Source: Planctomycetaceae bacterium
GTDB lineage: Bacteria; Planctomycetota; Planctomycetia; Planctomycetales; Planctomycetaceae
Assembly (NCBI GenBank): GCA_014762625.1
Contig: JABURQ010000196.1
Span: 1-33,119 of the forward strand
Direction of reading: 5' to 3'
DNA: 33,119 nucleotides
The notes beneath the pieces were generated by a model that did not search any database, was not told where the DNA came from, and saw nothing but the letters and a program-made list of their open reading frames with translations. Below are positions 1 through 33,119 of the stretch, piece by piece; the first letter of the stretch is position 1, and every line of letters starts with the position of its first letter. A program made the position numbers and the translations under genes.

Positions 1-3000
1 TCTCGATAGACGCTGGCTTCCGAGAAGAAGTCGTTCAGACACTCCACCCGCTTCTTATTGTCTCCACCCGGCCAATTGATGCGCAAGGCGGCTTCGAGAT
101 CGATGGTCATTTGAGGAGTCGTCCATCCGCTCAACTTAATGAGCGATGCCTGCCCGCTGATCAACCCCGACTTCGGCTGGGCCAGGATGGTGGTGATCCC
201 TCCCGCACGCGAAACGGGAATCAGGGCGGAATCTGGATTGATCGCAACCCCGGCCCTGAGGTCGGCTTGCAGTTCCCCCGACTCGGAATAGTCGGACGTC
301 TCCCCGACAGCACTGATTTCGGTCAGTCCCAAAGTCGTTCCCGCGTCGATCAAGCCGGGGTAAATGTGCATCCCTTCCAGATCGATCACTTTCGCATCCG
401 CCTGCTGATAATTCAGCTCGGCTCCCATTTCGGAGATTTTGCCGTCTTCGATAATCAACGTCCCTGTCGAGATATCAGGACCATTGACTGGATGAATGTG
501 AGCGTTCAACAACACATATTTCCCAGATTCGCTGGGAGCGAGATCGAGTGGGGCGGGGCGTTCTTCCGCCGAGAGAATTTTGATTGGTTCGGGAGCTTCG
601 CGAGTTTCTTCAGCCTCCGGCAGCAAAGCAGTCGCCGCTTTCGAGCGATCGAAGTAGATATCACCTTCAATGATTGTCATCTCACACATGGCAAACGCAT
701 TGAAGGGATGAGCGTTGAAGATCGCGAGGTCGCCATCCTTCCCCACTTCCAGCGTACCAATTCGATCGTCGAGTCCAAGTTCGCGAGACGAATTGCGAGT
801 CACCGCCTGCAACGCCGCCTGCTCGGGCATGTTCCCGTAACGAATCGTTTTTGCGGCTTCTTTCGTCATATGCCGAATGAGTTCCGCGTCATCACTTTTG
901 ATCACAGCGTTAATCCCCGCTTCCTGCAACAAAGCCGCATTGTGAGGAATGGCATCATACGCTTCGACCTTATACGCCCACCAATCGGCGAAAGTGCTGC
1001 AACTGGCGCCGTGTCCCCTAATCTCGGGGGCAATTTTGTAGCCTTCCAGAACGTGCTGGAGAGACCAGACTCGAATCCCCAAATCGGAAGCGACTCGCAT
1101 CAGCATCAGGATCTCATCCGCCCGATAGCAATGACTGTGAATGAATTTTTCGTGATTGACGATGTCGGCCAACGCCTCCAGTCGATAATCGCGTCGGGGC
1201 GGCAGCAGGCGTTCCGGATGCTCGGACTCCTTGCTGGTTTTCTCGAATTGCTGCCAGCGCCGGCGATAGTCGATCGCCTCCAGAAACGCTCGTTCGAGCG
1301 TCGCCTCCACACCGAGTCGCGTGTTCGGGAATCGTGACTCGTTGCGTTTCACATTCTCTCCCAACGCAAACTTCACTCCTTGCGGATTATCGTGCAGAAG
1401 ATGCTCTTCGGCACTCTTTCCAAACTTCAGTTTCACAACCGCGTCCTGCCCGCCGATCACATTCGCCGAACCATGCAACAGACGAGCGGTCGTCAACCCA
1501 CCGGCCAAAGCCCGATATTCGGAGAGGTCATCGGTACGGACCACATCTTCGACACTCACCTCTGGGACGATCGACATTGTGTACTCATTGACTCCCCCCG
1601 AAATCATGATATGACTGTGAGTATCGATCAGGCCGGGGATCACGTACTTGCCGGTCCCATCGATCACAGTCATCCCCTCATCCGCGCTGAGATTTTTCCC
1701 AATCGCGGCGATCTTTCCTTGTCGGATCAGAATGGAGGAGTCTGTCAGAACTTCTCCCGTACCGGTCATAATCGTGGCATGCGTCACCAACAGGTTCCCG
1801 CCGTTATCCTGTTGGACGTTGATACGGTCGGCGTGCGTTTCAGTCGGAAATCCCCCTTTGGCGATTGTGTCTTCGGCGGGAATTTCAACGGACAACTGAA
1901 CCGGATTGTTCTCCGCCTGTAGCGGTTCCACCGGTTTCCGCTTAGCCGTCCATTCGCTCGGTTTTCCGAACGGTGGAGTGAGCGTTCCCGACATTTCATT
2001 CTCGTTGAGCGTTCCGGAGAATTTCAGAATCAGTTCCCGAGCCCCGGCTCCGATGACAACATCCCAGGTCACCTTCTCACCGTCAACTTTTCCATTATCG
2101 AGTCGCCCATCTCCCTGCTCGCTGCGGAAAAGCCCTGTCAACTTCTTGCCATCTTGCGAAAACTCTATGTTTGCGGTGGTATCGGCATCATTAGTTTGCA
2201 GCAGGAAATTCCACGTTCCAACAATCTGAAGGGCAGGCTGAGCCTCGTCCTCCGACGGCGATTTTACCGGCTTTAAATCGGCATCGATCACTTGCTCCCG
2301 ACCATCAATAAAGACGCGCGACACCTTGGTCTCGTCGTCGAACAGCGGGCCGTTCGTGATGACTAAATGTGCCAGGTGACCTGGTTTCACACGCCCCACA
2401 CGTTTCAAAGAAAGAAACTCCGCAGGAGTGGTCGTTAGCGCGGCTAAGGCCTCATCCGTCGAAAGCCCGTGCTTGATAGCAATTCGCATCGCCGGTAACA
2501 ACTTCGCATGATCGTCCAGTTCCGCGGAACCCACCGCCCACGGAATTCCGGCTTCCTTCAACTGGGACATCAGACCGACTCGCTGTTCCCAGTGATCGAG
2601 TTTCTCTTGTTGAGCAGCGAGCGGATCTTTACGCTCCGCTTTGAATTCTTCCGGTTGTGGTTCCGTTTCAATCTTGGGCTCCTCTCCATAATCGAGAGAG
2701 AGAATCAACCGTGCTTCGGCTGCTTTCAACGCATCAAGCGTTTTCCAGGCTTCCTCAACACCCATCAGGAGCGGGGAGGAGGAAAATTCGTGTGTCCGGT
2801 GAAACGCCAACGTACGATGAATGTCATCTCGAGAGTCGGCCTGCCACAACGCCGGTAATTCACCCCGATCAACACGATTCAATAACTCCCAGGTCAAATC
2901 ATCAGCGGGACGTGAGACCTGCTGGCCTTCAGCAAACAGTTTCTGATGCAAGGCGTACCGCCGAGCATCACTTAACGCCTGGCGGAGATGAGCGGTCGCC

Positions 3001-3656
3001 CCCATCAGGGTGGCCGGATAAGTCCTCCCTCCCGGAGCAAACAATCGGAAGGTCAGACCAGCGGAATCTTTCAACAGAACTTCCCGGACAGGGGCCTCGC
3101 GTAAGGTGATGACGGTCGATTGCCCACTGCTCACCTGCCCCTCGGGTACGACATGCGCGATCGTGAATCCTTGCGAGGTTAACTTCTTTAGTCGATCCGC
3201 TTTTCTTTCGAGTGAGTCTTTCGCTACGAATCCAAGCGATAATTGATGTCGGTGATCTTCACGGGTTGCCGCCAGTGCATAACGGTTGAGTTCCGCTTTT
3301 CTTTCTTCCGGCTTGGGAAACGTGATTTCCTTGGGGAGCAGAGACCGACAGCGCGCATCGATCAGACCGGCGTACAAATAGAATCCCGAGATGTCCAAGG
3401 TTTTGACACCAGGGGGGGCAGGAAGATCAGCCCCCACCTGCTTGATCACGTCATCTTCTATCAACACATCCGCCACAATCGGCGACGCTCCTGGCTCCGC
3501 AATCACCGTTCCCCCTGTTAATAACCAGCCCGAAGGCGCAAATCCCGAAGAAACCGATTGCGCGAGGGCCAAAGTCGGCATCCACAAAGCGACTCCCAGA
3601 ACGATCAGGAAGAAATTTAAGCGGGAAGAAGAAAGCTCAGTAGAGTGCTTCAACAT
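1..3656 (-). CDS. Secreted multi-domain amidohydrolase-family protein (3' end outside window)
   Basis: One open frame runs from ATG at 3656 through base 1, at least 1218 residues, so the C-terminus is missing. Residues 1-33 form a signal peptide (charged start, hydrophobic core, ALAQ). Three amidohydrolase-like segments follow. Residues about 35-455 have the PGLID-type strand as YAGLIDARC, without the metal-binding HxH. Residues about 480-575 look like a beta-sandwich insert (GTWNF...). Residues about 615-985 carry the full set: DTHSH (H680, H682), a second HSH at 840-842 and SDD at 921-923, as in imidazolonepropionase-like metal-dependent hydrolases. From about 1047 a third segment begins, with PGLIDAG again lacking HxH. 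Only the middle segment looks able to bind metal and catalyse. Substrate is unknown; an exported peptidase or cyclic-amide hydrolase is possible. It diverges from rho. Confidence 0.85.
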   Translation of the reverse strand, partial: MLKHSTELSSSRLNFFLIVLGVALWMPTLALAQSVSSGFAPSGWLLTGGTVIAEPGASPIVADVLIEDDVIKQVGADLPAPPGVKTLDISGFYLYAGLIDARCRSLLPKEITFPKPEERKAELNRYALAATREDHRHQLSLGFVAKDSLERKADRLKKLTSQGFTIAHVVPEGQVSSGQSTVITLREAPVREVLLKDSAGLTFRLFAPGGRTYPATLMGATAHLRQALSDARRYALHQKLFAEGQQVSRPADDLTWELLNRVDRGELPALWQADSRDDIHRTLAFHRTHEFSSSPLLMGVEEAWKTLDALKAAEARLILSLDYGEEPKIETEPQPEEFKAERKDPLAAQQEKLDHWEQRVGLMSQLKEAGIPWAVGSAELDDHAKLLPAMRIAIKHGLSTDEALAALTTTPAEFLSLKRVGRVKPGHLAHLVITNGPLFDDETKVSRVFIDGREQVIDADLKPVKSPSEDEAQPALQIVGTWNFLLQTNDADTTANIEFSQDGKKLTGLFRSEQGDGRLDNGKVDGEKVTWDVVIGAGARELILKFSGTLNENEMSGTLTPPFGKPSEWTAKRKPVEPLQAENNPVQLSVEIPAEDTIAKGGFPTETHADRINVQQDNGGNLLVTHATIMTGTGEVLTDSSILIRQGKIAAIGKNLSADEGMTVIDGTGKYVIPGLIDTHSHIMISGGVNEYTMSIVPEVSVEDVVRTDDLSEYRALAGGLTTARLLHGSANVIGGQDAVVKLKFGKSAEEHLLHDNPQGVKFALGENVKRNESRFPNTRLGVEATLERAFLEAIDYRRRWQQFEKTSKESEHPERLLPPRRDYRLEALADIVNHEKFIHSHCYRADEILMLMRVASDLGIRVWSLQHVLEGYKIAPEIRGHGASCSTFADWWAYKVEAYDAIPHNAALLQEAGINAVIKSDDAELIRHMTKEAAKTIRYGNMPEQAALQAVTRNSSRELGLDDRIGTLEVGKDGDLAIFNAHPFNAFAMCEMTIIEGDIYFDRSKAATALLPEAEETREAPEPIKILSAEERPAPLDLAPSESGKYVLLNAHIHPVNGPDISTGTLIIEDGKISEMGAELNYQQADAKVIDLEGMHIYPGLIDAGTTLGLTEISAVGETSDYSESGELQADLRAGVAINPDSALIPVSRAGGITTILAQPKSGLISGQASLIKLSGWTTPQMTIDLEAALRINWPGGDNKKRVECLNDFFSEASVYR

Positions 3657-3878
3657 AACAAGTTCCATCAATCATTAAGTCCACTCAATCGCCCACAAGC
3701 TGTTACCACTCGCGGATGAACGAATAATCCTTCGCGCGTGAAGGATCGTCCTATTGTGCTGAAATCTGGTAGTTTATAACAACTGGGGAAGCCCGATTTC
3801 GGGGAAGAAGCAAAAAATTACGCGACTTGAGGGCCTCCTGTAGGGATTGACAATCTTCTGGAAAAGATGTGATTAGAA

Positions 3879-3906
3879 TTGACAACGATTCCCGAAGAGA
3901 TATGAT
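3879..3906 (+). promoter_or_regulatory. Candidate sigma70-type promoter for rho
   Basis: TTGACA at 3879-3884, a 16-base spacer, then TATGAT at 3901-3906. It matches the bacterial consensus at all six -35 positions and five of six -10 positions. Transcription would start near 3912-3914 and give a leader of about 600 bases before rho. A second TTGACA lies at 3847-3852, but its 17-base-spaced -10 (TGATTA) is poor. Confidence 0.55.
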
Positions 3907-3911
3907 GGGAG

Positions 3912-4514
3912 TAACTTAGGTCCTCTTGACTTGGGTCATGTCACTCACACAGGAGTGATCTCTCGTTGTCCCAATCATCGAGAAGCCAAGGCTGGCGAAG
4001 TTTCGCTCGGCCAAGTTGCTTGAAATCCGGTAAGGTAAGCGTTAGCCGGTACTTCAATTTCCACTCAGGCAAGAGTCTTTCAGGCAGGAATTCCTGAATT
4101 CGCCGGGTGACAATTGGTTCACGGAGATCGTGGATTTCTCTCAAGCAGCCAGACATAGTGACGACTGATTGCGATCAGCCGTACAGATGGAAGTCGAACA
4201 CTCTGCAATTACCTTGCTGAGACTGAATAGTCTTCCAAGCGTGCTCGCCTCACCGAACTTGAGGTGCGCATCCCACCGGCATCGGACGTGTCGGGCCGAA
4301 CGTGTGTTCGGTGCAATCTCCATCCGGAAGTGATCCTGGATGATTCGATCATCACTTCATGTATTCTTAATGAACAGGTTAGACGTCTCGGTGACAAACG
4401 CGACGGTTCAAGGCCGCAATGCGGTGACTGTTGTCTCCAGATCAGGGAGTTTGATGTGCACCATCACCTCCCAACAGACGTCCTCTCTCCCAACCTTACT
4501 CGCTGGAACCATTC
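3912..4514 (+). promoter_or_regulatory. Long leader of rho with C-rich, G-poor end
   Basis: This is the longest stretch without a convincing gene. If the promoter at 3879-3906 is used, it is transcribed as a leader. It holds small inverted repeats, for example TCACTC/GAGTGA at 3941-3958 and CCGAAC-GTGT-GTTCGG at 4296-4311. The last 54 bases (4461-4514) contain 25 C and only 5 G, the composition bias of Rho-utilisation (rut) sites, and no Shine-Dalgarno motif is visible before the rho ATG. In Escherichia coli rho is autoregulated by Rho-dependent termination in its leader; a similar arrangement here is inference. Short open frames in it show no recognisable protein. Bases 3657-3878, between the amidohydrolase start and the promoter, hold nothing clear. 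Confidence 0.4.
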
Positions 4515-6092
4515 ATGGCCGATTCTAAAACTGAAGCTTCGACGGAAACCCAAAAACCGAAACGCAAGCGGTCTTCCAAAAAGAAAACCACGACGAAAAA
4601 AGACGTCGAGAACAAAGACATCGACATCATCTTCGATGAAGGGGATGATGCAAGCGAAGCGAAACCGAAGCGTAAACGCGCTGCCAAAAAGAAATCCGAA
4701 CCGAAGCCTATCGCCAAAGAAGACTCAAACGATCAACCGTCAAACTCTTCCAGCGATTCTTCCGAATCAGATTCCGAGAAAAATATGAGTTCCGAGAACA
4801 ATTCTTCCAACGATGACTCAAACGACCGTCAGGACAACAACCGCGGACGTCGCAATCGCGGACGTCGTCGTCGAGGCGGCACCCAGAATCGCGGTGGAAA
4901 CAACCGCGGTCGAAACCGCAATAACAATCGCGGTAAGGGTCGCCAACGTCGAGCCAACGTCGAACCAAGCGATACGGAAATCATAGGCCCCTACGAAGGT
5001 GTTCTCGAAATGCACCCCAAAGGGTACGGCTTCCTGCGTGATGCGTCTGCAAACTACGGTGCTCAGGAAAGTGATCCGTTTGTTTCCAGCTCGCTGATTG
5101 AAAAATATGGACTCCGTGAAGGAGTCAAAATCAACGGAGAGGTAGGCCCCGGCAGTCGCGGACAAGGTCCTCGCCTGAAAACCGTCGAAAAAATCGACGA
5201 CCGCACGCCGGAAGAGTACGAACAAATCAAGTCCTTTGATGAGTTGACCGCCATCAGCCCCAACGAGCAGGTCAAGCTCGAAACCGGCCCCAAGCCGATC
5301 ACCACGCGAGTCATCGACCTGCTCACGCCAATCGGGAAAGGGCAACGTGCCTTGATCGTCGCTCCGCCGCGAACCGGTAAAACCATGCTGTTGCAGGATA
5401 TGGCACACGCCATCAGCATCAATCATCCGGAAATCCACCTGATGGTGTTGTTGATCGACGAACGACCGGAAGAAGTGACCGAAATGCGTCGTAACGTCAA
5501 AGGGGAAGTCATCGCATCCTCGATGGACCGCGATGTCGAAAGCCACGTTCGGATCAGTCAGCTAATCTTCGAGCGAGGGAAGAGACTTGCCGAGTCCGGT
5601 AAAGACGTTCTTATCCTGCTCGACTCGATCACACGAACAGCGCGTGCGTTCAACAAATGGGTCGGTAACTCCGGACGAACCCAAACCGGCGGTCTCGATA
5701 TTCGTGCCCTCGACATTCCGAAGAAGCTCTTCGGAACGGCTCGTCGCTTCGAAGAAGGCGGCTCGCTCACGGTCGTGGGAACGGCACTCATCGACACCGG
5801 CAGTCGCGCCGACGACGCGATTTTCCAGGAATTCAAAGGGACCGGTAACATGGAACTGGTCCTGAACCGGGATCTCGCCGATCGTCGTATCTGGCCCGCC
5901 ATCGACATCAGCCTGTCGGGTACGCGGCGTGAAGAACTGATCCTTTCGCCGGAAACTCTCGAAGGAGCGACTATGCTGCGGCGTTCGCTGGTCTCGATGA
6001 GTCCCGTCGAAGCGATGGAGCAACTGACCAAAATTCTCCAGAAATACCCGAACAACACGGAGTTTCTGGAACGGGTCAAAGCGATTCTGTAA
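4515..6092 (+). CDS. rho: Transcription termination factor Rho
   Basis: Hexameric RNA-dependent ATPase/helicase that ends transcription. The 525 residues compare with about 420 in Escherichia coli. The excess is an N-terminal region (about 1-155) of low complexity: Lys-rich, then Ser/Asn/Asp-rich, then an RG/RN-rich basic stretch at about 110-153. The cold-shock-type RNA-binding domain spans about 160-215 (GYGFLRD, DPFVS). The ATPase core has Walker A APPRTGKT (283-290), DERPEEVTEMRR, and Walker B ILLDSITR with D370, followed by the conserved GGLDIRAL and GTGNMEL segments. ATG at 4515 is used; it has no evident Shine-Dalgarno sequence, and the upstream bases are C-rich. An intrinsic terminator follows. 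Such extensions are known in planctomycete, actinobacterial and Bacteroidota Rho; in Bacteroides one was reported to drive phase separation. Confidence 0.98.
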   Translation: MADSKTEASTETQKPKRKRSSKKKTTTKKDVENKDIDIIFDEGDDASEAKPKRKRAAKKKSEPKPIAKEDSNDQPSNSSSDSSESDSEKNMSSENNSSNDDSNDRQDNNRGRRNRGRRRRGGTQNRGGNNRGRNRNNNRGKGRQRRANVEPSDTEIIGPYEGVLEMHPKGYGFLRDASANYGAQESDPFVSSSLIEKYGLREGVKINGEVGPGSRGQGPRLKTVEKIDDRTPEEYEQIKSFDELTAISPNEQVKLETGPKPITTRVIDLLTPIGKGQRALIVAPPRTGKTMLLQDMAHAISINHPEIHLMVLLIDERPEEVTEMRRNVKGEVIASSMDRDVESHVRISQLIFERGKRLAESGKDVLILLDSITRTARAFNKWVGNSGRTQTGGLDIRALDIPKKLFGTARRFEEGGSLTVVGTALIDTGSRADDAIFQEFKGTGNMELVLNRDLADRRIWPAIDISLSGTRREELILSPETLEGATMLRRSLVSMSPVEAMEQLTKILQKYPNNTEFLERVKAIL

Positions 6093-6117
6093 CGCGTTTT
6101 CCACACACAAAACGCTG

Positions 6118-6156
6118 AAAGCCGGAGAGGACGAATCGTTCTCCCCGGCTTTTTTG
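6118..6156 (+). terminator. Intrinsic terminator of rho
   Basis: A GC-rich hairpin, AGCCGG-GAG arm pairing with CTC-CCGGCT, is followed directly by a run of six T. It lies 26 bases after the rho stop codon. The reverse strand has only a short T run, so it is mainly a plus-strand terminator, though it also separates rho from the convergent gene ending at 6174. Confidence 0.85.
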
Positions 6157-6173
6157 TTGGTGTTGTGGTGTGT

Positions 6174-6533
6174 TTAACTGTCAGATTTTTCTTCAAAGCG
6201 AGCGTAAATTTCCTGAGGGGCGGTTTCGAAGTATCGGAGCAAAGCAGGGCACAACCAGCCTTCCACTTGATGAGCCTCTGATCGATACCAGTTCCCGCCT
6301 TCACCTTCCCGAACCCAGTCGAATTTGACATCGTAGCGTGGAAATTCACCGCTGCTGAAAATCAGACGAAACCCCCGGTCGGCATTCTGAATGCCTTTTT
6401 CTTCCAGAATCACGTCGATCATCGTGTCAGCCCCTTCGACGAACGGCTCTTTGACGAGATCGACCGCCTCATCGTCGAAAACCCAGAGTCCTTCGAATTT
6501 GTACGGGTAAATTACATTGATAGCGTTTGGCAT
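6174..6533 (-). CDS. Conserved 119-residue protein of unknown function (possibly DUF6717)
   Basis: A compact soluble protein with no signal peptide, membrane segment or known catalytic motif. It begins MPNAINVIYPYKFEGLWVFD and is rich in aromatic and acidic residues. The opening and overall pattern resemble small planctomycete proteins filed as DUF6717; this is from memory and unchecked. It lies 75 bases downstream of the RDD gene on the same strand and is probably the last gene of that transcription unit, ending convergently with rho. Start ATG at 6533 fits the conserved-looking N-terminus. Function unknown. Confidence 0.7.
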   Translation of the reverse strand: MPNAINVIYPYKFEGLWVFDDEAVDLVKEPFVEGADTMIDVILEEKGIQNADRGFRLIFSSGEFPRYDVKFDWVREGEGGNWYRSEAHQVEGWLCPALLRYFETAPQEIYARFEEKSDS

Positions 6534-6608
6534 GGCGAATCTGAATTCGGTCTTACGGGAATTGCTCTGATGAGTGATGGACTATTCTGGTTAAAAAACG
6601 TTCGCGAG

Positions 6609-7127
6609 TCAGGGAAGTCGTCTCAATAATTCATCCAGGACTACGATTCCGCCGAACAGCAACAGGAACACCAGCACCATTAACACCAGTGGCCCAAAAA
6701 ACAATAGGGAGCTGGCCAGCAATTTTTCCATCAGGTTGGGGGAACGCGGGAGCAACAACGAATCATACTCGACGACCACAGAGTCAGCGGCAAGGTCGTG
6801 GAGAGTTCTCTGGTCGTGACGCCAAATCGCCATCATTGCAGAAACCCAGATCAGTGGAGGAGCTAGGCAGAGCAGCTTCACCAGACAACGAACCAGCAAC
6901 TGACTCAAGACTTGGGGCGACTGCGGCAACGCCACACGTAAACCCATCCATTGCTTGCCCAGTGTGCCGCCGAATCGATAATTCATTCCTGCGAAATAAG
7001 CAAAGACGAGTACCAGATTCGGCACACCGATCCAGATTTGATCGGCAATGCCAACAGCATTCTCGAACACTGCCAGAATCCCGATCGGCACCAGATCGAT
7101 CAAAAAGGCGATTCCTCGACGCCACAT
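6609..7127 (-). CDS. RDD-family membrane protein
   Basis: 172 residues with the RDD family signature: RRGIAFLIDLVPIGILA at the N-terminus (Arg and Asp in the first helix), GGTLGKQWMGLRV in the middle and RTLHDLAADSVVV before the last part. Four hydrophobic segments are visible (about 5-25, 32-48, 75-98, 135-165), so it sits in the inner membrane. RDD proteins are poorly understood; some act in ion transport or stress tolerance. ATG at 7127 is chosen because an in-frame stop (7149-7151) lies 21 bases upstream with no alternative start between, and a GAGGA motif precedes it. It follows the PLP decarboxylase gene on the same strand. Confidence 0.85.
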   Translation of the reverse strand: MWRRGIAFLIDLVPIGILAVFENAVGIADQIWIGVPNLVLVFAYFAGMNYRFGGTLGKQWMGLRVALPQSPQVLSQLLVRCLVKLLCLAPPLIWVSAMMAIWRHDQRTLHDLAADSVVVEYDSLLLPRSPNLMEKLLASSLLFFGPLVLMVLVFLLLFGGIVVLDELLRRLP

Positions 7128-7148
7128 AGGCTGATCCTCAACAGAGAT

Positions 7149-7256
7149 TCATTGACAGACGTCATTTTGGGACATGCCGGGGACGCCGTCAAATTCTCGA
7201 TCCAGCCGCTGTTGAATCATCTTCCCAAAAGATCGATTCACGATCCAATTGACCAA
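7149..7256 (-). CDS. Possible small membrane ORF between decarboxylase and RDD genes
   Basis: In the 163-base gap upstream of the RDD gene and in the same frame, an open stretch ends at a TGA at 7149-7151. Read backwards it encodes a hydrophobic run (AAILFAICLGLVNWIV) and then a charged tail (RSFGKMIQQRLDREFDG), a pattern that looks coding. There is no ATG at a sensible place; TTG at 7256 or GTG at 7241 are the only usual alternatives, and both would cut into or remove the hydrophobic segment. It may be a small membrane peptide with a non-standard start, a decayed gene end, or chance. Coordinates assume the TTG. Confidence 0.25.
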   Translation of the reverse strand: MVNWIVNRSFGKMIQQRLDREFDGVPGMSQNDVCQ

Positions 7257-7290
7257 TCCAAGGCAGATCGCAAAGAGGATGGCTGCTTGA

Positions 7291-8931
7291 TCACTTCACC
7301 AGTCCCCGCGCTCGCCAGATCGACTTCAGGACCTCATCCACATACTGCTCGTCGGCGAACGGACTGAGCAGATACGACTTCAACGCGACCACCGGTTCGC
7401 CGTATTCGGTTTCGCGATAACAGTCGGTCATGGAAATCACCACGCCCTTGCCGGTGAGAGCTTCGGACTGAATCTGCTCGAAGATGCGGCGATTGTACTG
7501 GTTATACTCCAGGAGTTTGTCCTTGAAGGCAGCCTCTTTCAGTTCGCGATCGTGAACTTCAAAGGTATCGACACCGTCGGGATAGACGCGAAACAAAGTG
7601 ACCGGCCCGAAGTTCTCCTCATTCAACACGGTCGTCGCGGAATGACCTTTCAGGTGATCGCGAAGAGATTCCGCCAACGTCACCACATGTCCCAGCAACG
7701 AGCGCAGACCGTTCTTACCGAGGAGCTGAAGACTGGCGAGCGCCGACATCGGCCCCGCCGCGCTCCGCGAGGTCTCCAATGAATAGCGACCGGGATGATA
7801 CTCTCCAGACTGGAACAGATAAGGAGTCTCCTCCTGTCCGCGCGAGATGAGCCTCAAGTCGTCGGCATTCTTACAGAGAAAGAGACTCGAAATGTAAGGC
7901 GTGTAACCGATCTTATGAAAATCAATCCCGGTGGAGTCAGCTTTAGAGATATGTTTGATCCGACGGACCGTCCCCGCCAGCGCACGAACCGTGCGGTGAG
8001 GAAAACCGAGCGGATTCTCTTCAAATGAGTAATCGTGAAACACCGACCAGGCCCAACCGATGACGGCATCCGCGTGGACGTGAGGCACATAATCGAGCGC
8101 AAACTCATCGACCATTCGGTCGCGGATTTCGATCACATCCTCCAGATCATCCAGTCCGAAATGATCGGTCGTCCCCATCGTCGCTACGATGCCGGCAATT
8201 TTCTTGCCCTGTTTCAACAAGTCCCTGAGCTGCGATTCCAGCAAACAGGTCCGCATTTCGTTTTCAGGCGAGGCAGCGATTTCAACGACCTGTTCGCTCC
8301 CGATCCCCATCCACTGCGCGACGGTTTTGACAGCATAGTGAGCACGTTCGGAACAGAGAATCGACGCGGGCTCCGTCAAACCCGTTTTACCGACGTTGGG
8401 GCACGCCTTTTCGAGCCCCAGCTTCAGTCCGTAAAGTAACGTTCCCGTGCCGCCGAACGTGAACAAGCCGCCGACACGATCGGCGTCGAAACCGAGCAAG
8501 TCAGCCGTCATCGCAATCGATTCGATTTCGCTCAACACGATACGTTGTGACGATTCCTCGCTCGCCATGTTGGCGTTGTAAATGGAGGGCAACAACCCCC
8601 CGATGATGGACGGGATCGAGGGCGGGGGGATGACGTTGATTTGCGAACGCGGATGCCCCCAGATGAACATACCGTTCAAATGATCGACCAGTTTTGTGGA
8701 AACCTCTTCCACCGTCGAGGAATCTTCCGAGATCCGCTGTTGTTTCGCGGAAGAGTAATCAATTTCACCCGGCGTTCCCAACAGCGGAGCCTGTGACTTC
8801 AGATCATCAACCTGATCCAGCACACGCATGAAGGAGTAAGCAAAATAGGCATCGTGCACGCGATCGGAGACCGGTTGCGGAAAAGAATTCCGCAGTGATT
8901 CAACGATTTGATAGTAGTGATGTTCGGCCAT
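7291..8931 (-). CDS. Group II PLP-dependent decarboxylase (glutamate/aromatic amino acid type)
   Basis: 546 residues of the pyridoxal-dependent decarboxylase family (PF00282), fold type I. It has a glycine-rich cofactor phosphate region (FTFGGTGTLLYGLKLG), the cofactor-facing aspartate segment HVHADAVIGWAW, and the Schiff-base lysine K340 in DFHKIGYTPY. The substrate cannot be read from sequence; glutamate, tyrosine or another amino acid is possible, and some relatives are aldehyde-lyases. The start is ATG at 8931, not the TTG one codon upstream, because the preceding oxidoreductase gene stops at 8935. The 3-base gap implies co-transcription and probably translational coupling with that gene. 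Confidence 0.9.
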   Translation of the reverse strand: MAEHHYYQIVESLRNSFPQPVSDRVHDAYFAYSFMRVLDQVDDLKSQAPLLGTPGEIDYSSAKQQRISEDSSTVEEVSTKLVDHLNGMFIWGHPRSQINVIPPPSIPSIIGGLLPSIYNANMASEESSQRIVLSEIESIAMTADLLGFDADRVGGLFTFGGTGTLLYGLKLGLEKACPNVGKTGLTEPASILCSERAHYAVKTVAQWMGIGSEQVVEIAASPENEMRTCLLESQLRDLLKQGKKIAGIVATMGTTDHFGLDDLEDVIEIRDRMVDEFALDYVPHVHADAVIGWAWSVFHDYSFEENPLGFPHRTVRALAGTVRRIKHISKADSTGIDFHKIGYTPYISSLFLCKNADDLRLISRGQEETPYLFQSGEYHPGRYSLETSRSAAGPMSALASLQLLGKNGLRSLLGHVVTLAESLRDHLKGHSATTVLNEENFGPVTLFRVYPDGVDTFEVHDRELKEAAFKDKLLEYNQYNRRIFEQIQSEALTGKGVVISMTDCYRETEYGEPVVALKSYLLSPFADEQYVDEVLKSIWRARGLVK

Positions 8932-8934
8932 CAA

Positions 8935-10041
8935 TTACCCCAGATCGTAATCGATATCGACCCAGGTCCGCTTCTCGTTCGATTCCAACACCGCATCCGC
9001 AATAAACTGGGCGGACGCTCCGTGATCGAATCCGGGAATTGCATCGCGACCTTCCACAATCGCCGAGACGAATTCCCAAACCAGATCGTACCGGAAGACG
9101 GTGCTCGGTTCGCCCGCATGAGGATCGCGCGGCGATCCGGGAATCACGAGATGCTCTTCCGGGATCGGCACTTTTTCCATGCTGCCGCCATATTTCCCGA
9201 CGAGGATCACATTAGGGTCGGTGAGCTGATAGACGGCGGATCCTTCGGAACCGTTGACCTCGGCCCACTCAAAGCCGATGCCGTTGTTATGATGCCCCTT
9301 CATAACGGTCGAGCCTTCCCAGACTCCCACCGCTCCGTTTTCAAATCGTCCGATGAGCGACGACCAGTCATCCACTTCAGAGGGCGGGCAGGATTGACCA
9401 TCTTCGGTCACATCGCGAGGGGTAAATTGAGCAATCGCTCCACAGACCGATTTGATCGGACCGATCAAATCCTGGGCAAAATCGATCCGATGAATCGTCA
9501 TATCAAACAGGTCACCGGCGCCCGCTTTGTCTTTGTATTGACGCCAACCCCAACTCGTTTCCGGCAGATCGAGGAAACGCTGCGATCGAAAATGGCGAGG
9601 CTCACCCAACTTACCGCTGTGGACCAGATCGCGCAGAAAACGCATCGACGGGGCGAACCGATAGGTGAATGCGGTCATGTGACGCAGGTCGCGATCACGG
9701 GCGGCACGATACATCTCGGCCGCGTCCGCAAAACAAAGCCCCAAAGGCTTCTCGCACATCACATGCTTACCCCCGGCGAGACACGCGAGAGTAATCTCTT
9801 TATGCGTGAAGTTGGGAGTGGCAATGATGACGGCGTCGATCTCTTTATCGTCAGCGATGACTTGTACGTCGGTTGTTGTTTTAACCGGCCCCCAGTCTTT
9901 CTCACGTTGCGCGAGTAAAGCTTCATTCGGGTCGCAGACCGCAACAAGCTCCGCGCGGGGATCGACATTGATGCCGGGGACATGATGAAAATCGGAAACC
10001 GCGCCAGCTCCGATAATAGCAATGCGGACTTTGTCACTCAT
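8935..10041 (-). CDS. Gfo/Idh/MocA-family NAD(P)-dependent oxidoreductase
   Basis: 368 residues with an N-terminal Rossmann fold (IAIIGAGAVSDFHH, residues 7-20), the family signature EKPLG (97-101) and the catalytic-region histidine in DMTIHRID. These enzymes oxidise or reduce sugars, inositols or related polyols, and planctomycetes carry very many. There is no signal peptide, so it is cytoplasmic. It is the first gene of a tight minus-strand group; the PLP decarboxylase begins 3 bases after its stop. That pairing is the only hint of substrate: the oxidoreductase could act on an amino- or keto-compound connected to the decarboxylase, which is inference. Confidence 0.93.
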   Translation of the reverse strand: MSDKVRIAIIGAGAVSDFHHVPGINVDPRAELVAVCDPNEALLAQREKDWGPVKTTTDVQVIADDKEIDAVIIATPNFTHKEITLACLAGGKHVMCEKPLGLCFADAAEMYRAARDRDLRHMTAFTYRFAPSMRFLRDLVHSGKLGEPRHFRSQRFLDLPETSWGWRQYKDKAGAGDLFDMTIHRIDFAQDLIGPIKSVCGAIAQFTPRDVTEDGQSCPPSEVDDWSSLIGRFENGAVGVWEGSTVMKGHHNNGIGFEWAEVNGSEGSAVYQLTDPNVILVGKYGGSMEKVPIPEEHLVIPGSPRDPHAGEPSTVFRYDLVWEFVSAIVEGRDAIPGFDHGASAQFIADAVLESNEKRTWVDIDYDLG

Positions 10042-10125
10042 GATGTGGAATCTCAGTAGGAACAGGTGGGAAGCTTCTCATCGAAAAGCTGATGATAACT
10101 TGCCTTGACGGCAAATCCAATCCGC

Positions 10126-11373
10126 TCAGCCCTCTGACTGTAATTGCTCGACCAGATCCCAGGCTTCGTCGCTCGTGCTGATTTTTTCGTCGAGCTGAGC
10201 TTCCCGCACAGCGTCCAGTAAGATTTTAAATTCCTTACCGGGTTTCATCCCAGCTTTAATGAAATCATCGCCTGTCAGCAATGGTTCGGGCTCCAGGACC
10301 TCCGGGGGAGTGCGTTCGAGATAATGATCGCAGAACTCATACGCCTGCATCGATCCTTGCTCGACAAGTTCGCGAGCGCGCGTATATTCCAGCAAATCGT
10401 CTCGATACTTGTGAGAAAGCAAACGCTTCAAGCGGTGGAGCGGAAGTTGGTCGGGAGACTTCAGGTCATCCCGATGCTCCAATAACCACACGATACGTTC
10501 TCGCTGATCGTTAGAGAGCCTGAGACGTCGTGCCAACTCGTGGGCAGCGGCGTTCGACAAGTTGTGTCCCAGACTGGAAAGCACCAGCTCCGCAGACGGA
10601 GATTCCAACTGCTGCAACAAACTAAACAGCAAACGATGTTCTGCGGCCCCTTCCGCAGGCAGCTCGAGTTCGGGCAGAATGACGGGCCATAATCCCAACT
10701 CGACACACATCTCAACCGCCTGGCGACGATTGTCGTGAGCCAGCATCTTCAACAGTTCCTGGGTGATGCGTTCGATACTGACGACGGTGAGTTCCGAAAC
10801 GTGCTTACGAACGGCGGCCGCGGTGGCAGGATCCATCTCAAATCCAAATCGTGCCGCGAATCGCACCGCGCGGAGCATGCGAAGTTTGTCTTCGGCGAAA
10901 CGATCCTCGGGCTTGCCGATACAACGCAGGATTCGATCCTGGAGATCCCGTTCACCTCCCACGTAATCGTGAATCGTTTCGGTCAGCGGATCGAAGAACA
11001 TGCCGTTGATCGTGAAGTCCCGTCGATGAGCATCTTCCTCCGGCGTGCAATATTCGACAGACTCCGGGCGGCGACCGTCAACGTATTCACCCTCCCGCCG
11101 AAACGTCGCCACCTCGATCGGTTCCACATCCTCGGGACCGAGAACCAGGATCACTCCAAAACTCTCACCGACCGGTACGGTCCTCTTGCCTCCGAAGACG
11201 GATCGAACTTCCTCTGGAGTGGCGGTCGTCGCCACATCGTAATCGGACGGTTCGTGATCGAGAACCAGATCGCGCACGCAACCTCCCGCCCACAAGGCCT
11301 GAAAACCCGCGTCGCGCAGTTGTTGGACGACTTCGACAGCGAAGTCTCGGGAAACATGACGTTCCTGAGTCAT
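10126..11373 (-). CDS. cca: CCA tRNA nucleotidyltransferase
   Basis: 415 residues of the class II nucleotidyltransferase / poly(A) polymerase family, which adds or repairs the 3' CCA end of tRNAs. Residues 29-35 give the head motif AGGCVRD, followed by the two metal-binding aspartates in DYD (44-46). RRDFTINGMFFDP and the RNA-binding-domain motif EDKLRMLRAVRFAARFGF follow. The C-terminal part (LLTGDDFIKAGMKPG) is typical of planctomycete and proteobacterial forms. A poly(A) polymerase cannot be excluded from sequence alone. The ATG at 11373 overlaps the upstream hydrolase stop by 4 bases (ATGA), so the two are translationally coupled. Confidence 0.93.
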   Translation of the reverse strand: MTQERHVSRDFAVEVVQQLRDAGFQALWAGGCVRDLVLDHEPSDYDVATTATPEEVRSVFGGKRTVPVGESFGVILVLGPEDVEPIEVATFRREGEYVDGRRPESVEYCTPEEDAHRRDFTINGMFFDPLTETIHDYVGGERDLQDRILRCIGKPEDRFAEDKLRMLRAVRFAARFGFEMDPATAAAVRKHVSELTVVSIERITQELLKMLAHDNRRQAVEMCVELGLWPVILPELELPAEGAAEHRLLFSLLQQLESPSAELVLSSLGHNLSNAAAHELARRLRLSNDQRERIVWLLEHRDDLKSPDQLPLHRLKRLLSHKYRDDLLEYTRARELVEQGSMQAYEFCDHYLERTPPEVLEPEPLLTGDDFIKAGMKPGKEFKILLDAVREAQLDEKISTSDEAWDLVEQLQSEG

Positions 11374-12194
11374 TTTGAATGGTTCTTAATGAAATCAATC
11401 AACGGTTGCGGGTCATCCAGGCCGTGTTTATGCCCCACTCCCGGCTTAATCACAACTTGGAGAGGAGCCTCCGTCTTTTTCCAGGCTTCGACGATGGGCA
11501 TGACGTTCTCCTCCATCGGTACGACATCGTCGGCATCCCCCGTCACGACAAACAACGGCAACTCTGTGTTCGCCAGTTCCTCAGCCTGATCGAGTGGATT
11601 TCCCTTCCACTTGAGTGCCTGCTCATCGTTCTCAAATTCGTAGGCCGTCAGCATTCGTTTCCAGGTCGGCTCATGACCTTTGCCCCGACCACGTCCCCCC
11701 GGCCAACTTTTGATGTCGCACACAGGCGCGTCGACGTAGAGACAACTGACTTTCGCCGGATTCTGAACCGTCCAATTGAACACAATCAATCCGCCGCGAC
11801 TCATCCCTTCCAACACAGGCTTGGAATTCAATTCGTAATCTGTCGTGAGTGTCTGATAACATTGGTTCCAGTGTCTGACCGCCTGAGGGGAGCCAAACAG
11901 ATTCGCCACATCGCAATAGACCAGATGGTAACCCGATTTGAGTAAGGCGATATCCAGTTCCGGTCGGTGACCGAAAAAACGAGCCCGCCAAATCCAGGGA
12001 CGTCCCTCTGCAGAGACTTTGGGGGTCACGACGATGGCCGATCGATCGTGCAGAGAGAAATCGTAGCGTTCAAACCCGTTCCACTCTTTTGCTGACCCCG
12101 GCCAATCTTTGGCATCAACCGTCGTCAAAGACGCAACGACCAGAAACAGGAAGAGGAGTCCGCTCTTCATCGGCAACTCGCGCAAACGCATCAT
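11370..12194 (-). CDS. Secreted alpha/beta-hydrolase (putative esterase)
   Basis: About 274 residues. An N-terminal signal peptide (KSGLLFLFLVVASLTTVDA) sends it to the periplasm or outside. The nucleophile elbow GMSRGG gives Ser132. The acid is probably in TGDADDVVP (about 219-227) and the base is H255 in GVGHKHG, an ordinary Ser-Asp-His triad. The region around WIWRARFFGHRPELD resembles planctomycete proteins annotated as sialidase- or esterase-associated hydrolases; the substrate is unknown. The start is ambiguous: GTG 12203, ATG 12194, ATG 12191 or ATG 12170. A GGGAG motif fits 12191/12194 best. It overlaps the CCA gene by 4 bases downstream. Confidence 0.85.
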   Translation of the reverse strand: MMRLRELPMKSGLLFLFLVVASLTTVDAKDWPGSAKEWNGFERYDFSLHDRSAIVVTPKVSAEGRPWIWRARFFGHRPELDIALLKSGYHLVYCDVANLFGSPQAVRHWNQCYQTLTTDYELNSKPVLEGMSRGGLIVFNWTVQNPAKVSCLYVDAPVCDIKSWPGGRGRGKGHEPTWKRMLTAYEFENDEQALKWKGNPLDQAEELANTELPLFVVTGDADDVVPMEENVMPIVEAWKKTEAPLQVVIKPGVGHKHGLDDPQPLIDFIKNHSK

Positions 12195-12253
12195 TTCTCC
12201 CACTTAAACGGTTTCGGGCAACGAAAGGGGCTTCAATTATGACTGATTCGATA

Positions 12254-12285
12254 ATCTGATGAAATTGCCGAAAGGTTCATCAGAT
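12254..12285. promoter_or_regulatory. Perfect 10-base inverted repeat in divergent intergenic region
   Basis: ATCTGATGAA (12254-12263) and TTCATCAGAT (12276-12285) are exact reverse complements around a 12-base loop. They lie in the 285-base region between the divergent hydrolase and di-haem oxidoreductase genes. No T run follows on either strand, so it is not a normal intrinsic terminator; a regulator-binding site or an mRNA hairpin is possible. The rest of the region holds a short GAAGT-A-ACTTC palindrome at 12349-12359 and no convincing promoter. Confidence 0.45.
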
Positions 12286-12479
12286 CGGGATTTACGAAGA
12301 AATCGACCCTCAAGATGAAAATCTCCCCGAAAATCGATGATCTAATTTGAAGTAACTTCGTTATGATGAACGAGATGCCAGGGAAAGAAATCTCAATGGG
12401 GCATATCTGTCCTCGCTCTTTCCAATTTCACGGACTCATTTCCTGATCTTTTCACAGACAATCTGACAGGGAGATGCTC

Positions 12480-13826
12480 ATGTCGATCAAACCATTTTCT
12501 GAAATTCGAAACTGGTCATCGTTTCAATGGTCGTTGGCCGTGTTGATCGGCATCTTTTTGACGTGGGGATCGTCGCAACTCGTCAATGCCTGGAATCAGC
12601 CCAATGCAGATACCCTCGCAATGGGGAGAGAACTGTTCGAGCATGAATGGACCCAAAACGATTCTCTTTCCGCCGATGGTGATGGGCTAGGCCCCGTGTT
12701 TAATGCCAAGTCGTGTGTGGAATGTCACTTCCAGGGAGCAATCGGAGGCGGAGGACCGAACGATAAAAACGTGACGTCGTTTACAGCTCTCTCCAATCCC
12801 CAGCAATCGACTGCTGAACTTATCAGCGGCGTCGTTCATGCGGATGCTCTGGAATCCTATCAACTCGAGACCGCCGAAAAACTTCGACTGGAGTTTCCCA
12901 TCATCAAAGGAGTTGTCAGAAACGAAGGCCATTGCACCTATCGGGAGCCTGACATTGATCCTCTAATTGTGGAAACGATTAATACTCCCGCCCTGTTCGG
13001 GATGGGAGAGATCGATCGCATCTCCGGATTAAAGATCAAGAATGCCCGGCGCTGGAAACTCCTTTCAAACGTTGGTCAGGAATTGCAGGGAAAATTCGAT
13101 AGCATCCCGGCAGGTCGTCCCCGCATCCTCCCCGACGGTCGAGTCGGCAAATTCGGTTGGAAGGCTCAGTTCGCCACATTAGAGGAATTCGTGGCGGCGG
13201 CCTGTGCTGTGGAGATTGGACTCACCAACCCGATGCGAGCTCAGGATCTTCCCCACACACATCAACCGGATCCGGAAGCCGGACTCGATCTCGACAAGCG
13301 ACAATTCAAAGCACTCGTTCATTTCTGCTCCTCCCTCCCGGTTCCTGAGGAAGTGTCGGGGAACACGCCCGAGCATCAACACAACATCGATCAGGGAAAA
13401 CAACTTTTCTCGTCTATCGGTTGTGCGGAATGCCATACCCCCGAAGTGGATGGAGTCGTGGGAGTTTATAGCGATTTCCTTCTCTATTCACTGGAAGGAG
13501 GGGACCAGGCGATGGACTCCTATGACGATTTCCCCGAAGACTTCGAGCTTCCCAGCGCAGAACCCGACCCAAGCGAGTGGAAGACACCGCCGCTGTGGGG
13601 AGTCGCTGACTCCGCCCCCTATATGCATGACGGCTCGGCCCCGACCTTGAGCGCAGCAATCGCCGCACATAACGGGGCTGCCCGCACGGTAAAGAGCAGT
13701 TACCTTGAACTGAGTCGCCCCCAGCAAAAACAGTTGTTGGCGTTTTTGAAATCTTTGCGGGCTCCGCAATCAAACACGCAGCCGTCCGAGAAAGGAAATC
13801 CTTCCATCCTGGCTGCCAGCCACTGA
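12480..13826 (+). CDS. Di-haem oxidoreductase (DUF1111/DHOR family), membrane-anchored
   Basis: 448 residues. An N-terminal hydrophobic segment (about 17-37) is a signal anchor. Two haem-c sites are present: CVECH (79-83) and CAECH (315-319). The family end motifs PPLWGVADSAPYMHDG and AHNGAAR are clear, placing it among the putative di-haem peroxidase/thiol oxidoreductase proteins (PF06537). It acts outside the cytoplasm in electron transfer; the partner is unknown. ATG at 12480 is preferred over ATG at 12474, because AGGGAG at 12468-12473 then has a normal 6-base spacing. The gene is convergent with a small lipoprotein gene. Confidence 0.92.
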   Translation: MSIKPFSEIRNWSSFQWSLAVLIGIFLTWGSSQLVNAWNQPNADTLAMGRELFEHEWTQNDSLSADGDGLGPVFNAKSCVECHFQGAIGGGGPNDKNVTSFTALSNPQQSTAELISGVVHADALESYQLETAEKLRLEFPIIKGVVRNEGHCTYREPDIDPLIVETINTPALFGMGEIDRISGLKIKNARRWKLLSNVGQELQGKFDSIPAGRPRILPDGRVGKFGWKAQFATLEEFVAAACAVEIGLTNPMRAQDLPHTHQPDPEAGLDLDKRQFKALVHFCSSLPVPEEVSGNTPEHQHNIDQGKQLFSSIGCAECHTPEVDGVVGVYSDFLLYSLEGGDQAMDSYDDFPEDFELPSAEPDPSEWKTPPLWGVADSAPYMHDGSAPTLSAAIAAHNGAARTVKSSYLELSRPQQKQLLAFLKSLRAPQSNTQPSEKGNPSILAASH

Positions 13827-13833
13827 GCACGCA

Positions 13834-14043
13834 TTATTCCGTCAGCGAGCTACCTTCGGACTCGGAACCATCGAGAAACATATCATCGGGAGAGCCGGAT
13901 GCTTCGCCGAGCTCTTCTACCGAGGATTCGGGGGGCTGCGGTGTCGTATCATTTTCTGAACTCTCAGATCCCGAGCATCCGCTCAGAGAGATCATCGACG
14001 AAAAGAGGAATAACAAAGCGAGATTTTTCACGAGAGGTTTCAT
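13834..14043 (-). CDS. Small acidic lipoprotein
   Basis: 69 residues from ATG at 14043, with an AGGA motif upstream, starting MKPLVKNLALLFLFSSM. A lipoprotein signal ends in the lipobox LSGC (about 20-23), so the mature protein starts with a lipidated Cys and is only about 47 residues. It is rich in Ser, Glu, Asp and Pro with no fold-like pattern. Function unknown; it may be a membrane-tethered disordered peptide. It sits between the convergent di-haem oxidoreductase gene and the divergent ECF sigma gene. A longer frame starting at 14106 exists but buries the signal peptide. Confidence 0.6.
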   Translation of the reverse strand: MKPLVKNLALLFLFSSMISLSGCSGSESSENDTTPQPPESSVEELGEASGSPDDMFLDGSESEGSSLTE

Positions 14044-14261
14044 CCGTGGTCCTTTTTCTGAGAGAAAAGTGGCACCACATACTAACAATTTTGTCGACAG
14101 GATCACAGAATCGAGACTGACTCACCGGGAATTCCCCGAATCATTCATTGAACCTCTCCCGCGACACTGCAACAATGTATAGAACCAGCCGCTGTTTTCT
14201 GTTTTTCTCGGAATCTCGGGAATAATCCCCCAGGTTTACGTCTCTTAACAACTGAGGATTG

Positions 14262-14771
14262 ATGTCCGAATCGTCTTCGCAACCCGATATCCGCCAACTG
14301 ATTGAAGAGCATTACGAGATGCTGTTTCGGTTCGCTTGGCGACTGTCCGGTTCGCAAGAGGACGCGGAAGATCTGACACAGCAAACGTTTTTGACAGCTC
14401 ACCGAAAACTTCACCAACTGGAGAAACCGGAGGCCGCCAAGTCGTGGTTGTGTACGATTTTACGACGCCAATTCTTACGAACCGTGGAACAATCACCCGT
14501 CTCGCTGGAAGCGATCCCCGAGCCGGACAACACAACCTCGGAAGACGTCCTTGACACATTCGACTCGGAATCACTACAAGCGGCCTTGCAGGATTTGCCG
14601 GAAGAATTTCGGACACCGATCATTTTGTTTTACCTGGGAGAATTCAGTTACAACCAAATCGCCGAGCAGATGGAGATTCCCCTCGGCACCGTGATGAGCC
14701 GCCTCGCCCGAGGCCGCGAACACCTGAAACAAAGATTGATTGCCCGAGGCTTCATCGAGACCCCTTCCTGA
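14262..14771 (+). CDS. ECF-type RNA polymerase sigma factor
   Basis: 169 residues, a usual ECF length. Region 2 is at about 15-80 (RFAWRLSGSQEDAEDLTQQTF, the -10 recognising part). Region 4 is at about 105-155 (LPEEFRTPIILFYLGEFSY, then the helix-turn-helix IAEQMEIPLGTVMSRLARG). The start is ATG at 14262 behind GAGGA, rather than TTG at 14259. The partner gene begins 12 bases after the stop, which is the usual layout for a sigma/anti-sigma pair. Target promoters cannot be identified here. Confidence 0.95.
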   Translation: MSESSSQPDIRQLIEEHYEMLFRFAWRLSGSQEDAEDLTQQTFLTAHRKLHQLEKPEAAKSWLCTILRRQFLRTVEQSPVSLEAIPEPDNTTSEDVLDTFDSESLQAALQDLPEEFRTPIILFYLGEFSYNQIAEQMEIPLGTVMSRLARGREHLKQRLIARGFIETPS

Positions 14772-14783
14772 CACCCACCATTC

Positions 14784-15638
14784 ATGAAACTGACCGACCT
14801 GCAAAACCTGATGGACGAACTTGCTCTGCAACAGAGTAAGAACGATGAGGTTCTGTCTGCTGATCGGGAACAGGAGATTCAGGAAGCGTTGCCAAACCAT
14901 CCGGAATGGATGGAAGAAATGCGAACTCGGGATAATTTCGACCGACACCTGCGGCACGTCCTGGCCGAATCACCGTCAACCCACGACCGCAAAGCCAAAC
15001 TGCTCTCACTCATCGCGGAGACTCCCGCCGCGAGCGACAGTTCATACAGTATTCCCGCTCAACCTGCTACTTCTCATCAGCGCTCGAGACGTCGAGCCCT
15101 GGGATTGATCACCGCCTCCACTCTAATGTTTGCGGTGGCCATCGGCATCATTCTCTCCTCCCTGTCTCCGGCTTTATCGGTCGCTCAGGTTCAGGATTCG
15201 CTCCCCCAGTTGTGGGATCGCTCAACGGAAGAATTGATGTCCGCGCATGAAAGCGCTTCCATTCAGGCGGATCTCCCGACCGGAGAGTGGAACCAGTCTC
15301 GCATCCGCTACGAAGAGGATTGGCAACCCGTCCGCCTCAAAACTGCCGCCGATCAGGTCGCCGCGTTCCGGAAATTTTCGTTTCGCTCTGACCGCGGAGT
15401 GACTCATCAGGGACTACTGCTCAGTTTGCCGACTTCCCGTTTCTCAGCCGAACAGCGTCCCGCAGCAACGAGCCCGTTTTCCGCCGATATCCGTTACCTC
15501 TCGCCCCCCAGCGGCTTAACGCTGGCGATCGTCTCCTGGTCGGACGCCCAAACCGACAGCGTCTACTTTCTGGCGGTTCCCGCCGAAACACGCACCCTCG
15601 ACGCACTCGATGCGTTGATGTACGTCAATCCTGTCTAG
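14784..15638 (+). CDS. Single-span membrane protein, probable anti-sigma factor
   Basis: 284 residues: a soluble N-terminal part (1-100) rich in charged residues and helices, one transmembrane segment (about 106-128) after an RSRRR stop, and a periplasmic C-terminal domain of about 150 residues. This is the topology of membrane anti-sigma factors that hold an ECF sigma factor at the membrane until an outside signal arrives. No classic zinc-binding HxxxCxxC motif is present; the N-terminus has no Cys. The role is inferred mainly from its place 12 bases downstream of the sigma gene. The periplasmic domain is not recognised. Confidence 0.7.
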   Translation: MKLTDLQNLMDELALQQSKNDEVLSADREQEIQEALPNHPEWMEEMRTRDNFDRHLRHVLAESPSTHDRKAKLLSLIAETPAASDSSYSIPAQPATSHQRSRRRALGLITASTLMFAVAIGIILSSLSPALSVAQVQDSLPQLWDRSTEELMSAHESASIQADLPTGEWNQSRIRYEEDWQPVRLKTAADQVAAFRKFSFRSDRGVTHQGLLLSLPTSRFSAEQRPAATSPFSADIRYLSPPSGLTLAIVSWSDAQTDSVYFLAVPAETRTLDALDALMYVNPV

Positions 15639-15724
15639 CATCGTGTTATTCGGGACAATTCTGTTTTTCGGCCCGCTTGGCTGCTATGCTGAGGGTATTC
15701 TCATTTCCCCGAGAGGAGCCTTCA

Positions 15725-17164
15725 ATGCGTCTCGCGATTTCGATCCTCATTCTTCTGTTTTCCAGCCTCGCCATCTCCGCGGCGGAAAAGCCCAACATCC
15801 TCTTCATCATCTCCGATGATCTCTCGGCGGAATCGCTTTCCTGCTACGGCAACGAACAATGTCGCACGCCTCACATTGATTCCCTGGCCCAGCGCGGCAT
15901 GAAATTTACACGTGCCTATTGCCAATACCCGGTTTGCGGCCCCTCGCGTGCCGCATTGATGTCGGGAATGTACTCACAGCAGGTCGGCGTGACCGGGAAC
16001 GGCAGCTCCGGCAATTTCACCAAACGGATGGGTGATCGTCCCTCAATGGCTCAACTGTTCAAACAGAACGACTGGTACACCGCACGCGTCAGCAAGATTT
16101 ATCACATGCGGGTTCCCGGAGATATTACGAAAGGAGTCGATGGCCCGGATCACGCCGCCTCATGGACCGAAAGATTCAACGCCCATGCTCCGGAATGGAT
16201 GAGTGAAGGAGAACACATCCATCTTACGAACGAAAAAGTTCGATTCGACAAAGACGTTCATTACGGGCTCGGATTCGGCGGAGCGTTTTATGTCGTGAAG
16301 GGAAGCGATCCGACGGGGGCCGCACAGGCTGACGTGATTGCTTCCACAAAAGCGGTTGAATTATTGGAGACACACAAAGACGAGCCGTTCTTTCTAGCGG
16401 TCGGACTGGTCCGGCCTCACGTGCCGCTCGTCGCTCCGCATCAATATTTCGATCCGTATCCCCCTTCCAAAATGAATCTCCCCCGCAAAGTTGAGGGCGA
16501 CTGGAACGATATCCCGAAAGCCGGCATCTCGAAAAATTCCAAAGCGATCGGCCTCGCCGGAAAGATCGACAAACAGCAACAGGTCCTTTCGGCCTACTAC
16601 GCCTCCGTCGCGTTCATGGACGATCAAGTCGGAAAGATTCTGGCGGCACTCGATCGACTCGATCTCCGCAAAAACACCATCGTCATCTTCACCGCCGATC
16701 ATGGATACCATCTGGGGGAACATGACTTCTGGCAAAAGATGAGCCTCCATGAGGAATCGACCCGCATTCCGATCATCTTCTCCGTTCCCGGAAAATCTCC
16801 CGGCGTCAGCCATTCACTCGTACAACAGATCGACATCTATCCGACATTGGCCGAACTGGCCGAATTGCCGATCCCCAAACACGTGCAGGGAAAGAGTTTC
16901 GCCAGAAACCTCGATGATCCCGATCATCAAGTCCACGACGAAATTTACTGTCTGAAACAGAAATCACACCTGCTCAGAACGGACCGCTGGGCCTATCTCC
17001 AATACCAGGATGGTTCCGCGGAATTGTACGACATGAAAAACGATCCGCAGCAATTCACCAATCTGGTCGATTCACCCGATCATCAACAGACGCTGAAAGA
17101 ACTGCAGAAACGATTGGCCGACAAACGACAATCGATCCAGGACAATTCGCTCCCCGCCCGATAA
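15725..17164 (+). CDS. Secreted sulfatase (iduronate-2-sulfatase-like)
   Basis: 479 residues with a signal peptide (about 1-20). Metal-binding aspartates sit in IISDD (29-32, D31/D32), and C71 in CGPSR (71-75) is the residue matured to formylglycine. TADHGYHLGEHDFW (from about 323) supplies further metal and active-site residues. The closing YLQYQDGSAELYDMKNDP segment is typical of the iduronate-2-sulfatase-like group. It removes sulfate esters from polysaccharides outside the cytoplasm; planctomycetes have dozens for algal sulfated glycans. ATG at 15725 is chosen for its GAGGAG ribosome site and signal peptide. A formylglycine-generating enzyme must be encoded elsewhere; none is in the window. 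Confidence 0.95.
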   Translation: MRLAISILILLFSSLAISAAEKPNILFIISDDLSAESLSCYGNEQCRTPHIDSLAQRGMKFTRAYCQYPVCGPSRAALMSGMYSQQVGVTGNGSSGNFTKRMGDRPSMAQLFKQNDWYTARVSKIYHMRVPGDITKGVDGPDHAASWTERFNAHAPEWMSEGEHIHLTNEKVRFDKDVHYGLGFGGAFYVVKGSDPTGAAQADVIASTKAVELLETHKDEPFFLAVGLVRPHVPLVAPHQYFDPYPPSKMNLPRKVEGDWNDIPKAGISKNSKAIGLAGKIDKQQQVLSAYYASVAFMDDQVGKILAALDRLDLRKNTIVIFTADHGYHLGEHDFWQKMSLHEESTRIPIIFSVPGKSPGVSHSLVQQIDIYPTLAELAELPIPKHVQGKSFARNLDDPDHQVHDEIYCLKQKSHLLRTDRWAYLQYQDGSAELYDMKNDPQQFTNLVDSPDHQQTLKELQKRLADKRQSIQDNSLPAR

Positions 17165-17170
17165 GGGCGG

Positions 17171-18406
17171 TCAGGTCATCTCCGGTTCGATTTCCGCTTT
17201 CAACTCGGGAATCTCGCGTTGCAGTCGTCCCGACTTCCGACCGTTAAACACCACTTCGGGCCATCGATTGCGAATCAGAACTTGATAAATCAACAGCGAA
17301 CCGAGCATCGCCCCCAGAAACGTCGTCAGGAACTTCGTGCCGATCGAAACCCCCACGTCGTCGAGCGCTAAATGGATCGCACCGCACAAGAGATGATGAA
17401 TAAAATAGACCCAGTAAGCGCTCGCCCCCATATACCGCAACCAGGGCGGCAACTCGGGATTCCAGAACAGGAACAATGTCGACAGCCCGATCGACAAACC
17501 GATCGCCACGATTGTGAGAATCGCCCCCGCTCCCCAATCAGGCGGCGTTAACGACTCGCTTAAAAACGTGCGAATCAACGGAATCGCGAACGTGATGGCA
17601 ACGCCCGCCAGAAAAACCAGCCCAAAGGCAAGCTTGCGTGCAAACTCGGGCGCCCGCCTGACGCTGGAAACCAACGACACTCCCGCCGCGAAGTAGATTC
17701 CAAAATAAAAAATTCGCTTGGCAATCGGTGTGTAGCCGTGGTCGAAGTCCGCCACGATCTCGGGGTAGAACGACAGGAAGCCAATCGCCCACAGGAAAGT
17801 CACTCCCACCAGCGACAGATATTGACGTTTCCCTCCCCATGAAAACCAGCGTTCCGTCCCAGGTTTGGAACTCCCGCGAAACCTGCAGGAAAGCACCAGC
17901 AGGATCGTATAGAGCAGCAGATATTGCAGATACCAGAAATGGGCGATCCCCCACAAACGAGAATCGTAATCGTGTACATCGAATTCTAGATATTGTTTCC
18001 AGGAAATCTCCTCACGGAATACATATCCCAGGTTCCAGAGATAAAACTCGGCGATCAGGATCGGAATCCCAAAGATTAAAAACGGTTTCAGCAAACGGTC
18101 GCGACGGTTTTTGAACAGCAGCGACCCGCCCTTCCGATCCAGCATGATGCGAGTGCTGACGCCGCTGATCACGAAAAACAACGGCATAATGAAGCATTCG
18201 ATACTCCAGACGAACCACGTCACAACAGGATTTTCTTCTGAGACAGAAATTCCTTCCACCGTCCAAGCGAGCCCGGGCATCATCTCCGGGAGATAAGGCA
18301 TCCCCGCATGCAGCGCCACTACGAGCAGGGTCGCCACAATGCGCAGCACATCAATCCCGGTCAATCGACCTGAAAAAAGACCGTGCTGTCCGCTTCGCTC
18401 GTTCAT
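17171..18406 (-). CDS. Integral membrane acyltransferase (acyltransferase 3 family)
   Basis: About 411 residues and roughly ten hydrophobic segments. The opening GIDVLRIVATLLVVALHAG contains the conserved His of acyltransferase 3 (PF01757). IECFIMPLFFVISG with the later RRDRLLKPFLIFGIP segment matches the MdoC/OpgC-like branch. It probably O-acylates a glycan or glucan across the inner membrane. ATG at 18406 (MNERSG) is preferred over GTG at 18433. Its stop lies 7 bases from the end of the convergent sulfatase gene; whether the two act on the same carbohydrate is unknown. Confidence 0.9.
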   Translation of the reverse strand: MNERSGQHGLFSGRLTGIDVLRIVATLLVVALHAGMPYLPEMMPGLAWTVEGISVSEENPVVTWFVWSIECFIMPLFFVISGVSTRIMLDRKGGSLLFKNRRDRLLKPFLIFGIPILIAEFYLWNLGYVFREEISWKQYLEFDVHDYDSRLWGIAHFWYLQYLLLYTILLVLSCRFRGSSKPGTERWFSWGGKRQYLSLVGVTFLWAIGFLSFYPEIVADFDHGYTPIAKRIFYFGIYFAAGVSLVSSVRRAPEFARKLAFGLVFLAGVAITFAIPLIRTFLSESLTPPDWGAGAILTIVAIGLSIGLSTLFLFWNPELPPWLRYMGASAYWVYFIHHLLCGAIHLALDDVGVSIGTKFLTTFLGAMLGSLLIYQVLIRNRWPEVVFNGRKSGRLQREIPELKAEIEPEMT

Positions 18407-18463
18407 CCCTGAACGTCCCCTTCCGTAATTCACCGGAAGAATATCGGATCCGGCGAGTTTCGA

Positions 18464-18955
18464 CTACCCGTTTTGCTGAGCCCAGAGATTCTTCGTCAAA
18501 TGCGCCTGTCCCTGATGATGGGCTTCGTGCCAGGCTATCACCTGCAGCAGAGTCTCCAGTGTCCAGCCACGCCCCTGGAGAAATTCCGTCGGAGATGACG
18601 ATAGATGATCCTCCGAAAACGAACGAATCGTGTTCAGGAAATGCTCGCGAGAATGAGACAGGACCTCGCCTATTTCGGACACGCTCGGAATGTCGTCATC
18701 CGGCGTCGATCCTCCTTTGAATCTTGACACCAATTGGGGAAAGTCCGGTTCGCCGGCATCCAGACGCTCCGTGGCGAATAATTCTTCCGTAACACCGATA
18801 TGCATCAACTGCCAGGCGATATGTGCCCGTCCCGGTCCCGGTCGCCAGCCGAGAATCTCCTCGGCCTGACCGGATTCCTCAATGGAATCCAATAAAGCCA
18901 ACGTGCGGCCTCTTTCAAATTCCCAAAGCTTCACGTAGGTTTCGATGACAGACAT
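18464..18955 (-). CDS. DinB-family protein
   Basis: 163 residues, all helical in appearance. The DinB/YfiT four-helix-bundle signature is present: a His in WQLMHIG (H52) and the C-terminal WHEAHHQGQ (about 142-150), which together give the three-His metal site. Family members include thiol-dependent S-transferases (for example bacillithiol or mycothiol users) and many of unknown role. The start is ATG at 18955, one codon inside a TTG start. It may be co-transcribed with the acyltransferase gene 57 bases downstream, but no functional link is apparent. Confidence 0.85.
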   Translation of the reverse strand: MSVIETYVKLWEFERGRTLALLDSIEESGQAEEILGWRPGPGRAHIAWQLMHIGVTEELFATERLDAGEPDFPQLVSRFKGGSTPDDDIPSVSEIGEVLSHSREHFLNTIRSFSEDHLSSSPTEFLQGRGWTLETLLQVIAWHEAHHQGQAHLTKNLWAQQNG

Positions 18956-19099
18956 CAATATCCTCTCCTGAGATTCCTGAAGGATGTAACGCGATCATTA
19001 TGGCGAATTCTGAAGCCTTCGTCACGCGTGATATGTGACCCTCCCGATGCGCACTCGTTACACTATCGAAGTACCCATTCGACTTCAGGAAGATTCGTT

Positions 19100-20089
19100 A
19101 TGCTGATTCTGCTGATTTACATTGTGATGTTTCTCGCCCTCTCCGGATTGCTGGCGTTGATCGATGCCGCCGTCCTGAGTGTTTCCATGGCGGAAACTGA
19201 AGAAATGGTCGTTCAGGAGAAAGCGGGAGCCGTCGCGCTCAAAACCGTGAAGAAGAAGATCACTCAAGCCGTCGTCGTGATCGTGATCGTCACCAACTCC
19301 ATCAACGTCCTCGGCCCGATCCTCGTGGGGCAAAAAGCAACCAGCCTTTACGACAACTCCGTCATCGGCATCATCACGGCTGTCCTGACGTTCGGCACAA
19401 TTATCTTTTCCGAGATTATCCCGAAATCATTGGGAACCCACTACGCTCCGATCATTTCGCGGACCGCGGCACCCGCTGTACTCACCCTCACTTATGTCCT
19501 GTTCCCTCTGGTCTACATACTCGAAAAGATTGCCGCATTCTTTCAGCGCGGCGAACGACGCATCGGGACGGAAACACAAATTCGTTCTCTCGTCGCGATC
19601 GGCCTGAAGGCGGGACGCATTGAAGAAGATGAAGGGCAGATGATTCATCAGGCGTTTGTCCTGAATGACCTGACGGCGGAAGACATTATGACGCCCATCG
19701 ACAGAGTCATTTCACTCCCCCTGAACACCAAAGTTTCCGAAGCTGCAAAAGTGGTCTTCGCTCACGAATTCTCACGATATCCGGTTTATGGGGAGAACAT
19801 CGACGATATCAAAGGGATGGTTCTCAGCCGTCAGGTTCTGGCGGCTCTCGCCAACGGTCATGACGAAGACACGATCGAATCGCTGCTCCAGAAGACGCCC
19901 CGTATCAAACCAAGCAAACATTCCGACACGTTATTGATGATGTTTCGCCAACGTCAAACTCATTTGGCAACCGTGCACAAAGAGGGCAAAACCCTGGGAC
20001 TGGTCACCCTCGAAGATGTTCTTGAAGAACTCGTCGGGGAAATCGAGGACGAAAAGGACAATCCAGCCGAACGGGATATGGAATCGTAA
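19100..20089 (+). CDS. CNNM/HlyC-CorC family membrane protein with CBS domains
   Basis: 329 residues. The DUF21/CNNM membrane domain fills about 1-150, with transmembrane segments at about 2-25, 57-77, 88-108 and 124-145 and the family motif FSEIIPKSLG (103-112). Two CBS domains follow (about 195-250, starting DIMTPIDRVISL, and about 258-320), ending LGLVTLEDVLEELVGEIEDE. Members transport Mg2+ or other divalent ions, with CBS domains sensing nucleotides. The C-terminal CorC_HlyC domain of larger relatives is absent. ATG at 19100 with AGGAAGA upstream is chosen because the preceding 24 codons lack the membrane start. Confidence 0.92.
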   Translation: MLILLIYIVMFLALSGLLALIDAAVLSVSMAETEEMVVQEKAGAVALKTVKKKITQAVVVIVIVTNSINVLGPILVGQKATSLYDNSVIGIITAVLTFGTIIFSEIIPKSLGTHYAPIISRTAAPAVLTLTYVLFPLVYILEKIAAFFQRGERRIGTETQIRSLVAIGLKAGRIEEDEGQMIHQAFVLNDLTAEDIMTPIDRVISLPLNTKVSEAAKVVFAHEFSRYPVYGENIDDIKGMVLSRQVLAALANGHDEDTIESLLQKTPRIKPSKHSDTLLMMFRQRQTHLATVHKEGKTLGLVTLEDVLEELVGEIEDEKDNPAERDMES

Positions 20090-20129
20090 AGCTTACGATC
20101 CACCACCCTCGACCTGAATTCCACTTTCA

Positions 20130-20531
20130 TCAGCGAACATTAAACCAACTGTTGCAGTGCGCACACTTCACGTCGCCGGAAGGCGAAATCTCCTCTCCCG
20201 CGCCGATACCGGCTCCGCACGAGGGACAGTGATAGGAATCGTCGGCAGAATCGGAAGCCGAACTCGACTGATTTGAAAAACGCGACCGGGATCCGGCTCG
20301 CTTGACCTGCCCTGTGATGGCGGCATAGATCCCGAAGGCCGAGAACATGACGAAGCCTAAAGCGATGAAGGAGCCGAAAATCCGGATAAACAACGGCGGA
20401 GAACCGAACTCATTCCAGGGTGCGCCCCACAAAAATCCCAACACCGTCAGACCAATACCGCCAAATAACCCAAAGAACAGGCCAAAAAAGACACGAAAAG
20501 CCATCGGCGCCTGTTCGTCTGGTGAAGACAT
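20130..20531 (-). CDS. Small membrane protein with C-terminal zinc ribbon
   Basis: 133 residues. Two hydrophobic segments (about 12-37 and 46-72), the first rich in Phe and Gly (FFGLFFGLFGGIG), are followed by a Ser-rich linker and a C-terminal zinc ribbon, CPSC...CAHC, with about 18 residues between the pairs. The ribbon probably lies in the cytoplasm. ATG at 20531 has AAAGGAA upstream; the longer frame is not supported. Function unknown. It is convergent with the CNNM gene. Confidence 0.75.
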   Translation of the reverse strand: MSSPDEQAPMAFRVFFGLFFGLFGGIGLTVLGFLWGAPWNEFGSPPLFIRIFGSFIALGFVMFSAFGIYAAITGQVKRAGSRSRFSNQSSSASDSADDSYHCPSCGAGIGAGEEISPSGDVKCAHCNSWFNVR

Positions 20532-20759
20532 ACTTTTCCTTTCAGTCTTTTTTTTAGCTTGAAAATGCTCATTGGCACATCCATCAAGACTGTAGCCAAA
20601 CCTCGTATGTATGTCACGAGTGAACCATTCGACCGGCACGCGCTCATGGAGCCACACAAATCGATGATCGCTCTGGTTCCGCTTGTTCGATTCGTGAAAA
20701 AACAGTAGAAATCCGCTCCCTTCACCGTACAGTTCGTGCTGAACAACTTCCTCGACAAC

Positions 20760-22127
20760 ATGAAGAGTCTCGCGGTTTCAGATCGAATAACAACGATCGG
20801 GCGAACGTCTGCGTTCGTGCTGATTGTTGGCGTATGGGCTCTGCTGAATCCCTTGCGTGCCGAGGAGTTGCCACCACTCCCGGAAGCCGAACCGCAAATA
20901 CTCACGACTCCAAGAATCGCTAACAGCGATCCGCAGTCGTCACTGATCCCGACGACCGTTTTTCCTCTGGGAGAAGAGTCGTTGCGGGTCGAGCCTTATG
21001 GTTCGTTATGGGGAAATATCTATTATTCAACCTCTCGAACGAACCCAGGACCATTCACACTGTGGGTTCGATCGGAAGAAGATCAGGGAGAATCTTCCCT
21101 CGATGTGGACGCTCGCCGCTCGCGAATCGGAGCGCGACTCTTCGGAGAGTCGGTTGAGGTCGGTCCAGAGATTTTTCAAACGCGTGGGCGCGTCGAAGTT
21201 GATTTTTTCGGGCAATTTCTGACCGAGAACCGGGCCGGAGTTCGACTGCGTCACGTCTACTGGGAGGTCGAATCGGAATCGTCGCGCTACCTCATCGGCC
21301 AAACCGATGATGTCATCTCGCCGCTCCTACCGGGGACGCTCAATTTTGCCGTGGGAAGGTCGGCGGGAAATCTCGGATTTCGCCGCGCCCAATTTCAGGC
21401 GGAGAAAACCTACAGACTCGGTAAACATTCCAAACTGATTCTACAGGGCTCACTGAATCAGGATATCGTCGACGACTTCCCCACCGATCCCGGCATTCGC
21501 CGAGAATCCGTCGACTGGCCCGTGATCGAATCGCGTGTGGCGGTTCAATTCGAGTCGCCGCTTGCGAGCGAGCGTCCCGCCACGGTCGGATTTTCCGGGC
21601 ATCTTGGTGAAACCGGTTTTGATTTTCTGGCATCGGGACCGCCACCACTCTCACTTCCCCCCGCCGATGACGTACGAATCAAAACCTGGTCCATCAATGT
21701 CGATTTCGAAATCCCTCTGTCAGAGGTCACGACCTTCCGCGGTGAATGGTTTCGAGGAGCCAACCTCAGCCCGTTTCTCGGCGGGATCGGGCAGGGGGTC
21801 TGTCCCTGTCTTCGTCGCCCCATTCACTCAGATGGCGGCTGGTTCGAATTGGATCAACAATGGAATCCCGTCTGGGAATCGCATTTCGGAGCGGGTATCG
21901 ACGACCCGGAAGACGAAGATTCTCTGTTGGGGCGAACTCAAAATTCGTTCGTCTTCGGCAACCTGATATTTCAAGTCAACGATCGATTGTCGACGGGCTG
22001 GGAAGTGACCTGGTGGAAGACTCTCTATCACGATGAACGCGCAGGGCTGATACCTGCCGCCGACCTGACTCCGCGAACACCGGGCGAAGCGGTCACTCTG
22101 GAGTGGATGGTGCGGTACAACTTCTAA
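20760..22127 (+). CDS. Outer-membrane porin-like beta-barrel protein (DcaP-like)
   Basis: 455 residues with a signal peptide (hydrophobic 18-32, cleavage near LRA-EE). The rest alternates polar and hydrophobic residues in beta-strand style, with features of DcaP-type porins: RRSRIGARLFG, RVEVDFFGQF, RLRHVYWEVE and a GQTDDVISPL turn. It ends MVRYNF; a terminal Phe after alternating hydrophobics is the outer-membrane insertion signal. It would allow passive uptake through the outer membrane; the solute is unknown. Start ATG at 20760 is used; GTG at 20736 is in frame and possible. No clear ribosome site is seen. Confidence 0.8.
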   Translation: MKSLAVSDRITTIGRTSAFVLIVGVWALLNPLRAEELPPLPEAEPQILTTPRIANSDPQSSLIPTTVFPLGEESLRVEPYGSLWGNIYYSTSRTNPGPFTLWVRSEEDQGESSLDVDARRSRIGARLFGESVEVGPEIFQTRGRVEVDFFGQFLTENRAGVRLRHVYWEVESESSRYLIGQTDDVISPLLPGTLNFAVGRSAGNLGFRRAQFQAEKTYRLGKHSKLILQGSLNQDIVDDFPTDPGIRRESVDWPVIESRVAVQFESPLASERPATVGFSGHLGETGFDFLASGPPPLSLPPADDVRIKTWSINVDFEIPLSEVTTFRGEWFRGANLSPFLGGIGQGVCPCLRRPIHSDGGWFELDQQWNPVWESHFGAGIDDPEDEDSLLGRTQNSFVFGNLIFQVNDRLSTGWEVTWWKTLYHDERAGLIPAADLTPRTPGEAVTLEWMVRYNF

Positions 22128-22171
22128 ATCGCCTCGTTTTTACCAGCCAACATGACTACTTGCCAGTTAAT

Positions 22172-22214
22172 ACTAATTAATTAGTTGACCATTCTAAGCC
22201 AGTAGCTTAAGATC
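22172..22214 (+). promoter_or_regulatory. Candidate blaI-M56 promoter overlapped by a palindromic operator
   Basis: ACTAATTAATTAGT (22172-22185) is a perfect 14-base palindrome. Its last base is the first of TTGACC (22185-22190), a good -35 box, followed by an 18-base spacer and TAAGAT (22209-22214), a fair -10 box. The repressor start is 72 bases further on. BlaI/MecI-type repressors bind dyad operators at their own promoters, so autorepression is the natural reading. The exact operator sequence of this family member is not known to me. Confidence 0.5.
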
Positions 22215-22285
22215 AATCATGGTGATTGGTATTGGAAGCCAATCCAGACATTCTCAGTCTACTTTCATATTGTGAATGACTCATC

Positions 22286-22684
22286 ATGGCAGCGAGACCT
22301 GCTCCGGAAACGCCCACAGACGGCGAACTGGAAATTCTGAAAGTCCTTTGGCAACGCGGACCGAGTACCGTTCGCGAGGTGTTGGAAGTTCTCAATCGAC
22401 AACGGGAACGCGCCTATACCTCCATTATGACCATGATGAATTTGATGGTCGATAAAGGACTTCTACAACGAGAACCACAGGGGCGAGCGTTCATTTATCG
22501 TCCCGCATCCGCCCAACGCGCGGTCTTAAGCGAGATCGTGGATAATCTCGTGGGGAAAGCGTTTGACGGATCCCCGAGTTCTCTCGTGACGGCGTTACTG
22601 GATAAATCCAAATTAAGTCCCGAGGAAGCGGAGAGAATCAAGGACGCCATCATTGAGTATCAGGAAGAGAAAGGGATTCGATGA
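22286..22684 (+). CDS. BlaI/MecI/CopY-family transcriptional repressor
   Basis: 132 residues. The winged helix occupies about 10-80: DGELEILKVLWQRGPSTVREV, then TSIMTMMNLMVDKGLL (recognition helix) and the wing GRAFIYRP. A C-terminal dimerisation helix follows. Such repressors are cut by a partner M56 membrane protease on signal, releasing the promoter. The partner gene overlaps its last codons (ATGA), so the pair is translationally coupled. A palindrome at 22172-22185 is a likely operator. The signal is unlikely to be a beta-lactam, as no beta-lactamase gene is near. Confidence 0.95.
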   Translation: MAARPAPETPTDGELEILKVLWQRGPSTVREVLEVLNRQRERAYTSIMTMMNLMVDKGLLQREPQGRAFIYRPASAQRAVLSEIVDNLVGKAFDGSPSSLVTALLDKSKLSPEEAERIKDAIIEYQEEKGIR

Positions 22685-24516
22685 ACGAACTGCTCCCGGA
22701 CAATCTGGTCACCAGACTGGCGGAAACGCTCCTGCATTTCTGCTGGCAAGGTTTCGCCATTGCCGTAGTGGGTCTGTTTTTACTCAATCTTCCCCTCTTC
22801 AAACGAGCTTCAAGCCGATATCTCGTCAGTTTGAGCCTGTTTCTGATCATGGCGGCAGCTCCCGTTGTGACTTTTCTCGCATTAGACACAACCGTTGCTG
22901 CGACCTTAACGACCAACGTCCCCTCCCAAATAACGACGATCGCTCCGCAATTCCTCATTGCGAATCCCGCACCGGCCATTTTAGACACTCTCCTCCCGTA
23001 TTCGGATCAGCTCGTATTCATCTGGGGACTCGGCGTATGGGTACTGACTTGCCGTTTACTGGTTGCCTATCATCGCGGACGAAAACTGCAATTGGACACC
23101 GAACCGCTGCCAAAACAACTCGCGATCCGTGTTCAACAATTGACGACACAACTTCGCATGCCGAATTTCCGGAACATTTATCTTTCAAAACACTCCGAGG
23201 AAGCGCTCGCTCTCGGTTTCTGGAAGCCGACCATTTTGATCCCGGTGGCGTGGGCGATGGATTTACCACTCTCGACGTTGGAAGCGATTATCGCGCACGA
23301 GCTGGCGCACATTCGTCGTCACGATCTGTGGGTGAATCTTCTGCAAAGGGTAACCGAGGTGATTTTGTTTTATCATCCGGCCGTCTGGTGGTTGTCAAAT
23401 CGCGTCCGTGAGGAACGAGAGATGTGTTGCGACGAAGTCGCCGCCGCTTCGACGGGAAAACATTTGGACTACGCCCGCGCATTGGAAAATGTCGCCCGCT
23501 ATTTATCCGGCAACACACTATTGCTGGAAACCTCTTTTAAAGGAGAGAATCAGATGAAGATGTTGAAACGCGTTCGCCAGATACTGGGACAATCGTCTTC
23601 GTCCCGCTCGATGGGCAGGGTCTCTCTCAGTGCGATTACGTTACTCGCCGCAGTCAGCCTGTCGAGTCTGTCGCTAATGGCGCAAGACGCACCGTCCAGA
23701 GAAGGCGATCGTCCGACTGCGGAACGAGGAGACCGTCCCGCGCCTCCCTCCGAAGGGACTCGTGGAAATCGTCCGAGACCTCCCCGTGGGGAGGAGGATC
23801 GTCTTCCTTTCCCGCCTCCTCGCCGCGAAGGGGCAAGACGAGACGGCGACCATCGTCCTCCCGGCCCTCCCCCGGAAGGGCGTCGAGGTCGTGAGGAAGG
23901 ACGTTTCGACCGCGGTGATGGCCGACGCGAAGGCCCACCTCCCCGAGGCAACATACCTCCCGGAGAAGGTCGTGAAGCTCAACTCGCGCGAGAAATCCAA
24001 TTGTTGCGGGAAGAGGTACGACAACTCAGGGAAGAATTGCATCGACACGGTCCACCGCCGCGCGGCCCACGAGACGGTCAATTCGGCCCTCCGCCACGAA
24101 GAGATGGTAATCTACGAACGCGAGGGAGTCGTGAAACAGGACCTCCTCATTACGAGACCGCGCCACCTCCCCGAAACCCTGACGACAGAACCAGTCAAGT
24201 GATTCCCCGCTGGGATGGGCGTGAAACTGGACCTCCTCATTACGAGACCGCGCCACCTCCCCGAAACCCTGACGACAGAACCGGTCAAGTGATTCCCCGC
24301 TGGGATGATAGTGTCGTCCCCAGAGTACCGGTCGAAGGTCGCGATAGTGAACGACAGGGCCCACCACGAGGACGAGCAGGCGATCGACCGATTCCTCCAC
24401 GTGATGGATTCGGTCCTCCTCCCCGCGGTCAGCGTGACGGCGATCGACCGGCACCACCTCCCCGGGAAGGAGACGATCGACTGGAACGCCCCCGTCGCCC
24501 GGATGCGGAAAACTGA
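22681..24516 (+). CDS. M56 (BlaR1-like) membrane metalloprotease with Pro/Arg/Gly-rich tail
   Basis: 611 residues. Three N-terminal transmembrane segments (about 15-37, 44-67, 108-130) precede the zinc protease domain, with HELAH at 206-210 (H206, E207, H210) and EREMCCDE near 245 giving the third ligand. A fourth segment (about 317-335) follows. In BlaR1 the part beyond this is the periplasmic beta-lactam sensor. Here it is replaced by about 270 residues of Pro, Arg, Gly, Asp and Glu repeats, predicted disordered. One ordered exception is a perfect heptad stretch at about 431-455, with hydrophobics at 435, 439, 442, 446, 449 and 453. A 30-residue unit is duplicated at about 484-543. It presumably cleaves the upstream BlaI-type repressor when something touches the tail. 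Confidence 0.92.
   Translation: MNELLPDNLVTRLAETLLHFCWQGFAIAVVGLFLLNLPLFKRASSRYLVSLSLFLIMAAAPVVTFLALDTTVAATLTTNVPSQITTIAPQFLIANPAPAILDTLLPYSDQLVFIWGLGVWVLTCRLLVAYHRGRKLQLDTEPLPKQLAIRVQQLTTQLRMPNFRNIYLSKHSEEALALGFWKPTILIPVAWAMDLPLSTLEAIIAHELAHIRRHDLWVNLLQRVTEVILFYHPAVWWLSNRVREEREMCCDEVAAASTGKHLDYARALENVARYLSGNTLLLETSFKGENQMKMLKRVRQILGQSSSSRSMGRVSLSAITLLAAVSLSSLSLMAQDAPSREGDRPTAERGDRPAPPSEGTRGNRPRPPRGEEDRLPFPPPRREGARRDGDHRPPGPPPEGRRGREEGRFDRGDGRREGPPPRGNIPPGEGREAQLAREIQLLREEVRQLREELHRHGPPPRGPRDGQFGPPPRRDGNLRTRGSRETGPPHYETAPPPRNPDDRTSQVIPRWDGRETGPPHYETAPPPRNPDDRTGQVIPRWDDSVVPRVPVEGRDSERQGPPRGRAGDRPIPPRDGFGPPPRGQRDGDRPAPPPREGDDRLERPRRPDAEN
24130..24309 (+). repeat. 90-base tandem duplication inside the M56 gene
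   Basis: Two head-to-tail copies of exactly 90 bases (24130-24219, 24220-24309) differ at only a few positions, for example 24138/24228 (A/T) and 24193/24283 (A/G, Ser to Gly). Each encodes 30 residues beginning RETGPPHYETAPPPRNPDD and ending IPRWDG or IPRWDD. The reading frame is kept. Such near-identity indicates a recent duplication by slippage or recombination. Confidence 0.95.
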
Positions 24517-24548
24517 GTCTGCAGAGTCAAAAACGATTTTTACCAGAT

Positions 24549-24579
24549 GCCCGAGAGTGAAAGCTCTCGGGCTTTTTTT
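24549..24579 (+). terminator. Intrinsic terminator of the blaI-M56 unit
   Basis: A perfect 9-base stem, GCCCGAGAG (24549-24557) with CTCTCGGGC (24564-24572), encloses a six-base loop and is followed by seven T. It lies 32 bases after the M56 stop codon and separates this unit from the HD-like gene. Confidence 0.95.
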
Positions 24580-24695
24580 CTTTGATTTCGAGATCCGGCG
24601 TTCCGCTTTGTGCGTTAGTCATTGCAGGGGAAATGATCTGTGAACGGGGTGTTGAGACGAACCGAGACTGAAAACCTGCTGTCCGGTCAAGTGAC

Positions 24696-25274
24696 ATGAA
24701 TTACTCAAACATATTACAACAGATTCAGGCAGACGAACGTTACCATCGCAACCTCAAGTGGGGATCACCGCGACAAGGTCATCCGGAAGGAACGATTCGC
24801 GCGCACATTGAAGAGCTCGAACAAAATCTTGAAACGCTGCGTCCACTGCTCCGAGACGGTGAAGAAGAACAGTTACGTTTACTGATTCACGTGCACGATA
24901 CATTCAAGCCGGATGCGCAGCGCGGCGTCTCGATCACACATCCTAAAAGCCACTCTTCGCTGGCCCGAGCATTTCTCGCTGAATACTGTCCCCAATCGGA
25001 CTTGCTCAACATCGTTCAATATCACGACGAGCCTTACGCGCTCTGGCGACAACATTACTTCCAGGGACAGGCCAACGAGGAACGTTATCACCAGTTGCTG
25101 AACACGATTGAAAGCTGGGACTTGTTCCACGTCTTCCTGATTATTGACGGCTGCACGAACGGCAAAAGCCGGCTCCCGCTGGAATGGTGGTTTGCGAAGA
25201 CCGCATCTGCGGTCGAAAGTCGCTTTTCCGCGAAGCACCTGATCGCGGTCCAGGCCGAGACGAACTCTCTGTAA
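24696..25274 (+). CDS. HD-domain-like protein of unknown function
   Basis: 192 residues, soluble, helix-rich. The spacing of His and Asp resembles the HD phosphohydrolase superfamily: H37, the pair H67-D68 (HVHD), H82/H86 and H110-D111 (QYHD). No signal peptide or second domain is visible. Substrates of the superfamily range from nucleotides to cyclic dinucleotides, and none can be assigned here. The start is ATG at 24696 with only a weak ribosome site. It stands alone between a terminator and the promoter of the next gene. Confidence 0.65.
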   Translation: MNYSNILQQIQADERYHRNLKWGSPRQGHPEGTIRAHIEELEQNLETLRPLLRDGEEEQLRLLIHVHDTFKPDAQRGVSITHPKSHSSLARAFLAEYCPQSDLLNIVQYHDEPYALWRQHYFQGQANEERYHQLLNTIESWDLFHVFLIIDGCTNGKSRLPLEWWFAKTASAVESRFSAKHLIAVQAETNSL

Positions 25275-25290
25275 ATCTTCGAAAAATATT

Positions 25291-25319
25291 TTGGCACTCA
25301 GGAAGCTGCTTGGTAATAT
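25291..25319 (+). promoter_or_regulatory. Candidate sigma70-type promoter of the zinc-ribbon membrane gene
   Basis: TTGGCA at 25291-25296, a 17-base spacer and TAATAT at 25314-25319. The spacing is ideal and both boxes are close to consensus. It gives a leader of about 85 bases before the ATG at 25412. Confidence 0.55.
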
Positions 25320-25359
25320 ATTTTCACCTGTTTTGCCCCTTCGATTCGCGGGCCTCTCA

Positions 25360-25384
25360 TCGTGAATCGTCGCTCGATTCACGA
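25360..25384 (+). promoter_or_regulatory. Hairpin in the leader of the zinc-ribbon membrane gene
   Basis: TCGTGAATC (25360-25368) and GATTCACGA (25376-25384) pair exactly around a 7-base loop. The stem ends 27 bases before the start codon and no T run follows, so it is more likely an RNA stability or translation element, or a protein-binding dyad, than a terminator. Confidence 0.45.
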
Positions 25385-25411
25385 TTCCGTCCGAAGTCAT
25401 AGAGGTTCGCA

Positions 25412-26722
25412 ATGTCCGGTTCTTTTGGGGTGGCGTGTCCGTCGTGTGAAAAAGTTCTCAAAATCAAAAATCGGAAGCTGATCGGCAAACGGATTGTCTG
25501 CCCGAAATGCGAATATGCCTTTCGTATCGAAGCCGATAAAGTCAAAAAAGTTGCTTCCAAATCGAGTTCTCAACCTTCCTCGCCAGCTTCCGCAAGCCAA
25601 ACCCCGAATCCAAAACGAAAAAGCCGTCAGTCCGCTCCAGAGCCCGTCGCCCAAACCACCAATCCGGATGACGAATGGCTCTCCGCTTTAGGCGAAGTAG
25701 AAGATTCCGGATCGACGCTCGACGAAAGTGAATTCGCCGGATCCTTGCCTCCCGTCAAACGAGGTCACGGCGCCCCCAAACCGAAAAAGAAAAAACGAGA
25801 GCTCCAGGAATCCGTCCCCGGAGACTCCTACTACCAGTCGTCTCCCGGTGGTGGAGGCTTCGCAGGACTCGGTCTGCTCGGCGGAGCGATCGGCGGCGTT
25901 ATCGCCGGAGTCATTGGGGCCTTGGTCTGGGGCGGGGTAACGTACGGTTCCGGCTACGAATTCAGCATCCTCGCCTGGGGGATTGGTGCCTTGGTCGGTT
26001 TCGGCGTTCTCATCGGCGCTCGAGAAGAAGCCGGGCTACTCTCCGGAATCATGGCGCTGGTGCTGGCCAATCTTTCCATTTTCGGCGGGAAGGTGTTTGC
26101 GGTCTACATCATGCTCAACATGCTGTTTTCCGGCTTTGCTGATCTTTCCAACGAGGAGTTCGTCGCATCGGATGATTATATGATTTCAATTTTCGCTGAA
26201 GAAATTGTCGACGCGAAATACGAAGCGGGGGAAGAAATCGTCTATCCACGCGACAATATCCAAACTTTCGATTTTTCGGTCGACTATCCCGCCAAAGTGT
26301 GGCAACAAGCGACAACCCGATGGGAGGGGATGCCTCAAGCGGAACGCGACTCTCTGATCTCGGAATATGAAGCCGAACAGGGGGGGAACGATAGTTATTA
26401 CATTGCCATTGTCGCTAGTGACATCGTCTCGGAGAATTACGAATCCTACGATGAGTACGACTGGCCGGAATCGGACTGGTCCGCCGATTACCCGGCAGAT
26501 ATCTGGGAACAGGCTGAAAAACGTTGGGTTGCGTTGACGACCGAACAACAAGAAGCTCTCCGTGAGGAAGAAGAGTCCGGGGTGGCCGGATTGGGAACCG
26601 CGGCTCTCACTGGTTCGGTTATCAGTGCAACCTGGAGTACCCTCGGGCCGCTCGACGGCCTGTGGGTTCTGTTGGCGAGTTTCACGGCGTTCCGAATCGG
26701 AGCCAACGAACACGAAGATTAG
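25412..26722 (+). CDS. Zinc-ribbon membrane protein with internally duplicated domain
   Basis: 436 residues in four parts. An N-terminal zinc ribbon (C9, C12, C30, C33; CPSC and CPKC) resembles the MJ0042-type finger common in planctomycete proteins. A basic, Ser/Pro-rich linker spans about 45-145. Three Gly-rich transmembrane segments occupy about 150-240. Two copies of an acidic soluble domain follow, about 255-323 and 328-390, each with DYPA-x-x-W-x-QA-x-x-RW and an acidic helix. A last hydrophobic segment lies at about 395-428. Start ATG at 25412 has a GAGG motif upstream. The domain is not recognised; role unknown. Confidence 0.85.
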   Translation: MSGSFGVACPSCEKVLKIKNRKLIGKRIVCPKCEYAFRIEADKVKKVASKSSSQPSSPASASQTPNPKRKSRQSAPEPVAQTTNPDDEWLSALGEVEDSGSTLDESEFAGSLPPVKRGHGAPKPKKKKRELQESVPGDSYYQSSPGGGGFAGLGLLGGAIGGVIAGVIGALVWGGVTYGSGYEFSILAWGIGALVGFGVLIGAREEAGLLSGIMALVLANLSIFGGKVFAVYIMLNMLFSGFADLSNEEFVASDDYMISIFAEEIVDAKYEAGEEIVYPRDNIQTFDFSVDYPAKVWQQATTRWEGMPQAERDSLISEYEAEQGGNDSYYIAIVASDIVSENYESYDEYDWPESDWSADYPADIWEQAEKRWVALTTEQQEALREEEESGVAGLGTAALTGSVISATWSTLGPLDGLWVLLASFTAFRIGANEHED

Positions 26723-26882
26723 TGTCCCGATTCCTCTCCTTGACTCGTCGTTCTCCTCTCCAGATCGTCGCGTCCCAGTGAGCCTGACAATTCCGAAAGC
26801 TCCCCAGGAACAGATTGAGTTTCTCGCACAATTCGTCTAACTTCCAGGAGCAGTTCTCTTTCCCCAGCACAGCGGCTTCCAC

Positions 26883-27518
26883 ATGGATAAATTCATTCAA
26901 GGCGTTCACAATTTCCAGGGACAACCCTTCAGCGAAAAACAGTCCCTGTTTGCCGAATTGGCAAACGGACAATCCCCTCGCGCATTACTCATTACCTGCT
27001 CCGATTCGCGCATCGTCCCGAATCTGGTCACACAAACCGATCCGGGGGAACTGTTTGTCATTCGCAACGCCGGAAATCTGGTCCCCAGATATCAGGCCGG
27101 ACAATTCACTTCGGAAGCCGGCACCATCGAATACGCCGTCAAGGCGTTGGAAGTTCCGAACATTATCGTCTGCGGACATTCCCGCTGTGGGGCGATGGGA
27201 GGACTGCTCGATCTCGATCACCTCGATGCCTTGCCGGTCGTCAAATCGATGCTCTCCAGGGAAACCGCCGCTCAACGAGCGAAAGACAAGCATCCCGACG
27301 CCTCCGGCGACGAACTGTTGAAATTGACCATCCAGGAAAACGTTCTCGTCCAAATCGAAAACCTGAAAACACATCCCAGCGTCGCCGCCGCCGTTGAATC
27401 GGGCAAACTAACGCTTCACGGCTGGGTGTATCAATTTGAAACCGGCGACGTCTTTATTCACGATCAGGACTCTCCCGCCTTTGCATCGGTCCGTGAGAGC
27501 GGCGGAGTGTTTGTCTGA
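26883..27518 (+). CDS. Beta-class carbonic anhydrase
   Basis: 211 residues. The zinc ligands are C39 with D41 and R43 in TCSDSR, and H99 and C102 in CGHSRCGAMG, the complete beta-carbonic anhydrase set. It interconverts CO2 and bicarbonate in the cytoplasm, supplying bicarbonate for carboxylases and helping pH control. No signal peptide is seen. The N-terminus resembles the CynT/Can type. Upstream (26723-26882) no clear promoter or ribosome site is visible. There is no cyanase or SulP transporter nearby to refine its role. Confidence 0.97.
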   Translation: MDKFIQGVHNFQGQPFSEKQSLFAELANGQSPRALLITCSDSRIVPNLVTQTDPGELFVIRNAGNLVPRYQAGQFTSEAGTIEYAVKALEVPNIIVCGHSRCGAMGGLLDLDHLDALPVVKSMLSRETAAQRAKDKHPDASGDELLKLTIQENVLVQIENLKTHPSVAAAVESGKLTLHGWVYQFETGDVFIHDQDSPAFASVRESGGVFV

Positions 27519-27588
27519 GTCTCCGGGTCTGCTGCCATCGACAAGACAAATTCCTTTCGAGAGTCATCTTTACTCGTCATCGTCACGT

Positions 27589-27601
27589 CCACATAATGTG
27601 G
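27589..27601. promoter_or_regulatory. Short palindrome upstream of the secreted haem protein
   Basis: CCACAT-A-ATGTGG is a perfect 13-base inverted repeat, 38 bases before the next start codon. It overlaps a possible -10 box (TAATGT), though no good -35 box is in place. It might be an operator. Confidence 0.25.
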
Positions 27602-27639
27602 CTTGAGCAGAGCCGTTCATTCGTTCCGGGAGATTTCTC

Positions 27640-28833
27640 ATGCGCGCCGTACTTATCCTCGGTAGTTACCTGCTGCTGGTGATTCAACCCGTTGCCTCCG
27701 CTCAAACTTCGGAAGAGATCTTCGAGAAGCGACTGCTCCCCATCTTTCAATCACCGAAACCGAGCAGTTGCACCGAATGCCATCTCTCGGGCGTCGAATT
27801 GAAGCAGTACATTCTCCCGACGCAGGAAGCGACCTTCGCCGCCCTCCTCAAGATGAAAATGATCGACACCGAGCATCCCGAGAAATCGAAGATCCTGGAA
27901 TTCATCGCCCGGGCTCCCGACTCGGAATCGCTCGTCTCGAAGAAGATGCGTCAGCAGGAATTGGACGCGTTCAAAAGCTGGATCCTCGCCGCCAGTAAGG
28001 ATCCCGAATTGAGAAACACGAAAGCCACCGCCAAGGCGGGCCCCACTGTTCCCGACGAGGTGATCCGCCACGCTCGCAAGGACCGCGTACTACAGTCGTT
28101 CGTCGATAATGTCTGGAGCGAAGTAGGGCGCTGTGCGGCGTGCCACTCTCCCGATCGCAATCAGAAACAGGTCAAGGAACACGGCGATAGCGTCTCCTGG
28201 ATTATGCTCGACGCCCCGCAGGCGACGATGAACTACCTGATCGAAAACGAAATCCTCAACACCGACAATCCGGAGAAAAGTTATCTGCTGTTGAAACCAA
28301 CCAATCAGATCGAGCACGGCGGAGGCGTGAAACTGAAAGTCGGCGACCGTACGTACAAGCAGTTCCTCAAATTCGCGACCGACTACGCCCACATCGTCAA
28401 CGACGATTACAAAACGGCCGAAATGCTCCCCGAGCAGAGTAACGAAGTCTCGCAAGTCTCCGAGATCTGGTTCAAAGTGACCGGCGTGCCGGAAAAGTAT
28501 CATCAGAAGCTTTTGAAAGTCGATATCTATCGCGCAGGAAACGATCGGCGAGTCGCCACCGCCGATCGACAAATCTTCGGCCCCAAACAACTCTGGCAGA
28601 ATCATCTCTCTCTGACCGCTCCGCGTGATTCAAAACGGGCACAAGAAATCCGTCGTATCGCAAAACTTCCTCCCGGCGAGTATGTCGCCAGAATCTCCAT
28701 CGATAAGACGGACCGTCTCGAACGAAACCCCGATGCAGACTGGACCGAGGACGACTACATCGGCCAGGTTCCATTCCGAACCGATTGGCCTCCCGGTTAC
28801 GGACGCATGACGGTCATCGAATATCCGCATTGA
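27640..28833 (+). CDS. Secreted protein with two c-type haem motifs
   Basis: 397 residues. A signal peptide (about 1-21) is followed by CTECH (44-48) and CAACH (165-169), each in a cytochrome-like segment with similar surroundings (LEFIARAP..., LLKPTNQIEHGGG). The C-terminal 150 residues are a beta-rich domain without haem motifs. The layout matches the large planctomycete set of secreted proteins with Planctomycete-cytochrome-C-like domains, some tied to polysaccharide breakdown, but no partner DUF1549/DUF1553 gene is here. It would carry electrons or bind haem outside the cytoplasm. ATG at 27640, preceded by CGGGAG. Confidence 0.85.
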   Translation: MRAVLILGSYLLLVIQPVASAQTSEEIFEKRLLPIFQSPKPSSCTECHLSGVELKQYILPTQEATFAALLKMKMIDTEHPEKSKILEFIARAPDSESLVSKKMRQQELDAFKSWILAASKDPELRNTKATAKAGPTVPDEVIRHARKDRVLQSFVDNVWSEVGRCAACHSPDRNQKQVKEHGDSVSWIMLDAPQATMNYLIENEILNTDNPEKSYLLLKPTNQIEHGGGVKLKVGDRTYKQFLKFATDYAHIVNDDYKTAEMLPEQSNEVSQVSEIWFKVTGVPEKYHQKLLKVDIYRAGNDRRVATADRQIFGPKQLWQNHLSLTAPRDSKRAQEIRRIAKLPPGEYVARISIDKTDRLERNPDADWTEDDYIGQVPFRTDWPPGYGRMTVIEYPH

Positions 28834-28866
28834 ACACGTCTCGACACGTTAAACGTCGGGCACGAC

Positions 28867-29625
28867 TCACGGCAACGTCACACGACCGCCGTCCGCCACA
28901 TACGTCTGACCGGTCACAAAGCTCGATTGCTCGGTCAACAAAAACGCCACCACCTCGGCGATTTCCTCCGGCTTTCCGAAACGGGAAATGGGCGTCGAAT
29001 CGATGAGTGCCTGTTTCGCTTCCTCGCTCACATCGTCGATGATGTCTGTGTCGACAAGCCCCGGAGCGACGGCGTTCACGCGGATGTTATGCGGGGCGAA
29101 CGCCTCGGCACAACTGCGGGTAAAGCCGATGAGTCCCGCTTTCGTCGTCGAATAGGAAATACATCGCGGACGTGCCCGCAAACCTGCAATCGATGCCACA
29201 TTCACAATCCGCCCGAAGTTCCGCTCGATCATGCCCTCTTTCACTGCCCAGGTCGTATAAAACGGACCGTCGAGATTGACCGCCTGTTCCCGCTTCCAGA
29301 TCTCGGCGGTCGTCTGGTCGTGGGGCACCGGGTAAAAAATTCCCGCATTATTGACCAGCAGATCGACCGGACCGAGTTGTGATTCCACTTCCGCCACCAG
29401 CCGCTGCACTTCCTCTTCATTCGCCACATCCGCCTGCACGGCGATCGCGACTCCGCCATCGTTTTCGATATGCCGGACCACTTCGTGCGCGGCGGATCCG
29501 TTGCTGTGATAATTGACGGCGACCTTCGCCCCGAGAGATGCAATTTTGAGAGAGATAGCGCGTCCAATGCCGCGCGATCCCCCGGTCACAAGAGCGACGC
29601 GATCGGTGAGTTGGGTGTTGTTCAT
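28867..29625 (-). CDS. Short-chain dehydrogenase/reductase (FabG-like)
   Basis: 252 residues, the classical SDR length. The cofactor site TGGSRGIG is at 14-21, NNAG at 92-95, and the catalytic tetrad is N118, S145, Y158 and K162 (YSTTK). The C-terminal [18 protein letters not shown] and [12 protein letters not shown] are typical of 3-oxoacyl-ACP reductases and relatives. Substrate cannot be fixed; it lies away from any fatty-acid gene cluster, so it may be a paralogue acting on another carbonyl compound. It is convergent with the haem protein gene and 100 bases downstream of the LRR group. Confidence 0.93.
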
Positions 29626-29725
29626 AGTTGGTTGTTCTTGGTCAGTCGTTTGTTGTTAGTGGATTTGAATCTTCAGTGTAACAGTTTTTTGTGGGAGAGC
29701 GGCCGGGGCAAAGAGACTGGGTAAG

Positions 29726-30664
29726 TCAAAACGAGTTTTGAAACTCTATGACGCAGTCTGGTCTTTTTTTCTGGAACTCCTCCACTCCTTCCTTGGTGAC
29801 CTGAGTTCCATACAGCTCCAGATATTTGAGTTCTTTCAGTTCAGAGAGATGAGCCAAGCCTTCATTTGTTATTTGAGTCTGTGATAGAACGATGTGACGA
29901 GCGGGAGAACTATGGCGAATTCTCAGTATTGACTCATCAGTGATTTTTGTTTCACCCAATTCCAGTTGTGAGCACTGGTTGATGAGTTTCTCGAAAATCG
30001 CAAACGATTTGTCATCCAGATCTGAGTTGCGAAAACTGAGTCGCCGAAGCTGTGGAAACCGTGATTCGGAAATCGAAATCTCCCGTTCACTTTCGAACGT
30101 ACAAAATTCCATGCTGACAAATTGGAGATTCGGCACAGTATCAATGCGTGCGACTACATCCAAATCGATGACTGTTCCTGTAAATCCGAGATACACCAAC
30201 GTTTTGTGGGTTGTCATTGCGTCATAGAATGACGGGCTAGTTATTTTACATCCCGAAACTAAGAGTTGGCTTTCAGAATGCTCAAGTTGGATTTCTCGAA
30301 ATGCGTCTGCCTGATCCTGATCGAATTCGCCTTCTTGAATTATCAGGACGGACTTGAATCGATTTGGATATTGCCTCAGTAATTGCAAGCGATTTTCAGG
30401 ATATAACTCGACTAACTCATAGCCTCTCAGGGCAAGCGCATATCGTTTTTCAAAGATTTTATCGACCCAGTTTGGCTCACTCAGGCCGGAGAGATGGCCT
30501 CCCGCAGAGTTCACGGCGTCGATAAAGGAAAGACGCTTGTGAATTTTGTAGCTGACGAGACCCGCGAATAGCACTGCAACAACAACTCCCGCCCACACCA
30601 ACCGTCTCCAAAGTCGGCGGCTGGATGATCGTTGTTCGGGATTGGGGGTATCAGTATCGGCCAT
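29726..30664 (-). CDS. Membrane-anchored leucine-rich-repeat protein, copy 3 of 3
   Basis: 312 residues. An acidic cytoplasmic tip precedes SSRRLWRRLVW (14-24), one transmembrane segment (about 24-40) and an outward-facing domain. The second half has the planctomycete type of leucine-rich repeat, about 24 residues each, seen as ITNEGLAHLSELKELKYLEL and YGTQVTKEGVEEFQKKRP. It is the shortest and most diverged of three tandem paralogues, starting 6 bases after the stop of copy 2. LRRs usually bind proteins. No catalytic domain is present. Role unknown. Confidence 0.8.
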   Translation of the reverse strand: MADTDTPNPEQRSSSRRLWRRLVWAGVVVAVLFAGLVSYKIHKRLSFIDAVNSAGGHLSGLSEPNWVDKIFEKRYALALRGYELVELYPENRLQLLRQYPNRFKSVLIIQEGEFDQDQADAFREIQLEHSESQLLVSGCKITSPSFYDAMTTHKTLVYLGFTGTVIDLDVVARIDTVPNLQFVSMEFCTFESEREISISESRFPQLRRLSFRNSDLDDKSFAIFEKLINQCSQLELGETKITDESILRIRHSSPARHIVLSQTQITNEGLAHLSELKELKYLELYGTQVTKEGVEEFQKKRPDCVIEFQNSF

Positions 30665-30670
30665 GCTCGC

Positions 30671-31840
30671 TTACCAAGGCTCGAAAGTTCCGCCCCACCA
30701 ATATCCATGCTCAGCCTTCACTTCGTTGATGGGATTCGATTTCAGTAATCTCTCGATTCCTTGTTGTGAGACTGATGTCTCATACAAAGAGAGCAGCTTC
30801 AGATGATGCAGTGAGTTCAGCTCTTGTAAGCCAATATCGGTCATTGGTGTCCCATCAAGATAAAGCTCTTCCAATAGAGTCATGGAACTGAGTGCTTTCA
30901 TACCATCATCATTCAAGTCTGTGTCCGTGAGCATCAGACTTTTGAGGTTTCCGATAGATTTCAGTTTGTCGAGTGAAGCACCTCTCACGCTACATTCATT
31001 GAGTCTCAGGGCTTCGAGGTTTTTCAGATGCTGCAAGTGAAGTATTCCGCGATCCGTGACTGATGTCTTATCAAGCCTGAGATAGGTCAAATTGTTAAAC
31101 TGTTCGAGTGTTGCGAGCCCCGTATCCGTGACATTGGTATTTTCGAGGTCGATCGTGCGGCAAGTTTCCCCGAGCCCTAAAAAGGCCGAGAGAGACTGAT
31201 TAGAAAACTGGCATCCAGCCAAGTCGAGGGTGAGAATTTCTGGAAAGTTGTCAGCAGTGAGTTGGTCGTCACAAATCACCTGGCAATCATTGATAAAAAG
31301 GCTTTTTAATGAAGTCATATGTTTGAGTATGGCGAGATCCGAAAGATGGATCGTACCCTCCGAGACCAACAAAGCATTCAGTGAATGCATCTCTGAAAGA
31401 GATTGATACACCTGAGGAGGAATCGAGGAACAACCCTCAAAGTTCACGATTTCGAGAGCCTGTGCTTGTGTGATCAAGCTTGCCTCCTGATCAGTCACAG
31501 CTCCTCCCACGAAACCGACTTGCGTAATATTCTCCCAGCGGAGATCGTTCAGAATTATGAGTCGTTCGCGCGGCCCAAGTTCAACGCCATCAATGTGAGT
31601 AAAAAATACTCGACACACTGCTGGCAGATGTTTTTTCACCCATTCAGGTGAATTGTCTTGTAAGAAAAGATCACCATCGACGCCGCGGATTCTGATACGT
31701 AAGGCGATATCCCGATAAGTCTGATAACCACCGAATCCCACCAACAGTGTCACCGCCACCACACACGCCCACACCAACCGCCGCCAAAGTCGGCGGGAGT
31801 GAGCAGTCCTCTCCATGTGCTGTGACGCTTCATCATTCAT
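30671..31840 (-). CDS. Membrane-anchored leucine-rich-repeat protein, copy 2 of 3
   Basis: 389 residues. RRLWRRLVW sits again at 16-24, followed by a transmembrane segment (about 24-40). LRRs fill about 130-370 with the clear pattern of LxxLxLxxTxVTDxGL, for example NLTYLRLDKTSVTDRGI. It ends GYWWGGTFEPW, unlike its neighbours. It begins 9 bases after the stop of copy 1 and ends 6 bases before copy 3, so the three are almost surely one transcript. The arginines before the membrane segment put the N-terminus in the cytoplasm and the repeats outside. Confidence 0.85.
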   Translation of the reverse strand: MNDEASQHMERTAHSRRLWRRLVWACVVAVTLLVGFGGYQTYRDIALRIRIRGVDGDLFLQDNSPEWVKKHLPAVCRVFFTHIDGVELGPRERLIILNDLRWENITQVGFVGGAVTDQEASLITQAQALEIVNFEGCSSIPPQVYQSLSEMHSLNALLVSEGTIHLSDLAILKHMTSLKSLFINDCQVICDDQLTADNFPEILTLDLAGCQFSNQSLSAFLGLGETCRTIDLENTNVTDTGLATLEQFNNLTYLRLDKTSVTDRGILHLQHLKNLEALRLNECSVRGASLDKLKSIGNLKSLMLTDTDLNDDGMKALSSMTLLEELYLDGTPMTDIGLQELNSLHHLKLLSLYETSVSQQGIERLLKSNPINEVKAEHGYWWGGTFEPW

Positions 31841-31849
31841 GGAACACGT

Positions 31850-32986
31850 TCAATACCTGATATCGCAACGCGGCAGTTTCTTTTGGAGTTCATTCACGCC
31901 GGAAGGAGTCACACTTGTCCCATGCAATTTGAGACGCCTCAGATAATACAACGAATATAAATGGTGCAGTCCAGCATCCGTGATGTGAGTATCGTCGAGT
32001 ATGAGTTCTTCTAGGGTCATCACTTTGCCAATACTGGTGAGTCCAGCGTCGGTCACATTCGTGTCGGAAAGATCGAGGGAGTTCAAGCCGGTAAGACATT
32101 CCAGGTAAGGAAGCCACTCATCATCGATGAGGTTGTTGGATAACGTTAAATCCCTCAGATTGATTAATGAGGGGATCACCCTGAGGCCGCGATTGGTGAT
32201 TTTTGTGTTAACCAGGGACAAAAAACTCAAATTCTTCTTTCCTTCAAGAAATACGAGCCCTTCATCCGAAAGGTTTGTGTATCTTGAACTAAATCCTCTC
32301 AGGTGCTTCAGCGTGGAGAGCTCTTGAAGTTCGTTGTTATTGATGTGACTGTCATCAATGCCAAGACTTTCGAGATCATTAAGAACATGCAATTTTTCGA
32401 TGGCCCCCACCTCAAAGATGGTGTCTCGAAAAGCAATGGTCTTCAGCTTCGGGATTTCTCCGAGTTTTTTCGCTTCTGACGCTCTAAATTGACACTCATG
32501 AAATTCGATTGTTTCGAGGGAAGTTAGTCCGTGTATTTTTTGCACTCCACTAACATCTGAGGGGCCATCGAGAGTGAGGTGCTGTAGCTGATTCATTTCG
32601 GCAATGGAATTGAGCTCTTTTTCGGTAAGAGCGGAATCCACCACAATCAAGGCGTTAAAGTGATTGCAGAGAGGACAGTCCAGTAGATGCTCATAATCTT
32701 CCTCACGGGCGTTTTTTAGGACGACGTGATGCGCGTCTTGCCAGGTTTTCACAAACCGTTCTCCGAAAAGCTGCTTAGCCCAACGGTTTTCCGAATGGCC
32801 TACAAAAACACTGCCTCCTCGATCTGCAACTTGGCTCCGCCAGGAATAATGTCCTCGAAAAGGATGCCGATAGATCCCAATTCCGACGGCCACCACAACA
32901 ATCACTACACAACCCCACACCAACCGCCGCCAGAGACGACGGCTGGATGATTGTTGTCCGGAGGTCGTGTCGTCTGTTTCGGCCAT
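31850..32986 (-). CDS. Membrane-anchored leucine-rich-repeat protein, copy 1 of 3
   Basis: 378 residues from ATG at 32986, which keeps the N-terminus aligned with the other two copies (MAETDD versus MADTDT, then RRLWRRLVW at 17-25 or one residue earlier). A frame start at 33064 would add 26 residues and place the start upstream of the likely promoter at 33026-33056. A transmembrane segment lies at about 24-40. LRRs span about 110-370, for example LTGLNSLDLSDTNVTDAGL. The C-terminal GVNELQKKLPRCDI is the usual end-cap. First gene of the LRR operon. Confidence 0.85.
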   Translation of the reverse strand: MAETDDTTSGQQSSSRRLWRRLVWGCVVIVVVAVGIGIYRHPFRGHYSWRSQVADRGGSVFVGHSENRWAKQLFGERFVKTWQDAHHVVLKNAREEDYEHLLDCPLCNHFNALIVVDSALTEKELNSIAEMNQLQHLTLDGPSDVSGVQKIHGLTSLETIEFHECQFRASEAKKLGEIPKLKTIAFRDTIFEVGAIEKLHVLNDLESLGIDDSHINNNELQELSTLKHLRGFSSRYTNLSDEGLVFLEGKKNLSFLSLVNTKITNRGLRVIPSLINLRDLTLSNNLIDDEWLPYLECLTGLNSLDLSDTNVTDAGLTSIGKVMTLEELILDDTHITDAGLHHLYSLYYLRRLKLHGTSVTPSGVNELQKKLPRCDIRY

Positions 32987-33025
32987 AGCAACAACGAGAA
33001 GGGGAAATGATTGATTCAGGTGATC

Positions 33026-33056
33026 AGTATATCCGATTCTTATCCCCGGCGTCCAA
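33026..33056 (-). promoter_or_regulatory. Candidate promoter of the LRR operon
   Basis: On the minus strand TTGGAC (33056-33051), a 19-base spacer and TATACT (33031-33026). The -10 box is close to consensus; the spacer is 2 bases longer than ideal. It gives a leader of about 33 bases before the ATG at 32986. Confidence 0.4.
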
Positions 33057-33077
33057 TTTTTCATGGTTCTTCGAGTT

Positions 33078-33119
33078 CTAGCGTACGTAGGTTTCCAAAA
33101 AAGCGGACATGTTGGTTTG
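33078..33119 (-). CDS. Possible C-terminal end of a gene lying beyond the right edge
   Basis: Reading the minus strand from the window edge, 13 open codons (ending MSAFLETYVR) are followed by TAG at 33080-33078. The peptide has a protein-like look, and a gene end is expected here because the LRR promoter follows directly. Too short to identify. Confidence 0.3.
   Translation of the reverse strand, partial: QTNMSAFLETYVR

Follow-up and report, generated by a model that had tools for sequence, protein, structure and literature searches.

Organization of the LRR gene triad

The window analyzed here is the whole 33,119-nucleotide stretch of DNA. Toward its right end, three adjacent minus-strand genes encode LRR membrane proteins and are separated by gaps of only 6 and 9 bases (Table 1). 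Rechecking the coordinates confirmed this layout, as described in the initial annotation, exactly. The other two proteins share 30-31% full-length identity with the first protein of the triad. An alternative start for the P0003 gene lies at 33064, directly beside an insertion sequence. The short-chain dehydrogenase (SDR) gene next to the triad is regarded as separate from the LRR system.

Table 1. Features of the LRR locus (window coordinates).
Feature	Position	Strand	Comment
LRR membrane protein 1 (P0003, 378 aa)	31850..32986	-	Anchor RRLWRRLVW at 32915-32941, span at about residues 22-40, then LRRs
LRR membrane protein 2 (P0002, 389 aa)	30671..31840	-	Anchor at 31769-31795
LRR membrane protein 3 (P0001, 312 aa)	29726..30664	-	Anchor at 30593-30619
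Short-chain dehydrogenase (SDR) gene	28867..29625	-	Adjoins LRR gene(s) here and in G392; in G393 without LRR neighbor
26-bp end repeat plus 29 bp of multicopy insertion sequence	33065..33119	.	Closes contig

The 26-mer end repeat that closes the contig has eight exact copies in the assembly, all close to contig ends. One of these, on contig C171, lies approximately 530 bases before ileS, and the contig with the other end of the insertion sequence runs into ileS. We infer that one insertion sequence fills the gap between the window edge and the ileS-side contig. Because the window stops inside this multicopy element and ileS lies beyond it, the triad probably ends at the window edge with no further copies, contrary to an earlier suggestion that the set could extend past it.

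A shared anchor motif precedes a single membrane span

All three proteins carry RRLWRRLVW at residues 16-24, directly preceded by S15. Of the 306 gapless columns in the triad alignment, 48 were invariant, and none of 100,000 shuffles reached the observed run of 10 invariant columns. Each protein contains one strong hydrophobic span at approximately residues 22-41. The initial annotation had reported both the motif and the single span, along with an acidic N-terminal tip; the tip is indeed acidic, but only mildly so (net charge -2 to -3 over residues 1-15). Its claim that the anchor DNA is much more alike than the rest holds for the motif, where 22-25 of 27 bases are identical within the triad. 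Over approximately 42 codons around the anchor the difference is modest, with DNA identities of 52-62% compared to 38-42% for the remainder.

A degenerate DNA pattern for RRLWRR matched the organism's own genome 34 times, versus 25 times for a reversed control. Thirty of these matches were read, and no open frame around those outside the triad exceeds 97 codons; the remaining four have F or S where the pattern requires another residue. This genome-wide scan ruled out RRLWRRLVW as a general tag of unrelated membrane proteins.

Repeats and predicted fold

Regular 24-residue repeats were listed for P0003 (eight), P0002 (eight), and P0001 (three). They are of the GL/GALA type, with L..L.L plus an I/V-T-D motif. 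Pfam LRR models scored above cut-off for P0002 and P0003 and below it for P0001, and no F-box model was among the Pfam matches of the triad. The AlphaFold model of P0003 is a solenoid, with pLDDT values of 87-96 per ten-residue block past residue 180. All PDB matches were to LRR proteins, several of which have binding roles: internalin A (with one of the lowest Foldseek E-values), FBXL17, the GALA protein RipG4, and ribonuclease inhibitor. GALA chains were found by phmmer for both P0003 and P0002, and Foldseek also found GALA proteins.

The anchor is retained in a sister species

The gene order SDR-LRR-ileS contains three LRR genes in this genome, one in sister genome G392, and none in a second sister genome, G393. 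The anchor of the G392 protein is RRIWRRLLW. Past the anchor, this protein is only 22-32% identical to the triad, in comparison with two nearby housekeeping proteins, the SDR (86%) and the N-terminal part of IleS (93% over 256 residues). The repeats are less conserved than the anchor between these species. The G392 copy carries an in-frame stop just ahead of the motif, so the gene may be dispensable. Trees of seven family members, with no starred fork, were built from full-length and N-terminal sequences. P0001 paired with the same-locus G392 gene in the full-length tree with moderate support (83/88), a pairing that the N-terminal tree did not resolve. The set would have arisen by tandem duplication, probably before the sister-species split, and would change through gain and loss of copies.

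A GTDB scan for RR[LI]WRRL[VL]W returned 112 stretches, of which one, on G392 contig JAURQH010000052.1, was confirmed as a relative of P0003, a comparison that more remote relatives could fail. When F was also allowed for L, the motif pattern occurred in 3 of 392 genomes, including this one. The other two matches (L054 and L055) read RRFWRRLVW and had no LRR frame among the frames listed, and a wider distribution of the motif in the phylum was rejected. Across the 392 genomes and the GTDB scan, the combination of RRLWRRLVW and LRRs did not turn up outside this genus.

Related membrane-LRR arrays in planctomycetes

Two paralogues encoded elsewhere in the genome, C89 (found with P0003 at E 1e-17) and C113, have quite different anchors ahead of their spans. 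An N-terminal span and a juxtamembrane stretch before the LRRs are visible by eye in an alignment of the triad and paralogues. In C89, C113, and planctomycete arrays (G458, G411, G454, G327, and others), this stretch reads approximately GG..P.W..GE. A profile built from seven N-termini, four of triad type, had matches in 34 of 119 genomes. Sixteen regions were taken from the profile table for showing neighbors, a choice that enriches arrays by design; one (L166) is a single gene without a pair, leaving 15 arrays from 8 genomes.

These arrays yielded 30 neighboring pairs, some several hundred bases apart and those within an array not independent, and the anchor was more alike than the remainder in 28 of them at the protein level and in 27 at silent codons. 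The adjoining non-repeat stretch is the better comparison for the anchor, repeat silent sites being near saturation and repeats possibly paired non-orthologously. Against that stretch, the anchor again had the lower dS (0.60 vs 1.15). Raised silent likeness of the anchor also appeared between different G458 arrays and between G458 and G411. Because the likeness spans arrays and genomes, conversion inside one array is not its sole cause. Signals and anchors at the N-terminus often evolve faster than the domains attached to them, a trend followed by a single control array of non-LRR tandem paralogues. Arrays whose best-conserved part is the anchor therefore come as a surprise.

The triad resembles these arrays in its tandem arrangement, its TD.GL repeats, and an anchor more alike than the repeats and, as judged by eye, in an N-terminal span followed by a putative juxtamembrane stretch. 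However, it is more diverged, with 22-29% identity in the remainder versus an array mean of 45%. A profile of 46 array proteins fit it weakly (P0001, E 1.3e-4; P0003, 3e-3; search space set to 10,000), did not report P0002 at E 100, and matched none of 101 other window frames. The juxtamembrane part of this profile alone matched none of the three proteins. The triad appears to be a diverged relation of the membrane-LRR proteins of planctomycetes, which often occur in arrays.

Proposed function and alternative explanations

Gene layout, the shared motif, hydrophobic spans, LRRs, synteny, the copy-number difference, and the cross-species anchor are all directly observed. Sequence comparisons also support an anchor that is held while the repeats diverge, in the triad and across species. 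We propose that the triad encodes LRR binding proteins held in the membrane by a fixed anchor, with drifting or diversifying repeats and putative ligand binding, a reading we judge about evenly poised between right and wrong. Each gene would give a signal-anchored inner-membrane protein, with the short N-terminal tip and basic-aromatic RRLWRRLVW predicted to lie in the cytoplasm, followed by one span. A GALA-like/CC-type LRR solenoid on the opposite membrane side could then bind a protein or other ligand. The near-constant anchor would have one role common to all copies, namely insertion and orientation and perhaps docking to a partner that they share, and drift or diversification of the LRR parts may let copies bind different things. 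Inspection by eye of the flanks of four arrays and three single family members revealed no recurring partner gene.

Neutral birth and death could also have shaped the locus, with the proteins doing nothing very specific, the anchor kept as mis-inserted proteins harm the cell, and the repeats decaying or drifting. Such a history would explain the in-frame stop in G392, the empty G393 locus, and the varied lengths of the triad proteins. Substitution patterns in the triad also fit: silent sites are saturated, and pN/pS at concave positions (0.75) does not exceed that at convex positions (0.94). The triad gave no sign of positive selection, but with saturated silent sites its dN/dS is uninformative on this point. 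The initial annotation had predicted a diversified outward binding face; variation is concentrated on the predicted binding face in two genomes with related arrays, but not in the triad. Against neutrality, all three frames remain open over 312-389 codons, and LRR cores are more constrained (pN/pS 0.40) than these exposed positions. Furthermore, insertion hardly seems to demand identity over nine residues, given how different the anchors preceding the C89 and C113 spans are. We regard neutral birth and death as unlikely, though the most probable of the four alternatives considered.

The LRR part might instead be cytoplasmic (N-out, C-in), in which case the proteins would be cytosolic adaptors tethered to the membrane and not receptors facing outward. 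Basic residues flank both sides of the span, in keeping with this orientation. However, net charge over the 15 flanking residues is +4 on the N side and +1 to +2 on the C side, and the N side was the more basic (+4) in all four proteins checked. Basic N-terminal anchors that stay uncleaved normally adopt an N-in orientation. The charge difference, while small, favors N-in, C-out, and we consider cytoplasmic LRRs improbable. The LRRs are divergent, as first described, and their placement outside would follow from this charge difference.

The initial annotation had offered selection on the anchor or local gene conversion as explanations for anchor likeness. Recent local conversion, which could coexist with the proposed function, would account for the motif DNA identity within the triad and for the lower silent divergence of anchors in related arrays. 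It would also fit silent codons in the triad, identical at 23 of 50 in the anchor versus 67 of 221 in the remainder (Fisher P 0.045, from non-independent pairs). Yet motif DNA agrees just as well between species (21-24 of 27 bases), and silent sites in the triad anchors are almost saturated (pS 0.67). Moreover, the P0002 anchor region is nearer to that of the sister species (55% protein and 66% DNA identity) than to either neighbor (40-46% and 52-54%). As motif DNA is no more alike within the triad than between species, old retention under selection appears to fit better, and recent conversion is disfavored, marginally more so than cytoplasmic LRRs. Conversion, like the diversified binding face, finds better support in the tandem arrays of related genomes than in this triad.

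Least probable, and in our view very unlikely, is a polyimmunity-like locus in which tandem, divergent, membrane-held LRR proteins neutralize toxins of rivals: closely spaced divergent paralogues of variable number do resemble such loci and LRR proteins are among immunity candidates (PMC3482391), but the passage on those candidates does not name planctomycetes, and no toxin was recognized when the window's 10 other ORFs were scanned or when the flanks inspected for partners were read by eye.

For membrane-anchored LRR binding proteins as proposed here, a broader and more speculative extension is a widespread planctomycete repertoire of tandem receptors. Anchors would be homogenized at the DNA level (in arrays and across the genus), and repeats would vary in number and most on the concave face, the triad being an old, eroded example. 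We think this rather unlikely, to nearly the same degree as neutral birth and death. If true, its logic would parallel, in bacteria, that of variable lymphocyte receptors or of LRR gene clusters in plants. Should the binding-face variation in the two related genomes be adaptive, planctomycetes would possess a natural, expandable LRR receptor set, and ligands could be sought among prey, phage, kin, and algal surfaces.

Comparison with known LRR systems

GALA-LRR/GL-LRR proteins (CC-LRR subfamily) are reported for Gemmata, and GL-LRR proteins for Rhodopirellula (PMC2244805). The triad shares their 24-residue repeats and I/V-T-D motif followed by Gly, in agreement with the phmmer and Foldseek matches. 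It differs from the original Ralstonia GALA proteins in lacking F-box Pfam matches; the GALA-type proteins identified in other bacteria, including Gemmata, are likewise reported to have no F-box (PMC2244805). The parts of that account available to us do not describe an N-terminal membrane anchor, tandem array, or anchor conservation. Within a limited literature collection, GALA-type LRRs were reported in planctomycetes, and no account of anchored tandem LRR arrays there was found. The R. baltica cell-surface motif RRLxxExLExRxLLA also lies near the N-terminus (Studholme 2004, as cited in PMC8567305); RRLWRRLVW has R where that motif requires E and was rejected as an instance.

Internalin-type proteins share the LRR binding solenoid, but the triad differs from them in its N-terminal anchor. 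NCBIfam internalin models scored 14-24 bits for P0002 and P0003 versus cut-offs of 1100-1600, with no match for P0001. As far as the relevant part of PMC4209131 describes them, the NEX1/PEX1 families of Parachlamydiaceae combine a conserved N-terminal module with variable LRR number, tandem arrays, and lineage-specific expansion. The triad resembles them in pairing a conserved N-terminus with tandem LRR genes, but their N-terminus is an F-box, BTB, or RING domain, whereas that of the triad is a membrane anchor.

Three divergent LRR proteins share one anchor

The tandem genes of the triad are separated by 9 bases (P0003/P0002) and 6 bases (P0002/P0001). All three proteins carry SRRLWRRLVW at residues 15-24 and one hydrophobic span at about residues 22-41 (mean Kyte-Doolittle 1.77-2.27 over 19 residues; the top-scoring stretch elsewhere reached only 1.05-1.41). 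LRRs lie C-terminal to the span, with P0002 and P0003 above a Pfam LRR cut-off and all P0001 matches sub-threshold. An AlphaFold model of P0003, built from four aligned rows, was an LRR solenoid with a mean pLDDT of 77.7 (87-96 per block of ten past residue 180, below 50 at residues 1-14 and 37-66). Foldseek returned generic LRR proteins for this model; the lowest E-values belonged to a Roco LRR domain and internalin A, and the top query-normalised TM-scores among the best 50 rows to FBXL17 (0.66), then RipG4/GALA and NLRP3 (0.63).

Features located on the contig
Feature	Coordinates	Strand	Basis or remark
P0001, LRR membrane protein, 312 residues	29726-30664	minus	carries the anchor motif
P0002, LRR membrane protein, 389 residues	30671-31840	minus	carries the anchor motif
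P0003, LRR membrane protein, 378 residues	31850-32986	minus	carries the anchor motif
End of multicopy insertion sequence: 26-bp end repeat starting GGTTCTTCG plus 29 further bases	33065-33119		recurs at other contig ends
BlaR1-like M56 peptidase gene	22681-24516		Pfam, E 4.4e-26

Full-length identity to the first protein of the triad was 30-31%, and 48 of 306 gapless columns were invariant. The longest invariant run, 10 columns, was reached in none of 100,000 shuffles (maximum 8), confirming the identical motif that the initial annotation had reported in three adjacent genes. The DNA alignment it had proposed also separated the anchor from the remainder. Its description of the anchor DNA as much more alike holds for the motif itself (22-25 of 27 bases); the difference is modest for the anchor region of about 42 codons, where DNA identity was 52-62% versus 38-42% outside (protein, 40-50% versus 22-29%).

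A degenerate DNA pattern for RRLWRR gave 34 matches in the genome, against 25 for a reversed control. Thirty were read, and no open frame around those outside the triad exceeded 97 codons; the remaining four have F or S where the pattern demands another residue. On these matches, the motif is not a tag of many unrelated membrane proteins of this genome. The nine-residue pattern occurred in 3 of 392 genomes of the phylum, including this one. In the other two the sequence is RRFWRRLVW, and none of the frames listed there encodes LRRs. Scanning GTDB yielded 112 stretches and one relative, JAURQH010000052.1 (Planctomycetota MAG SFB_South_Co_60), whose gene is the same as that in the sister genome G392. 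The search suggested earlier, for motif plus LRRs in other planctomycetes, produced this relative.

The locus in sister genomes

The window is an entire contig, and its right edge is an insertion-sequence end, which may resemble ISL3-type ends. Across the assembly the 26-mer is found 8 times without mismatch. At six further copies the contig ends 26-29 bases beyond the repeat; the eighth, on contig C171, belongs to the other end of such an element and precedes ileS by about 530 bases. On both flanks of the insertion sequence there is a short T-rich stretch with CAT, possibly its target duplication. Gene order in G392 is SDR (the short-chain dehydrogenase gene adjoining the triad), a single LRR gene, ileS. 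Since the contig ends in an insertion sequence, ileS lies beyond the C171 copy and G392 has this order, the triad is probably the whole set, provided that, as we infer, only one insertion sequence lies between the two contigs. The suggestion that the set could extend past the right edge is not supported.

The G392 gene (L074:5295-6080) carries RRIWRRLLW and adjoins the same SDR. Its frame stays open over 262 downstream codons, but a TAA in that frame immediately precedes the motif, and the stretch between the two contains no ATG, GTG or TTG, as in a young pseudogene, a gene with an unusual start or an assembly error. Identity to the window genome was 86% for the SDR and 93% for the N-terminal part of IleS; for the LRR gene outside the anchor it was 22-32%. 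In a second sister genome, G393, the SDR is 82% identical to that of the window, other genes lie between SDR and ileS (L105:6828-12945; one sulfatase-like by eye), and a family profile of seven N-termini found no match. The SDR-ileS interval is thus a variable site in the genus, with LRR genes in two genomes and other genes in the third. P0001, the copy beside the SDR, grouped with the G392 gene in a tree of full-length sequences; support was moderate (83/88), and the grouping agrees with synteny and with duplications that predate the separation of the species.

Retention or conversion of the anchor

The likeness of the anchors had been ascribed either to strong selection or to local gene conversion. 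Silent divergence of the anchor within the triad is near saturation (pS 0.67), and 21-24 of 27 motif bases are shared between the triad and G392, against 22-25 within the triad. The P0002 anchor region resembles that of G392 (55% protein, 66% DNA, identity at 12 of 19 silent codons) more than those of its two neighbours (40-46% protein, 52-54% DNA, 8 of 17 and 7 of 15 silent codons). These three observations favour long retention under selection, one of the two earlier alternatives, over recent local conversion. The triad anchors nevertheless have a somewhat larger share of identical silent codons than the rest (23 of 50 versus 67 of 221; P 0.045, the pairs not being independent).

Arrays in related genomes

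Two further proteins of this genome, encoded on contigs C89 and C113, combine a span near the N-terminus with a juxtamembrane stretch of roughly GG..P.W..GE and TD.GL repeats. The profile of seven N-termini, of which four were triad-type, had matches in 34 of 119 related genomes, many of them side by side. Sixteen regions were picked because matches had neighbours, which selects for arrays; 15 were arrays of 2-7 genes (8 genomes, 45 genes, 30 neighbouring pairs). Likeness of the anchor exceeded that of the remainder in 28 of 30 pairs by protein and 27 of 30 by silent codons (26 and 29 with other borders). Identical codons among identical residues dropped along the gene from 0.72 to 0.35, and dS rose from 0.60 for the anchor through 1.15 for the non-repeat stretch next to it to 1.5-2.3 for the repeats. 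The single control array, a tandem set of four membrane paralogues unrelated in kind and next to an LRR array of G411 (L174:157-4532), had the opposite gradient, with the N-terminus least conserved and the C-terminus most. From these counts, gradients and the control, the arrays do show DNA-level likeness of the anchor.

This likeness is not confined to one array. Different G458 arrays scored 0.67 at the tip and 0.60 in the span versus 0.41-0.58 beyond residue 75 after the span start; between G458 and G411 the span scored 0.66 versus 0.42-0.45. DNA-level likeness was weaker in non-adjacent copies than in adjacent ones. Possible contributors are gene conversion, unequal exchange at the 5' end and a constraint acting on the DNA itself. 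G327 has a tandem run of seven open frames, each 556-580 codons long (L160:3032-15083), six of which begin with near-identical RFLRQFGLRTLLLFC anchors followed by long LRR parts.

The triad appears to fit this family loosely. A profile of the 46 array proteins alone matched C113 (3e-16), C89 (6.5e-15), P0001 (1.3e-4), P0003 (3e-3) and the G392 gene (9e-3); P0002 was unmatched, none of the 101 other window frames was reported, and the juxtamembrane part matched none of the three triad proteins. A search with P0003 found C89 at 1e-17, and the putative link between triad and arrays rests on C89.

Binding face and likely function

Across 122 repeats of the G458 and G411 arrays, the four most variable positions were 2, 3, 5 and 7, which in L..L.L.. 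are exposed on the concave side. There pN/pS was 0.88, versus 0.51 for exposed positions on the convex side (difference 0.24 to 0.50 by bootstrap over 16 pairs), which does not prove positive selection because dS is about 2.2. No concave excess was found in the arrays of G454 (0.60 versus 0.75) or of G327, G205 and G377 (0.64 versus 0.79), nor in the triad (0.75 versus 0.94). Variation concentrated on the predicted binding face, as envisaged in the initial annotation, is seen in G458 and G411, but not in the triad itself.

The triad proteins are most likely LRR binding proteins anchored in the inner membrane and facing away from the cytoplasm, in which the anchor stays fixed while the repeats change. 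The charge rule (+4 versus +1 to +2 beside the span) mildly favours this orientation of the LRRs. Inspection by eye of the genes flanking four arrays and three single members showed no partner gene that recurs. RRLWRRLVW does not match the export motif RRLxxExLExRxLLA cited in a planctomycete proteome paper (PMC8567305). Excerpts of the literature on GALA-type LRRs, Parachlamydiaceae arrays, polyimmunity loci (PMC3482391) and the planctomycete proteome contain no description of anchored LRR arrays in planctomycetes. GALA- and GL-type LRRs are reported from Gemmata and Rhodopirellula (PMC2244805). A parallel to the triad is found in the tandem arrays of Parachlamydiaceae, which (PMC4209131) likewise combine a conserved N-terminal module with variable LRRs.
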